This document shows positions 1 through 64,000 of a stretch of DNA of 64,000 nt, in pieces. Numbering within the stretch: the stretch's first letter is position 1; every line of letters begins with the position of its first letter. This DNA is from Alcanivoracaceae bacterium (GTDB lineage: Bacteria > Pseudomonadota > Gammaproteobacteria > Xanthomonadales > Marinicellaceae), in NCBI GenBank assembly GCA_016744455.1, contig JADGEI010000002.1, positions 124,001-188,000 on the forward strand, given 5' to 3'. The translations under genes and the position numbers were made by a program. Below the pieces are notes generated by a model. That model saw only the letters and a list, made by a program, of their open reading frames with translations. It did not search any database and was not told the DNA's origin.

Positions 1-1925
1 CAAAGCGCCGAAAATGTTGCCCACTTTATTGTTGCTTCTCGAGCAATTGCTGCTGTTGCTGCAACACATGGGAAGTAAAGCAAAATAAATAATAAATATG
101 CAAATGCAGCATATTTATCAGCAAAACGATCACGAATAATACCAAACAAATTATCACTGACTTCCTGGTTGGCTGTCATTTCTTTATCCGTTCCAGGCTC
201 TATAATAGACAACCCCAAGGGGTCTATTAGCGTATCTATTAAGCCAATACCGTTATCTTTGATCGAGAGTACAGCTGCTTGTAAATCTTGAGAAATACTC
301 TTTTCCTTCGGTTCTCCTTTCTCTTGTTTATCAAGGCTTGAATAGAGCGTGTCTAATGTACCAACCACGACTTCTTTTGCCAAAACTCCTGTGATAATAC
401 CGACAACTGCAGGCCAGTTTTTTTCCTCAAGTCCCATGGGCTTAAATAGGGGCACTACTGTTTTAGCAGTAACCGAAAGCATTGAGTTTTCTGAATCTTC
501 ATTACCAAAAGAAAAATCACTCCCAAAAGAATTTAACACCTGTATAATCATAACCATTATTACAATTATTTTTCCTGCTCCCCATATAAAGTCTTTTAAA
601 CGACGCCAAGTACCAATTATAAGGTTTTTAAATGTTGGCACTCGCCAAGGAGGTAGTTCAATTAAAAACGGTTCGGCCTTTCCTGGTAACAACGTTTTTT
701 GTAATAATAGACCGGTAAAAACAGCCATTATAATGCCAGTAAAATAAAGTGCGAATACTACAGCTGCGGCGTGTTGAGAAAAGAAAGCAGCAACAAACAA
801 AGCATAGACTGGCAACCGTGCTCCACAAGACATAAAAGGTGCCATCATAATTGTAACCAGCCTTTCGCGTTTGGATGGTAACGCTCTAGTTGCCATAATT
901 GCTGGTACATTGCAACCAAAACTGATTATCAATGGTACAAAGGATTGGCCTGAAACGCCTATTTTCTGCATAAGCCCATTCATAACAAATGCTGCTCGTG
1001 ACATATAACCAGAGTCTTCTAACCACGTTAGTACCAAATACAAAAAACCAATAACAGGAACAAATGTTGCTACAACCTGTACACCTCCTCCTATTCCATC
1101 AGCCAGAATCACCACTAACCACTGTGGCAAACCAATTGCCTCTAATAATTGGTGTCCACCATTAATTAAAAAAGCACCTGTAGCAATATCGAAAAAATCT
1201 ATAAATACACCTGCAACATTGATTGCAAAGAAAAACATGATGTACATGGCTAAAAAGAAGGATAACAACCCCCAAAAAGGGTGGGTGGTAAAATAGTCTA
1301 ATTTGTTGGATGACTTTTGATTTCCACTAGTGGTAATAACTTGTTTGGCTATGCTTTGAGCTTGTTTAAGTCTGGGTTTAAATTTATGTTCTGTTTTAAA
1401 CTGAGGAGTTGGTTGATCTTTCAAACATTGACCTATTTTGCTGTTTAACTCTGCAGTTCCATTGCCAGTTTTTGCCACCATTTGTACAGTATCACTATCC
1501 AAAAGCTTAGCGAGTTTTGTGCTATCTATGTGAAGTTTTTTTGTTTGTGCTTCATCCCACATATTAAGCACCGTTATAATTGGAACGCTAAAATCTAATA
1601 ATTCTAATGTTAAAAACAGTCCTCGCTCAAGTGAGCAAGCATTAATGACATTGATAATTATATCTGGTTTTTGTTGTTGTAAAAATTCTTTAACATGTGA
1701 TTCGTCTTGTCCATGAGAATCAATAGATAGCCCATAAATTCCTGGCAGATCAACCAAGTTGTAATGTAATTCATTAAAGTTGACTGCACAAAATTGTGAG
1801 TCTACTGTTACACCCGCCCAATTACCGGTTTTTCTACTTAAGCCTGTAAGTTGGTTAAATAGTGTTGTTTTCCCACAGTTAGGGTTGCCAACCAATGCAA
1901 CAAGAGGTTTTTCCGTAGCGGTCAT
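1..1925 (-). CDS. feoB: FeoB ferrous iron transporter (3' end outside window)
   Basis: Inner-membrane Fe(II) uptake protein with an N-terminal GTPase domain. The minus-strand frame starts at ATG 1925 and stays open to the left edge, so about 641 residues are visible and the C-terminus is missing (FeoB is usually 700-800 aa). The G1 motif GNPNCGKTT lies near residue 13, with VDLPGIYG (G3) and a VLNMWDEA guanine-specificity region after it. Hydrophobic Gate-type membrane segments follow, including the typical SFGCNVPAIMATR and GYMSRAAFVMN stretches. It sits 10 bp behind feoA and very likely shares its Fur-controlled promoter. Identification is secure; any feoC would lie outside the window. Confidence 0.97.
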   Translation of the reverse strand, partial: MTATEKPLVALVGNPNCGKTTLFNQLTGLSRKTGNWAGVTVDSQFCAVNFNELHYNLVDLPGIYGLSIDSHGQDESHVKEFLQQQKPDIIINVINACSLERGLFLTLELLDFSVPIITVLNMWDEAQTKKLHIDSTKLAKLLDSDTVQMVAKTGNGTAELNSKIGQCLKDQPTPQFKTEHKFKPRLKQAQSIAKQVITTSGNQKSSNKLDYFTTHPFWGLLSFFLAMYIMFFFAINVAGVFIDFFDIATGAFLINGGHQLLEAIGLPQWLVVILADGIGGGVQVVATFVPVIGFLYLVLTWLEDSGYMSRAAFVMNGLMQKIGVSGQSFVPLIISFGCNVPAIMATRALPSKRERLVTIMMAPFMSCGARLPVYALFVAAFFSQHAAAVVFALYFTGIIMAVFTGLLLQKTLLPGKAEPFLIELPPWRVPTFKNLIIGTWRRLKDFIWGAGKIIVIMVMIIQVLNSFGSDFSFGNEDSENSMLSVTAKTVVPLFKPMGLEEKNWPAVVGIITGVLAKEVVVGTLDTLYSSLDKQEKGEPKEKSISQDLQAAVLSIKDNGIGLIDTLIDPLGLSIIEPGTDKEMTANQEVSDNLFGIIRDRFADKYAAFAYLLFILLYFPCVAATAAIAREATIKWATFSAL

Positions 1926-1935
1926 GTTTTTTGAC

Positions 1936-2154
1936 TTATATTGAAGAGACTTGAATGAATCTTAACACATCTGATCCAAGAGCAATATTACCATTAACAG
2001 TTTTTACAACTGCCCCATGTTTGTATAGTGACAACAACTCAATAAGCACACCTGTATTCAGGCCTAAAACAGCCATTCTTTTAGCTAACTCTTTAAGTAA
2101 AGAGAGGCTTTCTATTTTATAATACCTACCTACCTGTGCTTGTGATAATTTCAC
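1936..2154 (-). CDS. feoA: FeoA, SH3-like partner of FeoB
   Basis: Small cytoplasmic protein of 72 aa, the usual FeoA size, which supports FeoB-dependent ferrous iron uptake. It has the family pattern of an N-terminal AQVGRYYKIESL segment, a central MAVLGLNTGVLIELLS segment and a terminal ALGSDVLRFIQV strand. The start codon is GTG at 2154 with a GGAA element upstream; an ATG at 2167 is out of frame. It is the first gene of feoA-feoB, and a Fur-like operator lies just upstream. Confidence 0.92.
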   Translation of the reverse strand: MKLSQAQVGRYYKIESLSLLKELAKRMAVLGLNTGVLIELLSLYKHGAVVKTVNGNIALGSDVLRFIQVSSI

Positions 2155-2171
2155 GAATTGTTTCCATTAAT

Positions 2172-2190
2172 GATAATAGTTCTCATTATC
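2172..2190. promoter_or_regulatory. Fur box upstream of feoAB
   Basis: The 19 bp GATAATAGTTCTCATTATC matches the classical Fur consensus GATAATGATAATCATTATC at 15 of 19 positions by direct comparison. It lies 18-36 bp upstream of the feoA start, where bound Fur-Fe would block transcription. The same element lies about 110 bp upstream of the divergent SRPBCC gene at 2301. Confidence 0.8.
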
Positions 2191-2300
2191 AAGGATGTTT
2201 CTTTGAAAAGCAAGAGCTACATGTAAAATCTAAATTAATCTTGATAATAGTCAATTTTACTATATCATTGTCTTTCTTTTCTGTTTATGGCGAATTAATA

Positions 2301-3311
2301 ATGAGAACACTTCGATATATGGTTATGGCATTATTTGCTATTTTGTTAGTTGTAATCATTGTAGGTTTGTTTTTACCTGCCAAAGTACACTTAGAAAGAA
2401 GTATTGAAATTAGCCATGACAAACAAACTGTATTTAAGGTTATTAATTCACTTAGTAATTTTAACAAATGGTCTCCTTGGTATGAATACGATGTAAATGC
2501 CAGCTATGTTATTTCCGGAGCAAAATCGGGTGTAGGTTCAAAAATTGAATGGAGTGGCAATCAAAAAGTTGGGACAGGCTCTAACGAAATCATAAAATCT
2601 ATTCAAGACTCATCAATAAAAACAAAATTCTTTTTTGGGAAAAACGACTCCCCTGCTTTTTCAATAATATCACTAAAACAGAAAGGAAATATCACTACAG
2701 CAACCTGGGCTTTTGAAAACGATTTCGGTTACAACGTGTTTTATCGTTACTTTGGTTTGGTCCTAGAGGACATGATTGCACCGGACTACGAAAGGGGCTT
2801 AAAAAAACTTAAAGAACATGTAGAGTCACTTCCTTTATATGACTATTCTATGATATCGGTCGAACAAACTCTTGCGGAAAAGTCCTATGCTGTAGAGGTC
2901 TCAACAAGTAAGAAAACTACTGAAATATCTCCTATTATTGCTTCAGCTTACGGAGCTATCGTCAACTACATTACTGCCAAAGGTATTGTCATGACCGGTT
3001 CTCCAAAAATCGTAAACCTAAAAAACACTGATATAATCTATGAATTTTTAGCCGTTATTCCAGTAGAAAATAATAAAAAAATTGATTCCGAAGGAAAAAT
3101 CAAGGCTTTTTCAACATACCAAGGAAAAGCAATAAAATATATTCATAAAGGCTCGTATGAAAACTTTGTAAAATCTTACAGCGTTATTGATGCTTATTTA
3201 CAACAAAACAATTTCGAAAAGGCGGGAAACTCATGGGAAGATTTCGTCACAGACCCGGGTACAACAAGTGAAGACCTGTTAATTACACACATTTATCAAC
3301 CGATAAAATAA
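2301..3311 (+). CDS. Membrane-anchored SRPBCC and GyrI-like ligand-binding protein
   Basis: 336 aa from ATG 2301. This start removes a 55-residue extension that would overlap feoA and has no family-like content. An N-terminal membrane helix (about residues 5-27) is followed by a START/SRPBCC polyketide-cyclase-like domain (SIEISHDKQTVFKVINSL, NKWSPWYEYD) and then a GyrI-like effector-binding domain from about residue 175 (AYGAIVNYITAKGI, AIKYIHKGSYENF, WEDFVTDPGT). Both domains bind small hydrophobic ligands in other proteins; no reaction is known for this combination. The stop codon overlaps the start of the next gene by one base, so the two are probably co-transcribed. Confidence 0.75.
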   Translation: MRTLRYMVMALFAILLVVIIVGLFLPAKVHLERSIEISHDKQTVFKVINSLSNFNKWSPWYEYDVNASYVISGAKSGVGSKIEWSGNQKVGTGSNEIIKSIQDSSIKTKFFFGKNDSPAFSIISLKQKGNITTATWAFENDFGYNVFYRYFGLVLEDMIAPDYERGLKKLKEHVESLPLYDYSMISVEQTLAEKSYAVEVSTSKKTTEISPIIASAYGAIVNYITAKGIVMTGSPKIVNLKNTDIIYEFLAVIPVENNKKIDSEGKIKAFSTYQGKAIKYIHKGSYENFVKSYSVIDAYLQQNNFEKAGNSWEDFVTDPGTTSEDLLITHIYQPIK

Positions 3312-4096
3312 TGTTTAAAACTGAGTCTGAACAATTGATGTACGGCCCTTTGAAAACATTAATTAAATCATCTTACCCTGATTTTCTTACTAGAAACCTG
3401 TCTAATTTACCAAGCGTAAACAAGCTTAATAACCTACTAAAACAAACCAACCTTAATAACAAACCTTTAAAGTTTATTAATCAAGACGAAAACTTACTTT
3501 TTCCTGAACTAGGTTATGAAGAAAGGGTTTATAACCATGGGCTAATTGCCCACAGACATACAAACTGGCATGATTTTTTTAATGCTTTGGCTTGGTTAAA
3601 GTTTCCAAAGGCAAAAAGTGCCATTAATGCCAAGCATTTCCAAGAAATTAAGAGGCAAACCAGTAATTTACGCTCAAAAAAACGTGATTTATTAACTTTA
3701 TTTGATGAGTGCGGAGTTATTGTTTTTGCTAATGAAAACATCAAAAACTTAATTCAACAACATCAATGGAAAGAGCTATTTATAAACCACAGAAACTCTT
3801 GGCTTAAAGGTAAAATTAAAGTTGTTACTTTTGGTCACGCCATGTATGAAAAGTATCTAAATCCATACATTGGTATGACCGCAAAAGCCTTGGTTATTAA
3901 TCCAATTATTACAAACGTAGATCAATACTTGGCATCTAACCTATTGAATGATGTGCTTTTATTATGCTCCAAGGATTTACTTCCTTTGCCTGTTTTGGGT
4001 ATTCCTGGCTGGTATAAATCCCAAAAGAATAATTTCTATAGTAATTCGAATTACTTTAGAGGGCCGAACAATAAAGTTGTAAACACTACAATGTAA
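3311..4096 (+). CDS. DUF3025 family protein
   Basis: 261 aa. The segment YEERVYNHGLIAHRHTN followed by WHDFFNALAWLKFPKAKSA matches the DUF3025 signature seen in many proteobacteria; the function is unknown. No signal peptide or membrane segment is visible, so it is probably cytoplasmic. The ATG overlaps the stop of the SRPBCC gene (TAATG), suggesting translational coupling. Confidence 0.8.
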   Translation: MFKTESEQLMYGPLKTLIKSSYPDFLTRNLSNLPSVNKLNNLLKQTNLNNKPLKFINQDENLLFPELGYEERVYNHGLIAHRHTNWHDFFNALAWLKFPKAKSAINAKHFQEIKRQTSNLRSKKRDLLTLFDECGVIVFANENIKNLIQQHQWKELFINHRNSWLKGKIKVVTFGHAMYEKYLNPYIGMTAKALVINPIITNVDQYLASNLLNDVLLLCSKDLLPLPVLGIPGWYKSQKNNFYSNSNYFRGPNNKVVNTTM

Positions 4097-4127
4097 ACAC
4101 CTATTTTGCTGTTCTCTTATAGTCGCC

Positions 4128-4925
4128 TTACTCTTTAAGTTTTACATTGGCCTTAGCTCTAGCCAATTGTCTAAACTTAGATAGTTTTTTTGATTCTATC
4201 GTTTTAATAATACCTTGTTTTACAGTTTCTAGTTTTGGTGGGAGCAATTCTTTTTCTTCTTCTAAAAATAAAATATGAGCTCCAAAATCGCTGTGTACCA
4301 CCTTTGATAAAAACGTATAGGGTTTCATTTTGGTTATTTCTGCCCTAAATGTCTTTGGTAGCTGAGTGAGAGTAACCCAGCCTATATCTCCAACGCCTCG
4401 CATTTGTGGGTTTTGTTTTGTGAACTGTTTTTCTGCTTCTAAGTAATCTTCTGCGGTTTTTATCTTTTCCAGTTGCTTTACAGCTTGCACTTCATCTTTA
4501 TAAAGCAATAAATGAAGGTGGTACTGTTTTCCGCCAATACTAGTATTAGCTAAATTATATTCTTTCTTGATTTCTGCCTCTGTTACTGCATTTTTCTGTA
4601 AGTAGTTTTGTTTAGCATTATTGGCATACATTCTAATTTTTTGATACTCTAAAACATTTAATTGTTGTGGTGATAGATTAGGACTTTCTTTCTTGGCTAT
4701 ATTTGCTATAGCTATGTCTGTTATCAATGCCTCTAATGCTTGGTCTACAGCTGCCTGATCTGTATTGGATATCCTGTTTGTTTGCATATAAGCTGATAAT
4801 AAGTCAGCCGTTACGGGCTTATTTCCTACAATTGCAACTGCTTTTGAGTCTGGTAATTGTTGATTGTTTTGTTCTCCGCAAGAAGTAATTATAATTATTA
4901 CAAATAGAAATAAAAGTGTTTTCAT
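4128..4925 (-). CDS. Parvulin-type peptidyl-prolyl isomerase lipoprotein
   Basis: 265 aa, predicted to help folding of exported proteins at the cell envelope. A short hydrophobic signal ends in a lipobox with Cys16 (IITSC), so the mature protein should be a lipoprotein. The N-terminal half is helical and SurA/PpiD-like. The C-terminal half has the PpiC pattern: a histidine-rich first strand (KQYHLHLLLY), GDIGWVTLTQLPKTF, and FGAHILFLEEEKEL. It resembles the EpsD-type isomerase family, but no exopolysaccharide genes are nearby. It is convergent with the DUF3025 gene. Confidence 0.75.
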   Translation of the reverse strand: MKTLLFLFVIIIITSCGEQNNQQLPDSKAVAIVGNKPVTADLLSAYMQTNRISNTDQAAVDQALEALITDIAIANIAKKESPNLSPQQLNVLEYQKIRMYANNAKQNYLQKNAVTEAEIKKEYNLANTSIGGKQYHLHLLLYKDEVQAVKQLEKIKTAEDYLEAEKQFTKQNPQMRGVGDIGWVTLTQLPKTFRAEITKMKPYTFLSKVVHSDFGAHILFLEEEKELLPPKLETVKQGIIKTIESKKLSKFRQLARAKANVKLKE

Positions 4926-4995
4926 TTAGCGTTTATCTGTTAAAAGTTGCCATTATACCTTAATATTCATCGTTTAAAAATAACCATAAGTACAA

Positions 4996-5337
4996 ATGAA
5001 AATATATCACAACCCAAGATGTTCAAAATCTAGACAAACCTTAGAGATACTAACCGAAAATGGCTATAATCCTGAAATCATAAAGTATCTTGAGTCTCCA
5101 CCAAGCCCTTCTGAACTAAAAAAGGTTATTTCACTCTTGAAAATCAAAACGAGAGAGTTACTACGTAAGGGGGAAAAAGAGTATAAAGATTTTGGTGTAA
5201 ATGAGGCTTCTCTCTCGGACTCTGACTTAATTTCTTTGATGTGCAAGTACCCGAAAGTTATCGAAAGACCAATTGTTGTTAATGGCAATAAGGCCGTTAT
5301 TGGTCGTCCTCCTGAGGCTGTACTAGATATAATCTAA
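4996..5337 (+). CDS. arsC: ArsC-family arsenate reductase (glutaredoxin type)
   Basis: 113 aa, predicted to reduce arsenate to arsenite using glutathione and glutaredoxin. The catalytic Cys9 sits in HNPRCSKSRQT. The three arginines that bind the oxyanion in the E. coli plasmid enzyme (R60, R94, R107) have counterparts at R57, R91 (ERPIVV) and R104 (GRPPEA). No arsenite efflux pump or ars operon is beside it, so it could be a housekeeping paralogue. Confidence 0.85.
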   Translation: MKIYHNPRCSKSRQTLEILTENGYNPEIIKYLESPPSPSELKKVISLLKIKTRELLRKGEKEYKDFGVNEASLSDSDLISLMCKYPKVIERPIVVNGNKAVIGRPPEAVLDII

Positions 5338-5352
5338 GCGCAGTAAATAGAG

Positions 5353-5380
5353 AAAAGGAGCTAATTAAGCCCCCTTTTTT
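5353..5380 (+). terminator. Probable intrinsic terminator after arsC
   Basis: An imperfect hairpin (AAAAGGAGCT, loop AATT, AAGCCCCC) is followed directly by a run of six T, 15 bp after the arsC stop. It also overlaps the stop of the convergent gene by two bases. The stem has one or two mismatches, so efficiency is uncertain. Confidence 0.55.
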
Positions 5381-6785
5381 ATTTTGATCCTGTTCTTTTC
5401 TTTTCTTTGGCTATTTTTTTATTGTACTCTATTGTTTCTTGTTCGTGATAATGTTTATTGGTGCTAAGGATGTATTGGTCTTGCCATTCTTGTCCTTTTA
5501 ACAAACCACCGTAATTATTTGTTTTTGTTGTTTGTGAATTAGCAATAAAATACAACCCTTGGTCAAAAACTACTGCAACTGAAGGGCTATTAAATCGAGG
5601 GTGAGATGACTCTATTGGAAAAATGTTTGATATGACTGTCTTTGTTTTGTTTAATTCAAGACGCATTATTCTTTCTGGGTTATTTACATTTTGAACAATA
5701 ATAAGCCCATTATCATCATAGGTTATATTGCTAATTCCAACAAGATTTATTGCTGCTGTATTTTCAATCAAATAGGATGTTTGCTTTTCTGTATCAACAA
5801 TTACAATTCCTTTTTCACTTCCAGCAATATAAACCATTCTTCCTGATTCGTCAGCCGTTATGCTTCGTAAGTTTTTGTTTTCTTTTGTTGAAAAAACCTT
5901 TGTTAGCTTTTCTGTTTCTTTCTCAAACTTTAAGACCAGTCCTTGTTGAGACTCTAAAAGAAACAAGTCTCCTTCTTTTGTTAAATGCATTGAGGAAATC
6001 ATAGCAGGCCTAAAATGAGCAGGCAAAACATATGATTTTAATAATTCGCCTGTACTTAGTTGATATTTAAAAACTCCTGATAGCCCTGCAGATTGTTTCG
6101 ACATTTTGCCATACTGTGATACTGATGCTGATGCGACCCACAAAGTGTCATTATTATTATCGATTGCTAGATCCATTACTGCCCAAGGGCCTTGTTTCCC
6201 GCCTAGAGTTTCTTCAATTAATGTTGTTATTTCACCCTTCTCATCTATTTTTATGATGCGGCCGTCTCTTAAGCTCCCCATTAAAAAAGCAAGATTCTTT
6301 TGATCAATAGCCAAGCTTTCAAACAACAATCCACTAAAACTTTTATCTATTTTAAATGTCTCTAAGCCTGAACCAAAGTGCAGATTATTCGCGTCAAAAT
6401 TACCTTTAATGTATTCAAATACAGGGAATTTACTTATTTCATTAAAACTTTTGTTGTTTCCAATATCATAATACATACCTAGTTTTTGTAATTCAACCAA
6501 AGCATTAAACGCGCTGCTTTTTTCGCCGTTAAGTGCATAGGCCTCTGCTAACATGTATTTAATAGAGGGTATATTAGGAGTCAGCTTATTTAACTTCTTT
6601 ACTATTTTTAACATGCCTACAAAATCTTTGTTAGCTTTAGCCGCAGAGGCGTTTCTATACAGTAAGTTAACATTATTTGTGTTATTTAGATTCAGCTCAA
6701 AATTCGTTGGCTCTTCTTTGCCTATAAACTGGGCTTGTATACTAGTGCTTATCAAAAATAAGCTTAAAATGACGGTTTTATTCAT
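5379..6785 (-). CDS. Secreted protein with TPR-like N-terminus and beta-propeller-like C-terminus
   Basis: 468 aa. A classical signal peptide ends near residue 18 (SIQAQF). Residues about 40-130 look like one or two tetratricopeptide-type helical repeats (DFVGMLKIVKKLNKLTP, IKYMLAEAYALNGEKSSAF). The remainder is a series of beta-rich blades such as LAFLMGSLRDGRIIKID, LWVASASVS and GDLFLLESQQGLVLKF, resembling SMP-30/NHL-type six-bladed propellers. The family is not recognised precisely and no catalytic residues can be assigned. It is likely periplasmic. It is transcribed alone, convergent with arsC. Confidence 0.6.
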   Translation of the reverse strand: MNKTVILSLFLISTSIQAQFIGKEEPTNFELNLNNTNNVNLLYRNASAAKANKDFVGMLKIVKKLNKLTPNIPSIKYMLAEAYALNGEKSSAFNALVELQKLGMYYDIGNNKSFNEISKFPVFEYIKGNFDANNLHFGSGLETFKIDKSFSGLLFESLAIDQKNLAFLMGSLRDGRIIKIDEKGEITTLIEETLGGKQGPWAVMDLAIDNNNDTLWVASASVSQYGKMSKQSAGLSGVFKYQLSTGELLKSYVLPAHFRPAMISSMHLTKEGDLFLLESQQGLVLKFEKETEKLTKVFSTKENKNLRSITADESGRMVYIAGSEKGIVIVDTEKQTSYLIENTAAINLVGISNITYDDNGLIIVQNVNNPERIMRLELNKTKTVISNIFPIESSHPRFNSPSVAVVFDQGLYFIANSQTTKTNNYGGLLKGQEWQDQYILSTNKHYHEQETIEYNKKIAKEKKRTGSK

Positions 6786-6833
6786 GGTTTGTATTTTTAA
6801 ATAATTAATTATGTGCGTTATGACCAGTAGTTA

Positions 6834-7400
6834 TTAAGTAAGTTCATCTTTATAGCCTGTTAATTCTTCTGCATTAAAAGCGACACCTAATCCCAGTGCA
6901 ATTCTATTCACAAAATTAAAATAAGCAACTATTAACGTAATATCCAATATATCTTTATCACTTAGTTCAAAAGTTTTTAAGTGTTCAATGTCTTGTTGCT
7001 GTTGCTTGCCTGGTTGTGAAGTCAACTTTTGTGCATAGTTACAAATGGCCATTAACCGATCATTAATTCTTGCTTTCTTATAGTTTTGTTTTAGTTGAGC
7101 TAATACTGTCTCATCTTTTATGTAACGAGATAAAGACTCAGCGTGGTGATTAACACAATACTCACAATTATCTGCTCGTGATACAACGACAGCGATGCAC
7201 TCTCTTTCTTTTCGTGACAAGCCAGACTTTCCAAACATTATTGTCATGTATAGATCCAAGTGGGCTTTTAGAGCACCTGGGTTTAAAGAGTGCACCTTTA
7301 GAATATTGGAGATTTTTCCACGACTTTTTATTAGGTCATCATAAATTGGTTTAAGTTTTTCATCTGCTGCTTCCAAAGAAATCTCTTCTATCCAACTCAT
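6834..7400 (-). CDS. AhpD-like peroxidase-related protein (carboxymuconolactone decarboxylase fold)
   Basis: 188 aa. The CxxC-x3-H motif of the AhpD/CMD fold is present as C79, C82 and H86 (DNCEYCVNHHAE), preceded by the usual LSRKERECIAVVVSRA helix. Members reduce peroxides or act in thiol-based redox reactions; this one belongs to the uncharacterised peroxidase-related subgroup. No signal peptide is seen, so it is cytoplasmic. It is divergent from hemE with a gap of about 100 bp. Confidence 0.8.
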   Translation of the reverse strand: MSWIEEISLEAADEKLKPIYDDLIKSRGKISNILKVHSLNPGALKAHLDLYMTIMFGKSGLSRKERECIAVVVSRADNCEYCVNHHAESLSRYIKDETVLAQLKQNYKKARINDRLMAICNYAQKLTSQPGKQQQQDIEHLKTFELSDKDILDITLIVAYFNFVNRIALGLGVAFNAEELTGYKDELT

Positions 7401-7445
7401 TTTTATGCCTGTTTGTTATAAAGCAAGCTATTGTATCAGAGAATG

Positions 7446-7475
7446 TTGTACTAAAATCGCTATTAAGCATAAAAT
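7446..7475 (+). promoter_or_regulatory. Putative hemE promoter
   Basis: A -35-like TTGTAC (7446-7451) and a -10-like TAAAAT (7470-7475) are separated by 18 bp, ending 29 bp before the hemE ATG. The call rests on sequence resemblance only. Confidence 0.35.
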
Positions 7476-7504
7476 AGCTCGCTTATTCTGAATCAAAAAG
7501 AACT

Positions 7505-8551
7505 ATGAATTTAAAAAATGATTTACTTCTAAGGGCCTTAAAACAGCAGCCTGTTGAAAGAACGCCTGTATGGGTAATGCGACAAGCTGGACGTTACTTG
7601 CCTGAATATCGAAAAATTCGAAAACAAGCGGGCGATTTTATGACCATGGCAAAAAACGCTGAAATGGTTTGCGAAGTCACCCTGCAGCCCTTACGTCGTT
7701 TTCCTCTTGACGCTGTTATTATTTTTTCTGATATTTTGACTATTCCTGATGCGATGGGGCTAGGTTTGTTTTTTGTTCAAGGAGAAGGTCCTAAGTTTAA
7801 AAATCCTATTACTTCTGAAAAAGATGTAGATAACTTACCCAAAATTAATAGCAGTATTGATTTAAAGTATGTAATGGATGGACTTTCATTAACCTCAGAG
7901 AAATTAAATAAAGAGGTGCCTTTACTGGGTTTTTGTGGCTCACCTTGGACCCTATTAACTTATATGGTAGAAGGAGGTAGTTCAAAAAACTTTGCAAAAG
8001 CAAAAAGTTTTTTGTTAAACCATACGACTGCCGCCCATAAGCTATTACAAAAATTAACAGATGCCAGTATTGACTATTTAATTGCACAAATTGCCGCCGG
8101 TGCTAACGCGGTCCAGGTTTTTGACTCTTGGGGAGGTACATTGACGCCTGAAATGTATCAAGCTTTTTCACTTGATTACATGCAACAAATTGTTACGGGT
8201 GTAAAAAAACATTGCCCAGACACGCCGATTATTCTTTTTTCTAAAGGTGTTCAATATAACTTATCTAAAATGGCTGATGTAGGTGCAGATTGTCTTGGTG
8301 TTGATTGGACGACCGACCTATCTTTGGCTAAAAAACTAACTGCCGGCAAGGTAGCTTTACAAGGAAATTTAGATCCTTGTGTTTTATATGCTAGTGACGA
8401 AGTTATAAAATCAGAAGTGAAAAGGGTGTTAAGTTCTTTTGGTGATGGGAATGGACACATTTTTAATTTGGGTCATGGCATGCATCCAGAAATGCAACCA
8501 GAAAAATTAGCTGTTATGATTGATGCTGTTCGTCAATACTCACAAAAATGA
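7505..8551 (+). CDS. hemE: Uroporphyrinogen decarboxylase
   Basis: 348 aa, full length for the family. It converts uroporphyrinogen III to coproporphyrinogen III by removing four carboxylates, in cytoplasmic heme biosynthesis. The N-terminal signature VMRQAGRYLPEYR is intact, as are IIFSDILTIPDAMG (with the catalytic Asp), GFCGSPWTL, and the C-terminal NLGHGMHPEM. Its last bases overlap the start of the Rieske gene (ATGA), so the two are translationally coupled. Confidence 0.97.
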   Translation: MNLKNDLLLRALKQQPVERTPVWVMRQAGRYLPEYRKIRKQAGDFMTMAKNAEMVCEVTLQPLRRFPLDAVIIFSDILTIPDAMGLGLFFVQGEGPKFKNPITSEKDVDNLPKINSSIDLKYVMDGLSLTSEKLNKEVPLLGFCGSPWTLLTYMVEGGSSKNFAKAKSFLLNHTTAAHKLLQKLTDASIDYLIAQIAAGANAVQVFDSWGGTLTPEMYQAFSLDYMQQIVTGVKKHCPDTPIILFSKGVQYNLSKMADVGADCLGVDWTTDLSLAKKLTAGKVALQGNLDPCVLYASDEVIKSEVKRVLSSFGDGNGHIFNLGHGMHPEMQPEKLAVMIDAVRQYSQK

Positions 8552-8883
8552 TTGTTGAGCTAACAAAACTTAACCAAGTTGAAGAGAATACTTGGTATGA
8601 ATACAGTTTACAATCATCCAATGGCCTAGAATCTATTATGTTAATAAAGCAGAACGGTTCTTTTAGGGGTTTCAAAAACTATTGTCCTCACCAAGGTAGG
8701 CGTTTAGATTACGCCGTAGGACAGTTTTTGCTAACAGAGGAAGGGAATATTATTTGCCCTGCCCATGGCGCTGAATTTGATGCCAAAAGTGGGCTTTGTA
8801 CAAACGGCCCTTGCTTGGGGCAGTCATTACAATCAATACCAATTGAAGCTAACGAAGAAAGTGTTTTTACGGTTATTAAATAA
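8548..8883 (+). CDS. Rieske [2Fe-2S] ferredoxin-like protein
   Basis: 111 aa. The Rieske cluster ligands are visible as C46-x-H48 (YCPHQG) and C70-xx-H73 (CPAHGAEF). It is a stand-alone, soluble ferredoxin-type Rieske protein with no membrane anchor, so it is probably an electron carrier or oxygenase component. Coupling to hemE by a 4-bp overlap suggests a link to heme metabolism, but the partner is unknown. Confidence 0.88.
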   Translation: MIVELTKLNQVEENTWYEYSLQSSNGLESIMLIKQNGSFRGFKNYCPHQGRRLDYAVGQFLLTEEGNIICPAHGAEFDAKSGLCTNGPCLGQSLQSIPIEANEESVFTVIK

Positions 8884-9277
8884 TCATTTTATAGCGCTTT
8901 TATTTCGTTATGGACTCGTTGGGGTTTTTGCTAGTGTTGTTCATTTTTCTATTGCCTATCTAGCCTATAACTCTTTACAACTCTCTTCGTTTGTTGCGCA
9001 TTTTTGTGGCTTTGCTTTTGGTTTGTTTACCGCTTATTTTGGCCACTATTTTTATTCTTTTAAAGATGATGAAAGTCACAGCAAACGTTTTCCTAAATTT
9101 GTCATAACCTCATTTGTTTCTTTGTTTCTCCATCAAGCTGGTGTTTACCTTTTAGTCAATCAATTTTCTCTTGATTATTCAACTCGTGTTCTGCCTATTT
9201 TGATTGTTACCGTTCCACTTTTCTCTTTTTTACTGAATAAATTTTGGGTTTTTTCTGAGATGAAATCCTCTAAATGA
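8861..9277 (+). CDS. GtrA-like four-helix membrane protein
   Basis: 138 aa from GTG 8861. The frame is open from 8765, but that part overlaps the Rieske gene and is not GtrA-like. Four hydrophobic helices are visible, with the family features FRYGLVGVFASVVHF at the start and FLLNKFWVF at the end. GtrA proteins help flip lipid-linked sugars or act with membrane glycosyltransferases; no glycosyltransferase is adjacent here. The start codon is uncertain because no strong ribosome binding site is visible. Confidence 0.75.
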   Translation: MFLRLLNNHFIALLFRYGLVGVFASVVHFSIAYLAYNSLQLSSFVAHFCGFAFGLFTAYFGHYFYSFKDDESHSKRFPKFVITSFVSLFLHQAGVYLLVNQFSLDYSTRVLPILIVTVPLFSFLLNKFWVFSEMKSSK

Positions 9278-9434
9278 TATTTATAAGCATCAATAATCAA
9301 TGGCTGTAGTGTGTAGCCTTTAGCTATATATTCATCAGATAATTCGTTTGTTGGTATAAATATTTTCATAATAGGTTTCATTTTATTTGTGACTTATGTC
9401 GAAAATATGGCAAACCTATGATTTATTGATTTAC

Positions 9435-9456
9435 TATATTAGATTAGTTTAATATA
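9435..9456. promoter_or_regulatory. Possible operator of the ArsR-type regulator
   Basis: A perfect 7-bp inverted repeat (TATATTA, 8-bp gap, TAATATA) lies 29 bp before the regulator start. ArsR-family repressors often bind AT-rich palindromes at their own promoters, so autoregulation is plausible. The whole region is AT-rich, so chance is possible. Confidence 0.4.
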
Positions 9457-9484
9457 ATAGTTAAAGTTTATTAATTGGAAAAAT

Positions 9485-9802
9485 ATGGTCACTCAAGATC
9501 AAGAAAAAAACTTTGAGAGTTTAAAAGAACATGCAACTAAGGCCGCCAGGATGTTAAAAACCCTTTCTAGTGAGTCACGGCTTATGATACTTTGTGCATT
9601 AGAAACAAGAGAGTACTCAGTAACAGAATTGCATCAACAAATTGGATTAAGTCAATCAGCTCTTAGTCAGCATTTAGCAACCCTACGTAGAGAAGGTATG
9701 GTAAAAACCCGCAGAGAATCTCAAGTTATTTTTTATTCTTTGGCCCAAACTAACACGACGAAAGTTATAGAAGTCTTAAGTGATTTGTTTTGCCCTACTT
9801 AA
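9485..9802 (+). CDS. ArsR/SmtB regulator of the BigR/SqrR (sulfur-sensing) type
   Basis: 105 aa winged-helix repressor. The recognition helix region GLSQSALSQHLATLRREGMV is typical. Two cysteines stand where BigR/SqrR/YgaV proteins carry their sensing pair: C37 in LMILCALE and C103 in DLFCPT. These proteins form a disulfide or polysulfide bridge in response to reactive sulfur, so the family suggests persulfide sensing rather than metal sensing. The convergent MerC-like gene ends 2 bp away. The target genes are not known. Confidence 0.8.
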   Translation: MVTQDQEKNFESLKEHATKAARMLKTLSSESRLMILCALETREYSVTELHQQIGLSQSALSQHLATLRREGMVKTRRESQVIFYSLAQTNTTKVIEVLSDLFCPT

Positions 9803-9804
9803 GA

Positions 9805-10185
9805 TCAACAGCTTCCTTCTAACTTATAATTCATCCAGTGAGCTATCGTTAACAAGACTCCGCCACAAACAAAGACCACAGACTCAACCAATATAGAAAG
9901 TCTTCCTTCTAACAGGGTTCCTGTTAATAAAAACACTATTCCAGCCAGTGCAAACCAGATAACTTTTTTATTTTTATGTTTCATATAACCCCTTCCAATG
10001 CTCCATGCTGCAACTATAAGGATTATAGATATCCATACCCACCCATGACCGAAGTGTGCCCACTTAGGTATTATTGGCGCAATACTTAATAAAATTGGTG
10101 CTATAGCGCATTGAATAGCACAAACCAAAGAAAGTGTAATACCTAAAATATCTGATATTGATCGAATTTTTTTTATGGTCGTCAT
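9805..10185 (-). CDS. MerC-domain membrane protein
   Basis: 126 aa with four hydrophobic helices. The first carries the cysteine pair CAIQCAIAPILLSIAP that characterises MerC-family proteins, linked to mercuric ion uptake in mer operons. A further cysteine ends the protein (LEGSC). No mercuric reductase or merR is nearby, so mercury transport is not established; many chromosomal MerC homologues are of unknown role. It is convergent with the ArsR-type regulator. Confidence 0.7.
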   Translation of the reverse strand: MTTIKKIRSISDILGITLSLVCAIQCAIAPILLSIAPIIPKWAHFGHGWVWISIILIVAAWSIGRGYMKHKNKKVIWFALAGIVFLLTGTLLEGRLSILVESVVFVCGGVLLTIAHWMNYKLEGSC

Positions 10186-10313
10186 ATGGGTTAAGGTGAT
10201 GTTACATTATCGTGTTAATTTAATCGTTTTCAAGTAAATTTAAACTTTTGTTACATCCTATAAGTTTTATTTTCATTTGTGCTATTATGCGTTTTTTACT
10301 TTGGATAGATATT

Positions 10314-11189
10314 ATGATTACAAAAGAAGGCGTAAACAGTACGAATGATAGCCTTGGGTTTTTCGAAATAATTCAACAAAACGTATTAGGGTTTATAAAC
10401 AACCCGGAGGCTATACTCAACATATTAACCAAGATTGCTGTTGCCTTTCTTGTTTATTGGCTAGGAAAGAAGCTTGCTAAATTCATTTCAAATTTGGTTG
10501 CAAAAGGTTTAAATAAGGCAAATTCTGACCCAATATTAGTTAATTTTTTGAAAAACTTTGTTTATTTTATTTTATTAGCAAGTGTCATTGTTGCTGCTCT
10601 ATCTCAACTTGGAATTAAAACAACTTCTTTAGTTGGTATGCTAGCTGCTGCAGGTTTGGCTATAGGTTTAGCACTTAAAGATTCATTATCAAATTTTGCT
10701 TCAGGGGTCATGATTGTTATTTTTCGGCCTTTTAAACTTAATGATGTTGTTGAAGTTGCCGGCCAAATGGGTAAAATTGAAGAGATCAAAATATTTAGTA
10801 CCATGATTGTAACGACAGACAATAAGTCTGTGATTATCCCTAATGGTCAAATTACTTCAGATCCAATTGTAAACCATACTGCAAAAAAAACCAGAAGAGT
10901 GGATATCGCTATGGGTGTTGGATACAATGATGATTTGAAATTGGCACGTAGTATAATGATGAAAGTTATGGAACAGCACCCCCTAGTTCTCAAAGATCCT
11001 GCTCCATCTATTTTATTGACGGAACTTGCCGATAGTTCAGTTAACTTTTCTGTTCGGCCATGGGCTAAAACTGAAGATTATTGGGTTGTTTATGGTGATT
11101 TATTAGAACAATTTAAAGAAAAACTAGAATCTTCAGGTTGTAACATTCCTTATCCTCAAACCGATGTACACCTATATAAAGCAAATTAA
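10314..11189 (+). CDS. mscS: Small-conductance mechanosensitive channel MscS
   Basis: 291 aa from ATG 10314, close to E. coli MscS (286 aa). An upstream open frame from TTG 10248 is less likely. Three N-terminal membrane helices are present. The pore-lining TM3 has the alternating Gly/Ala pattern (GMLAAAGLAIGLALKDSLSNFASG), followed by the beta domain (VIFRPFKLNDVVEVAGQMG, VIIPNGQI) and the alpha/beta C-terminal domain. It opens on membrane tension during osmotic downshock. Confidence 0.93.
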   Translation: MITKEGVNSTNDSLGFFEIIQQNVLGFINNPEAILNILTKIAVAFLVYWLGKKLAKFISNLVAKGLNKANSDPILVNFLKNFVYFILLASVIVAALSQLGIKTTSLVGMLAAAGLAIGLALKDSLSNFASGVMIVIFRPFKLNDVVEVAGQMGKIEEIKIFSTMIVTTDNKSVIIPNGQITSDPIVNHTAKKTRRVDIAMGVGYNDDLKLARSIMMKVMEQHPLVLKDPAPSILLTELADSSVNFSVRPWAKTEDYWVVYGDLLEQFKEKLESSGCNIPYPQTDVHLYKAN

Positions 11190-11261
11190 TGTTCGCCTTT
11201 TTGCCTTTTTATATCAGCATTTTTTATATTAGAGGATGATTTAAAGAGGGTATAAAGCCTT

Positions 11262-12011
11262 TTATGCTCTCTTGCCTTCAAACTCTTCTATACTATTTCC
11301 TCCTTTCTCTTTTGCCACTTCCAGCGCCTGATTGGATTCTTTCATCGTTTCTTGTAAAGAGGTTTTGTCCTTACAGTCATTAGAACCAATGCCAATACTA
11401 ATTGTATATTGAATATATTTATCTTTACAAATAACAACTCTTTTCCTTATTTTTTCAAACAACCTTTCTGAAAAAGCTTTTGCTTGTTCTGGCGTTGTAT
11501 CCGATAAAAAGAAAGCAAATTCTTCACCATTAATTCGGGCCAAAATATCACTTGTTCGTGCAACATCATTTGCTGCTTTTCCAAAAATCATCAGTACCTT
11601 GTCACCACATTGGTGTGAATAATTATCATTAATTTGTTTGAAGCCATCCATATCTATCGTTAAAATACAATATGGGTGTTTATTACGAACGGAAAGGTTG
11701 TGTTGTTTTTCTGCGGCCAAGTAAAAGGTCTGTCTGCTATATAGCCCGGTTAAGATATCTTTTGCAGATAAATTTTCTAAGGTTTCTTCTTGTTTTTGTA
11801 ATTTATCAAGTGTATCTTTAAGGTGTGAAATAATAAACGGGAAGACCACTAACGGAATGATTGTTGCTCGCAATAAATCTTCAGAGGTGGTTAACTTATG
11901 CCCTAACGTTTTTGCAATAAGGTAGTCTAATAATACGCTTACCACCACAGCCAATAGTGTAAAAACAATTAATGCACTTGTTCTACTTTGCTTTTGAATA
12001 AAGTTAATCAT
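11262..12011 (-). CDS. Membrane diguanylate cyclase with a variant GGDEF motif
   Basis: 249 aa. Two membrane helices (about residues 14-34 and 48-62) and a short coiled linker precede a GGDEF domain. The substrate-binding segment LTIDMDGFKQINDNYSHQCGD is intact. The signature loop reads NGEEF (residues 161-165) instead of GGDEF/GGEEF, while the product-inhibition I-site RxxD is present as R152-T-S-D155 five residues before it. It would make c-di-GMP if active; the first-glycine change leaves activity uncertain. Confidence 0.88.
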   Translation of the reverse strand: MINFIQKQSRTSALIVFTLLAVVVSVLLDYLIAKTLGHKLTTSEDLLRATIIPLVVFPFIISHLKDTLDKLQKQEETLENLSAKDILTGLYSRQTFYLAAEKQHNLSVRNKHPYCILTIDMDGFKQINDNYSHQCGDKVLMIFGKAANDVARTSDILARINGEEFAFFLSDTTPEQAKAFSERLFEKIRKRVVICKDKYIQYTISIGIGSNDCKDKTSLQETMKESNQALEVAKEKGGNSIEEFEGKRA

Positions 12012-12152
12012 GTACGAATACCCCTGCTATTATATTTAGTCTAGGTTGTTTGTTACAAGGTAATTGCTTTACCTGCTTACATGATACGCCTGTTTTTGCC
12101 TATTTGTCAACTCAAAATTCTCGATCAAATTTAGCTGTTTTCAAGTTTTTAT

Positions 12153-13484
12153 TTATTTTCCTATACAAAATGAAGAGAATATTTCGCCAAGTAAATCATC
12201 ACTGGTAAATTCTCCTGTTATTTGACTTAGGAAATCTTGAGCTAAACGTAAATCTTCTGCTACCAGCTCTCCTGCCTGTTGTTTTAAAAAATTATATTCT
12301 GCTTTGCTAATATTTTTTAGCGTTTGTTTTAACAAATTAATGTGACGAGAGCGAGCTGAAAAACTTGTTTCAATTGTTTGTTGGTTTCCTATCATACTAA
12401 TAATTTTGCTTTCTAACTGATCAAAACCCTGTTTTGTTTTTGCTGATAATGTAACTTCATTTTCCTTTAATTTTGTTAATTTCTTACTTAAATCAATTTT
12501 ATTATAAACAATAATTTTACGTTTACTAAAAGATAATTCTGACAAAATATTTAGCTGTTTATTTCTATCATCCGTAGTATCTATTACCTGTAATATAATA
12601 TCTGCTTGCTGAAGTATCTTTTTGGCCCTTTTTATGCCTTCTTGTTCAATTTTATCATCAGTTATATGAATACCCGCAGTATCTATAATGGTAATTGGCA
12701 CCCCTTGAATATTAATGTTTTCTTTAACAATATCACGAGTTGTTCCAGCGACATCAGAAACAATGGCTGTTTCACTCCTAGTAAACAAGTTTAACAAAGA
12801 GGATTTTCCAACATTTGGTTGGCCAATTATCCCAATAGTTACCCCTTTATTTAATAGTTCTCCTTGTTGTGCTTGATTCAATAATTTTTTTATTGTTATA
12901 TGTAGGTTTTCCATTTTGTTTTGTTTTTCGCTATCCGCCAAAAAATCTATTTCTTCTTCAGGAAAATCTATCGCAGCTTCTATCCAAACCCTCAAGGATA
13001 TAAGTTCATATAATATTTGCTCAACTTTTTTGGAAAAATCGCCTTGCAGAGAACGTTGAGCTGCCTTTGCCGCTTGCTCTGTTGATGAACTTATCAAGTC
13101 AGCTATAGCTTCTGCTTGAACTAAATCTATTTTATCATTTAAATAAGCTCGTTTAGAAAACTCACCTGCTTCAGCCTGCCTTGCACCGTATGAAAGTATC
13201 GCTTGTAAAAGCATGTTTAATATAACCATTCCCCCATGCGCTTGGAATTCAATGACATCTTCTCCAGTAAAAGAGTTGGGGTTTGGAAAGTAAAGAACCA
13301 ACCCTTCATCAATTATATGTCCTTGATGAACAAACTTTGAAAAAGTGGCTTGTTTTGGGATTGGTGTTTTATTTGTTAGCTTATTACAAATAGTGTAAGC
13401 ATTTGGTCCTGAAATTCTAATAATACCAACGCCGCCTGCTCCAGGTGCTGTTGCAATTGCAGCGATGGTGTCATTATTGTTCAT
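12153..13484 (-). CDS. mnmE: tRNA modification GTPase MnmE
   Basis: 443 aa, normal length. With MnmG it makes the cmnm5 modification at the wobble uridine of certain tRNAs. It has an N-terminal folate-binding domain (MNNNDTIAAIATAPGAGGVG), a central G domain with GQPNVGKSSLLN, DVAGTTRD, DTAG and NKID, and the conserved C-terminal CIGK that carries the catalytic cysteine. It follows yidC with a 6-bp gap as the last gene of the rpmH-rnpA-yidC-mnmE operon. mnmG is not within the window. Confidence 0.98.
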   Translation of the reverse strand: MNNNDTIAAIATAPGAGGVGIIRISGPNAYTICNKLTNKTPIPKQATFSKFVHQGHIIDEGLVLYFPNPNSFTGEDVIEFQAHGGMVILNMLLQAILSYGARQAEAGEFSKRAYLNDKIDLVQAEAIADLISSSTEQAAKAAQRSLQGDFSKKVEQILYELISLRVWIEAAIDFPEEEIDFLADSEKQNKMENLHITIKKLLNQAQQGELLNKGVTIGIIGQPNVGKSSLLNLFTRSETAIVSDVAGTTRDIVKENINIQGVPITIIDTAGIHITDDKIEQEGIKRAKKILQQADIILQVIDTTDDRNKQLNILSELSFSKRKIIVYNKIDLSKKLTKLKENEVTLSAKTKQGFDQLESKIISMIGNQQTIETSFSARSRHINLLKQTLKNISKAEYNFLKQQAGELVAEDLRLAQDFLSQITGEFTSDDLLGEIFSSFCIGK

Positions 13485-13490
13485 ATAATA

Positions 13491-15176
13491 TTATGATGCC
13501 GCATCAATCCTTTTGGTAATAATCCATTGTTGTAAAAGTGAAAGGGAACTATTTACTGCCCAATATAAGACCAAACCTGATTGAAAAAATGCAAACATAA
13601 TAGAAAAACCTATTGGCATAAACTTCATAATTTTAGCCTGCATAGGATCCATTCCTGGTGTTGGAGATAGTTTTTGTGTCATAAACATGGCTGCTGCATT
13701 TATTGCCGGTAAAATAAAATAAGGATCAGGAGTACTTAAATCTTGCAACCACAACATAAAAGGAGCATGACGAAGTTCAACAGATTCCATTAGTACCCAA
13801 TAAAGTGCTATAAAAACAGGGATTTGCACCAACATAGGCAAACAACCACCCATTGGGTTCACTTTTTCCTTTTTATACAAGTTCATCATTTCTTCATTGA
13901 ACTTTTGTTTGTTTTCTTTGTGCCTGGCTTTTAATGTTTGAATACGTGGTTGTAATTTTCGCATTCTTGCCATTGAGTTATATTGTTTTTCAGTCAACTT
14001 AAAGAATAACAATTTAATTAATATCGTTAATAGAATAATTGACCAGCCCCAGTTACCTACTACTGAATGGATTTTATTTAACACCCAAAACAATGGTTTC
14101 GCAATGGCTGTAAATATTCCATAATCAACTGTCAACCCTAATCCTGCCGTTATTTTTGGCAAATTTTCTTGCTCTTTAGGCCCAACATAAAGCTGACTTG
14201 CTAATTGTGTTGTGTCACCTGCTTTTACAGTTGAAAAATCTGATGTTGCTCGAATTAAATAGGGTGCAACTGAGTTTGGAATATATTTACTAAGAATTGT
14301 CGATTTATTGTCTTTTAATATGAAACTTGAGAAAAAGTAGTGTTGGTCCATGGCTATCCAGCCTTCGCTTTCAATACTTAAATTAATTTTATCCTCTTGA
14401 AAATCATCAAAATCTAATTGTACATACCCTTCCTTAGGTTCAAAATATGAAGCTCCTTTAAATGACATCCTATCTGTATCAGTAAATGATGGCTCGTAAT
14501 TTTTCCAAGCATTTGTTCGTTGTAATTGTCGATATTGTTGTCCCTGCCACAAAGAACTCGAATTGTTTTTAATAGTATCAACCATATCTATTAGATAGGA
14601 GTTGGCATTAATTTTATATGTTTTAGTTAATTGAATACCGTCCTTTTCTATACTTAATCGAATATCAGTTGTACCTGATGTTATAGTATATTGATCTTGT
14701 TCTGATTTAAATCTTTCTGTATGAACAAAGCTTTGTTGCTGGCTTAACAAGCCAGATTGTGCAAAATATGCCTTTCCTGGTTGTTGATTAAATAAAACTA
14801 TGTTTTCTGAAGCATGCTTTTTTATTGGAAACTTTAATAATTCAGCATAGACGACTGATCCACCTATTTTATCTATTTTTAGTTTCAATACATTCGTTGT
14901 GATTGTAATAAGTTCACCAGATAGTCTGCTTTGTACCGTGCTTTCCATTGGTTGCTTCTGACCCAAAGTCGAAATCTCTGGAACATCATTAACTGTAGTA
15001 ACGCTTGATTGTACTTCTGGAATTGATGCATCTTGTGAAGTTTGACTTAATTCAGCTTGTGATTTATTCGTCTTGTTTTCTATAGGTTTCGGGCCATAGT
15101 CTTTTTGCCATTCGACATATAGCAAAAAACCTAAGAAAATTAATGCTATTAACAACATGTTTTTTGGGTTGTTCAT
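13491..15176 (-). CDS. yidC: Membrane protein insertase YidC
   Basis: 561 aa. It inserts and folds inner-membrane proteins alone or with SecYEG. It has an N-terminal membrane anchor (MLLIALIFLGFLLYVEWQ), a large periplasmic beta domain (about residues 55-350), and the conserved five-helix core with WGWSIILLTILIKLL, the cytoplasmic RMRKLQPRIQTLKARH loop and NPMGGCLPMLVQIPVFIALY. It starts inside the end of rnpA (4-bp overlap). The small gene yidD, usually between rnpA and yidC, is absent here. Confidence 0.98.
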   Translation of the reverse strand: MNNPKNMLLIALIFLGFLLYVEWQKDYGPKPIENKTNKSQAELSQTSQDASIPEVQSSVTTVNDVPEISTLGQKQPMESTVQSRLSGELITITTNVLKLKIDKIGGSVVYAELLKFPIKKHASENIVLFNQQPGKAYFAQSGLLSQQQSFVHTERFKSEQDQYTITSGTTDIRLSIEKDGIQLTKTYKINANSYLIDMVDTIKNNSSSLWQGQQYRQLQRTNAWKNYEPSFTDTDRMSFKGASYFEPKEGYVQLDFDDFQEDKINLSIESEGWIAMDQHYFFSSFILKDNKSTILSKYIPNSVAPYLIRATSDFSTVKAGDTTQLASQLYVGPKEQENLPKITAGLGLTVDYGIFTAIAKPLFWVLNKIHSVVGNWGWSIILLTILIKLLFFKLTEKQYNSMARMRKLQPRIQTLKARHKENKQKFNEEMMNLYKKEKVNPMGGCLPMLVQIPVFIALYWVLMESVELRHAPFMLWLQDLSTPDPYFILPAINAAAMFMTQKLSPTPGMDPMQAKIMKFMPIGFSIMFAFFQSGLVLYWAVNSSLSLLQQWIITKRIDAAS

Positions 15177-15535
15177 GAGTTTTTCCTAATTTGTTGGATT
15201 TTAGGTTGGGTTTTTTCCCACAATTGGTTCAAAGATAAGGTTAAATCCTTATTTGAGTTTTTTGTAATATTTGGACGTGCTAAAACCACAAAATCACAAT
15301 GTGATTCAAAAACAAATTTTCTAAATGTTTCTCGGCAAATACGTTTTATTCTATTGCGTTGAACAGCTCTTTTATCAACCTTTTTTGAAATAACCAACCC
15401 TAAGCGGCTGTAAGGAGTTGAGGTTTTATGAATTAAAATAAGAAAAAAAGCATTAGAAACTTTAACTGACTTAGAAAAAACACCATTAAAATCTGCCTTG
15501 TTCAGCAGTCGTTGATGTTTAGCTAAGCCAGTCAA
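15173..15535 (-). CDS. rnpA: Ribonuclease P protein component
   Basis: 120 aa basic protein that assists RNase P RNA in tRNA 5' processing. It has the signature RNRIKRICRETFR, plus RLGLVISKKVDKRAVQ in the central strand. It lies 23 bp after rpmH and overlaps yidC by 4 bp, the normal ribosomal-operon position. Confidence 0.96.
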   Translation of the reverse strand: MTGLAKHQRLLNKADFNGVFSKSVKVSNAFFLILIHKTSTPYSRLGLVISKKVDKRAVQRNRIKRICRETFRKFVFESHCDFVVLARPNITKNSNKDLTLSLNQLWEKTQPKIQQIRKNS

Positions 15536-15558
15536 TTTTTGTTTTTAACGGACAGAGA

Positions 15559-15699
15559 TTAATGTTTTACTGTTAATTGATGTCTGCCTTTTGCACGTCT
15601 TGCATTTATTACAGCGCGTCCGCCTTTTGTTTTCATTCTAGCACGAAACCCATGAGTTCTTGCGCGTTTTAAATTACTTGGTTGAAAAGTTCTTTTCAT
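15559..15699 (-). CDS. rpmH: 50S ribosomal protein L34
   Basis: 46 aa, very basic. The reading frame from ATG 15699 begins [20 protein letters not shown] and ends with the usual [13 protein letters not shown] tail, which is unmistakable for L34. It is the first gene of the operon with rnpA, yidC and mnmE, and is divergent from dnaA. Confidence 0.98.
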
Positions 15700-15753
15700 G
15701 TTACACCTTAGCTTCTTATGTTATTAATTTTGAATTCAATTTATCTTTTAAAA

Positions 15754-15771
15754 AACACTTGTTAAAGTGCT
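15754..15771 (-). promoter_or_regulatory. Terminator-like hairpin in the rpmH leader
   Basis: On the minus strand, AGCACTT and AAGTGTT can form a 7-bp stem (one G-U pair) with a TAAC loop, followed by a run of T. It lies between the predicted rpmH promoter and the rpmH start, where it could act as an attenuator. No regulator is known for it. Confidence 0.4.
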
Positions 15772-15790
15772 TGATTAAAAAAGGTCCGCT

Positions 15791-15819
15791 AGGATACTCA
15801 TTTTTAACAACTTTTTCAA
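15791..15819 (-). promoter_or_regulatory. Probable rpmH operon promoter
   Basis: Reading the minus strand, TTGAAA (15819-15814) is followed after exactly 17 bp by TATCCT (15796-15791). This gives a leader of roughly 85 nt before rpmH. Resemblance to sigma-70 elements is the only basis. Confidence 0.5.
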
Positions 15820-15869
15820 CTATTTTAGCCTTTTGTTAACTTAATTAGCTTATTCTTTTTACCTTTGCG

Positions 15870-15875
15870 TATAAT
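15870..15875 (+). promoter_or_regulatory. Putative dnaA -10 element
   Basis: A perfect TATAAT lies 35 bp before the dnaA ATG. No convincing -35 hexamer stands 16-18 bp upstream, and no DnaA box was seen in this intergenic region, so DnaA autoregulation here is not evident. Confidence 0.4.
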
Positions 15876-15910
15876 ATCAGCCTTTTTACAGGAATTGAAA
15901 CAAAAAACTT

Positions 15911-17215
15911 ATGCTTTGGGAAAAATGCCTTAACCGTTTAACATCAGAAATTGATAAACAAATTATTGATATTTGGTTAAAACCTCTACAGGTAAAACAA
16001 ACAAATAACAACTTAACAATTATCGCACCTAATTCACTAATTGTTGACAAAATAAAATCAGAGTTTTTATCCCTAATAACCCTTGCTTTAAACGATATTA
16101 CTCAATCCGACATTACTGTAAATATATCTTTACCCCAACAAACACCTCAAAAACAACAAATACCTCTTAGCCACTCTATCGATACATCATCAATTCCATC
16201 AAATTTAAATGTTAAATTTACATTCGAAAGTTTCGTAGAAGGCAATTCTAACTCTATCGCGAAAGCTGCTGCCTTACAAGTTGCTCAAGAGTCTCTAACA
16301 CAATTTAACCCATTGATAATTTATGGTAGTACAGGACTAGGGAAAACTCATTTGTTGCACGCCATTGGTAATAAAATTTTACAAGATGATTCAAACGCCT
16401 CTGTTACTTATGTTCATTCAGAACAATTTGTAAACAATATGATTTATGCTTTAGGTAATAAGTCAATATCTGAATTTAAAAAACAATACCGTTCTGTAAC
16501 TGCCTTATTAATTGATGATATTCAGTTTTTTGCTGGTAAAAATCGTTCACAAGAAGAGTTTTTTCACACATTTAATACATTACTCGAGTGTAATCAACGT
16601 GTAATAATTACAAGTGATCGTTTTCCTAAAGAAGTAAATGGCCTAGAACCACGATTAAAGTCACGATTAGGTTGGGGCTTAAGTGTTCCTATTGACCCAC
16701 CTGAATTTGAAACACGTGTTGCTATTTTAAAGAATAAAGCTATTCAACAAGGTTTTATATTAGCTGATGATGTTGCTTTTATTCTTGCAGAAAAAATAAA
16801 ATCAAACGTTAGAGAATTGGAAGGAGCCCTTAATACATTATGGGCAAAAGCACATTTTAAGAAAACTGATATTACCTTAGATTTTGCAAAACAAGAATTA
16901 AAAGAACTTTTTAATATCCATTCAAGGCATATTTCAATTGAAAAGATACAAAAACAAGTTGTAAACTACTATAATATAAGATTATCAGATTTGTTATCTA
17001 AAAAAAGAACAAGATCTTTAGTTAGGCCACGACAAATGGCTATGTATTTATCTAAAGAGCTAACCGATAAAAGTTTACCAGAAATAGGTGAGCAATTCGG
17101 TGGTCGTGATCACACAACTGTTTTATATGCACATAAAAAAGTTGTTTTGTTGTTTGAAGAAAACCCTGAATTTTTGGAAGATAAACAAAAACTAATAAAT
17201 TTATTAACAACGTAA
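15911..17215 (+). CDS. dnaA: Chromosomal replication initiator DnaA
   Basis: 434 aa. It binds DnaA boxes and opens the origin. Domain I (residues 1-75, MLWEKCLNRLTSEID...) is intact, and domain II is a short glutamine-rich linker. The AAA+ domain carries GSTGLGKTHLLHA (Walker A) and ALLIDDIQFFAGK (Walker B). Domain IV ends with the DNA-binding signature GGRDHTTVLYAHKKV. It is followed by the proposed origin and dnaN. The possible AGGA ribosome binding site is unusually far from the ATG (about 17 bp). Confidence 0.98.
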   Translation: MLWEKCLNRLTSEIDKQIIDIWLKPLQVKQTNNNLTIIAPNSLIVDKIKSEFLSLITLALNDITQSDITVNISLPQQTPQKQQIPLSHSIDTSSIPSNLNVKFTFESFVEGNSNSIAKAAALQVAQESLTQFNPLIIYGSTGLGKTHLLHAIGNKILQDDSNASVTYVHSEQFVNNMIYALGNKSISEFKKQYRSVTALLIDDIQFFAGKNRSQEEFFHTFNTLLECNQRVIITSDRFPKEVNGLEPRLKSRLGWGLSVPIDPPEFETRVAILKNKAIQQGFILADDVAFILAEKIKSNVRELEGALNTLWAKAHFKKTDITLDFAKQELKELFNIHSRHISIEKIQKQVVNYYNIRLSDLLSKKRTRSLVRPRQMAMYLSKELTDKSLPEIGEQFGGRDHTTVLYAHKKVVLLFEENPEFLEDKQKLINLLTT

Positions 17216-17259
17216 ATTGATATTTAATGGTTTTTTATAACCATTTAATAAAAAAATTT

Positions 17260-17331
17260 AACTGTGAATAACTTGTTAGTAAAATGTAAAAAAAAAAAAG
17301 TTTGCTTTTTACACACAAGTTATCCACAGTT
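17260..17331. repeat. Inverted repeat carrying DnaA boxes
   Basis: AACTGTGAATAACTTGT (17260-17276) and the reverse complement of 17315-17331 differ at one position over 17 bp. The arms hold the DnaA boxes TTATTCACA (minus strand, 17263-17271) and the perfect TTATCCACA (plus strand, 17320-17328). A third site, TTTTACACA (17307-17315), fits TTWTNCACA. The arms are separated by 38 bp that include an A12 run. Confidence 0.85.
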
Positions 17332-17407
17332 AATATGCAAATTAACTTTCAAGATAACCTTTTAATATCAACAACTTAAATTGTTTATTAATAGGTTTTC
17401 ACTTTAC

Positions 17408-17432
17408 TTACTACTACTATTTATATATATAT
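17408..17432 (+). other. DnaA-trio-like run and AT-rich unwinding element
   Basis: Plus-strand triplets TTA-CTA-CTA-CTA-TTT (17408-17422) are five consecutive matches to [CT]T[AT], the complement of the DnaA-trio motif 3'-[GA]A[TA]-5' defined in Bacillus subtilis. They are followed immediately by alternating TA up to the dnaN ATG. This matches the layout of a DnaA-dependent unwinding element. It is inferred from sequence only. Confidence 0.65.
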
Positions 17433-18533
17433 ATGATATTTAATATACAACGAGAAACTCTTTTACACCCACTTTCAGAAATAATTGGGGTTGTTGAAAA
17501 AAAACAAACTTTAGTTATATTAGGGAACTTTTATATAAAAGCTAGGGATAATATGTTACGTATCACAGCAAGTGATTCGGAAGTTGAAATGGTTGCAAGT
17601 TGTACAGCTGAAATAATAGAAGAAGGCGAGATAACTTTACCTGCTAAAAAATTCCATGATATATGTAGAGCTTTACCAGATGGCTCTATGTTGAATTTTT
17701 CTTTAGATGGTAATAAAGCAAAGCTTCAAACAGGAAAAAGTAAATTTTCATTATCTTCATTGCCTGCTAAAGAATTTCCTCTTATAGAAAACATTGAAAC
17801 CTATGATACTCTTACAATGGAAACAGGAAATTTACGCAAAGCATTAAGCCAAACAACTTTTTGTATGGCTATACAGGATGTTCGGTATTTTCTAAACGCT
17901 TTACTGTTTGAAATTGCAGACGATAAAATTATATGCGTTGCTGCAGATGGTCACCGTTTATCTTTATCTGAAACTAACTTTATAAATAAAAACAATATAA
18001 ATAAGCAATTACTTATACCAAGAAAGGGTGTTTTAGAACTTCAAAAATTAATTCGCGATAAAGAACTTACTATTGAGATTAACGTAGGAAAAAACCACGT
18101 TAATTTTTTATGTGATAATACAAGTTTAACTTCAAAACTTATTGATGGTAATTTTCCTGACTACCAAACAGTAATACCACTGCAGTTAGAACAAACAATG
18201 ACTGCAGATAAAAACACACTAAAATCTGCACTACAAAGGGTTGCAATTTTATCAAATGATCAATATAAAGGTGTGAAATTCAATATTACTAAGAATATTT
18301 TGAAAATTATTGGACACAACCCTGAACAAGAACAAGCAGAAGAAATCATAGAAATAAACTCTGATATTGAAGACATAAGTACAGGCTTTAACGTATCGTA
18401 TATAATTGATGCTATTAATGCCATTGAAGGGGACACTATTATGTTTAATTTCAAGGATGCAACAAGTAGCTGTTTAATTAAACACCCAGAAAACAATAAT
18501 TGTAGATTGGTAGTTATGCCTATACGTATCTAA
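17433..18533 (+). CDS. dnaN: DNA polymerase III sliding clamp (beta)
   Basis: 366 aa, the normal clamp length. It forms a ring dimer that tethers the replicative polymerase. Family features include LPAKKFHDICRALPDG, ADGHRLSLSE and the C-terminal CRLVVMPIRI. The ATG directly follows the TA tract of the origin, and no Shine-Dalgarno sequence is visible in the preceding 20 bases, which is unusual for a highly needed protein. recF follows 62 bp downstream. Confidence 0.98.
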   Translation: MIFNIQRETLLHPLSEIIGVVEKKQTLVILGNFYIKARDNMLRITASDSEVEMVASCTAEIIEEGEITLPAKKFHDICRALPDGSMLNFSLDGNKAKLQTGKSKFSLSSLPAKEFPLIENIETYDTLTMETGNLRKALSQTTFCMAIQDVRYFLNALLFEIADDKIICVAADGHRLSLSETNFINKNNINKQLLIPRKGVLELQKLIRDKELTIEINVGKNHVNFLCDNTSLTSKLIDGNFPDYQTVIPLQLEQTMTADKNTLKSALQRVAILSNDQYKGVKFNITKNILKIIGHNPEQEQAEEIIEINSDIEDISTGFNVSYIIDAINAIEGDTIMFNFKDATSSCLIKHPENNNCRLVVMPIRI

Positions 18534-18595
18534 TTTTACTTTTGCCTGTTATTAGCATTAATAATATCTTAAATCTGACTACCAAATAATTCAAT

Positions 18596-19642
18596 GTGAT
18601 TATTCAAAATTTAAAAATATATAACTTTAGGTGCATTAAAGAGGTCGAGTATGACCTAATAAAACAAGTAAATGTTTTCCATGGTGATAATGGGGTCGGG
18701 AAAACCAGTGTTTTAGAAGCCATTCATTTCCTATCTACCGGAAAATCTTTTAGAAAGTGTACTTATAAAAACCTAATAAAGCACAATGAAAATAAATTAA
18801 CCACTTATATTAAAGGTGAGGATAACACCATATCTGTTGAAAAAAACAAAAATGGTAAATGGAAAGCTAAGTATAATAATAATCTTATACATAAACAATC
18901 ACATGTTACTTCAATTCTTCCAATAGTTTCTATAGATCCTGATGTGTATCGTTTAGTAGAGGCTGGACCTATTTCTAGACGCAATTTCTTAGATTGGCTC
19001 GTGTTCCACGTGGAACACAAACATTTGTTATTATGGAAACAAACCTATAAATGCATAAAACAATTAAATACCTTGTACAAATTTAAAGCTTCTAGTGAAG
19101 AATTGAATTTGTGGGAAAAGAACCTTGTTCTTTTTGCTACTAAGTTAACGTTAATTAGAGAAGAGTACTATAAAAAAATTGAACCAATTGTTTATAAACA
19201 AGCTAAACTAATGTTGCCAGAAGTAAAAAACATAACAATAGAATTTAAGAAGGGTTGGTCTGAGCATTTATCATTTGATGAACAGTTAACAAAAGATAGA
19301 AAAAAAAATTTATTGTATGGAACACTTCAAAATGGGCCACAAAAAATGGATATTGTAATAAAAGCTAATGGAATAAATGCATCCCAAACATTATCGCGAG
19401 GCCAAAAAAAAATTCTTTCAATTAGTTTTTATATGGCATATGTTAAATTACTAGTAGAAAATAATGTTTTACCAATCATTTGTTTAGATGATTTTGATGC
19501 AGAATTAGATAAAATAAAATTTAATATGGCAGCTAGATTTTTCAATAACCTTGGCTTGCAAATTTTAATTACTACTGTACAACCAGAAAACGTGCTTTCT
19601 GTTTTTCCTGATGCAAAAATGTTCCACGTGGAACACGTTTAA
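18596..19642 (+). CDS. recF: Recombination mediator RecF with two embedded parS sites
   Basis: 348 aa from GTG 18596. It acts with RecO and RecR to load RecA at gaps. Walker A is GDNGVGKTSVLEA, the ABC signature region is TLSRGQKKILSIS, and Walker B is IICLDDFDAELD. The peptide FHVEH occurs twice, once in mid-protein (DWLVFHVEHKH) and once at the extreme C-terminus (MFHVEHV). Both are encoded by a perfect parS palindrome, so the coding sequence has been shaped by ParB binding as well as by RecF function. Confidence 0.97.
   Translation: MIIQNLKIYNFRCIKEVEYDLIKQVNVFHGDNGVGKTSVLEAIHFLSTGKSFRKCTYKNLIKHNENKLTTYIKGEDNTISVEKNKNGKWKAKYNNNLIHKQSHVTSILPIVSIDPDVYRLVEAGPISRRNFLDWLVFHVEHKHLLLWKQTYKCIKQLNTLYKFKASSEELNLWEKNLVLFATKLTLIREEYYKKIEPIVYKQAKLMLPEVKNITIEFKKGWSEHLSFDEQLTKDRKKNLLYGTLQNGPQKMDIVIKANGINASQTLSRGQKKILSISFYMAYVKLLVENNVLPIICLDDFDAELDKIKFNMAARFFNNLGLQILITTVQPENVLSVFPDAKMFHVEHV
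19002..19017. promoter_or_regulatory. parS: parS centromere site 1 (inside recF)
   Basis: TGTTCCACGTGGAACA is a perfect 16-bp palindrome, extended to 18 bp by flanking G and C. It matches the parS sequence used by Pseudomonas ParB and closely resembles the B. subtilis parS. It should load ParB for origin segregation. parA and parB are not in the window. Confidence 0.9.
19620..19635. promoter_or_regulatory. parS: parS centromere site 2 (end of recF)
   Basis: A second identical 16-bp TGTTCCACGTGGAACA palindrome, 618 bp after the first. It spans the last codons of recF (FHVEH) and ends just before the stop. Two exact copies of a 16-mer in one gene cannot plausibly be chance. Confidence 0.9.
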
Positions 19643-19711
19643 ATTAATTTTCTTGATTTTAGTTTAAGTGTATTGGGTTGGTTTCTCACTTGAATTAGGT
19701 TTGGTAAAGCT

Positions 19712-22168
<2,457 letters not shown>

Positions 22169-22173
22169 ATAAA

Positions 22174-23070
22174 ATGAATCAAGAAACAAAACAAACGATT
22201 GAAAATTTAGTTAATAACAATAATTGTATACTTTTTATGAAAGGCAATCCACAGCATCCGCAATGTGGATTTTCAAGTAATACGGTTGGAATAGTGAAAG
22301 AATTACTAGGGGAAAATTTTTCTTATTGTAATGTACTAGAAAATAGTGATCTTCGTGAAGGAATTAAAGAGTTTGGTAATTGGCCAACCATACCACAGCT
22401 ATACATTAATAAAGAACTTGTTGGTGGTAATGACATAGTTACGGAAATGTATAATACTGGCGAACTACATAGTTTATTAGGAATGCAACAACCTGATAAA
22501 AGCCCTGCAAAAATAACACTATCACCAAAAGCTACTGAAAATATTAAAAATGGTATGCAGGATATTGGAACAAATGTTTTAATGTTATCAATTGACGCAC
22601 AATTTAATACGCGTTTTTCAATTGAACAACCCAAAGGTTATGAAATAATTACTGAGTGCCAAGACATAAAGATCTATATGGACATAGGTACATCAAAAAG
22701 AGCAGATGGGATGGAAATTGATTGGGTTGAAGATTTACAAGGAGCAGGATTGGTTATAAAAAACCCAAATGAACCCCAGCCTGTAAAACAAATTAGTAAA
22801 AAAGAGTTAAACGAAGGAATTGAACAAGGTAAGTTTCAAAACATTTATGACACTAGGTCAGAGCAGCAGTTTAATGCGCAATCGATACCTGGTTCAAAAC
22901 GTTTAGATAAAGAAAACATGCAAAATATAGAGAAAATGGCAAAAGATGCGCCTTTGGTGTTTGTTTGTGCGGTTGGAAATACCAGTCAAGGTGCATGTGA
23001 ATTTTATCGAAAAAAAGGTTACACAAATATTCATAACCTTGCTGGTGGGGTAGCTGGTTGGTATAGCTGA
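22174..23070 (+). CDS. Fusion: CGFS monothiol glutaredoxin, HesB/IscA-like domain, rhodanese
   Basis: 298 aa in three parts. Residues 1-105 are a Grx4/GrxD-type monothiol glutaredoxin with CGFS at residues 31-34, which normally holds a glutathione-ligated [2Fe-2S] cluster. Residues about 112-200 resemble an A-type Fe-S carrier fold (ITLSPKATENI, GMEIDWVEDLQGAGLVIKNPN) but lack the three ligand cysteines of IscA. Residues 207-298 are a rhodanese domain with Cys in VFVCAVGNTSQGA. The whole is likely tied to Fe-S assembly or sulfur transfer. A similar long Grx4 form occurs in Xanthomonadales. Confidence 0.88.
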   Translation: MNQETKQTIENLVNNNNCILFMKGNPQHPQCGFSSNTVGIVKELLGENFSYCNVLENSDLREGIKEFGNWPTIPQLYINKELVGGNDIVTEMYNTGELHSLLGMQQPDKSPAKITLSPKATENIKNGMQDIGTNVLMLSIDAQFNTRFSIEQPKGYEIITECQDIKIYMDIGTSKRADGMEIDWVEDLQGAGLVIKNPNEPQPVKQISKKELNEGIEQGKFQNIYDTRSEQQFNAQSIPGSKRLDKENMQNIEKMAKDAPLVFVCAVGNTSQGACEFYRKKGYTNIHNLAGGVAGWYS

Positions 23071-23077
23071 AAAAATT

Positions 23078-23503
23078 GTGAAAAAAGCCATCAGTAACGG
23101 TTTGTCACTTATAGTGATACTAGTTATTACCTATATTGTAAAAGACTATGTAGATAGCCCTGTCCATAATGAAGTTTTACGGGAAACAAAGTTAAAAACA
23201 GCTATAAAGTTAAAACAATCTGGAAAAATGATAATGATTAATGCTGAGGTTATTAAAATCCTTCCTGATGACTTAAAGGGAGACAGACATCAAAAAATGA
23301 TATTGAAAACGGGCGAAAACACACTATTACTAGCCCACAATATTGATCTTGCTCCAAGAGTGCCAGTTCAAAGGGGTGAAAGTATACAGATTTATGGTCA
23401 ATACGAATGGAATAGTCAAGGAGGGCTTGTTCATTGGACACATAGAAGCAACAGTAATCATCCACATGGTTGGATAAAATATAAAAATAAAACATACCAA
23501 TAA
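23078..23503 (+). CDS. DUF3465 family exported or membrane-anchored protein
   Basis: 141 aa from GTG 23078. One N-terminal hydrophobic segment (SLIVILVITYIV) acts as an anchor or signal. The core has the DUF3465 signature: LPDDLKGDRHQKMIL, LLLAHNIDLAPRVP, IYGQYEWNSQGGLVHWTH and a final GWIKYKNKTYQ. The fold is probably a small beta barrel; no function is known. The GTG start has no clear ribosome binding site, and it may rely on coupling to the preceding gene 7 bp upstream. Confidence 0.8.
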   Translation: MKKAISNGLSLIVILVITYIVKDYVDSPVHNEVLRETKLKTAIKLKQSGKMIMINAEVIKILPDDLKGDRHQKMILKTGENTLLLAHNIDLAPRVPVQRGESIQIYGQYEWNSQGGLVHWTHRSNSNHPHGWIKYKNKTYQ

Positions 23504-23504
23504 T

Positions 23505-23933
23505 ATGGCAACAATTTGGAAACAAAATATCGGATTAATTGATCTAAACAATAATCGTTCAGCAGGTCTAGGAGAACTACTAGACATCAAAACAGTAGCA
23601 AGAGGAAAAAATTGGTTGATGGCAGAAATGCCAGTAAAACAAAAACATAAACAACCTTTTGGAATAGTTCATGGAGGAGCTACTGCCTCACTTGCAGAAA
23701 CTATTGCCAGTATAGCTGGTTGGTTATGTATTGATGCAAAAACACAAGCAACAGTAGGATTAGAACTAAATATTAATCATCTTAAGGCGGTAACGGGGGG
23801 GACCTTGTTTGCAAAAGCATCAGCTATACATGTAGGAAGACTAACTCAGGTTTGGCAAATAGATATTTATAACCAAGATTTTAATCAAACATCAACAGCA
23901 AGATTAACAGTTACAGTTATTAACAAGAAATAA
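23505..23933 (+). CDS. PaaI/MenI-like hotdog-fold thioesterase
   Basis: 142 aa. The catalytic region GIVHGGATASLAETIASIA matches the hotdog acyl-CoA thioesterases of the YdiI/EntH/PaaI group, with Glu as the likely catalytic residue. It hydrolyses an acyl-CoA thioester; the substrate cannot be fixed from sequence, and no menaquinone or enterobactin genes are adjacent. Its stop overlaps the start of the acyltransferase gene (TAATG), which may point to a lipid-related role. Confidence 0.85.
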   Translation: MATIWKQNIGLIDLNNNRSAGLGELLDIKTVARGKNWLMAEMPVKQKHKQPFGIVHGGATASLAETIASIAGWLCIDAKTQATVGLELNINHLKAVTGGTLFAKASAIHVGRLTQVWQIDIYNQDFNQTSTARLTVTVINKK

Positions 23934-24688
23934 TGTTAATTCTTCGGCTGATCTTTAGGTTGATAGGCTTTTTAAGCATTGTAGTTTTAATGTTACCTTT
24001 AGTTTTGTTGACGATCACTTTTTCTCAGAAGATAAATAAAAGGAAACTTAACAAAAAAACAATTAATATGTGGTCTAAAACGCTATGTTTTGTTTGCGGC
24101 TTAAAATTAACTACAAAAGGAAAAATTTCATCTAACTCAACTTTAATAGTGGCCAATCATGTAACTTGGTTAGATATACCTGTTATTCATTGTTATAAGT
24201 TAGTAGGTTTTGTCGCTAAAGCAGAAATCGCTAAATGGCCCATATTAAATATAGTAGCCAAATGTGGTGAATCACTATTTATCACAAGAGGAAGACAGGA
24301 ATCAAGAAAAGAGGTTTTAGAGGGTATTAAAATTAGATTAAAAAACGGGCGTTCTATAGCTGTTTTCCCAGAAGGTAAAGCAACAGATGGTAAATCTTTA
24401 GCAAGGTTTCACCGGCAACTTATTCATGCAGCCATAGAAGAACAAAAACCAATACAAGCCCTTGCAATAAAATACATTAACAAACAAGGAAGAAGAAATG
24501 AGCAAATCCCTTTTAAAAAAGGAGAAAATTTCATTAGAAATATTGTACGAATATTGAGCCTCCCACCGAGTACCGTAGAAGTAACATTTTGCACCCCTAT
24601 TGAGACTATAAATATTTCAGCAAGAAAAGCAGCAGAAAAAAGCCATAGTCAGGTAGCAGAGGTTTTAGCTTTAAATGATTACTTATAA
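23933..24688 (+). CDS. 1-acyl-sn-glycerol-3-phosphate acyltransferase family (PlsC-like)
   Basis: 251 aa. An N-terminal hydrophobic anchor (about residues 3-30) is followed by the acyltransferase HX4D motif in NHVTWLDIPV and by the glycerol-phosphate binding motif FPEGKATDG. It transfers an acyl chain to a lysophospholipid at the inner membrane. It may be the house PlsC or a paralogue. It overlaps the thioesterase gene upstream by 1 bp and the hydrolase gene downstream by 14 bp. Confidence 0.88.
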   Translation: MLILRLIFRLIGFLSIVVLMLPLVLLTITFSQKINKRKLNKKTINMWSKTLCFVCGLKLTTKGKISSNSTLIVANHVTWLDIPVIHCYKLVGFVAKAEIAKWPILNIVAKCGESLFITRGRQESRKEVLEGIKIRLKNGRSIAVFPEGKATDGKSLARFHRQLIHAAIEEQKPIQALAIKYINKQGRRNEQIPFKKGENFIRNIVRILSLPPSTVEVTFCTPIETINISARKAAEKSHSQVAEVLALNDYL

Positions 24689-25628
24689 CCCCAAAATAAA
24701 ACCTAAAAACAGGCACATACAATCTATTTTAGCAAGTTCAAAAATTAGGTTGTTGCGACTAAAAACAAACAACCCAATAGCAACCAACACAAGACCTGTT
24801 TTAGTAACGACAAGTAATGCTCAATTACAAGGCTTTATTAGTCGTAATAAAGATGCTAAAGACTTATATGTTTTGTTACATGGTTGGGAAGGCTCTGCAC
24901 AATCAACTTATATTCAATTATTAGCAAAGAGCCTTTATGTAGATAAAAAAGCATCAATATTTAGGTTGAACTTTAGGGATCACGGCGAAACCCATCACCT
25001 TAATAGTGGCTTGTTTCATTCGTGTAGGCTACAAGAGGTAGTAGAATCAATAAAGCAAGTTACGGAAAGGTACCCTCATGATAATGTCATATTATGCGGC
25101 TTTTCACTAGGTGGAAACTTTGCTTTACGGGTGGCAGCTAAAGCTTACGCATGTAAAATTAAATTAAAAAAAGTGTTTTCTATATCGCCCCCATTAAAAC
25201 CTAAAAACAGCATGTTGGCAATTGAACGAAGTAAACTGTATTCAAAATACTTTATAAAAAAATGGAAAAGGTCTTTAATTAAAAAACAAAAAATTTATCC
25301 TAAGTTGTTTGAAAACCATCTATTTACAAAAACAAAGTCATTACAAGAATTAACAGAAAATTTGATTTTAAAACACACTGACTATAAAACTACTGAAGAA
25401 TATTTTAAAGGCTACGAAATAACAGGGAAAATAATTGCAGATATAAGAACACCATGTCATGTGATTACTTCTTGGGATGACCCAGTTATACCTTTTACTG
25501 ATTTTAAAGAAATTGAAGGTAAAACAAATATAAGATTAATAACTACAAAACACGGCGGACATTGTGGGTTTATAAATAGTTGGAAGATGCATAGTTGGAT
25601 CGAACACTATATAATAGCAAACAGTTGA
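24675..25628 (+). CDS. YheT-family alpha/beta hydrolase
   Basis: 317 aa. It has LHGWEGSAQSTYIQ (oxyanion region), the nucleophile elbow CGFSLGGNFAL, the acid in WDDPVIP and the catalytic His in KHGGHCGFI, all in the order of the YheT/EMB8 hydrolases. The substrate is unknown, probably a lipid or ester. It overlaps plsC-like by 14 bp, so the two are coupled. Confidence 0.88.
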   Translation: MITYNPKIKPKNRHIQSILASSKIRLLRLKTNNPIATNTRPVLVTTSNAQLQGFISRNKDAKDLYVLLHGWEGSAQSTYIQLLAKSLYVDKKASIFRLNFRDHGETHHLNSGLFHSCRLQEVVESIKQVTERYPHDNVILCGFSLGGNFALRVAAKAYACKIKLKKVFSISPPLKPKNSMLAIERSKLYSKYFIKKWKRSLIKKQKIYPKLFENHLFTKTKSLQELTENLILKHTDYKTTEEYFKGYEITGKIIADIRTPCHVITSWDDPVIPFTDFKEIEGKTNIRLITTKHGGHCGFINSWKMHSWIEHYIIANS

Positions 25629-25653
25629 TAACAGAATAAAATAAGAGAAAAAA

Positions 25654-27678
25654 ATGAATAAACTTGACCAAGCAATGGAAGACCATAAACAAGGCAATTG
25701 GCAACTAGCAGACAAAGCATACAACGAAATATTACTAGAAGAAGTAGATAATTCAGACGTTATGTATTTATTGGCTACATCACAAATGAGTCAAAATAAG
25801 TTGGATCTATCACTATCAACAATAAATAAAGCGATAGAACTAAATAACAAGGCTCCTGCTTTTCTACAGTTAAAAGGAAGTATACTTGCTCGTCAAGGTA
25901 ATAAAGAGGAAGCAATAAAGGCATTAGCTAGTGCATTAAAGGAGAATCCAAATTTATATCAAGCCCATATTTTAGCCGGTCACTTGTATTATGAAAAAGG
26001 TGATAAGAAACAAGCATTAAAACATTTTGCAATGGCCAAAAAAATATCACCAGAATTACCAGAAGCACAAGTTAATTTAGCAAAAATAGAACTAGATGCA
26101 GGAGAAATTCAAAAAGCCATTGATATTTTACGCACAGTTGAGCAAAAACACCCAGAACAAGCTTCTGTAAAAATGATGATGGGGCAAGCTTTTATAGAGA
26201 ATGGCGCCTATAGTTTTGCAGAGAATTATTTTCAAAAAGTTTTAGCTATGCACCCAGATTATCAGTTAGCAGGTTTGTATCTTGGCATTGCAAAGTTAAA
26301 TTCAGGTGATGAAGAAAATGCTCAAAAATTAATAACGGCGTTTAACCAGCAATATCCAAATACAAAGGAAGGTGTGGCGGCATTAGGTCTGTTAATGTTT
26401 AAAAATAATCGTTTTAGAGCAGCCATTGAATACTTAAATAATGCAATAGGCCAGGGTTTGGCACCAGTGTCATGGCAAGCGGCTTTGGTAGAGTCTTTGG
26501 CTCGATTAGGAGAATATGAAAAAGCCATAGGATTCTATGAAAGAATTGCTAGAAGGTTTGATGATAAAAACGCAGAATACAGACTAGCAGAGTTATTTGA
26601 GTTAGATGGAAAAACAGGGAAAGCAAAGAAACATTATAAAAAAACAGACCAATCAGACAGTAAGTATATTGCTTCATTATTAGGGTTAACCAGGTGTTAT
26701 TTACTAGAAGAAAAATTTGAAAAGGCTGAGAAGAAAGTAAAAAAAGTTCTTGAAAAAAATGCAAAACATGCAGAAGCAATTTTACTGTTTTTAACAAGCC
26801 TTTTGAACCAAGAAAAAGAAAAGGCGGCATTAAAGGTCTTAGAGTCTTTGGAATATAGCAATTATAATGATGTTTATAAAAAAACATTTAGAATCCAACA
26901 CGGCTTAATTTTAGATAAACAAAAGAAGTACAAAAAGGCAATGAAAGTTTTTAATGATAAGTCAAAAAAGGAAGAAGAAAGAAAAATTCAAAAACTTCAT
27001 CCGTTATCAGAAGAAGAGTTAAAACTGGTAAAAAGTTTTGAAACACACATTGATGACGATAAAAAAGACCCTGTTTTTGTTATAGGAGCACAATCTACAT
27101 CGATTAATCAGTTTGTGACATGGTTAAATAAAAGTAAAGTCACCGTGTTAAATGATAGGTTAATTTCTCTAGGTCGCCCAGATCTTTTATATGGGCAGCA
27201 ACAGGTTTCTGTATTGAAAGATTTAGATGATGATAAAGTTAGGCTAGAAAGAAAGCTGTATTTTCAAAAAGCCAGAGTATTAATGACGGCACTTATTGAA
27301 AATTCATTATTTGTTGATTGCATGTACCTAAACCCACTTCAAATGACACTAGTTAAGAAGTTCTTTCCAAATGCGAAAATCGTTCTATTAAGCAGGAAAG
27401 AAGGGGACATAAAGCTCAATCAAAAAGTCTTTGGAAAAGAGCCGATAGAAGCTAAAGATTGGGAAAAACATAAAAACCAAGTTATTGCAATGGACTTAAA
27501 TGTGTTAGAGGTTAATGTTGATAAGTGGGAGGAAGGAGATAAAGACACATTAAAACAACTGAGTGTGGTTTTCGAAAAAGAGTTAACAAAAGACAAGAAC
27601 GAAAAAGTTAAGTATTGGCGAAAAAACATGTTTACAAAAAATCATTGGAAAAATTATAAAGACGAACTAAGGAATTAG
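25654..27678 (+). CDS. TPR protein with a degenerate sulfotransferase-like C-terminal domain
   Basis: 674 aa, no signal peptide. Residues 1 to about 450 are a long array of tetratricopeptide repeats (for example AIKALASALKENPNLYQAHI, ALKHFAMAKKISPELPEAQV). The last 200 residues follow the layout of TPR-linked sulfotransferases (DPVFVIGAQSTSINQFVTWL, FFPNAKIVLLSRKEGD). However, the PAPS-binding P-loop, normally GxPRSGTT, is replaced by GAQSTS, so sulfotransfer is doubtful. It may be a scaffold for the membrane and lipid genes around it. Confidence 0.7.
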   Translation: MNKLDQAMEDHKQGNWQLADKAYNEILLEEVDNSDVMYLLATSQMSQNKLDLSLSTINKAIELNNKAPAFLQLKGSILARQGNKEEAIKALASALKENPNLYQAHILAGHLYYEKGDKKQALKHFAMAKKISPELPEAQVNLAKIELDAGEIQKAIDILRTVEQKHPEQASVKMMMGQAFIENGAYSFAENYFQKVLAMHPDYQLAGLYLGIAKLNSGDEENAQKLITAFNQQYPNTKEGVAALGLLMFKNNRFRAAIEYLNNAIGQGLAPVSWQAALVESLARLGEYEKAIGFYERIARRFDDKNAEYRLAELFELDGKTGKAKKHYKKTDQSDSKYIASLLGLTRCYLLEEKFEKAEKKVKKVLEKNAKHAEAILLFLTSLLNQEKEKAALKVLESLEYSNYNDVYKKTFRIQHGLILDKQKKYKKAMKVFNDKSKKEEERKIQKLHPLSEEELKLVKSFETHIDDDKKDPVFVIGAQSTSINQFVTWLNKSKVTVLNDRLISLGRPDLLYGQQQVSVLKDLDDDKVRLERKLYFQKARVLMTALIENSLFVDCMYLNPLQMTLVKKFFPNAKIVLLSRKEGDIKLNQKVFGKEPIEAKDWEKHKNQVIAMDLNVLEVNVDKWEEGDKDTLKQLSVVFEKELTKDKNEKVKYWRKNMFTKNHWKNYKDELRN

Positions 27679-27687
27679 AATAGCTCA

Positions 27688-28464
27688 ATGGATGAATCAA
27701 ATATAATACAATGGTTTGTTCTTGCAATTGTACAAGGGTTAACTGAATACTTACCAATATCATCATCTGCACACTTGATATTAATATCAAAAATAATGGA
27801 TTGGAAAGACCAAGGTTTAATGATAGACATTGCTGCTCATGGGGGTTCATTAGTAGCAGTGATGTGGTATTTTAAAAAAGAAATAATAAAATTGTTTAGA
27901 GGTAAAAACTGGACACTGTTTTATCAATTGGCTATTGCCAGTATTCCGCTTGCTTTAATAGGTTATACTTTTGCTGGAAGTATAGAAGAACACTTACGAA
28001 ACCCTTTAGTAATAGCTATTTCAAGTGTTTTCTTTGGCGTCCTTCTTCTCTTAGCTGATTTAATTAGAAAAAGAAACGTTAATAAAAAACAAGAAATTGG
28101 TACAAAGCATGCCATATGGGTAGGCTTTGCACAAATTTTTGCTTTAATTCCCGGGGCTTCTCGCTCAGGGGTTACAATGAGTGCCGCTATGGCACAGGGA
28201 TTTAGCCGTACAAAAGCAGCAACGTTTTCATTTTTATTAGCTATTCCAGCGTTGCTCATGACTACAGCTTATGGCATATTAAAGATAGTTAAACAACCAG
28301 AAGACTATAATGTATTAGGTGTTGGAATTGTTTTTTTGTTTAGTTTCTTAGCGTCTCTTCTTTCAATTAAGCTTTTTATTAAGCTAATAGAAAAAATTTC
28401 ACTATCTGTTTTTGTATGGTATAGGGTTGTTTTAGCTGTACTAATTTTGTGGCTAATATCATGA
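27688..28464 (+). CDS. uppP: Undecaprenyl-diphosphatase UppP (BacA)
   Basis: 258 aa with about eight hydrophobic helices. It dephosphorylates undecaprenyl diphosphate at the inner membrane, recycling the carrier for peptidoglycan. The two active motifs are present: QGLTEYLPISSSAHLIL near the N-terminus and PGASRSGVTMSAAM in the middle. It overlaps the next gene by 4 bp. Confidence 0.96.
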   Translation: MDESNIIQWFVLAIVQGLTEYLPISSSAHLILISKIMDWKDQGLMIDIAAHGGSLVAVMWYFKKEIIKLFRGKNWTLFYQLAIASIPLALIGYTFAGSIEEHLRNPLVIAISSVFFGVLLLLADLIRKRNVNKKQEIGTKHAIWVGFAQIFALIPGASRSGVTMSAAMAQGFSRTKAATFSFLLAIPALLMTTAYGILKIVKQPEDYNVLGVGIVFLFSFLASLLSIKLFIKLIEKISLSVFVWYRVVLAVLILWLIS

Positions 28465-29312
28465 AAGAAGTTTCAATAAAATGCAGGTTCGGAACAATTA
28501 GAGGTTTGTGTTGGGGACAAGGCAATAAAAAAAAGATATTAGCATTACATGGTTGGTTAGACAATGCCGCATCATTTCAGCAATTAGCTCCTTTGTTGGC
28601 ACAGATTGGATATGAGGTTGTAGCCATCGATTTTGCAGGGCATGGGCACTCTGATCATAGAGCTGAAGGCCACTTTACTCATTTTGGGGATTTTGTTATT
28701 GATATTCATGATGTTATTGCTAGCCTTAAATGGGAAAAACTTGTCTTTTTAGGCCACTCAATGGGTGCAGCAATGGCACTAATGTATAGTGCAGCTAACC
28801 CAGAGAGAGTTGAAAAACAGATTTTAATAGAAAACTTGGGTCCTATACCAGCCTATGAAGAAGGAACGGCAGCGGAGAACTTGAGAGAAGCATTAGACCA
28901 ATGGACTAAACACTCTACTAAACATAAACACTATTATAATTCTATAGACAAAGCACTAAAAGTGAGGTTAAGCGCAACCCCAATGAAGGCAGAATTACTT
29001 AAGCCTTTGGTTATAAGAGGGCTGAAGAAAACCAAAAAAGGCTATCGTTGGAGAACAGATAAAAGGCTTCGGTTGAGAAGTTTGGTAAGGTATTCAGAAG
29101 AAGTAGTGCAAGACTTTCTTTCAAGCAAAAAACCCGCTACACTAGTTATCATTGCCCTGCCAAAAACATATGCCCTAAACTACCCTAAGGCAGATGAAAG
29201 GTTGTTAAAACTAAACCCTGATAAAACTGTAAAAATTAAGGGCCATCATCATTTACATATGGACAATGCAGAGACAGTATTTAAAATGATTAAGGCTTTC
29301 TTAAAAAAATGA
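28461..29312 (+). CDS. Alpha/beta hydrolase (SERHL-like)
   Basis: 283 aa from ATG 28461, chosen over an in-frame GTG at 28449 because it gives an ATGA overlap with uppP. It has LHGWLDNAASFQQLAPLL, DFAGHGHSD, the nucleophile elbow GHSMGAAMAL and a final HHHLHMDNAE region with the likely catalytic His. It resembles the serine hydrolase-like family; the substrate is unknown. Confidence 0.83.
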   Translation: MKEVSIKCRFGTIRGLCWGQGNKKKILALHGWLDNAASFQQLAPLLAQIGYEVVAIDFAGHGHSDHRAEGHFTHFGDFVIDIHDVIASLKWEKLVFLGHSMGAAMALMYSAANPERVEKQILIENLGPIPAYEEGTAAENLREALDQWTKHSTKHKHYYNSIDKALKVRLSATPMKAELLKPLVIRGLKKTKKGYRWRTDKRLRLRSLVRYSEEVVQDFLSSKKPATLVIIALPKTYALNYPKADERLLKLNPDKTVKIKGHHHLHMDNAETVFKMIKAFLKK

Positions 29313-30781
29313 ACCTGTTGAATTTAACACCAACAATTTTATTGGTTGTCATTGTTAGTTATTTCACTTTTTTGTTTTTTGTCGCTCGTTATACATCAAA
29401 GGGTGCAAACAACCTCGATTTTTTTAATGCATCAAGGTCATCACCATGGTTTGTAGTAGCTTTTGGAATGGTAGGGGCTTCACTATCAGGGGTTACGTTT
29501 ATCTCTTTACCGGGCTCAGTATTAACGAATCAATTTGCCTATTTACAAATGGTTATGGGTTATGCAGTCGGTTATGCTGTAATTATGTTTGTTTTATTGC
29601 CGTTGTATTATAGGCGCAACCTTATTTCTATTTATGGTTATTTAAATCAGCGTTTTGGCGTTTATTCACAAAAGACAGGCTCGTCTTTTTTCATTATATC
29701 TCGGATAATTGGCGCTTCATTCAGAATGTATTTAATGACAATGGTTTTACATGACTTCATATTTATACACTTTGGTGTTCCTTTTTGGTTTACCGTGTTG
29801 GCAAGTTTAGCAATTATTTGGAGTTATACAGTAAAGGGTGGAATTAAAACCATTATATGGACAGATACATTACAAACACTGTTCATGGTAATTGCAGTGG
29901 TTGTTGCGGTACTTACTATTGCAACACAATTGAATCTTAATATAAGTGGTGTAATAAGTGAAATAAAAACTAGTGGGTTTTCACAAGTCTTCTTTTTTGA
30001 TGGTGGTTGGAGCGATACAAATAACTTCTATAAACAGTTTCTTGGCGGAGCATTCATGGCAATTGTAATGACTGGCCTTGATCAAGATATGATGCAGAAA
30101 AATTTAAGTTGTAAAAACCTTAAGGAGTCACAAAAAAACATTCGATGGTTTTTTGTTATTCTTGTGATTGTTAATATTATTTTCATGGCACTTGGGGCTT
30201 TTCTTTATATCTATGCAGAAAAACAAGGCCTGTCATTAGCAACAAATGCTAGTGGTGCAATTGTTACAGATAAGACATTTCCAACTATCGCATTAAATCA
30301 CATGCCAGCCTACTTAGGGGTGGTGTTTTTAGTTGGTTTATTAGCAGCAGCCTACTCTACGGCAGACTCTGCACTAACATCATTAACAACCTCTTATTGT
30401 CTAGATATTCGAGGGGAATTAAATACACCAAAAAACAGGCGTATGCTCATTCATGTAAGTTTTACTTTGGTCTTGTTTATCACAATTGTGGTTTTTAGGT
30501 ATATGCTTGAAGCATCAGCAATTCAAAATTTATTTCGTATGGCAAGCTTTACTTATGGCCCATTATTAGGTTTATTTGCTTTTGGTATACTTACTAACAA
30601 AAACATAAAGGATAAGTATGTACCGTTTCTTGCTATCATGTCACCCGTTATGACATACTTGATAGAATCAAAATCGGCCGTTTTATTTTTCGGCTATAAA
30701 TTTGGTTTTGAACTCTTGTTGGTAAATGGTTTGATAATGTTTTTCGGGTTGCTTTTAACGTCAAAGAAACAAAAAGCATAG
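29309..30781 (+). CDS. Sodium:solute symporter (SSS family)
   Basis: 490 aa with about thirteen hydrophobic helices. The family core is clear: GMVGASLSGVTFISLPG, YSTADSALTSLTTSY and the GLDQDMMQKNLSCKN loop. It imports a small solute with Na+; the substrate (sugar, amino acid, acid) is not predictable. It is the last gene of the run that begins at gyrB and overlaps the hydrolase gene by 4 bp. Confidence 0.92.
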   Translation: MNLLNLTPTILLVVIVSYFTFLFFVARYTSKGANNLDFFNASRSSPWFVVAFGMVGASLSGVTFISLPGSVLTNQFAYLQMVMGYAVGYAVIMFVLLPLYYRRNLISIYGYLNQRFGVYSQKTGSSFFIISRIIGASFRMYLMTMVLHDFIFIHFGVPFWFTVLASLAIIWSYTVKGGIKTIIWTDTLQTLFMVIAVVVAVLTIATQLNLNISGVISEIKTSGFSQVFFFDGGWSDTNNFYKQFLGGAFMAIVMTGLDQDMMQKNLSCKNLKESQKNIRWFFVILVIVNIIFMALGAFLYIYAEKQGLSLATNASGAIVTDKTFPTIALNHMPAYLGVVFLVGLLAAAYSTADSALTSLTTSYCLDIRGELNTPKNRRMLIHVSFTLVLFITIVVFRYMLEASAIQNLFRMASFTYGPLLGLFAFGILTNKNIKDKYVPFLAIMSPVMTYLIESKSAVLFFGYKFGFELLLVNGLIMFFGLLLTSKKQKA

Positions 30782-31217
30782 CTGAGAAGTTTGACAGATA
30801 CTTTGTCTTGATGGGCGCATTTATCATTATTTGCACCCTCTGTTCCAGAATTGTGCAAAGCACTCCGTTAGTTATTAATTGAATTGTAGCAAATACATAC
30901 AAATATGCTTCGGTGCTTTTTAAGTTAAACATTAGGCTCGTAAGCGATTATTTTTTAAATTTAGCGCCCCAATTTTACTGAGCTTATATAACTACACATT
31001 TTAGCTTGATTAAAAGCACTTAGCTTGCCTTGATAAATTGTTGCCTATTAAGTGGTTTAATAATAGCGACCTTAATTGGCTTAATTAAATAGCAAAAACA
31101 AGGATATGTATAATGTTTTACAAAATCAACAATTAACAACGATAGAAAAATAAAACATTTGTGTTTTAGTTATCATTATGTTGAAATTAATGTAAGGATG
31201 TTAATAAGAGAGTCAAA
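30782..31217. other. 436-bp noncoding stretch before the giant protease
   Basis: No protein-like frame, tRNA, riboswitch or strong hairpin was seen. A TATAAT stands at 31109-31114 without a good -35 partner, and a weak AAGAGAG ribosome binding site precedes the ATG at 31218. It most likely holds the promoter region of the giant protease gene. Confidence 0.5.
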
Positions 31218-34200
31218 ATGTGTTGTCATATAAGGTTTAAACCACTAGTAAGCTTGTTTTTATATCAATTTTTGATGGTTGTACATGCCACAGAAATGGT
31301 AACAATAACAGCCCCTAAAAACTTTGATCAAGCAAGGAATGATGTAACCTTGTTACATGAATATGGAAGTTTTAATTTATACAAGATTCCAAAAAGCAAC
31401 TACTCTTCTCTTCAGTCAGAAGTGAAAAATCAAACAAAGAAAATAAACCCTAAAATAGAGTTCGATGCACTAGCATATGACCCTACAAAGGACTTTGTGC
31501 ATATTCCGTTACAATTCCAGATTAATGAGAATCAAGTTAATGAAGCAAGTATACATTTGGTGCGTTTTGTTGGCCCAATAAAACAACAATGGCTTGATGT
31601 TTTAGAAAAAACCGGGGCAAAACTTATACAATATGTAAGAAACAATGCCTATCTTGTTTGGGCAGATAAGGACTCACGTTCAGCCATTAAAGCGCTATCA
31701 GAAGAAGGAAGTATAATTAATGCTGAGGGGCTATATCAGCCTTTTTTAAAACAAGGTGCAACCATATCTTCGCGATTATTGAGTGAAGACTTAAATGCAG
31801 TTGAAAAAATACGGATATCTTTTCAATTAGTTGATCACCCAGCTATTGATAAAAGCAAACAAGTTATTGAGTCATTGTCTCTAGATGTTATATCACCATG
31901 GACCAGGGTTTTGAGCTACCATAACATAACCGTTGTGGTTTTTGCTAAAGATATAGAAACTATTGTAAAGAGGCATGATGTTTATTCTGCACTAGAGTAT
32001 TTTGATCGAGAGTTAACAGATGAGGTACAAGGCCAAATTATTGCAGGTAATTTAAATGTAGGAAATACTGGGCCATCAGGAACGGGGTATTTGCCATGGT
32101 TACTTTCTAAGGGTTTTAGTACTAATCAAAATGATTACCCCATCGTTGATGTGGTAGATGATGGCATAGGTAATGGTTCGATAGTTAATGGCGCGGGAGA
32201 TGATACATTAACCGTTTTACGAGACGGAGTTACAACAAGGTTAGACCATGTAGACAACTGCACATCAGATGCAACAGGAGAAGGGTTAGATGGACACGGC
32301 CATATTAATATTAATATCGTTGGTGGTTATGATCAAAGGTCAGGGTTTCCTTTCAGAGACCCGAATGGTTACCAAAGAGGCCAAGGAATAAACCCTTATG
32401 GGCGTTTAGCTGGAACAAGAATTTTTGATACTGTTGGCTTTGATTTGTCTAGTTGTGGTGGAGCTGATAGTGATCTAATCAAGTCTCAACAAGACAATGG
32501 AAGTTTAATTTCAAGTAATTCATGGGGCTGTGGTGGTTGTGCAGGCTCTTATGATAGCTCATCTCAAGCATTTGATGTTGGTGTACGAGACGCAGATTTA
32601 ACTGAAGCTGGAAACCAGCAAATGATAATGCTTTTTGCAGCAGGCAATGATGGCAGTGGTGCGACAACAATAGGTACACCAGGTAATGGTAAAAATATGA
32701 TCACTGTTGGCGCATCAGAAAATAATCGGCCAACGGATGAAGATGGAAACTGGACTGATGGTTGTGGTATTGACCCAACAGGTGCCAATAGTGCAATGGA
32801 TGTAATTGGTTTTTCATCAAGAGGCCCTGCGCCAGGCGGTAGAACTAAGCCAGAAATAATAGCACCAGGGACCCATATTCAAGGAACAGCAAGTACAAAC
32901 GGGGGTTATACAGGAGGGGGCGTTTGCGATCAATTCCGCCCATCGGGGCAAACAGTTTTTGCCTCATCATCAGGAACATCTCACTCAACTCCAGCGGCTG
33001 CAGGAGTTGCATCATTGTATTATTACTGGTTGCAAAACACACATGGTCAAGCAAATCCGACGCCTTCGTTGATGAAAGCTTATATGATAGCTCACCCAAC
33101 ATACCTAACTGGAGTGAGTGCAAATGATGATTTGCCAAGTAATAGTCAAGGTTATGGTATGCCGAATATGGAACTAGCTTTTAATAATGAAGCTAGAGTA
33201 ATTGAGAATGAAGTAACAACATTTGATAACACAGGAGAAACATGGACATGGAGTGGTTCAGTGGCAAACACAGGAGAACCCATAAGGTTGGTTTTGGCCT
33301 ACACTGATGCAGCGGGAGCAACAGGAACAAGCCCGGAAGTTAATAATCTAAACTTAACTGCGATAATAGATGGCAACACTTATGTGGGCAACAACTTTTC
33401 AGGTGCATTTAGTGTTTTAGGAGGGGCTGCAGATGCAGATAATAACTATGAGGCTATTTTCTTGCCAGCAGGGACATCAGGAACTATTGATATAACAGTA
33501 ACAGCAGCTAATATCTCAGGTGATGGTGTACCTAATTCAGGAGATGGAACGGATCAAGATTTCTCAATAGTTTGTTATAACTGTTCACAACAACCAGATT
33601 ATAACCTCAATATCGTTGAGCCTAGTATTAATGTTTGTGTTGACCCTGGCCCAATATTGGCTCCTAACGTAACGATAAATACTACATCTGTTTTGGGGTT
33701 CTCAACACCAATAAATTTGGGTTTTAATCCTCTATTACCTACTGGTTTTAGCGCTTCATTTTCATTAAACCCTGTCGTGCCAGGAAGCAGTTCATCTTTA
33801 GGGTTAACAGTGGATAGTTCCGCAAGTGTTGGCACACATAATATAATAGTAGAGGGCAATGCATCTGGCAATACAAAGCAAGACTCCTTTGATGTTGTTG
33901 TTTCTTTTCCTGTAGCCTCATCTCCAACATTAACTAACCCTTTTGATGGGGAAACAGGGGTGGTTATACAACCTACATTCAATTGGGGAGCGATTAGTGG
34001 AGCATTAAGTTATGATATTGATATTGCTACAGATGCAGCGTTTATCACAATTATCGATACAGCAACAACCCCATCCAACAATTATACAACGGCTTTAAGT
34101 TTAAATGCGTCAACCCAATATTTTTGGCGAGTTAGAGCAAATAACAACTGTGGAAACGGTAACTATTCAAACACTTCTTCGTTTACTACTGCCAATATTG

Positions 34201-37200
34201 TCAATGTAGAATTATGCAGTACACCAGGAGCAAATATACCAGACAATAATGTTGCTGGTTTAAATGATACAATTATTTTCCCACAAGATATTACAGTAAC
34301 AGATGTTGATATTAAGATTGACATTAGCCATACATGGGTTTCGGATTTATCTTTAACGGTTACAAATAATGGTACAACCAGCACAACTACAATTATCGAT
34401 AGGCCAAACAACTGTAGCAGTGATGATATAGATACAACCATTGATGACGACAATGGAACGCCTGTTGAAAACGAATGCAGCGTAACACCGCCAGCTATTG
34501 GTGCTGGGCCCTTTACGCCAAACAACCCATTAAGTGTATTTGATGGTGAAGCAGCAATGAACAACTGGACATTAAATGTACGCGATCACGCAAATCAAGA
34601 TACGGGTACTTTAAATGAATGGTGTATCGTTGTTACAGGCACTCCTATTTTACCAACGCCAGATATTAACTTTAGTGGATCCAATTTATCACAAGATGTT
34701 TGTCTAGACCCGGGACCTACGTCCATTACACCTGTTACCCTAAACGTAACATCGTTAAACAATTACAACAATCCGATTACACTAGCCTTTAATCCTGTTC
34801 TTCCAACAGGAATTAGTGGTAACTTTAGTAACAATAGTTTTATTCCTGCAGTAGCTCCGGGAACAGATTCGTTGTTAAACATGATGGTTACAAGTGGTGC
34901 TACATCAGGAATTAATACTGTAACAATAGAGGCATCAGGAGCTGCTATTGCAACCCAAAGCGTGGATTTGGATTTAAATGTGGTTTTTGCCTTAGCTGCA
35001 GACCCCAGTATTTCAACGCCAACAAGTGGAACTACCGGTGTTGCAATTAATACAACATTAAACTGGTTAGCAGTTAGTGGTGCTACAAGTTACGATATCG
35101 ATGTCGCGACTGACTCAGCTTTTACTACAATTGTTGCATCTACAACAACAGCATCGACTAATTACACACCCGGTAGCTTGGTAAATGGAACCGTGTACTA
35201 TTGGCGGGTACGTGCAAGTAATTTGTGTGGTGATAGTGGTTACATAATAAGTGCATTTGAAACCATAGGAGGAAGTGGAAGCTCTACAAGCACAACATGT
35301 AGTAATCCGGCATTGGCTATTCCTGATGCAACTCCTGCTGGAACAACAGACACACTTAATATTGCCTCTGGTGGCACGATAACAGACATAGATATAAGCT
35401 TAGACGTAACTCATTCTTGGGTTGGAGACCTGGTTGCAAATGTGTCAAGACCACTAGGTACGGCGGTTACTATATTAGAAAGGCCAGGCATACCGCCAGG
35501 TAATTTTGGATGTGGCGGTGACAATATTGATACAATAATTGATGATGGCTCAGGAGTTCCCGTAGAAGGAGTTTGTGCTGGCGGAAACCCAACAATTGGG
35601 ACAGGACCATTCTCTCCGAATAACGCTTTATCTGCATTTAATACAGAAATATCAAATGGAGATTGGGTAATTACAATTTCGGATAATGCAGGTGGTGATA
35701 CAGGAACATTAAATGAATGGTGTGTTATTGCAACAGTCGACACAGGTTCTTCCTTGGCACCAGCAGATTACAGCGACTTAGATAGTTCATATGGAGTTGC
35801 GAAACATGAAGGAGGTGGTGTTTCTAGATTGGGCAATAATTGGACAGCGGATAGTGGTTTTGCTCAAGATGCAGATACAACAGACGATGATGGTATAACA
35901 GCATCTGGCATGTGGTTGCCAGGTAGCACCACAGCACAACTTAGTGTTGAATCTACCGGAGGTTATTTGGCTTGTTGGTTTGATTGGAATAACGATGGTA
36001 CCTTTGCTATTGGAGAAAAAAGTGTTGCTCAGGCTATTGCATCACCAGGCCCCGTAGTTATTCCGGTTACAATTCCTGTTGGAAGTACATTTGGTAATAC
36101 GGGTGATGATTTTCTTGAAAGTAGGTGCCGTTTTTACAGTGCAGAACCCTCAAGAGGGACTGAAATAGCAACAGGAACAACAGGTTCTGGAGAAGTTGAA
36201 GATTACCGTTTTTTAGCCAATGATTTGACACCAGTTACGCTGGCTTTTTCGCAAAGCAGTAAACGTGGATCAAGCTTTAGTTTAGAATGGTCAACCACAA
36301 CAGAAGCGGGAACTGTTGCTTTTAATGTCCATGGTTTAATCAATAATGTTTGGAAAAAATTAAACAACATTCCTATTTCAGCAAAAGGAACTAATTCAAC
36401 GTTACCAAACCATTACAATTTTCAAGTAAACAGTAATCAAATAACACTGTATAAAATAGAAGAGTTAACAACTCAAGGATTGTCACGCATGTATGGGCCC
36501 TATGGAGCAGACCTAACTTACGGTAAATACCCTGTTGTTGAGAACATAAATTGGCAACAGGTTAAAAACCACTCAACTCAAAGCTTACAAACCAGACAAA
36601 ACGCAATGAGGGGAAGTTTTGACTTTATAAAAGTTAAGGTTTCAAAAACAGGTTTACATCGTATAAGTTATGAACAGCTATTGACTTTAGGTGTTGATTG
36701 GCAAGGCTATAGTTCAGCTGAAATTGCCATAGAGTTTGAAAATACAGCGGTTGCACGTTACATATCTGCTGACACCTTTGCACCAGGCGTGTACATTGAG
36801 TTTGTTGGTAAGGCTGCTCAAACACTATATACCGATACAAATATCTACCAATTGTCGTTAAAACCAACAGCTGTTAAAGTTGCACAAGTCTTTACTCATA
36901 ACGGATTTATAATCGATGAAAATGCTTATCACATGGCAGAGGCTAAAATAGACGGTGATAACGAGTACAGTTTTGCTTCCCCAGCACAAAGTCCTTGGTT
37001 CTATCAAAAAATGTTAGCTTATACAGATGAAAAAAGATGGCAGTTTCCTTTAGCCACACCTAATTTATTGAATAATGGTACTGAACCTTTGTTTGATTAT
37101 CGAGCTTGGGGTGGAACGGATTGGCCACAAGCCACAGTGGATCACCACATCCAAATAGAAATTAATGAACAACAACTTATAGATAGTTATGGTAATGGTA

Positions 37201-38723
37201 CACAGATATTTGAAGCTAGCACAGCATTGCCAGAAAACTTATTACAACAACAAAATATTGTTACTGTGATACTTCCTGCGGATACCGGTGTTGACCATGA
37301 CTTAATACAACTGGATAGTTTGAGAGTTAGCTACCCTTCAGAAATAGTTGTACAAAATGGGCAATTACAATTTATCCCTAATGTGACTACAGCAGATTTA
37401 GACTTAATTTATAGTAATGGTTTTGAGTTAGTCAATACTCAAAAAACGCAAACTAAAACCACAAATGGTACTACTGGTTTTGTTGTTTCTGGTTTGAGCC
37501 AGGAAAATATCAGTGTTTATGTGCAAGATAATGGTACGTTAAATATGTTTGAAAACATAAACCCTTATCCTGATAATGGTGGCTTTGCAGTAGAGTTGCC
37601 ACATATAAATGGTGAATACTATATTTCAGAAAACACTAGTATTGAGTTGCCAAATATAGAGTTAGCAACAACCAACCAACTAGAACGACAAGGGTCTTAT
37701 GATTACTTAATGATTGCTCACCCTGATTTTGAAGCAACGTTAAATCAATTAGCAAGTTACCATCAATCAAATGGCTTGTCGGTTTTGGTGACTAACACTG
37801 ATGATATTTATGCCAACTATTCACATCACCGAATAAGCGCACAGGCTATAAAGAGCTATATTGAAGACGTTAGTGTTCAAATGGGTATACAGGCAGTATT
37901 GCTGGTTGGGGGAGATAGTTATGATTACATGAACAACCTAAATATTGGCTCAATTAGCCATATTCCAACCCTTTATCACCCTGTTGACAGTTTGGTAAAA
38001 TTTGCTCCAGTTGACCCCTTATATGTTGATATTAACAATGACTTAGTGCCTGATTTATCATTAGGTAGGTTGCCAGTAAGAACAAATCAAGAGTTACAAA
38101 ATAGTATAGATAAGATGGTGTCTTTTGCTAATAGAGACTATAATGAAACAGCACTTTTTGCGACAGATAGAGGGTTGTCTTTTGATGAGTTTTCCGATCA
38201 AATAATCAGCACAATTCCAGAAAGTTGGTTTGTTGAAACAGCCTATATCAATCAATTAGAAATTAACGGTGCTCAACAGGCAATTAAAAACGGCATAGAA
38301 AATGGAACAACTTTTACAAGTTTCTTTGGCCACTCAGGCCCTGGATCTTGGTCATTTGAGCGTCTTTTTGACACCGATGATGTTCTAGCTCTAAATAATA
38401 GCAACAAACCAACGGTTGTTAATCAGTTTGGTTGTTGGAACACATATTATGTAACCCCGATGTTTGACACCATGTCACATCGCTTTATGCAACTAGAAAA
38501 TAAAGGAGCGGTAGCTGTTATGGGAGCTAGCACTCTAACTGAAAGTTTCCATGAATTAGAGCTGGGTATTCGTTTAATTCCAAATTTAACTCATAATAAT
38601 ATGACAATTGGAGAGGCCATACTCCAAGCCAAACAAAACTTAGCAGTAAGTCACCCTGACTATCTAGATGTGATTTTAGGCTGGACCTTATTGGGTGACC
38701 CGATGATAGAGGTCAACAATTAA
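31218..38723 (+). CDS. Giant secreted dual protease: S8 subtilisin plus C25 gingipain-like
   Basis: 2501 aa with a signal peptide (about residues 1-25, ending VVHATE). The S8 domain (about 290-660) has a full triad: Asp314 (VVDDG), His360 (DGHGH) and Ser588 (SGTSHSTP). Two Ig-like, FN3-like and proprotein-convertase P-domain blocks follow (about 794-1140 and 1150-1506), then a GEVED domain (about 1515-1668). From about 1800 comes a PorU-like region (KVSKTGLHRISYEQL) and a C25 peptidase domain (about 2160-2501) with His2372 (GHSGPG) and Cys2406 (FGCWNT). No IPTL or NGFE tail ends the protein. It should be exported; how it crosses the outer membrane is unknown. Confidence 0.9.
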   Translation: MCCHIRFKPLVSLFLYQFLMVVHATEMVTITAPKNFDQARNDVTLLHEYGSFNLYKIPKSNYSSLQSEVKNQTKKINPKIEFDALAYDPTKDFVHIPLQFQINENQVNEASIHLVRFVGPIKQQWLDVLEKTGAKLIQYVRNNAYLVWADKDSRSAIKALSEEGSIINAEGLYQPFLKQGATISSRLLSEDLNAVEKIRISFQLVDHPAIDKSKQVIESLSLDVISPWTRVLSYHNITVVVFAKDIETIVKRHDVYSALEYFDRELTDEVQGQIIAGNLNVGNTGPSGTGYLPWLLSKGFSTNQNDYPIVDVVDDGIGNGSIVNGAGDDTLTVLRDGVTTRLDHVDNCTSDATGEGLDGHGHININIVGGYDQRSGFPFRDPNGYQRGQGINPYGRLAGTRIFDTVGFDLSSCGGADSDLIKSQQDNGSLISSNSWGCGGCAGSYDSSSQAFDVGVRDADLTEAGNQQMIMLFAAGNDGSGATTIGTPGNGKNMITVGASENNRPTDEDGNWTDGCGIDPTGANSAMDVIGFSSRGPAPGGRTKPEIIAPGTHIQGTASTNGGYTGGGVCDQFRPSGQTVFASSSGTSHSTPAAAGVASLYYYWLQNTHGQANPTPSLMKAYMIAHPTYLTGVSANDDLPSNSQGYGMPNMELAFNNEARVIENEVTTFDNTGETWTWSGSVANTGEPIRLVLAYTDAAGATGTSPEVNNLNLTAIIDGNTYVGNNFSGAFSVLGGAADADNNYEAIFLPAGTSGTIDITVTAANISGDGVPNSGDGTDQDFSIVCYNCSQQPDYNLNIVEPSINVCVDPGPILAPNVTINTTSVLGFSTPINLGFNPLLPTGFSASFSLNPVVPGSSSSLGLTVDSSASVGTHNIIVEGNASGNTKQDSFDVVVSFPVASSPTLTNPFDGETGVVIQPTFNWGAISGALSYDIDIATDAAFITIIDTATTPSNNYTTALSLNASTQYFWRVRANNNCGNGNYSNTSSFTTANIVNVELCSTPGANIPDNNVAGLNDTIIFPQDITVTDVDIKIDISHTWVSDLSLTVTNNGTTSTTTIIDRPNNCSSDDIDTTIDDDNGTPVENECSVTPPAIGAGPFTPNNPLSVFDGEAAMNNWTLNVRDHANQDTGTLNEWCIVVTGTPILPTPDINFSGSNLSQDVCLDPGPTSITPVTLNVTSLNNYNNPITLAFNPVLPTGISGNFSNNSFIPAVAPGTDSLLNMMVTSGATSGINTVTIEASGAAIATQSVDLDLNVVFALAADPSISTPTSGTTGVAINTTLNWLAVSGATSYDIDVATDSAFTTIVASTTTASTNYTPGSLVNGTVYYWRVRASNLCGDSGYIISAFETIGGSGSSTSTTCSNPALAIPDATPAGTTDTLNIASGGTITDIDISLDVTHSWVGDLVANVSRPLGTAVTILERPGIPPGNFGCGGDNIDTIIDDGSGVPVEGVCAGGNPTIGTGPFSPNNALSAFNTEISNGDWVITISDNAGGDTGTLNEWCVIATVDTGSSLAPADYSDLDSSYGVAKHEGGGVSRLGNNWTADSGFAQDADTTDDDGITASGMWLPGSTTAQLSVESTGGYLACWFDWNNDGTFAIGEKSVAQAIASPGPVVIPVTIPVGSTFGNTGDDFLESRCRFYSAEPSRGTEIATGTTGSGEVEDYRFLANDLTPVTLAFSQSSKRGSSFSLEWSTTTEAGTVAFNVHGLINNVWKKLNNIPISAKGTNSTLPNHYNFQVNSNQITLYKIEELTTQGLSRMYGPYGADLTYGKYPVVENINWQQVKNHSTQSLQTRQNAMRGSFDFIKVKVSKTGLHRISYEQLLTLGVDWQGYSSAEIAIEFENTAVARYISADTFAPGVYIEFVGKAAQTLYTDTNIYQLSLKPTAVKVAQVFTHNGFIIDENAYHMAEAKIDGDNEYSFASPAQSPWFYQKMLAYTDEKRWQFPLATPNLLNNGTEPLFDYRAWGGTDWPQATVDHHIQIEINEQQLIDSYGNGTQIFEASTALPENLLQQQNIVTVILPADTGVDHDLIQLDSLRVSYPSEIVVQNGQLQFIPNVTTADLDLIYSNGFELVNTQKTQTKTTNGTTGFVVSGLSQENISVYVQDNGTLNMFENINPYPDNGGFAVELPHINGEYYISENTSIELPNIELATTNQLERQGSYDYLMIAHPDFEATLNQLASYHQSNGLSVLVTNTDDIYANYSHHRISAQAIKSYIEDVSVQMGIQAVLLVGGDSYDYMNNLNIGSISHIPTLYHPVDSLVKFAPVDPLYVDINNDLVPDLSLGRLPVRTNQELQNSIDKMVSFANRDYNETALFATDRGLSFDEFSDQIISTIPESWFVETAYINQLEINGAQQAIKNGIENGTTFTSFFGHSGPGSWSFERLFDTDDVLALNNSNKPTVVNQFGCWNTYYVTPMFDTMSHRFMQLENKGAVAVMGASTLTESFHELELGIRLIPNLTHNNMTIGEAILQAKQNLAVSHPDYLDVILGWTLLGDPMIEVNN
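33598..35740 (+). repeat. Protein-level tandem repeat inside the giant protease
   Basis: Two blocks of about 1.06 kb (33598-34650 and 34663-35740) encode the same domain order. The first opens with VCVDPGP and the second with VCLDPGP; both continue through SGA..SYDIDIATD-type FN3 segments and end in DTGTLNEWC of the P domain. The DNA has diverged, so this is an old internal duplication. Confidence 0.8.
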
Positions 38724-38737
38724 AAAGTTTTAATGAT

Positions 38738-38763
38738 GGGCACAAAATTTGTGCCCTTTTTTT
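38738..38763 (+). terminator. Strong intrinsic terminator
   Basis: GGGCACAAA and TTTGTGCCC form a near-perfect stem, followed by seven T, 15 bp after the giant protease stop. Confidence 0.88.
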
Positions 38764-38999
38764 CAAGTTACAATTAGTGGTAATGTGATTTCATTTGAGC
38801 AAATGAACAGATAAGGTGAATTGTGGTTTTACACAGCAAGGAGTGAGAAACAAGGTTTTAATAGAGTGATAGAGTATTAATATAAAAATTAACTTTTAGA
38901 TTAAAGTGAAAGGTGTTGAACTAATTAATTATCCCTACCCCCCTAGACAGAACTACGGAATGCCTTTAAGATAATCACACACACACTTACAGGACATTC

Positions 39000-40391
39000 A
39001 TGCAAATCAAAACAAGTTCTCTGCCTCACGCCCTCTTGGTTTTCTTAACCTTAGTTTTGATGATATCTGTTGGTTTTTTTAAGATGGGTATCTCTTTGCA
39101 TATCATTTTATATTTTGTTTTAATTTGGGTAGCTTTGAATGCGCGTATGTTAGGACACCCTTTTGGGGATATTCGCCGCATGATGAGCAAGAGTATATCG
39201 CGATCACTTTCGGCAATGTATGTATTTTTACTTATTGGCATGGTGATTGCATCATTTATGAAAAGCGGAACAGTTGTTGCCTTGATTTATTACGGGCTAG
39301 ATTTTATTACAGCTCAATGGTTTTTACCTGTGGGGTTGGTTCTATGTGCATTTATGTCTTTAGCAACAGGTACATCTTGGGGAACAGTAGGAACTTTGGG
39401 TGTTGTGTTTATTGGTATAGGAACAGTTTTAAATGTGCCATTGCCACTGGTTGCGGGTATGATAATTTCTGGAGCTACTTTTGGCGATAAACTTTCGCCT
39501 GTTTCTGATACCACCAACCTCGCCTCCATGAGTACCGACACCGATTTATACGAACATATACGGTCGATGCTTTATACCACTATTCCAACCTTTATAATTG
39601 TTATAATTGTGTTTGCTTACATGGGCTATGGCGTTGATCAAACTACTTCATTTGCCGACATTGAAAACATTCAAAAAGTGCTGGCAGAAAATTTTCATCT
39701 CAATCCATTTATAACCTTTATTCCTATTGTTGTACTGTTTGTTTTGAGCATGAAAAGAGCAGCTCCAGAAGTGACCATGACAGCCAGTATTGTTATTGCT
39801 AGTATCATTGCTATAGTTTATCAGGATAACTCTATTACAACAGTTGCCAATGCTTTGTGGGAAAACTCAAAGGGTGAAACAGGTACAGAAATGATTGATG
39901 ATTTAATTGGAAGGGGCGGCTTATACACTATGGCTTGGACCTTGATGTTGTCAATTATGGCAATAGCTATGGGTGGAATATTGCATGGGGCGGGTTTTTT
40001 AAGAGTGTTACTTGAGGGAATAATTTCACGCATAAAAAACGCAGGTAGTTTGGTGGCTGCGACTATTTCAACAGCAGTGATGGGGAACCTGTCTATGGGA
40101 GAAACCTATATTGTAATAATTTTAAACAGCCAATTATATAAAAAAGCTTATCAAGAAAAAGGTGTAAAATCATCAGTATTATCAAGATCTGTTGAAGAAG
40201 GATCAACCCTAACCACAGCACTTATTCCTTGGAGTACGACCAGTATCTTTTATGTCACCACATTGGGTGTACAAACATTAGATTATGCGCCCTATGCCTT
40301 GTTGAATTACATCAACCCAATTCTTGGTATTGTTTTTGCTTATTTAGGTATTGCTCTTTTTAAGGTTGATAAGAACAAAAGGCCTCTATAA
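39000..40391 (+). CDS. NhaC-family Na+/H+ antiporter
   Basis: 463 aa with about eleven hydrophobic helices. The conserved NhaC motif GDKLSPVSDTTNLAS is present, as are SLATGTSWGTVGTLG and NLSMGETYIVIILN. It exchanges Na+ (or another organic ion in related antiporters) for protons at the inner membrane. It is transcribed alone, with AGGA-type ribosome binding bases before the ATG, and is convergent with the Ni-SOD cassette. Confidence 0.92.
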   Translation: MQIKTSSLPHALLVFLTLVLMISVGFFKMGISLHIILYFVLIWVALNARMLGHPFGDIRRMMSKSISRSLSAMYVFLLIGMVIASFMKSGTVVALIYYGLDFITAQWFLPVGLVLCAFMSLATGTSWGTVGTLGVVFIGIGTVLNVPLPLVAGMIISGATFGDKLSPVSDTTNLASMSTDTDLYEHIRSMLYTTIPTFIIVIIVFAYMGYGVDQTTSFADIENIQKVLAENFHLNPFITFIPIVVLFVLSMKRAAPEVTMTASIVIASIIAIVYQDNSITTVANALWENSKGETGTEMIDDLIGRGGLYTMAWTLMLSIMAIAMGGILHGAGFLRVLLEGIISRIKNAGSLVAATISTAVMGNLSMGETYIVIILNSQLYKKAYQEKGVKSSVLSRSVEEGSTLTTALIPWSTTSIFYVTTLGVQTLDYAPYALLNYINPILGIVFAYLGIALFKVDKNKRPL

Positions 40392-40439
40392 TTTTTAAAG
40401 AGAGCTTTTTAGCACGTCCTTTAGTTGAACAAAGGTCTC

Positions 40440-40712
40440 TTAAAACATTACTTTATATAACAAGGCAGAAAGGTCAATAAGTCCAAAGTCACGACTATCG
40501 ACACTATAAGCATCGGTACCTTGCACAAAAAACTGCTTATTTTTAACGTACTTAACTTGTTTGATCATAAGGCCGTGTTTGTTGTGATTAAACACAACAA
40601 AGTCACCTATATTGATTTTTGTTTTTTTTAAAATTTTACGAGCAAGCACCCTGTTTCCATCTTTAAATAATGGAAACAGGGAGTTGCCGGATATTTTAAA
40701 TAGTTTAAACAA
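40440..40712 (-). CDS. sodX: SodX, nickel superoxide dismutase maturation protease
   Basis: 90 aa S26-type signal-peptidase-like protein with no membrane anchor. It has Ser11 in SGNSLFPLF and a probable Lys51 general base in MIKQVKY. Proteins of this size beside sodN remove the Ni-SOD leader so that the metal-binding histidine becomes N-terminal. It begins right at the sodN stop, with no gap, which supports the pairing. Confidence 0.87.
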   Translation of the reverse strand: MFKLFKISGNSLFPLFKDGNRVLARKILKKTKINIGDFVVFNHNKHGLMIKQVKYVKNKQFFVQGTDAYSVDSRDFGLIDLSALLYKVMF

Positions 40713-41174
40713 TTAAAGAACTGGATAAACTACAGATTCAGCAGGAGCATAAGGGGCTTTCGCTGTTTTCGTTTTTATGCCTTTTACAGCCCAAAATATT
40801 TCAGCAAACTTATTAACCTCTGCAAGCAAAGCCATGGCTTTATCTCGCGAAGTGTGTTGTTTTGCAGCGCCAGCTAACATCATAATGTTGTGTGTCACAG
40901 TGTGAACATCTGGGTGGTCAGCAACATGTGCTGGTTTAATAAAATCACCCCAAATAATTCGAATTTCATCTTTGCACTTAATGGCCTCTTCTTCTTTTAC
41001 AGCAACATAACGAGCCATATCATTAAAGTGATCTGCACTCATTTCGTTATCTTTTGCTGCATTGATTAAATCAATCATACGAATAACAGATAACGCTGCA
41101 ATTTGCGCAGCACTTGGGTCATATATTCCACAAGGTACATCACAATGGGCTTTAAGGGTTTTTAATTTAAACAT
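40713..41174 (-). CDS. sodN: Nickel-type superoxide dismutase
   Basis: 153 aa from ATG 41174, which has a GGAG ribosome binding site; the longer frame upstream overlaps the permease gene. A 9-residue leader (MFKLKTLKA) is followed by the nickel hook HCDVPCGIYDP: His10, Cys11 and Cys15 become residues 1, 2 and 6 after cleavage. It detoxifies superoxide in the cytoplasm using Ni. No Fe/Mn or Cu/Zn SOD is in the window. Confidence 0.96.
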   Translation of the reverse strand: MFKLKTLKAHCDVPCGIYDPSAAQIAALSVIRMIDLINAAKDNEMSADHFNDMARYVAVKEEEAIKCKDEIRIIWGDFIKPAHVADHPDVHTVTHNIMMLAGAAKQHTSRDKAMALLAEVNKFAEIFWAVKGIKTKTAKAPYAPAESVVYPVL

Positions 41175-41202
41175 ATTCTTCTCCAGATTATATAAATGAA
41201 GG

Positions 41203-41850
41203 TCAAGCGAATACCGCTTCACCAGATAGGTTAAATATACCAATAAAAAGAGAGGCAAGCCCCACAGAAAAAATGGCATAACGTAAATGATTTTCAGATT
41301 TATTAAGTTTGTTGTTAAGTAAGTATATAAAATAACCAAACAACAGAAACACCGAGCTTACACCTAAAACAAAGGCGAGTATAATTTCAGCACTGATAGC
41401 TTGTTGGGAGACAACACTGAGAGTGATTAATGCACCTCGTATTCCACCAGCACCCATTAAAAGACCTAAAGAGAACAAGGTGCTTTTTTCATGAATATGA
41501 GCATTTTTGTAATATATATGAGTGTGTTGTTTGGAGTCGTTTTGGTGTTGATGTTGATTTATACAGACTTTATTCGTGACGGCTAAGTAAACAAGATAGG
41601 ACCCCATTAGAATTATGACAAATGCAGAGATTAGATCTCCATAATGTAACAAGGAGTTACTAGCAAAAAAATGAATAATATGAGCAAACAAATACAGTGT
41701 TAAACCATGCCCTAGAGCAAAAAGAAAACTTAAGACAAGTGCTTCCCTTCTTTTTTTCCCAATGGAGAACAACGTAATAGCGCTTAGGTGGTCGGGCCCA
41801 AGCGCGTGCAAAATTCCATAATAAAAGATTAATAATAAACCGTTTTCCAA
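41203..41850 (-). CDS. Nickel permease with histidine-rich loop (NicO/RcnA-like)
   Basis: 215 aa from TTG 41850, preceded by AGGGG at good spacing. It has HALGPDHLSAI in the first helix, FALGHGLTLYLFAH in the second, and a His-rich cytoplasmic loop (HQHQNDSKQHTHIYYKNAHIH). MGAGGIRGALITL follows. The motifs match nickel/cobalt transport proteins. Its place directly before sodN-sodX suggests it imports nickel for Ni-SOD; export of excess metal cannot be excluded. Confidence 0.85.
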   Translation of the reverse strand: MENGLLLIFYYGILHALGPDHLSAITLFSIGKKRREALVLSFLFALGHGLTLYLFAHIIHFFASNSLLHYGDLISAFVIILMGSYLVYLAVTNKVCINQHQHQNDSKQHTHIYYKNAHIHEKSTLFSLGLLMGAGGIRGALITLSVVSQQAISAEIILAFVLGVSSVFLLFGYFIYLLNNKLNKSENHLRYAIFSVGLASLFIGIFNLSGEAVFA

Positions 41851-41917
41851 AATGCTGCCCCTATAAAATTAACTGTTATATAGTGATTAAAATAAAAATT
41901 TAAAGCAAGAACCTTGC

Positions 41918-42886
41918 CTAATATTTATTGGTTTTTTGTTGATTGTTCTTTAAAACTTCAATTAAAGTGGATGGGTCAATATTCCCGCCACTTATTATGA
42001 CACCAATTTTTCCTTGGGCTTTAACAGCTTTGCTGAGCAAAGCAGCTAAGCCTAATGCACCAGATGGTTCGACTACAATTTTCATTCGTAGCAAATGGAA
42101 TTTAACGGCATCTATAATGGCTTTTTCACTTGTGGTGGTGATGTTATCAACATACTGTTGAATTAAAGGAAATGTCAATCTCCCTAATGACGTCGTTCGG
42201 GTACCATCAGCTATGGTTTTAGAAACAGGAATTGTAACTATCTTACCTGATTTAAAAGACTGTTTGGCATCATCGGCTAATTCAGGCTCGATTCCAATTA
42301 CTTGACAGTTTGGATTAAGGTGTTTAGTTGCTATGGCCGAACCACTTAATAAACCACCGCCACCACATGGAACCAAAAGCGTATCAAGGTCTGGAACTTT
42401 ATTTAAAAACTCATAAGCAACAGTGCCTTGGCCAGCAATTACATATTTGTCGTCAAAAGGAGCAATAAGGCTGTAGCCAAACTTATCTTGTAGCTTTTGT
42501 GTGATAACTTCTCGGTTTTCTGTTTCAGTATCATACAAAACGATATTTGCACCATAACCTTTTGTTGCATCAAGCTTAACTTTAGGTGAGTTGTTAGGCA
42601 TAACAATGGTGGTTTTAATACCAAGCAATTTACCAACAAGGGCAACTGCCTGTGCATGATTTCCAGAGGAAAAAGCGATAACCCCTTGTGTTTTTTCTTT
42701 TTTACTTAGTTGAGAAATACAATTGAATGCCCCTCTAAATTTAAATGCACCAATGCGCTGAAAATTTTCACATTTAAAAAAAACTTCAGTACCAATAAAG
42801 TTATTAAGTGTAGACGAAGTTAAGATGGGTGTTTTATGAGAAAAACCAGACAAACGCTCAGAGGCTTTAATAATTTGTTGAAACAT
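41918..42886 (-). CDS. PLP-dependent threonine/serine dehydratase (or serine racemase)
   Basis: 322 aa, fold type II. The PLP lysine lies in GAFKFRGAFN, the substrate loop is SSGNHAQA and the phosphate loop is PCGGGGLLSG. It lacks the C-terminal ACT-type regulatory domain of biosynthetic IlvA, so it is a catabolic-type dehydratase or a serine/threo-hydroxyaspartate racemase. It deaminates threonine or serine to the 2-oxo acid. It is divergent from the SDR gene. Confidence 0.88.
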   Translation of the reverse strand: MFQQIIKASERLSGFSHKTPILTSSTLNNFIGTEVFFKCENFQRIGAFKFRGAFNCISQLSKKEKTQGVIAFSSGNHAQAVALVGKLLGIKTTIVMPNNSPKVKLDATKGYGANIVLYDTETENREVITQKLQDKFGYSLIAPFDDKYVIAGQGTVAYEFLNKVPDLDTLLVPCGGGGLLSGSAIATKHLNPNCQVIGIEPELADDAKQSFKSGKIVTIPVSKTIADGTRTTSLGRLTFPLIQQYVDNITTTSEKAIIDAVKFHLLRMKIVVEPSGALGLAALLSKAVKAQGKIGVIISGGNIDPSTLIEVLKNNQQKTNKY

Positions 42887-42945
42887 TGTTTATTTACAAT
42901 AAAAAAAAGTTATACTATAACACCAATAAAAATAATTGAGAAAAA

Positions 42946-43698
42946 ATGTATTCATTAAAAAACAAAACGGCATTAATAACAGGAGCGTCAAGAGGTATAG
43001 GCGAAGAAGTCGCAAAACTTTATGCTAAAGCTGGTGCACATGTTATCGTTTCATCACGAAAACAAGAGGGTGTAAATGCTGTTGCTGAAGCCATAAGGGG
43101 CAATGGTGGTCAATCCACAGCAATGGCCTGTCATATAGGCGACCCTGGAGCTATAGAAGATTTGATTAGAAAAATAAGAGCAGAGATAGGCACAATTGAT
43201 GTTTTGGTGAATAACGCCGCTGCCAACCCCTATTTTGGTCATATTTTAGACACACCACTTTCTGCTTTAAAGAAAACCATAGAGGTCAATATCGAAGGCT
43301 ATTTTTTAATGAGTCAATTGGTGGGGCAAATAATGCGTGAGACAGGTGGTGGTTGTATAATCAATACAGCATCAATAAACGGTGTTACACCTGGGCCAAT
43401 GCAGGGTATTTATTCAATAACAAAGGCAGCAATAATTTCCATGACAAAAGCCTTTGCTAGAGAATGTGCACCACAAAACATTAGGGTAAATGCTGTGTTA
43501 CCGGGTTTAACCGACACTAAGTTTGCCTCAGCTTTAACAAAAAACGAAGCCATGTTAAAGAGTATACTTCCCCTTATACCCATGAATCGAATGGCGCAAC
43601 CTGAGGAAATTGCGGGTGCATTTTTATTTTTAGCTTCTCCGGCCGCTAGTTATATAACCGGTATTAATATTCCTGTTGACGGAGGACTATTGATTTAA
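42946..43698 (+). CDS. Short-chain dehydrogenase/reductase
   Basis: 250 aa classical SDR. The nucleotide site is TGASRGIGEEVA, followed by NNAAANPYFG, and the catalytic Ser/Tyr/Lys set lies around NTASINGVTPGPMQGIYSITKAA. The end has ITGINIPVDGGLLI. It oxidises or reduces an alcohol or ketone with NAD(P); the substrate is unknown. Its stop overlaps the start of the cupin gene. Confidence 0.9.
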   Translation: MYSLKNKTALITGASRGIGEEVAKLYAKAGAHVIVSSRKQEGVNAVAEAIRGNGGQSTAMACHIGDPGAIEDLIRKIRAEIGTIDVLVNNAAANPYFGHILDTPLSALKKTIEVNIEGYFLMSQLVGQIMRETGGGCIINTASINGVTPGPMQGIYSITKAAIISMTKAFARECAPQNIRVNAVLPGLTDTKFASALTKNEAMLKSILPLIPMNRMAQPEEIAGAFLFLASPAASYITGINIPVDGGLLI

Positions 43699-44063
43699 TG
43701 CAGTCCTTTGTTTTTTTAGCTATTGCACTAACTATGGTATCGTGTTCGGTACAGAATAAACTTAATGGGCCATTACAAGCAGGTTGGCTGGAAAAAAAAG
43801 TTTGTATAAAGCTACATGAAAACAAATATGAGCGTTTTTTACGCTGTACTTTTCCACCTGGGGTGGGTCATGAAAAACACCGGCACAATAAAAATTTTGG
43901 TTATGCGATATCAGGTGGGACTATGCAAATATCTGACTCAAAAGGTTCAAGGGAAGTCACTCTAAAAACAAATAGTTATTTCAAAAGTGAAGGAACAAAT
44001 TGGCACGAAGTGCTAAACATTGGAAAAACAACAGTCGTGTATTTAATTGTAGAGAGAAAATAA
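43698..44063 (+). CDS. Cupin-domain lipoprotein
   Basis: 121 aa. The short signal ends in a lipobox with Cys16 (TMVSC). The rest is a single cupin barrel with the metal motif GHEKHRHNKNFGYAISGG and a second His in TNWHEVLN. It is probably an envelope protein of unknown role. The start overlaps the SDR stop, and the CAP gene follows by 3 bp, so the three form an operon. Confidence 0.75.
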   Translation: MQSFVFLAIALTMVSCSVQNKLNGPLQAGWLEKKVCIKLHENKYERFLRCTFPPGVGHEKHRHNKNFGYAISGGTMQISDSKGSREVTLKTNSYFKSEGTNWHEVLNIGKTTVVYLIVERK

Positions 44064-44066
44064 GTA

Positions 44067-44702
44067 ATGACCAAGGTTTTGAAAAGTGTATATATAGCGT
44101 TATTTGTTTTACTTACCCAGCAAGCAAATGCAGTAACTGTTGAAAACAGCATATGTGGTTTGGTGAAGCAGTCACAGGAATTAGCTCAAATTATTATTAA
44201 ATCGAAAGGCCAAAAAAGAAAAAGCCTAAACTGCAATATTAACCTAGCTAAAGCAGCGGCAAAAAAGGCCAAACAGATGGCTGAATCTGAACGTATAGCA
44301 CACACATTAAATAATTTGACTGCAAATGAGCATTTGGCAAAGTTTGGAATAGAACTACCTCACACTTATGAAATATTAGGCAATCAAGTAGAGGCAGTAT
44401 TAGGTGGAGAGCAATACCCCCAAGAAGCCTTTAGTTACTTTATGACGAGCACGGACCATAAATCACATTTATTAGGAGAGAATTCATTTTTCCGTGACCA
44501 AGATCAAATAGGTGTTGGGTTTTACTATGATGAAGCTAAAAAGTATGAATATTATTGGGTGGTATACATTACATCTTTAAAAAAAGACAGTGATCCTGTT
44601 AATGGACCTTACCATGTTAAGTTTGTGTTTGAGAAACCTAAGAAAAAAAGAGAGCGATTTAAAAGAGGGGACACCATAAGTAGGCGGGTCTACAAAAAAT
44701 AA
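44067..44702 (+). CDS. Secreted CAP (SCP/PR1) domain protein
   Basis: 211 aa with a signal peptide ending near ANAVT. The CAP fold is shown by AAKKAKQMAESERIAHTL, GENSFFRDQDQIGVGFYY and EYYWVVYITSL, together with histidines in SERIAH and STDHKSHLLG. The C-terminus is unusually basic (KKKRERFKRGD). Bacterial CAP proteins are extracytoplasmic and mostly of unknown role. Confidence 0.75.
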   Translation: MTKVLKSVYIALFVLLTQQANAVTVENSICGLVKQSQELAQIIIKSKGQKRKSLNCNINLAKAAAKKAKQMAESERIAHTLNNLTANEHLAKFGIELPHTYEILGNQVEAVLGGEQYPQEAFSYFMTSTDHKSHLLGENSFFRDQDQIGVGFYYDEAKKYEYYWVVYITSLKKDSDPVNGPYHVKFVFEKPKKKRERFKRGDTISRRVYKK

Positions 44703-44771
44703 AGAAGATCACTATTAACTTGTATTTTTGTATTGTTCACAAGTATTTATTTTATGCACATATTACTAAAA

Positions 44772-45605
44772 TCATTCAACATTTAACGCTTCGCCACATC
44801 GGCGACAAAATACTGCAGCTTGTGTATGACCCGCTAGATTACAGGTTTTACAAACCCGAGATTTATCTCTGTTTCTTTGCACTTCTCTACTTAGTTCGGA
44901 GGTGAATATTCCCGTAGGCACAGCAATAATTGAATAGCCTGTTAGCATGATTAGAGAGGCAACCATACGCCCAAGTACAGTATGTGGAGCAATGTCACCA
45001 TAACCGACAGTTGTTAATGTAACTACAGCCCAATAAATTCCATGAGGAATACTTGTAAAGCCATTTTCTGGGCCCTCAATCAAGTACATTAATGAGCCAA
45101 ATATAATTAAAACGGTAAAAATAAAAAAGAAAAAAACAAATATTTTGTGCCGGCTATTCTTAATAGAATTGGTTAATAGTTGTGCTTGATGCGTATACTG
45201 CACCAGTTTTAAAACCCGAAAAACTCTTAAGATTCTTAATATCCTAATAACTAATAATTGCTGGGCACCAACAAAAAAGTAAGCTAAATAGGTTGGCAAA
45301 ATAGAGAGGATGTCCACTATTCCAAAAAAGGAAAAAACGTATTTCATAGGCCGACGAATACTGACCAAACGTAAAATATACTCTAAGGTAAAAACGAGGG
45401 TAAAAAACCATTCGGCTATTTTTAGTATATCACCATAGTTAAGATGAAGATCGTTTACGCTATCGAGAATAATAGTTAAAACACTTAGTATAATAAAAAC
45501 AATAAGGATAATATCAAACCATTTACCGGCAGGCGTATCTGCATGATAAATTATTTTAAATATTTTTGAACGCCACCCTTTTTTACTTGGTGTTTCTATG
45601 TACAT
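44772..45605 (-). CDS. Voltage-gated potassium channel with a C-terminal zinc ribbon
   Basis: 277 aa. It has six membrane segments, an arginine-rich S4 voltage sensor (RILRILRVFRVLKL) and a K+ filter TLTTVGYGD. After the last helix the C-terminus carries two CxxC pairs (CKTC and CRRC), a small zinc-ribbon-like knuckle. It begins 8 bp after pilU and may be co-transcribed with pilT and pilU. Confidence 0.88.
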   Translation of the reverse strand: MYIETPSKKGWRSKIFKIIYHADTPAGKWFDIILIVFIILSVLTIILDSVNDLHLNYGDILKIAEWFFTLVFTLEYILRLVSIRRPMKYVFSFFGIVDILSILPTYLAYFFVGAQQLLVIRILRILRVFRVLKLVQYTHQAQLLTNSIKNSRHKIFVFFFFIFTVLIIFGSLMYLIEGPENGFTSIPHGIYWAVVTLTTVGYGDIAPHTVLGRMVASLIMLTGYSIIAVPTGIFTSELSREVQRNRDKSRVCKTCNLAGHTQAAVFCRRCGEALNVE

Positions 45606-45613
45606 ACTATTAT

Positions 45614-46735
45614 TTAATTGTCTTCTTGAAGCCCAACACCATCAAGCCCTGCGGACAAAGTATTAGCATCACCGCCTTGAGATAACTTAATAGCAAGCCT
45701 AACTTCATTGGCTGAATCAGCGTGTCTCAAGGCATCTTCATAAGTGATTTCACCGGCTTGATACAATTCAAATAAAGATTGATCGAAAGTTATCATGCCA
45801 AGATTGGTTGATTTCTTCATCAGTTCTTTGAGTTGATGAATTTCACCCTTTCGAATCAATTCTTTTGCTAAAGGTGTGTTTATCAGTATTTCAACAGCAG
45901 CACGGCGGCCCTTACCATCAGGGGTTGGCACCAGTTGTTGAGCTACCATAGCTTTCATGTTTAACGATAAATCCATTAGTAATTGATCACGTCGATCTTC
46001 AGGGAAAAAATGTAAAATCCTATCTAATGCTTGGTTAGCGTTATTGGCATGCAACGTAGCTAAGCAAAAATGGCCTGTTTCAGCAAAGGTAATGGCATGT
46101 TCCATGGTTTCACGTGTGCGAATCTCACCAATCATGATAACATCAGGCGCCTGTCTTAAAGAGTTTCTTAAAGCGATTTCAAAAGATTCGGTATCAATCC
46201 CGACTTCTCTTTGAGTAATGACACAACCTTGGTGTTCATGTACGTACTCAATTGGATCCTCAATGGTAATTATATGACCTGTAGTATTAACATTTCTGTA
46301 GCCAATTAAAGCAGCTAAAGATGTTGATTTACCTGTACCCGTTCCACCAACAAAAATCATTATACCTCTTTTTGTCAGTGATAATTCTTGCAATATGTCT
46401 GGAAGGTTAAGTGATTCAAAAGTCGGAATTTTGGTTTCAACTCGTCGAATTACCATACCTACAGCGGCACGTTGATAAAAGGCACTTACACGAAAACGCC
46501 CAACTGATGCCACCCCAATGGCAAAATTACACTCATGTGTTCTTTCAAAGGTCTCTTTGTGAGATGGTGACATTATACCCAGCACCAAATCTCGTGCTTG
46601 GGCTTTAGATAAAGGTGTTTGAGTAATGGGAACAACACGACCATGAATTTTGATACTAGGTGGCAAGTTTGCAGTGATAAACAAGTCAGATGCTTTTTTA
46701 TGTGCCATTAATTTTAAATATGAATTAAAGTCCAT
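45614..46735 (-). CDS. pilU: Type IV pilus retraction ATPase PilU
   Basis: 373 aa. Accessory retraction motor at the inner face of the pilus machine. It has GGTGTGKSTSLAALIG (Walker A), EDPIEYVHEHQG, the Asp box DVIMIGEIRT, and ATLHANNANQALDRI. The longer C-terminal tail (GLDGVGLQEDN) fits PilU rather than PilT. It is 20 bp after pilT. Confidence 0.95.
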   Translation of the reverse strand: MDFNSYLKLMAHKKASDLFITANLPPSIKIHGRVVPITQTPLSKAQARDLVLGIMSPSHKETFERTHECNFAIGVASVGRFRVSAFYQRAAVGMVIRRVETKIPTFESLNLPDILQELSLTKRGIMIFVGGTGTGKSTSLAALIGYRNVNTTGHIITIEDPIEYVHEHQGCVITQREVGIDTESFEIALRNSLRQAPDVIMIGEIRTRETMEHAITFAETGHFCLATLHANNANQALDRILHFFPEDRRDQLLMDLSLNMKAMVAQQLVPTPDGKGRRAAVEILINTPLAKELIRKGEIHQLKELMKKSTNLGMITFDQSLFELYQAGEITYEDALRHADSANEVRLAIKLSQGGDANTLSAGLDGVGLQEDN

Positions 46736-46755
46736 GTTCTTTCCTCTATAATATA

Positions 46756-47793
46756 TTAATCAAAATCAACTTTGTTAGCTGCCCGTGAGCGAGCTTGTTG
46801 ACGTGTTACCACACCTTTTTGGACTAAATCGAGCAAACACTGATCCAAAGTTTGCATGCCGTAACCTTGGCCTGTCTGTATTGATGAGTACATTTGTGCA
46901 ACTTTATCTTCTCGGATTAAATTACGAATTGCTGGCACTCCTACCATAATTTCATGAGCCGCGACTCGGCCACCACCAACGCGTTTTAACAAGGTCTGTG
47001 CAATTACGGCACGCAATGATTCTGAAAGCATTGATCGAACCATTGGTTTTTCACCTGCAGGAAAGACGTCAATGATTCTGTCTATTGTTTTAGCTGCGGA
47101 ACTGGTATGTAATGTTCCGAATACTAAATGACCTGTTTCAGCAGCAGTTAGGGCAAGTTCAATTGTTTCTAGATCACGTAATTCACCAACAAGAATAATA
47201 TCTGGGTCTTCCCTTAAGGCAGATTTAAGGGAGTTGTTGAAACTTTGAGTGTCTCTAAAAACCTCACGTTGATTAATCAAACATTTATTACTGGTATGTA
47301 CAAATTCTATTGGATCCTCAATAGTCAAAATATGGCCATGTTCATTTTTATTTATGTGATCGATCATGGCTGCAAGTGTGGTTGATTTACCAGACCCCGT
47401 TGGGCCTGTAACGAGAATTAATCCTCTAGGCACATTTATAAGCTCTTTAAAAATCGGAGGGCAGTTTAAGTCTTCTAATGTAAGAATTTCAGTTGGAATT
47501 GTACGAAAAACAGCAGAGCAACCACGGTTTTGGTTAAAGGCATTAACACGAAAGCGTGCCAGTCCGGGTATCTCAAATGAGAAGTCAATTTCCCAAACCG
47601 ATTCATATTCTTTTCTCTGGCCATCATTCATGATGTCATAAATCATTGAATGAAGTTCTTTGTGATCTAGTGGAGGGAGGTTTATTCGACGAATGTCTCC
47701 ATCAACTCGAATCATAGGGGGTAAACCAGCTGACAAATGTAAATCTGACGCTTTATTTTTTACTGAAAAAGCCAGTAACTCAGCAATATCCAT
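46756..47793 (-). CDS. pilT: Type IV pilus retraction ATPase PilT
   Basis: 345 aa, standard PilT length. It drives pilus retraction for twitching and DNA uptake. It has GPTGSGKSTTLAAMIDHIN (Walker A), the AIRNLIREDK motif of PilT, and GTLHTSSAAKTIDRIIDVFPA. It is the first gene of pilT-pilU-channel and is divergent from the hybrid kinase. Confidence 0.97.
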   Translation of the reverse strand: MDIAELLAFSVKNKASDLHLSAGLPPMIRVDGDIRRINLPPLDHKELHSMIYDIMNDGQRKEYESVWEIDFSFEIPGLARFRVNAFNQNRGCSAVFRTIPTEILTLEDLNCPPIFKELINVPRGLILVTGPTGSGKSTTLAAMIDHINKNEHGHILTIEDPIEFVHTSNKCLINQREVFRDTQSFNNSLKSALREDPDIILVGELRDLETIELALTAAETGHLVFGTLHTSSAAKTIDRIIDVFPAGEKPMVRSMLSESLRAVIAQTLLKRVGGGRVAAHEIMVGVPAIRNLIREDKVAQMYSSIQTGQGYGMQTLDQCLLDLVQKGVVTRQQARSRAANKVDFD

Positions 47794-48031
47794 ACATTTT
47801 TACCTAAGTAGTTTTTAGTATCATTAATTTTATCGCTGATAAGAAATAATATCCACAATTATTTAAGCAACTTTGGTTTTATCACAAAAACATTTATAAA
47901 AGGTAAGCTATAACTTTAATCTATATTTGTCAAAAAAAACAGGTGAAAAATGCTATCCCATGTAAAAATATAGCAAAACTTCAAAAAACTCTGATAAACT
48001 ATTGTAGCCCTTCAATAAAAGCTAAAGAGAT

Positions 48032-50740
48032 ATGTTAGAAAAGTTTGTAAAAATCCTACAACAAAAAAGTGAAGCTAAGTATTTTTTGGTTATTCTGCTT
48101 CTGACCATTGCCTTATCGATTTCTGGATTTGCATCTATATATGTTGGTTTAGCACTACTTGTTGGCCTGATTCCTGCTGTGATAGGGCTCTCTATTTTTG
48201 AAAATAAAATAAATTATGACAGTAAACAAACAATAATTCACACCTCCGCATTGGTTTGTTCATTGTTCTTTGCGTTGTTTATGTTAAAGGAGTTACAAAA
48301 TGCCTTATCGGTGTATAGTCTTGTGTTTGCTGTTATCACATTTGCCTCAATTTTACTGTTTAATCATCTTAAACACATAGCTTCTTCAGTTGTTCCAGTA
48401 TTGTTAGTTTATATTTTTTTGCTTCTTTTTGAGCAAGAGGAACCAGCTACATTACCAGCCGTAATTGTAACCGTTTTTACGCTCGTTTTTACAGCTCTAA
48501 AATTGTATGACCATCATCATGCTAATGGCGATAAAAATAGTGTTAAACAAATAAAAGGTTCTGCAAAACTAGAGTTTGTTGAACAAATTGACACTCTAAA
48601 AATAGAAAACACCTCTTTACAGGACAATATCAAGAAACTCGAAATAGACTTATCTGCGGCAGAAATGGCAAAAATGGAATTTTTAGCAACCATGAGTCAT
48701 GAGATAAGAACACCCTTAAACGGTATTATCCCATTGTTAGATATACTGTTAGACTCAGAATTATCAGATTTCCAAAAAGATTATTTAAGTACGGCACACG
48801 TTTCTGCGATTCAAATGCAAAAATTAATTGACGATTTGCTTGATTATTCTAAGGTTGAAGCTGGCAAGTTATCGGTAGAGACTAGGGGGTTAAAGGTTCC
48901 AAAACTTTTATCAGCGGTAAAAACCTCATATCAACAAGTTGCAGAAAAAAAGAATATCTCTATTGAGATAAATACACACGGAAATGTCAGTCCGTTGTTA
49001 CGAGGAGACCCGACACGTTTAAGGCAAGTACTATCTAACCTTTTGAGTAATGCCATTAAGTTTTCTTCAATGGGCACTATAAAAGTATCAGCTAAAAAAA
49101 TTAAAGACTACCCAAATAAAGAAATAATTCGTTTTGAGGTAAAAGACCAAGGCATAGGTTTGGATAAAGAAACCAGTGATAGTATATTTTTACCATTTAC
49201 TCAAGAAGACGCCTCTAGTACCAGAAAATTTGGGGGAACAGGACTAGGTTTGGCTATTAGCAATAAAATAGTTGAATTAATGAATGGAACAATGGGTGTT
49301 GATTCAATAAAGGGAAAAGGAAGTACATTTTACTTTGATTTGCCATTGCTTAAATCTGTTGGAGAAACAGAAGTTGGAACCACAAGTAATTCAGACTTCC
49401 AAGCAATTTTGGTAAACACCAATCCACTGCTCTTTAACAAGGTAGAAAAAGAATTAAAAGAACAAGAGATTACTACACAAAAAGCCTTGGGAATTACTCA
49501 GGCATATGAAATTTACAGTTCAATTGTTAGAAACTCAAAAGATAAAAAACATATCTTGATTTTTGTTGATTTTGAAACTGCAGGAAAACAAGCAAGGAAC
49601 ATATGTGAAAGGCTAGAAAAGGACGATGCGTTAGAAAATGCCTTTGCCTGTATATTAACTGATAATAAGCATTTGGCAGGTATACCAAAAAGGTCAAATA
49701 TTAAACTAATCTCTAAGGAATCTTCAATTGGAGAACTAATTAATCGCATAGAGGTTATGAAAGCCTCTACAGAAGTTCAAGAAGATGAAAATCAAGAAGG
49801 CGGTGAGTTAAATCATAAAAAAGAAGGACGCCATGTCAACATATCAGAGCAAGATGTAGAAAATTTAATCCCCGAGATACTGTTAGTAGAAGACAATGAA
49901 ATTAACCTTAAAGTAGCAGAAAAACTTATACAATATATAGGCTACCCATTTGATTTTGCTATGAACGGACAAGAAGCTTTAGAAAAGGTTAAACAAAACA
50001 GGTATAGAATGATTTTAATGGATTGCCAAATGCCAATAATGGATGGTTACCGTTGCACAACTAAAATTAGAGAATATGAAGCAGCAACAGGGTTAAATCA
50101 TACGCCGATTTTAGCAATGACAGCCAATGCCATGATGGGTGATAGAGAAAAGTGTCTGGATGCAGGTATGGATGACTATATGTCTAAACCATTAAATCGT
50201 TTTATGTTAGAAAAAACATTGAAAAAATGGGACCCATTAAGAGAGGCTGGTGGCTTAGAATCAGGAGGCGGTAAGCCAATTGAAAAACAAAAAAACGATA
50301 TGGATAAAACTTCAACACCAGAAACCCATGAAAACAAAGAAGCAAATCAAAGAGCGCCTATTTCATTAGCCACTAAAAAGAAAGTTGAAATAAATCAAAA
50401 GTGGTTAAGCACAAAATCCCTTGAAGAAATGGAAGAGATAATGGGCGATGAAACCACACAACTGCTAGAGATGTTTAAACAAGAAACACCAACAATACTT
50501 GCAGATATTCGTGATGGATTAAAAGGAAGAAAGTTAACTGAAGTTCAGAAAAAAGCACATATGTTAAAATCTACAAGTGCGAATATTGGCGCCAACGGCT
50601 TAAGTTTCTTCTCAAGAAAACTAGAGTTATCTGCTACTGAAAAAAGACCTATAGGTGAATTAGTCGCAACCTATAAAAAAATCAGCAAATCCTATTTGTT
50701 AACTAAAAATGAGATAGATAAATACATAGAGAGCGTCTAG
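48032..50740 (+). CDS. Hybrid histidine kinase, RpfC-like, with extra pseudo-receiver
   Basis: 902 aa. About five or six membrane helices (residues 15-160) and a coiled coil lead to a HisKA domain with His223 (TMSHEIRTPLNG) and an ATPase domain (NLLSNAIKFSS, GGTGLGLAIS). A receiver-like fold (about 455-585) lacks the acidic pocket and phosphorylatable Asp. A true receiver follows with Asp664 (MILMDCQMPIMDG), then an HPt domain with His843 (KKAHMLKST). The order TM-HK-REC-HPt matches RpfC, the DSF sensor; no rpfF or rpfG is nearby, so the signal is unknown. Confidence 0.88.
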   Translation: MLEKFVKILQQKSEAKYFLVILLLTIALSISGFASIYVGLALLVGLIPAVIGLSIFENKINYDSKQTIIHTSALVCSLFFALFMLKELQNALSVYSLVFAVITFASILLFNHLKHIASSVVPVLLVYIFLLLFEQEEPATLPAVIVTVFTLVFTALKLYDHHHANGDKNSVKQIKGSAKLEFVEQIDTLKIENTSLQDNIKKLEIDLSAAEMAKMEFLATMSHEIRTPLNGIIPLLDILLDSELSDFQKDYLSTAHVSAIQMQKLIDDLLDYSKVEAGKLSVETRGLKVPKLLSAVKTSYQQVAEKKNISIEINTHGNVSPLLRGDPTRLRQVLSNLLSNAIKFSSMGTIKVSAKKIKDYPNKEIIRFEVKDQGIGLDKETSDSIFLPFTQEDASSTRKFGGTGLGLAISNKIVELMNGTMGVDSIKGKGSTFYFDLPLLKSVGETEVGTTSNSDFQAILVNTNPLLFNKVEKELKEQEITTQKALGITQAYEIYSSIVRNSKDKKHILIFVDFETAGKQARNICERLEKDDALENAFACILTDNKHLAGIPKRSNIKLISKESSIGELINRIEVMKASTEVQEDENQEGGELNHKKEGRHVNISEQDVENLIPEILLVEDNEINLKVAEKLIQYIGYPFDFAMNGQEALEKVKQNRYRMILMDCQMPIMDGYRCTTKIREYEAATGLNHTPILAMTANAMMGDREKCLDAGMDDYMSKPLNRFMLEKTLKKWDPLREAGGLESGGGKPIEKQKNDMDKTSTPETHENKEANQRAPISLATKKKVEINQKWLSTKSLEEMEEIMGDETTQLLEMFKQETPTILADIRDGLKGRKLTEVQKKAHMLKSTSANIGANGLSFFSRKLELSATEKRPIGELVATYKKISKSYLLTKNEIDKYIESV

Positions 50741-50993
50741 GACATATTAGAATATTCAAATCGTGATTTATAATGATGTAACTATAGACTTAAAAACCCT
50801 ATTGAAACATTTTTCCGTATTGGAGTTTGGGTATTATTGTATTATGCTTAAAATTATAGAACGAAATACAAACCAATCTGTCAAACGGTTCATGGGTTGG
50901 GTTTCCTATTGTTCATAGAGAGTTTAAATGCTACAATCCTCAGCCTTTTGAATAAACCATATTCCTAATCAACGTTAAGAACTACAAAAATCT

Positions 50994-53027
50994 ATGATTC
51001 CATTAATTCTGTTACTTGCAACAGGTTTAGACCAACAAGCAATTATTGATACGAAAGATGACAGTATTGATAATATTGTTGTTATAGCATCTAAAAAAAA
51101 ACAATCGATAGAAAACCTATCTACAGCTGTTTCTGTGGTAACAAAAGCAGAAATATTAGAAAAAAACATAACGCTTTTGCCTGATTTATTACGTGAGGAA
51201 GCGGGTGTCTATATTCAACAAACCACACCAGGTCAAGGCATACCAATAATCCGTGGCCTTAAAGGTTCTGAAAATATTCATTTAATTGATGGCATGCGAT
51301 TAAATACTGCGTTTTTTCGCAATTCTCCTAATCAATATTTAGCTTTGGTTGACCCTTTCATGACTGAGCAAATAGAAATAATCCGTGGGCCTGCATCCGT
51401 ATTATATGGTGGTGACGCATTAGGAGGTGTCTTAAATGTTATTACCTATTCCCCAGATTTTTCTGGTAGCCAATGGCAGAAACAGGGCGAATTATTTTTC
51501 TCCTATGATTCGGCAGATGAAAAAACGTTAAGTCATCTGGCTTTTGATACTGGAAATGAAAAAATAGCGACAACCATTGGATTAAGTTATCAAGATATTG
51601 GTACACGAACGATTGGCGGTGGTAGTGAGGTGCCTTTTACAAGTTATACATCAAGGGCTTTTAATAATAAATGGGTTATTAACCTTAGCGAAGATAAAAA
51701 TATAAAGTTAGATATTCAGTACTTAACACAACCAGCCACTCCTCGAGTAGATGACTTGGTCGTCGGTTATGGCCAAAGTGAGCCAGATTCATCCTTGTTT
51801 TTATTCACGCCCAACCAACGTCAATTTGTACACCTTTCTTACGCAGATTCTGTGGCTGCACGTGCTTATGATCATGCCAGCTATGACATAGCATGGCAAT
51901 TAATTAAAGACCATAGAATAAAGTCGGCATTTGATTCAGATGCATTAAGCAAAGAACAAAACGAGAGCTCTCTTTTTTCAATACAATCAAGTTTTGATAA
52001 GCAGATAGGCAACAATCATGAAGTTGTTTACGGGTTCGATTACTATTATGACACCATTAATAGTGCAAAACAGAATATAAATGATGGGATAATCACAATC
52101 AATGACCCTCGGTTTCCAGATGACTCAACCATGCGTCACCTTGGATTTTTTGCCGATGCAACTAAGCATTTTGAAAACCAAGATGTAACTTTTGGTTTAA
52201 GATACAGTGATTATCAAATTGATTTAAATAGCCCTGATGTTGTTAGTGATATACTAAATTTGGAAGATTTAACTTGGCATGCCGGTTGGCTCTATCATAT
52301 TGACAACAGTAACAAGTTGTTTGCTAATTTAGGTAGAGGTTTTCGCCCACCTAATATCTTTGATTTAGGACAGGTCGGAGAGCGCCCAGGAAATCGATTT
52401 AATATTATTAATACAAATATCAAACCTGAAACAGTTCACACCCTAGACATAGGTTGGAAACATTTTGGCAGCACTTGGTTTATAGATGTAGCCTTGTTTT
52501 ATTCAAAATATAACGATAAAATCACCAGTGTTGAAACGGGCGATTTAACTGACCTTGGACAATTTGTTGTGCAATCTCAAAACATTAATGATGTCAACCT
52601 CTATGGTTTAGAAAGTAATATCAAATACCGTTTTGTCGACGGCTCAGAATTTAAAGCAGTATTAAATTATACATGGGGAGAAGAAAAATCAAACGATTTC
52701 ATCGAAGCAGCCGATAGAATACCTCCTTTAAATGGTTTTATTGGATACAGCAAGCCTATAAATGACAAGTGGACCATCAACCCTAAGATTATTTATGCCA
52801 GTACTCAAGATAGGCTAAGTGCCAGAGATATTCGAGATCCACGTATACATCCAAATGGGACCGGTGGTTTTGTCACGTACAATGTTTATGCAAACTGGAA
52901 ACCATCAGGTACAATCAATGTTCGGTTGGGGTTTGAAAACCTATTTGATAAAAAATACCGCGAACATGGTTCTGGACTTGAAGGGGCAGGAAGAAATTTC
53001 CATGCATCAATTAACTATTTATTTTAA
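50994..53027 (+). CDS. TonB-dependent outer-membrane receptor
   Basis: 677 aa. A short hydrophobic leader (MIPLILLLATG) has no longer in-frame alternative. Next come a TonB-box-like DNIVVIA and the plug domain (IPIIRGLKGSENIHLIDGMR, EIIRGPASVLYGGDALGGVLN), then a 22-strand-type barrel ending in aromatic Phe. The C-terminal NVRLGFENLFDKKYREHGSG is the usual last-strand motif. It takes up an iron chelate, heme or similar ligand; no Fur box was seen in front of it. Confidence 0.93.
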   Translation: MIPLILLLATGLDQQAIIDTKDDSIDNIVVIASKKKQSIENLSTAVSVVTKAEILEKNITLLPDLLREEAGVYIQQTTPGQGIPIIRGLKGSENIHLIDGMRLNTAFFRNSPNQYLALVDPFMTEQIEIIRGPASVLYGGDALGGVLNVITYSPDFSGSQWQKQGELFFSYDSADEKTLSHLAFDTGNEKIATTIGLSYQDIGTRTIGGGSEVPFTSYTSRAFNNKWVINLSEDKNIKLDIQYLTQPATPRVDDLVVGYGQSEPDSSLFLFTPNQRQFVHLSYADSVAARAYDHASYDIAWQLIKDHRIKSAFDSDALSKEQNESSLFSIQSSFDKQIGNNHEVVYGFDYYYDTINSAKQNINDGIITINDPRFPDDSTMRHLGFFADATKHFENQDVTFGLRYSDYQIDLNSPDVVSDILNLEDLTWHAGWLYHIDNSNKLFANLGRGFRPPNIFDLGQVGERPGNRFNIINTNIKPETVHTLDIGWKHFGSTWFIDVALFYSKYNDKITSVETGDLTDLGQFVVQSQNINDVNLYGLESNIKYRFVDGSEFKAVLNYTWGEEKSNDFIEAADRIPPLNGFIGYSKPINDKWTINPKIIYASTQDRLSARDIRDPRIHPNGTGGFVTYNVYANWKPSGTINVRLGFENLFDKKYREHGSGLEGAGRNFHASINYLF

Positions 53028-53103
53028 AAATATTTAGTTTTATTGAGGATCATCTAGTAAAATCTTCTTTTCCATAATTTCTATTTGGCGGACGTAGAGA
53101 ACT

Positions 53104-54546
53104 ATGTTGATATTTGAACATTCAAGAGAGGGGCGACAAGCCACTGCTCAAGCACCAAAAACTTCTTACATACCAACGATTCCAAAAGAATTGCAACGAA
53201 CGACTAAGCTCGGCCTCCCTGAGGTTTCAGAATTGGGTGTTGTAAGACATTATACTCGTTTAAGTCAAAAGAATTTTTCAATTGACACACACTTTTATCC
53301 TTTGGGTTCATGTACTATGAAATACAATCCTCGGGTTTGTAACTCATTGGCGATGAACGATGGGTTCTTAAGTTTACATCCTCTTGCAGATAAGAGTTTG
53401 TCACAAGGTATTTTGTCTTGTATGTATGATTTACAAGAGATTTTACAAGATGTTACCGGTATGTGTGCAGTTACACTTTCACCTATGGCTGGTGCACAAG
53501 GTGAGTTTTCTGGTATAGCTATGATCAAAAAATACCATGAAGAACGTAAAGATTTTGAACGCAATGAAATCATCTGCCCAGATGCCGCACATGGTACAAA
53601 CCCAGCAACAGCGATAATGTGTGGCTACAAAGTTAAAGAAATTCGTACCAATCGAGATGGCAATATTAACATCCATGATTTAATTCCGCTACTTGGCCCA
53701 CAAACAGCAGGTATAATGCTCACGAACCCGTCAACATTAGGTGTATTTGAACCTAATATTAAAGAAATTGCAGACTTGGTTCACGAAGCAGGGGGGTTGT
53801 TGTATTATGATGGTGCCAACCTAAATGCCATACTCGGGAAAGTCCGCCCTGGTGACATGGACTTTGATGTTATTCATATGAACTTGCACAAAACCTTTTC
53901 AACACCACATGGTGGCGGTGGACCAGGGTCTGGTGCCATAGGCGTAGGTAGGCGATTAGTTCCTTATATGCCTGTGCCTTATGTTAGTAAAAATGAAGAA
54001 GGTTTTTATTATGTTGATGAATCTCAAGCAGAAAAAACCATTGGCCGTTTGTCAGCTTTTGCAGGTAATATTGGAGTAAATTTACGTGCCTATATTTACA
54101 CCCTTTTACTAGGTAAGCAAGGTATGCCACGGATTGCTGAATTTGCTACACTTAATGCTAATTATTTGATGAAAGAATTGGAACGTGTTGGTTTTCAGTT
54201 GGCCTTTCCTAGCCGTCGAGCAAGCCATGAATTTATTGTGACGCTTAAAAAACAAGCCAAAGACCTAGATTTAACCGCAACAGATGTAGCCAAAACACTA
54301 TTAGATTACGGTATGCATGCACCAACAGTTTACTTTCCATTGCTGGTTGCTGAGTGCATGTTGATTGAACCAACAGAAACAGAATCTAAGCAAACCATTG
54401 ACAAATTTGTAGTAGCGATGGCAGACATTCTTAAACAAGCCCATACGAATATCGAAGCAATAAAACAAGCACCGCATTCGGCGCCCAACCGCCGCTTGGA
54501 TGATGCCAAGGCTGTAAAACAACCAAATTTGGTTTTCAATGGCTAG
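53104..54546 (+). CDS. gcvPB: Glycine dehydrogenase (decarboxylating) subunit 2
   Basis: 480 aa, the C-terminal half of the split form of glycine cleavage P-protein. It carries the PLP lysine at Lys263 in NLHKTFSTPHGGGGPGSG. It works with GcvPA, the T-protein GcvT and the H-protein GcvH to break down glycine. Neither gcvPA nor any other gcv gene is next to it, so this half is unlinked here. It overlaps dgkA by 8 bp. Confidence 0.96.
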   Translation: MLIFEHSREGRQATAQAPKTSYIPTIPKELQRTTKLGLPEVSELGVVRHYTRLSQKNFSIDTHFYPLGSCTMKYNPRVCNSLAMNDGFLSLHPLADKSLSQGILSCMYDLQEILQDVTGMCAVTLSPMAGAQGEFSGIAMIKKYHEERKDFERNEIICPDAAHGTNPATAIMCGYKVKEIRTNRDGNINIHDLIPLLGPQTAGIMLTNPSTLGVFEPNIKEIADLVHEAGGLLYYDGANLNAILGKVRPGDMDFDVIHMNLHKTFSTPHGGGGPGSGAIGVGRRLVPYMPVPYVSKNEEGFYYVDESQAEKTIGRLSAFAGNIGVNLRAYIYTLLLGKQGMPRIAEFATLNANYLMKELERVGFQLAFPSRRASHEFIVTLKKQAKDLDLTATDVAKTLLDYGMHAPTVYFPLLVAECMLIEPTETESKQTIDKFVVAMADILKQAHTNIEAIKQAPHSAPNRRLDDAKAVKQPNLVFNG

Positions 54547-54922
54547 TAATGAACGCAGAGGTATAAAACAAATTGCTAATGCAGCTAAATGGTCAGTGCA
54601 AGGCTTGCAAGCAACATTTAAACACGAAGCTTCTTTTCGTTTAGAGTTTTTTCTATTCTTGTTGTTAACACCTCTTGCCATTTACCTAGCTCAATCGTTA
54701 ATGCAACTTTTGTTGTTAATAGCTTGTATGGTTCTGGTTTTAATTGTTGAAATACTAAACTCAGCTATTGAAGCAGTTGTTGATATGGTCTGTGGAGAAA
54801 AGCACCACGATCTTGCAAAACGAGCTAAAGATATGGGTTCTGCTGCAGTATTTCTCAGTCAATTGTTAGTGGCCGCTTGTTGGGGTACGGTGGTTTATAG
54901 TAATTATTTAAGTGGGCTCTAA
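54539..54922 (+). CDS. dgkA: Diacylglycerol kinase
   Basis: 127 aa with three hydrophobic helices. It phosphorylates diacylglycerol (from osmoregulated glycan synthesis or phospholipid turnover) to phosphatidic acid. It has FRLEFFLFLLLTPLA, VEILNSAIEAVVD with the catalytic Glu, and HDLAKRAKDMGSAAVFL. The start overlaps gcvPB. Confidence 0.95.
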   Translation: MASNERRGIKQIANAAKWSVQGLQATFKHEASFRLEFFLFLLLTPLAIYLAQSLMQLLLLIACMVLVLIVEILNSAIEAVVDMVCGEKHHDLAKRAKDMGSAAVFLSQLLVAACWGTVVYSNYLSGL

Positions 54923-54971
54923 TTCGAGTTTCTTTTACGGGGTTAGGGTGAGTGAGAAGAAAACATTTATT

Positions 54972-55784
54972 TCATTGACCAATAAAATCTACAATAGTAT
55001 CTAAAACCTTAGCATCTTTAATTGTCAATCGATGGCCAAGGTTTTCCGTAGTTGAAAAATTCCCACCAAGCCAGGTTTGTTTAAGTGTGGTAAAGTCGCT
55101 GTAAGGGATAACATCATCACTTTTGTCGTGGATAATTAGAACATTACTGGTTTTTGAAATATCGTTATTGACTAGGCTGACTTCATTTAAGGAATAGCCC
55201 GATTGGTTTTCTGATAATTGAATAAATTTAGCTGTAGCTTTTGAACTAAGACCAATCATTTTTGCAAAATTCATAAAAATAGCCCTAATACGAGTTGGAG
55301 CTGAAACAATCACCACTTTTTTGGGCATAGAATAAATCTTATTTAAAACTGCCATGGTAGCGCCACCAAATGAATGACCAACAAAAGCCACAGGTGGTTT
55401 GCTTAATCTTTGTTGTAAGTCCTCTACTAATGAGTGTGCAAAGTTAGGCACATGTGTAGCTGAGCCAGGCGAGTCTCCATGTGCTGGGCCATCCCAAGCT
55501 ATAACTTGGTATCCATTATTAACTAATAATGGGATTAACTTATAAAAGGTAGAGCCTCTAGATTCCCAACCGTGGATTAACCAGATGACTTCACCACTCC
55601 CCCAAGACCGTGCTTTTCTTCCGGACTTAAAATGAAGTTTTTTTCCTGTCGCTAAAAAGGCCATTTCTTCATCTTCTCTATTCTTTCTTTGAGGGTGTGT
55701 AAATAATTTAATTGCCAGTTTAGCAGCTAGATATGGGCTAATAAATGAAAGAAATTTAAAGAATTTGGGAATAAGTTTTTTCAA
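54972..55784 (-). CDS. Alpha/beta hydrolase
   Basis: 270 aa. Hydrophobic, helical N-terminus (residues 1-30), then LIHGWESRGSTFYKLIPLL, WDGPAHGDSPGS, the nucleophile elbow FVGHSFGGATM, DKSDDVIPY with the acid, and a final NLGHRLTIKD with the likely His. It is a soluble or peripherally bound ester hydrolase of unknown substrate, divergent from tag. Confidence 0.85.
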   Translation of the reverse strand: MKKLIPKFFKFLSFISPYLAAKLAIKLFTHPQRKNREDEEMAFLATGKKLHFKSGRKARSWGSGEVIWLIHGWESRGSTFYKLIPLLVNNGYQVIAWDGPAHGDSPGSATHVPNFAHSLVEDLQQRLSKPPVAFVGHSFGGATMAVLNKIYSMPKKVVIVSAPTRIRAIFMNFAKMIGLSSKATAKFIQLSENQSGYSLNEVSLVNNDISKTSNVLIIHDKSDDVIPYSDFTTLKQTWLGGNFSTTENLGHRLTIKDAKVLDTIVDFIGQ

Positions 55785-55815
55785 TTGAGAAATAATAGAG
55801 ATAAAAGCCTATAAT
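55785..55815 (+). promoter_or_regulatory. Putative tag promoter
   Basis: TTGAGA (55785-55790) and a perfect TATAAT (55810-55815) are separated by 19 bp. Transcription would begin after the first ATG at 55819, which is the reason the later ATG at 55843 was chosen for tag. Confidence 0.35.
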
Positions 55816-55842
55816 ATCATGATTAAAAAATTAATGGGTAAC

Positions 55843-56421
55843 ATGACAGTAGATAAAAAAAGATGTCAATGGTGTTTAGGTGATACCGCAGATGAAAATT
55901 ATCACGATACACAGTGGGGTGTACCGATTCATGATGATCAATTATGGTTTGAATTTTTAACCTTGGAAGGGGCACAAGCTGGTTTGAGTTGGCGAACGAT
56001 TGTAAAAAAAATTGATGGTTATAAACAGTCTTTCTATAATTTTGATATTGATAGGGTGGCAAAAATGACAGATGCTGAATTGGATGACCTGTTGTTAAAT
56101 CCAAGAATTATTCGTAACCGTTTAAAAGTATACTCCACGCGCAATAATGCCTTACAAATGATTAAAGTTCAGGCTGAATTTGGTTCATTTGATAACTATA
56201 TATGGCGGTTTGTTGATGGTAAGACGATACAAAATAGTTTTAAAAGTTTAAAAAATATACCTGCAACAACAGAGGTTTCAGATTCCATGAGTAAGGATTT
56301 AAAGAAACGTGGCTTTAAATATATAGGTTCTACGATTTGTTACGCCCTGATGCAGGCAGCAGGCATGACTAATGATCATGAAATTGAGTGTTTTCGTTAT
56401 CACGAGTGTAGAGATTTGTGA
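55843..56421 (+). CDS. tag: DNA-3-methyladenine glycosylase I
   Basis: 192 aa from ATG 55843. It removes 3-methyladenine from DNA in base-excision repair. It has the conserved YHDTQWGVPIHDDQLWFEFL and EGAQAGLSWRTIVKK, the RGFKYIGSTICYALMQAAG region, and the zinc ligands near CQWC, YHDTQWG, NDHEIECF and YHEC. ATG codons at 55819 and 55834 are in frame and cannot be ruled out. Confidence 0.93.
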   Translation: MTVDKKRCQWCLGDTADENYHDTQWGVPIHDDQLWFEFLTLEGAQAGLSWRTIVKKIDGYKQSFYNFDIDRVAKMTDAELDDLLLNPRIIRNRLKVYSTRNNALQMIKVQAEFGSFDNYIWRFVDGKTIQNSFKSLKNIPATTEVSDSMSKDLKKRGFKYIGSTICYALMQAAGMTNDHEIECFRYHECRDL

Positions 56422-56514
56422 CAGGCTTCAAGCTTTGTATTTTTTCATATTAACGCCCAATTCATCGTAAATTCCTATAATAGACACATTATTTAATTAT
56501 TTAAGGGAACAACT

Positions 56515-56811
56515 ATGAAAAAAACAATTCTATTAAGTTCGTTAATTCTAAGCTCAGTTGCACTGGCAAAAAGCAACAATGCCTTTTATCAAGAAACAGT
56601 AAAATGTGGTAACGAAGGTTGTGAAATTGTCTGTCATGAGCCTGGTGCTCGTTGGGATACTTTTTTGCGTTCTAAAGGTGACTTAGAAATTACTTATTTC
56701 TTTACTAGCGGAACACGCCAGATAAAAGCAGATATTGGTAATGGTGAATACACTATTTTAGATACCAACCCAAGTTTCCAATCTTGTCGAATTAGTGGTG
56801 TGGTCAAATAA
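56515..56811 (+). CDS. Small exported protein with paired cysteines
   Basis: 98 aa. A signal peptide ends around ALAKSN. The mature part has four cysteines (KCGNEGCEIVC and FQSCRI), consistent with disulfides in the periplasm, and beta-like strands. The family is not recognised. An AGGGAAC ribosome binding site precedes the ATG. It lies between tag and an AraC-type regulator with no sign of co-transcription. Confidence 0.6.
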   Translation: MKKTILLSSLILSSVALAKSNNAFYQETVKCGNEGCEIVCHEPGARWDTFLRSKGDLEITYFFTSGTRQIKADIGNGEYTILDTNPSFQSCRISGVVK

Positions 56812-56880
56812 ACTATTTGAATAGTAAAGTTACATAGCCTAAGATGGTTTTATTCATAAAGGTAACAAAATACAAGTCCT

Positions 56881-57873
56881 ATGCATCAAGCGGCAATATT
56901 ATTAATTGGTTTTTCGTTTTTTTATGTGTTAGTTTTTGTACTGACACACTTTAAAAACAGTTATTACCACGACCAAAAAACTGCACGGGTTTTTGGTATT
57001 TTATTGATGCTGTGTTTAGCTGTTCTGCAGTTGTACCATTACAATTATTTAATGCAGAGAACAATTAATATAGACGCGTTATTCTACTTGTCCTGTTTAT
57101 ATTTGGTTGCCCCCAGTTTTTATTTTTACGCCCGCCCTGTTTTAAAGGCAGAAGATGAGTTTAAATTAAAACATTTTGCGCACTTTATGCCATTATTGTT
57201 AGTTTTTACAATTGAGTATAATTTAGCCTTTACCTTGGCTTTTGTTAGTGGGTCATTATATTTATTGTGGTTATTTAATACAATATATGCACTTCGTACT
57301 CATAAGCAACAGTTTAAAAATGAACTGATTTTATTAACCATGGTTTTTATTATTGCGATTAGTGTTTCGGTTATTGCTCTAACGAAGCCTTTTTCTCAAC
57401 AGTTGTTTTTTACACTTTATGCCTGTGCTATTGGCTTGGCTTTATTCGTTGTTGCACTGGTGGTAAGTTATAAACCAGAACTTTCAGAAATTGTTTCAGA
57501 AGCAGCCAAAGAGACTTATGCTGTTTCTACTCTAACAGCTGTTGATTGTGAGGCTAAACTTGCACAACTTGAGTCTTTGATGAAAGATAATAAGCTTTAT
57601 CAACAACATAATGTTGACCGGCATACCATAGCAACTGAACTGGATTTAACGACACATCAATTATCGGAATTAATTAACACCAAACTTAATATGGGTTTTT
57701 CACATTACCTAAGGTTGCAACGAATCAATGCCGCAAAACGACTATTATTGTCTCAACACACTGCATCAGTTTTATCAATAGGGTTAGAGGTAGGCTTTTC
57801 ATCGCAATCAAATTTTTATGAAGCCTTTAAAGACATAACAAAAACAACCCCTGGGAAATATAGGTCTAGATAA
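56881..57873 (+). CDS. Membrane-bound AraC-family regulator
   Basis: 330 aa. About seven membrane helices in residues 1-190 are followed by a C-terminal AraC-type double helix-turn-helix (VDRHTIATELDLTTHQLSEL, VLSIGLEVGFSSQSNFYEAF, ITKTTPGKYR). Membrane-bound AraC regulators respond to envelope or extracellular cues; the target genes are unknown. Confidence 0.85.
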   Translation: MHQAAILLIGFSFFYVLVFVLTHFKNSYYHDQKTARVFGILLMLCLAVLQLYHYNYLMQRTINIDALFYLSCLYLVAPSFYFYARPVLKAEDEFKLKHFAHFMPLLLVFTIEYNLAFTLAFVSGSLYLLWLFNTIYALRTHKQQFKNELILLTMVFIIAISVSVIALTKPFSQQLFFTLYACAIGLALFVVALVVSYKPELSEIVSEAAKETYAVSTLTAVDCEAKLAQLESLMKDNKLYQQHNVDRHTIATELDLTTHQLSELINTKLNMGFSHYLRLQRINAAKRLLLSQHTASVLSIGLEVGFSSQSNFYEAFKDITKTTPGKYRSR

Positions 57874-58035
57874 AACGCACCCTTTATTATTAACGGGCAC
57901 TATAAATTAACGTGACCTGACAACTCCTGTATTATCAATCAGGAAAACTTAAGCCCTCTCTTTTTATCATTCGGGAAGCGTAAAGCCATCAACACTCCTA
58001 TACTGAGCTCACTTTTTATCAACAGTGAGAGCAAC

Positions 58036-58380
58036 ATGAACACCTTAACCATTTTTTCAATAGAAATTTTAATCAGTCTTTCTTTAAGCTTAATCACCTT
58101 GTGGTTGTTGGCAAAACCCTTGGTTGATGTTTTGGAAGATTTATGCCCTACCAAAAAACAAGCCAATTTTTGGTTGGCTTATACACGAATTATGTTACTT
58201 ATTTCTCCGCTACTTTTAGTGTTGATGGTTAGTTTAAATAGTAGGCATCATGCCAATGTAGAAACCATAAAAATATCTTTAGTATCAACATTAACGGGCT
58301 TGTTATTGGGCATGATCATTGTAGGCAATAAAATTTTTGAGCCGGCAAAAAATACATGTGATAGTATTATTACAGAGTAA
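58036..58380 (+). CDS. Small membrane protein, unknown
   Basis: 114 aa with three hydrophobic stretches (about 7-27, 50-65 and 80-98). The family is not recognised. It is immediately followed (4 bp) by another small membrane protein gene and then by the epimerase run, so it is probably part of that operon. Confidence 0.55.
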   Translation: MNTLTIFSIEILISLSLSLITLWLLAKPLVDVLEDLCPTKKQANFWLAYTRIMLLISPLLLVLMVSLNSRHHANVETIKISLVSTLTGLLLGMIIVGNKIFEPAKNTCDSIITE

Positions 58381-58384
58381 TAAC

Positions 58385-58792
58385 ATGAGAAACAATACAA
58401 TAAATTCGAAAGCCTTACTAGCAGCTCTATTATCGCCGTTAAAACTAGTAATTACACTGGCCTTTTTATTTTCAATAATACTTTTTATAATTACAGGGTA
58501 TAACTATAGGGCAATATATGAATTTATCTCTATTGCAATTGGTCTTCCGATTTATACAAGCATGATAACACTATTGGGCTCATTAACAATAGGTTCTCCT
58601 GTTGTAATAATTCTGTATAAATTAAATTACCCTACTTCATTTAATAGTGCGATAAGTTGCGGTGTAACAGTTTTATTAATTTCATTGTTTATTTCTAATG
58701 GAGAGTTTAATTTTTTTGTTTCCCTGTTTACTTTTTATGGAATTGTATGTGGGTACGCCTATATGTACGGTTATCAAAGGTATTTAAGGTGA
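58385..58792 (+). CDS. Small membrane protein, unknown
   Basis: 135 aa from ATG 58385; the longer frame from 58337 overlaps the preceding gene. Four hydrophobic helices. The family is not recognised. The stop overlaps the GTG start of the epimerase gene (GTGA), supporting coupling. Confidence 0.55.
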   Translation: MRNNTINSKALLAALLSPLKLVITLAFLFSIILFIITGYNYRAIYEFISIAIGLPIYTSMITLLGSLTIGSPVVIILYKLNYPTSFNSAISCGVTVLLISLFISNGEFNFFVSLFTFYGIVCGYAYMYGYQRYLR

Positions 58793-59622
58793 ATGTTTTA
58801 ATCACAGGAGCAAGTGGTTTTATAGGTCAAAACTTAATCAAGTTATTGCTTAAATCGGACCATAAAATTACCGCTTGTATACATATAAATACACTACCTT
58901 TTGAAATAAAAGTATATCAATGTGATTTTACTAAAATGTTAAAAGCCACTGATTGGTTACCATTGCTAATGGGTATCGATGTGGTGATTAATTGTGTTGG
59001 TGTGATTACCGAAAACCGAAAGAACAGTTTTGAAATCATGCACGTACAAGCACCAATTGCTTTGTTTAAGGCTTGTGAAAAAACCAACGTAAAACGCGTT
59101 ATTCAACTATCTGCATTAGGGGCAGATGAGTCAGCAATCACCGCCTACCACAAAAGTAAAAAAAGGGCGGATGATTATTTACAAAACAGTTCGCTTGAAT
59201 GGTTTATTTTACGACCTTCTTTAGTATACGGTGAAGGTGGGAAAAGTTTTCAGTTTTTTAAATACTTAAGTAACTTGCCAATTATTCCTTTGGTTGGTAA
59301 AGGTGAACAAAAAATACAACCGGTAAAGGTAGAAACAGTGGTAGAAGTGATTGTTAAATGCCTTGATCATAACGAACCATATCAAATTTTAAATACCGTT
59401 GGTGACCAAGCACTAAGTTATCAGCAATGGATGATGCAATTACGCCGCAAAAAATCAAAAGTTCGTTTTATAAAAATCCCTATAGGAGTGGTGAAATTTA
59501 TGGCGACATTGCTTAAACCTTTTGGTCTAAAAATGATATCTAAAGACAATTTGAAAATGTTACAGCAAAATAATGTGGCTGATTATGAGCCATTAAAACA
59601 ATTTATCGAGAATAAGTCATGA
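58789..59622 (+). CDS. NAD(P)-dependent epimerase/dehydratase-like protein
   Basis: 277 aa from GTG 58789. It is an atypical SDR with a Rossmann site NVLITGASGFIGQNLIKLLL, VINCVGVITENRKN, and LRPSLVYGEGG. The catalytic YxxxK is seen as YHKSK. Such proteins often act with DUF2269 and DUF4166 partners, as here. The substrate is unknown, and NmrA-like regulators are an alternative. Confidence 0.83.
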   Translation: MNVLITGASGFIGQNLIKLLLKSDHKITACIHINTLPFEIKVYQCDFTKMLKATDWLPLLMGIDVVINCVGVITENRKNSFEIMHVQAPIALFKACEKTNVKRVIQLSALGADESAITAYHKSKKRADDYLQNSSLEWFILRPSLVYGEGGKSFQFFKYLSNLPIIPLVGKGEQKIQPVKVETVVEVIVKCLDHNEPYQILNTVGDQALSYQQWMMQLRRKKSKVRFIKIPIGVVKFMATLLKPFGLKMISKDNLKMLQQNNVADYEPLKQFIENKS

Positions 59623-60083
59623 CCTATATAATCTTAAAATATTTACATATCATCAGTGCTATTTTATTATTTGGCACGGGACTAGGTTCAGCTTTTTATA
59701 AGTGGATGGCTGATCGTTCGGGCAACATTAACCATATTGCCATCACCAATAAAAACGTGGTGCTTGCCGATTGGTTGTTCACAACACCTACTGTTATCTT
59801 TCAACCACTATCGGGTTTTTGGATGGCTAGCATTGCAGGCTTTCCGTTAACAACACCTTGGATTATGTCTTCTTTGATTTTGTATTTTATAGCGGGTGCT
59901 TGCTGGTTGCCAGTGGTTTATTTGCAGATTAAAATGAAAAATATGGCTGCCAAAGCATTAGATGCCAATACCGAGCTTCCAAAGAAATACTGGCATTATG
60001 CAAAATTATGGTTTGTACTGGGAATACCAGCATTTACAGCGATGGTATGGGTTGTATGGTTAATGGTTATAAAACATATATAA
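59619..60083 (+). CDS. DUF2269 membrane protein
   Basis: 154 aa with four hydrophobic helices. The DUF2269 features are YLHIISAILLFGTGLG, a WLFTTPTVIFQPLSG segment and HYAKLWFVLGIPAF. It overlaps the epimerase gene by 4 bp and the DUF4166 gene by one base. The function is unknown. Confidence 0.8.
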   Translation: MTYIILKYLHIISAILLFGTGLGSAFYKWMADRSGNINHIAITNKNVVLADWLFTTPTVIFQPLSGFWMASIAGFPLTTPWIMSSLILYFIAGACWLPVVYLQIKMKNMAAKALDANTELPKKYWHYAKLWFVLGIPAFTAMVWVVWLMVIKHI

Positions 60084-60703
60084 TGGACAAATCAATGAAT
60101 AAAGAAAACAACAACAAATCACTCATGCAACTAGCTTTGGGAAAACAATGGCACAAGCTACCAAAAGCCTTACAAAACCATTATGGCAGTAATGAGCAGG
60201 GCGTAAACAGAGCCCAGGGAAAACTGGATATAAGCTACCCTTGGTTTATGCAATGGCCTTTAACAGTGATGCGTCTATTTGGTGCGCTGGTTAATAAACG
60301 AGGTAAAGGATTGAATACCGAAGTATCAAAGTCAATGATCAATGGCCAACAGTTTTGGCATCGAGTTATACGATTCCCGGATGGTAGAAGCCTTAACTTT
60401 ACAAGTACAATTACCTTAAACAACAAAGGCGATTTTATTGAATATGTTAACCCCTTTTTAGGATTAAAAATGCGAGCATTTGTCGAAAATCAGCAACTAC
60501 GATATGAAAGTAAAGGCTATGTGTTAAAGCTTGGTAAAGCAATAATCCCAATTCCAGAGTGGCTAGCCTTGGGTCATGCCAGTATTATAGAATCAGAATT
60601 TGACGAAACCGATAGCCAAACATTTGTTATGGACTTTAGAATCAAACACCCACTATTCGGTGAAGTTTTTTGTTATAAGGGAAGATTTAAAACCGAGTTA
60701 TAA
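60083..60703 (+). CDS. DUF4166 family protein
   Basis: 206 aa from ATG 60083; longer frames overlap the DUF2269 gene. Features are ALQNHYGSNEQGVNRAQGKL, SYPWFMQWPLTVMRLFG, and a beta-rich end with FGEVFCYKGRF. DUF4166 proteins are commonly encoded after DUF2269 and SDR genes. The function is unknown. Confidence 0.8.
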   Translation: MDKSMNKENNNKSLMQLALGKQWHKLPKALQNHYGSNEQGVNRAQGKLDISYPWFMQWPLTVMRLFGALVNKRGKGLNTEVSKSMINGQQFWHRVIRFPDGRSLNFTSTITLNNKGDFIEYVNPFLGLKMRAFVENQQLRYESKGYVLKLGKAIIPIPEWLALGHASIIESEFDETDSQTFVMDFRIKHPLFGEVFCYKGRFKTEL

Positions 60704-60815
60704 TGGGGGTAATTCAAAAGCAAACCTTTAAGAAACATCAGCCTACCACTATTTTAAAATTAATAATTAAATTGGTAAATAGCCATAGGCCTCGCTTACA
60801 CTGATTAATCTTATA

Positions 60816-63176
60816 TTATTCAAAACCATTAACAAAAATCACATCGGTAATGTCGCTTATTAATGGATCACTTAACGGTACGCCGGCAGGTGGATATTCC
60901 TGTCCATCAGTTAGATTATCACCATCAGAATCCGCTACAAGAATATTGGTACCCAAAATAATCTCCTGCCCATCAATCAGCCCATCGCCATCGCTGTCTT
61001 GGTTAAGGTAGACAAACCCAAGCATAACAGAATTTGGTGGTGCTGTATTGCTAGCTACCAGCTTATGATTAAGGTTATCTGTCTCATCACGGTAAAGTCT
61101 TGTTGCCCCAACACAGGCAACTGGAAAACATTGTGTAAAAGGCAAAATATAGCCTTCTATACCACCAAAGCTATAGCCTTCACTATGATAAAATTCAATT
61201 TCTGCATTACTTACAGCATATGTATCATTTCTGTTTCCTGAAACAGTTTTCTCCATTTTTCTTAGTGGTATTAAATTTTTTGTTCCAGAAAAAGGATTAT
61301 TATTTGTTGTAAATACATAAAATTGAGCTCTTGGAGGTGGAAATTGTACAGGCACATTTTGTAGATTGTGGTCATACCAAAAATCAGTAAATTCATTAAC
61401 TAAAGCTACATTGGTATCAGGAAGATAGAAACTGCCATTTTGTAGTAAAAAAGCCGTTGCCACTTGAGGAAAGGAGGTATAAACATGATTGTTCTGTGCA
61501 CTAGAGTGCATAACAAACATTGGTGTTAGCCTATTTTTCATTAATATACCATTAGATGTTCCTAACAATTTTTCCAAAGCCAATCTTGCATTTGGAAGAC
61601 CATATCCATAATGATTATCATGACCGGCACCACTTTGTGATAAGGTCGCTGTTGCATTTAGTACATTTGTGATACCGATTAAGGTACTTGGATTCCAGTC
61701 TCCATTTGGTAACAAGGGTTGAGTCGAGCGCATTAATTGCATAATGGCGGCTGTTTGAGGAGAAGACATTGATGTACCAGTACACAAACCATAACCATCA
61801 TTAGCTACACCATCACTTGCATCGGTACATCCAATAAATGAATTCCACTCTTCACCCGTGTAAAATAAAGAATGAACATCTTTGGCCTGAGTAACTACAT
61901 CGGTACGGCTACCTGCCAATAAAAAGCTGGATGTCGAACCACATTCAATATTGCTTGGGGCATACGGACATGTTGATGGGTCATTGTTGCTTGTCGGTCC
62001 ACCAGTGCCTGGGCTTTCATTCCAAAACAAACCATTGGCATCGGTACCACCAGCGGCAACAGCTCGGCTGTCATTTGCTGGGAATTGAATGTTTTGTCGG
62101 TTATTACCTGCCGATGTTACAAGCAATGTGTTTCTGTGATTGAGTAGGGTAAGGGCTTCGCAAAACACATAATTCCTATTCGATTGATCTATTGTATCGC
62201 AATAGTTTGCAACAGTGTTTTCAATTCCCCCACTAAAATTTATAACACCACTTCCCAATGAAGTCAAAATTTTGAATCCATCTGTTATATACTCTGGTAG
62301 TCGACTATCAGACGATAAAGACGTAAATAAAAACTCATCACCAAATGGTCTACAGGATCTATGACGGACATATTTCATCACAGATATACTACAGTTTTTA
62401 CAGATGCCATTTTCTGGAGAAACGTTGTTGTTGGCAGCCATAATTCCTGCAACATGAGTACCATGACCAACAAAAGAGGGGTTAGCAAAGCCAGGGTTTT
62501 CCGGATCTTCACAGTTTTGTTTAATGGGCACAATGGTTACAGGCTGTTTTTCATCGACATTAAAATCTCCTTCTGCCACATCATATTGGTTATACTGACC
62601 ATTCAACACATTGCCTCCAAGATAATTACCATTGTCATCAAAGGTCTTAAACGCAGGATGGTTTACCTCGATGCCCGTATCTGTCACCCCAAAATAACCT
62701 GAACCCTCTGACAACTCCCAAGCCGAAGGAATGCCCAAATCATTAAGGTAACTATTAGGAGTACCCCTGCTCAATCGATTGATAGTGTTATTAGGTAGGA
62801 CTGTAGATGGTGTAGAAAGCTGTGGAATAAATTGATTATTAATAAATAATGCCCCAACAATAAATGGATCAGCAGTTAAAGCCGCATCAACTTGCAGCTC
62901 ATTAATACTGTCGTCATAGTACAATACTAAATACCGATACAATCTGGATAACGTCCATTCGGGATGTTCACTGACAAAGTTGGCCAAATCACCTATAGGT
63001 CGTTCAGAAATAATATAATCGACACTGTCGGGGCGAAATTGGGTAAATGCTGTCAATAAAGGGATCGGTGGCGGAGGTGATTGGAATGACTCGGCAACCA
63101 CCATTGCTGGTGTTGGCGCCCCCTCATCGGCTGATAACAATATATGAAATACTTTTTCAGCCTGAACATTGCTCAT
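60816..63176 (-). CDS. Secreted S8 serine protease with calcium repeats and NGFE tail
   Basis: 786 aa from ATG 63176, but the signal peptide (KKLSLLLVFLFFMSNVQA) is encoded upstream of this ATG. The frame is open back to a TAG at 63228 and has no ATG, GTG or TTG before 63176. The subtilisin triad is intact: Asp in GVTDTGIEVNHP, His in GHGTHVAG and Ser in GTSMSSPQ. After it come a DUF5648-like segment, thrombospondin/EF-hand-like calcium repeats (DSDGDGLIDGQE, DSDGDNLTDGQE), and a C-terminal NGFE. How translation starts is unresolved. It is a partner of the IPTL-like gene upstream. Confidence 0.85.
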   Translation of the reverse strand: MSNVQAEKVFHILLSADEGAPTPAMVVAESFQSPPPPIPLLTAFTQFRPDSVDYIISERPIGDLANFVSEHPEWTLSRLYRYLVLYYDDSINELQVDAALTADPFIVGALFINNQFIPQLSTPSTVLPNNTINRLSRGTPNSYLNDLGIPSAWELSEGSGYFGVTDTGIEVNHPAFKTFDDNGNYLGGNVLNGQYNQYDVAEGDFNVDEKQPVTIVPIKQNCEDPENPGFANPSFVGHGTHVAGIMAANNNVSPENGICKNCSISVMKYVRHRSCRPFGDEFLFTSLSSDSRLPEYITDGFKILTSLGSGVINFSGGIENTVANYCDTIDQSNRNYVFCEALTLLNHRNTLLVTSAGNNRQNIQFPANDSRAVAAGGTDANGLFWNESPGTGGPTSNNDPSTCPYAPSNIECGSTSSFLLAGSRTDVVTQAKDVHSLFYTGEEWNSFIGCTDASDGVANDGYGLCTGTSMSSPQTAAIMQLMRSTQPLLPNGDWNPSTLIGITNVLNATATLSQSGAGHDNHYGYGLPNARLALEKLLGTSNGILMKNRLTPMFVMHSSAQNNHVYTSFPQVATAFLLQNGSFYLPDTNVALVNEFTDFWYDHNLQNVPVQFPPPRAQFYVFTTNNNPFSGTKNLIPLRKMEKTVSGNRNDTYAVSNAEIEFYHSEGYSFGGIEGYILPFTQCFPVACVGATRLYRDETDNLNHKLVASNTAPPNSVMLGFVYLNQDSDGDGLIDGQEIILGTNILVADSDGDNLTDGQEYPPAGVPLSDPLISDITDVIFVNGFE

Positions 63177-63347
63177 AAAAAACAGAAATACTAAGAGTAG
63201 AGAAAGCTTTTTAGCTGTTCTATTGAGCTAACGGCTTGAGATTAACAACAGCAAGGCACATAAAACAAATACGGACCACCAGCTTAATGAAGGGATTGTA
63301 GAAATACCGACTTGAATATTATTGATTTGCCCGATGACAGTTCCATC
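63145..63347. repeat. Tandem duplication, copy A (visible part)
   Basis: This stretch recurs at 63809-64000. Positions 63251-63347 are identical to 63904-64000 over 97 bp. Closer to the protease start the copies are less alike and contain an indel. The period in the identical part is 653 bp. Copy A spans the protease N-terminus and the end of the IPTL-like gene. Confidence 0.93.
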
Positions 63348-63707
63348 GTTAGCAAAGGGGATAAACAAGGTATTACTAAATACCGCTCTGACTCTTAAAT
63401 CATAGATGCCTTCTTCTAGTTGACCAATATTGTAAAATTGATGCGGAGGGAAGTCTAGTGGTAGTGGGTTACAAAAAGGAGAACCAGTGGCAGCAATAAC
63501 AAGTTCAAGTTGATTGCCATTGCTAAATAAAGCAAAAGTAGGTTGCTCATGTAATTTTGGTACCCAACATGGTGCATTACTTAAATTTATTCCCACTTCA
63601 ATGTTTGTAAAGGTGGTAATAGTGGATTGTTTCAATTTAACATTGGGTTGAAATTGGGCTAGGCAATTTACCGAAAGAATGAGTAAAAATAATACGTTTT
63701 TTTTCAT
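63228..63707 (-). CDS. Small secreted IPTL-CTERM-like protein
   Basis: 159 aa. The signal peptide ends near CLAQFQ. The body is beta-rich (VKLKQSTITTFTNIEV, GIYDLRVRAV) and the C-terminus has a sorting-type tail: an IPSLSWW motif, a hydrophobic helix and a final ISSR. IPTL-CTERM tails are thought to be cut and anchored by a dedicated sortase-like system (established for the family; not shown here). Its stop TAG is in frame with the downstream S8 protease. Confidence 0.75.
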   Translation of the reverse strand: MKKNVLFLLILSVNCLAQFQPNVKLKQSTITTFTNIEVGINLSNAPCWVPKLHEQPTFALFSNGNQLELVIAATGSPFCNPLPLDFPPHQFYNIGQLEEGIYDLRVRAVFSNTLFIPFANDGTVIGQINNIQVGISTIPSLSWWSVFVLCALLLLISSR

Positions 63708-63808
63708 GGCTTAACTCTTGGATTGTGGTATCTTATGGTGTTTATTTAGTGATTAAATGAAGTTAGGCTCATTTAATCAAAAATGTCTATTAGTAGACTT
63801 GCCCATGG

Positions 63809-64000
63809 TGAAATACTTTTTTAGCCTGTACTTACAAAAAACACCAGGAGAAGCGAAAGCTTTTTAGCTGTTCTATTGAGCCAACGGCTTGAGATTAACA
63901 GCAGCAAGGCACATAAAACAAATACGGACCACCAGCTTAATGAAGGGATTGTAGAAATACCGACTTGAATATTATTGATTTGCCCGATGACAGTTCCATC
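63809..64000. repeat. Tandem duplication, copy B (cut by window end)
   Basis: The counterpart of 63145-63347, shifted by 653 bp in its identical part. It holds the end of a second IPTL-like gene and a relic of the protease start, and continues beyond the window. Confidence 0.93.
63821..64000 (-). CDS. Second IPTL-like gene copy, C-terminal part, with a longer tail
   Basis: 59 visible codons plus edge. The sequence is the same as the end of the 159-aa copy, except that its TAG is TGG here, so the frame goes on through 20 more residues (WLNRTAKKLSLLLVFFVSTG) and stops at 63823-63821. The added tail is the relic of the protease signal peptide. The start of the gene is beyond the window. Confidence 0.75.
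   Translation of the reverse strand, partial: DGTVIGQINNIQVGISTIPSLSWWSVFVLCALLLLISSRWLNRTAKKLSLLLVFFVSTG

Follow-up and report, generated by a model that had tools for sequence, protein, structure and literature searches.

Two parS sites within recF have been described in Pseudomonas aeruginosa, in which parS1 (TGTTCCACGTGGAACC) and parS2 (TGTTCCACGTGGAACA) were placed inside the gene, ParB binding at parS and its role in segregation were shown in vivo, and any one of parS1-4 was found to be enough for segregation (PMC4368675, PMC5521831). In this species, an excess of ParB lowers the expression of the region that includes gyrB, whose mRNA falls about two-fold, and the loss of ParB or mutation of parS1-4 raises the expression of PA0010-PA0015 only, and not that of recF or gyrB (PMC5521831). 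The recognition residues that separate parS-type from Noc-type ParB proteins have also been defined, and E. coli is known to have neither ParB nor parS (PMC7383237). In this study, we report two copies of the 16-mer TGTTCCACGTGGAACA in the recF gene of a 64,000-nucleotide stretch of DNA (the window). The locus is a further instance of the published arrangement, and its extent across the class Gammaproteobacteria, its conservation at the level of DNA and its decay in the absence of ParB were worked out here. A literature search for reports of recF-borne parS across the class returned papers on P. aeruginosa only; Livny et al. 2007, reportedly the classic parS survey, was outside the scope of that search.

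The gene carrying both sites is recF (18596-19642, forward strand), which has a GTG start, encodes 348 amino acids and matched the RecF model TIGR00611 over its cut-off (E 2.1e-83). It lies on the same strand as dnaA (15911-17215; TIGR00362, E 1.7e-158), dnaN (17433-18533; TIGR00663, E 4e-92) and gyrB (19769-22168; PRK14939, TIGR01059). Site 1 (19002-19017, forward strand) is read in frame as the end of V136 followed by F137-H138-V139-E140-H141, and site 2 (19620-19635, forward strand) as the end of M342 followed by F343-H344-V345-E346-H347. The two copies are separated by 618 bp, start to start, and after the second FHVEH only V348 and the stop codon remain, so that the sequence-only reading, which had placed both FHVEH-coding copies in recF and the second at the C-terminus of RecF, was correct on these points. 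The RecF C-terminus (19636-19642) thus ends one residue past the motif; the median in relatives is seven further residues, and a tail of two residues or fewer after site 2 was seen in 3 of 124. The pair is origin-proximal, being located within dnaA-dnaN-recF-gyrB with rnpA and yidC upstream, the position of oriC having been taken from this gene order. The gyrB start codon lies 134 bp downstream of site 2. The gap between recF and gyrB also contains a weak promoter-like sequence, TTGAGT-16-TATAAT with TG before the second hexamer (19712-19739), from a scan that found two such sequences against 1.2 expected.

Both copies are perfect palindromes and exact matches to the parS consensus TGTTNCACGTGNAACA. 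No further match to TGTTCCACGTGGAACA with up to three mismatches was present in the window (0.14 expected), and two copies occurred in none of 100 shuffles. The sequence-only reading had named a 16-mer common across the genome, or the lack of parB, as grounds for giving up the parS identification; neither applies to this genome. The assembly (3,623,685 bp, 47 contigs, 99.96% complete) contains exactly two copies of TGTTCCACGTGGAACA, the recF pair, against a chance expectation of 0.0004 copies per genome at the 35.3% GC measured on the window. A pattern search of the 3.62 Mb genome found no other TGTTNCACGTGNAACA site, and allowing two mismatches added two poor sites, neither of which fits the consensus.

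The genome has a single chromosomal-type parB, lying in the order rsmG-parA-parB near 108-110 kb of contig C41, and its product scored over the cut-off of TIGR00180; a cognate parA-parB pair is present. The recognition stretches of this ParB read GRSRASVSN and MGHAR, and it carries R173 and G201, the parS-type residues, together with G170, S172, N178 and R204 (Caulobacter numbering). A Noc binding site was ruled out, because the protein has R173 and G201 in place of the Q173 and R201 of Noc and the sites are of the parS type; the protein scored 230.5 with the Noc model TIGR04285, below its cut-off of 315. In many gammaproteobacteria, mnmE is followed by mnmG-rsmG-parAB. The mnmE region of the window (11262-13484) has no such genes after mnmE, rsmG-parA-parB being on another contig. 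Given their sequence, rarity and position beside dnaA-dnaN-gyrB, and a ParB whose recognition residues are of the parS type, we identify both 16-mers, with high confidence, as true parS sites that make up the entire parS complement of the chromosome, at which ParB would load and on which selection would act at the level of DNA.

The distribution of the pair was determined by a RecF search of 276 gammaproteobacterial genomes, sampled evenly over the class, from which 150 recF regions were read. Matches to TGTTNCACGTGNAACA with at most one mismatch were found at the position homologous to site 1 in 127 of the 150 genes and at that of site 2 in 124; one or both positions carried a site in 139 and both did in 112, both being exact in 58. 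The spacing was nearly always 612-633 bp. Two parS copies in one gene, which the sequence-only reading had set apart from well-established parS sites close to oriC, are not special to the window genome; they are the usual state in the class, and are also represented by parS1 and parS2 of P. aeruginosa. A pattern search of the same genomes returned 202 exact parS, 174 of them at the two recF positions; 121 genomes have at least one exact copy, and in 100 of these every copy lies in recF. A second set of 80 named gammaproteobacterial loci agreed with this picture, most having kept one or both sites, including those of Marinicella, Pseudomonas, Halomonas, Alteromonas, Pseudidiomarina, Shewanella and Aeromonas; this set was found partly via the peptide F[LI]DW[GL][VC]FH, which overlaps site 1, and so provides names and not frequencies. 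The nearest named relatives by RecF identity were a Lysobacterales MAG (54%) and Marinicella (42-45%). One genome of the main set has seven exact parS, none of them exact at the two recF positions, and three genomes of a family with a divergent ParB have no exact parS anywhere and lack both sites in recF. Outside the class, parS was absent from both positions in all 20 recF genes from other classes of Pseudomonadota. The C-terminal strand of RecF in these classes often reads F-x-V, with FHV in two sequences, and is a plausible starting point for parS in recF.

Since the sites are also coding sequence, the palindromes could be a by-product of FHVEH being a functional motif of RecF that is kept for the protein. 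In E. coli, which has no ParB, site 1 does retain FH..E in the form FHNEP, and ParB-bearing species with a decayed DNA site (the Pseudomonas fragi group and Photobacterium) keep FHVEP there, so some constraint at the protein level exists as well. However, silent positions are fixed inside parS but free at the Phe codon and at the third base beyond the 16-mer. Of 255 FHV[EK] sites, 248 had the codons CAC-GTG-(G/A)AA, where the codon usage of the individual genes would give 17.8. When 125 testable recF columns were ranked by codon bias, ranks 1-5 were taken by the parS columns V139, V136, V345, H138 and H344, and ranks 8 and 9 by the Glu columns E140 and E346; in these seven columns a single codon accounts for 95-98%, the median over recF columns being 34%. 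The Phe columns, whose third base is an N position of parS, ranked only 27 and 47, and the codon with its third base just outside the 16-mer ranked 72. The codon before Phe was nearly always NTG, giving the TG that opens parS. Moreover, residues of opposite charge, E and K (GAA/AAA), swap exactly at the second N base, and FHVE at site 1 is missing from the 20 RecF sequences of other classes and from the aligned solved RecF structures of other bacteria. Conservation for the protein only was rejected on these codon tests and is very improbable. The codon pattern, the free Phe codon and the placing of E/K at an N base are accounted for by selection on DNA and not on protein, and support the view, put forward by the sequence-only reading, that recF is doubly constrained by a repair protein and by chromosome segregation, with selection on DNA dominant. 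To the question whether FHVEH is kept as DNA or as protein, the alignment thus answers mainly as DNA.

The Phe codon was found to covary with E/K across the dyad (odds ratio 10, P 2e-9), clearly in the lower two GC3 strata and most weakly in the highest (P 0.05). The two sites of one genome were alike at their N bases in 65 of 109 cases against 41 expected, a likeness that may reflect base composition. Palindromes near the recF-gyrB junction could also function at the RNA level by forming a hairpin or terminator. A simple terminator scan did flag site 2 on both strands (two found, 0.1 expected), and at positions 5/12 the combinations C-G, T-G and T-A occur often and C-A seldom, the pattern expected of RNA pairing that allows G-U. 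The same counts are nevertheless fitted by three factors treated as independent, namely a bias in Phe codons over the whole gene (fitted 2.25, observed 2.38), a preference for E over K of 6 and a dyad term of 3.2. Furthermore, site 1 is equally constrained although it lies in the middle of the gene, at many sites the outer bases do not pair (T with C in 40 of 245 and G with A in 11 of 245), and a role in RNA leaves unaccounted for both the uniqueness of the pair in the genome and its decay in the absence of ParB. A hairpin or terminator was rejected on the mid-gene site, the broken outer pairs and the three-factor fit, and is likewise very improbable. Recognition by another DNA-binding protein, for which the common palindromic core CACGTG could be cited, is scarcely credible, as the full 16-mer follows the parS consensus including its N positions, only two copies exist in the genome and a chromosomal-type ParB is present.

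Selection on parS would be expected to lapse together with ParB. In E. coli K-12, recF site 1 reads GCTTTCACAACGAACC (FHNEP), with six mismatches, and site 2 reads TGTTTACCGTGGAAAA (MFTVEK), with three; Citrobacter, Pectobacterium and Xenorhabdus resemble E. coli, site 2 differing from parS at 2-3 positions and site 1 at 6-9. Within one genus, a ParB-bearing genome retains TGTTTCACGTGGAACC and TGTTCCACGTGGAACA, and two ParB-less genomes have decayed sites; a further ParB-less genome has neither recF site. One exception has an intact site 2 and has lost site 1, though ParB was missing from both the protein and the TIGR00180 searches of its assembly, which is only 95% complete. Comparison of these sequences shows that the recF parS sites have decayed in several ParB-less lineages, as a release of constraint would predict.

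Additionally, a small number of genomes with an altered core were identified. Both recF sites of genome G084 are TGTTTCATATGAAACA, with core CATATG (FHMKH and FHMKQ), and its ParB has the substitution G170S; both sites of G022 are TGTTCCACATGGAACA, with core CACATG (FHMEH and FHMEQ), and its ParB has L at 171 and R204K. ParB was substituted at residue 170, 171, 172 or 204, all published as DNA contacts, in 5 of 6 altered-core genomes and 1 of 50 with the canonical core, in a comparison for which positions and groups were picked after seeing the data. Co-divergence of ParB and parS in G084 and G022 is only suggestive and is treated as a lead, because of this post hoc choice and because the altered-core ParBs evolve fast overall, deviations being five times as frequent in them (0.079 against 0.015) when every conserved column is counted. 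Widening the scan added no genome in which both recF sites are altered. In another genome, G148, both recF sites are changed alike to CACGTA and the ParB contact residues differ. It is conceivable, though on balance doubtful, that the gammaproteobacterial centromere was ancestrally this recF pair and that RecF sequence drifts with ParB recognition; if so, an altered DNA-binding protein would change the sequence of RecF, an unrelated repair protein.

By analogy with P. aeruginosa and other ParABS systems, we infer that, in the organism of the window, ParB binds at the two sites and spreads from them, and that they act in segregation and SMC loading. ParB, encoded elsewhere beside parA and rsmG, would most probably load at the recF pair in the form of a CTP-dependent clamp, and then slide or spread into recF and its neighbours. 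As gyrB starts so close to site 2, the operon would lie inside the spreading zone. The resulting ParB complex beside oriC would be moved apart by ParA and would serve as a zone of SMC recruitment and loading. Selection on the DNA letters of the centromere would then fix the silent codons CAC, GTG and GAA/AAA and the upstream NTG, as well as part of RecF itself, FHV[E/K][H/Q/P], at two places; silent codons and RecF residues are frozen because these positions of recF are the centromere. The sequence-only reading had offered the locus as a natural test of how ParB spreading affects recF and gyrB, a test already run in P. aeruginosa (PMC5521831).

A centromere here leaves its mark on a protein, as a class-wide motif that looks functional in an alignment and is mostly kept for DNA, and the FHVE residues of RecF should not be taken as catalytic or interface residues. 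The recF parS sites offer a clean system for overlapping constraint on DNA and protein, in which the two can be pulled apart by synonymous recoding and the release is seen in lineages that lack ParB. The position of the centromere is tied to dnaA-dnaN-recF-gyrB, and ParB loading would sit on an essential replication operon.

The window locus resembles the chromosomal ParABS systems of Caulobacter and Bacillus (PMC7383237, PMC5815017) in its 16-bp consensus, ParB recognition residues and origin-proximal location, and differs from them in that their parS sites are not a recF pair. The homologous positions in E. coli recF are readable as parS remnants. The closest likeness is to P. aeruginosa, which also has two parS within recF beside oriC, its parS2 being the identical 16-mer at the C-terminal position; in strain PA7 the homologous positions read TGTTCCACGTGGAACC (VFHVEP) and TGTTCCACGTGGAACA (MFHVEH). 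P. aeruginosa has eight further parS and its parAB genes about 7 kb from oriC, whereas the window genome has the recF pair alone, in two perfect copies, and its parAB genes are separated from the pair by 141 kb or more, as judged from contig-end distances.
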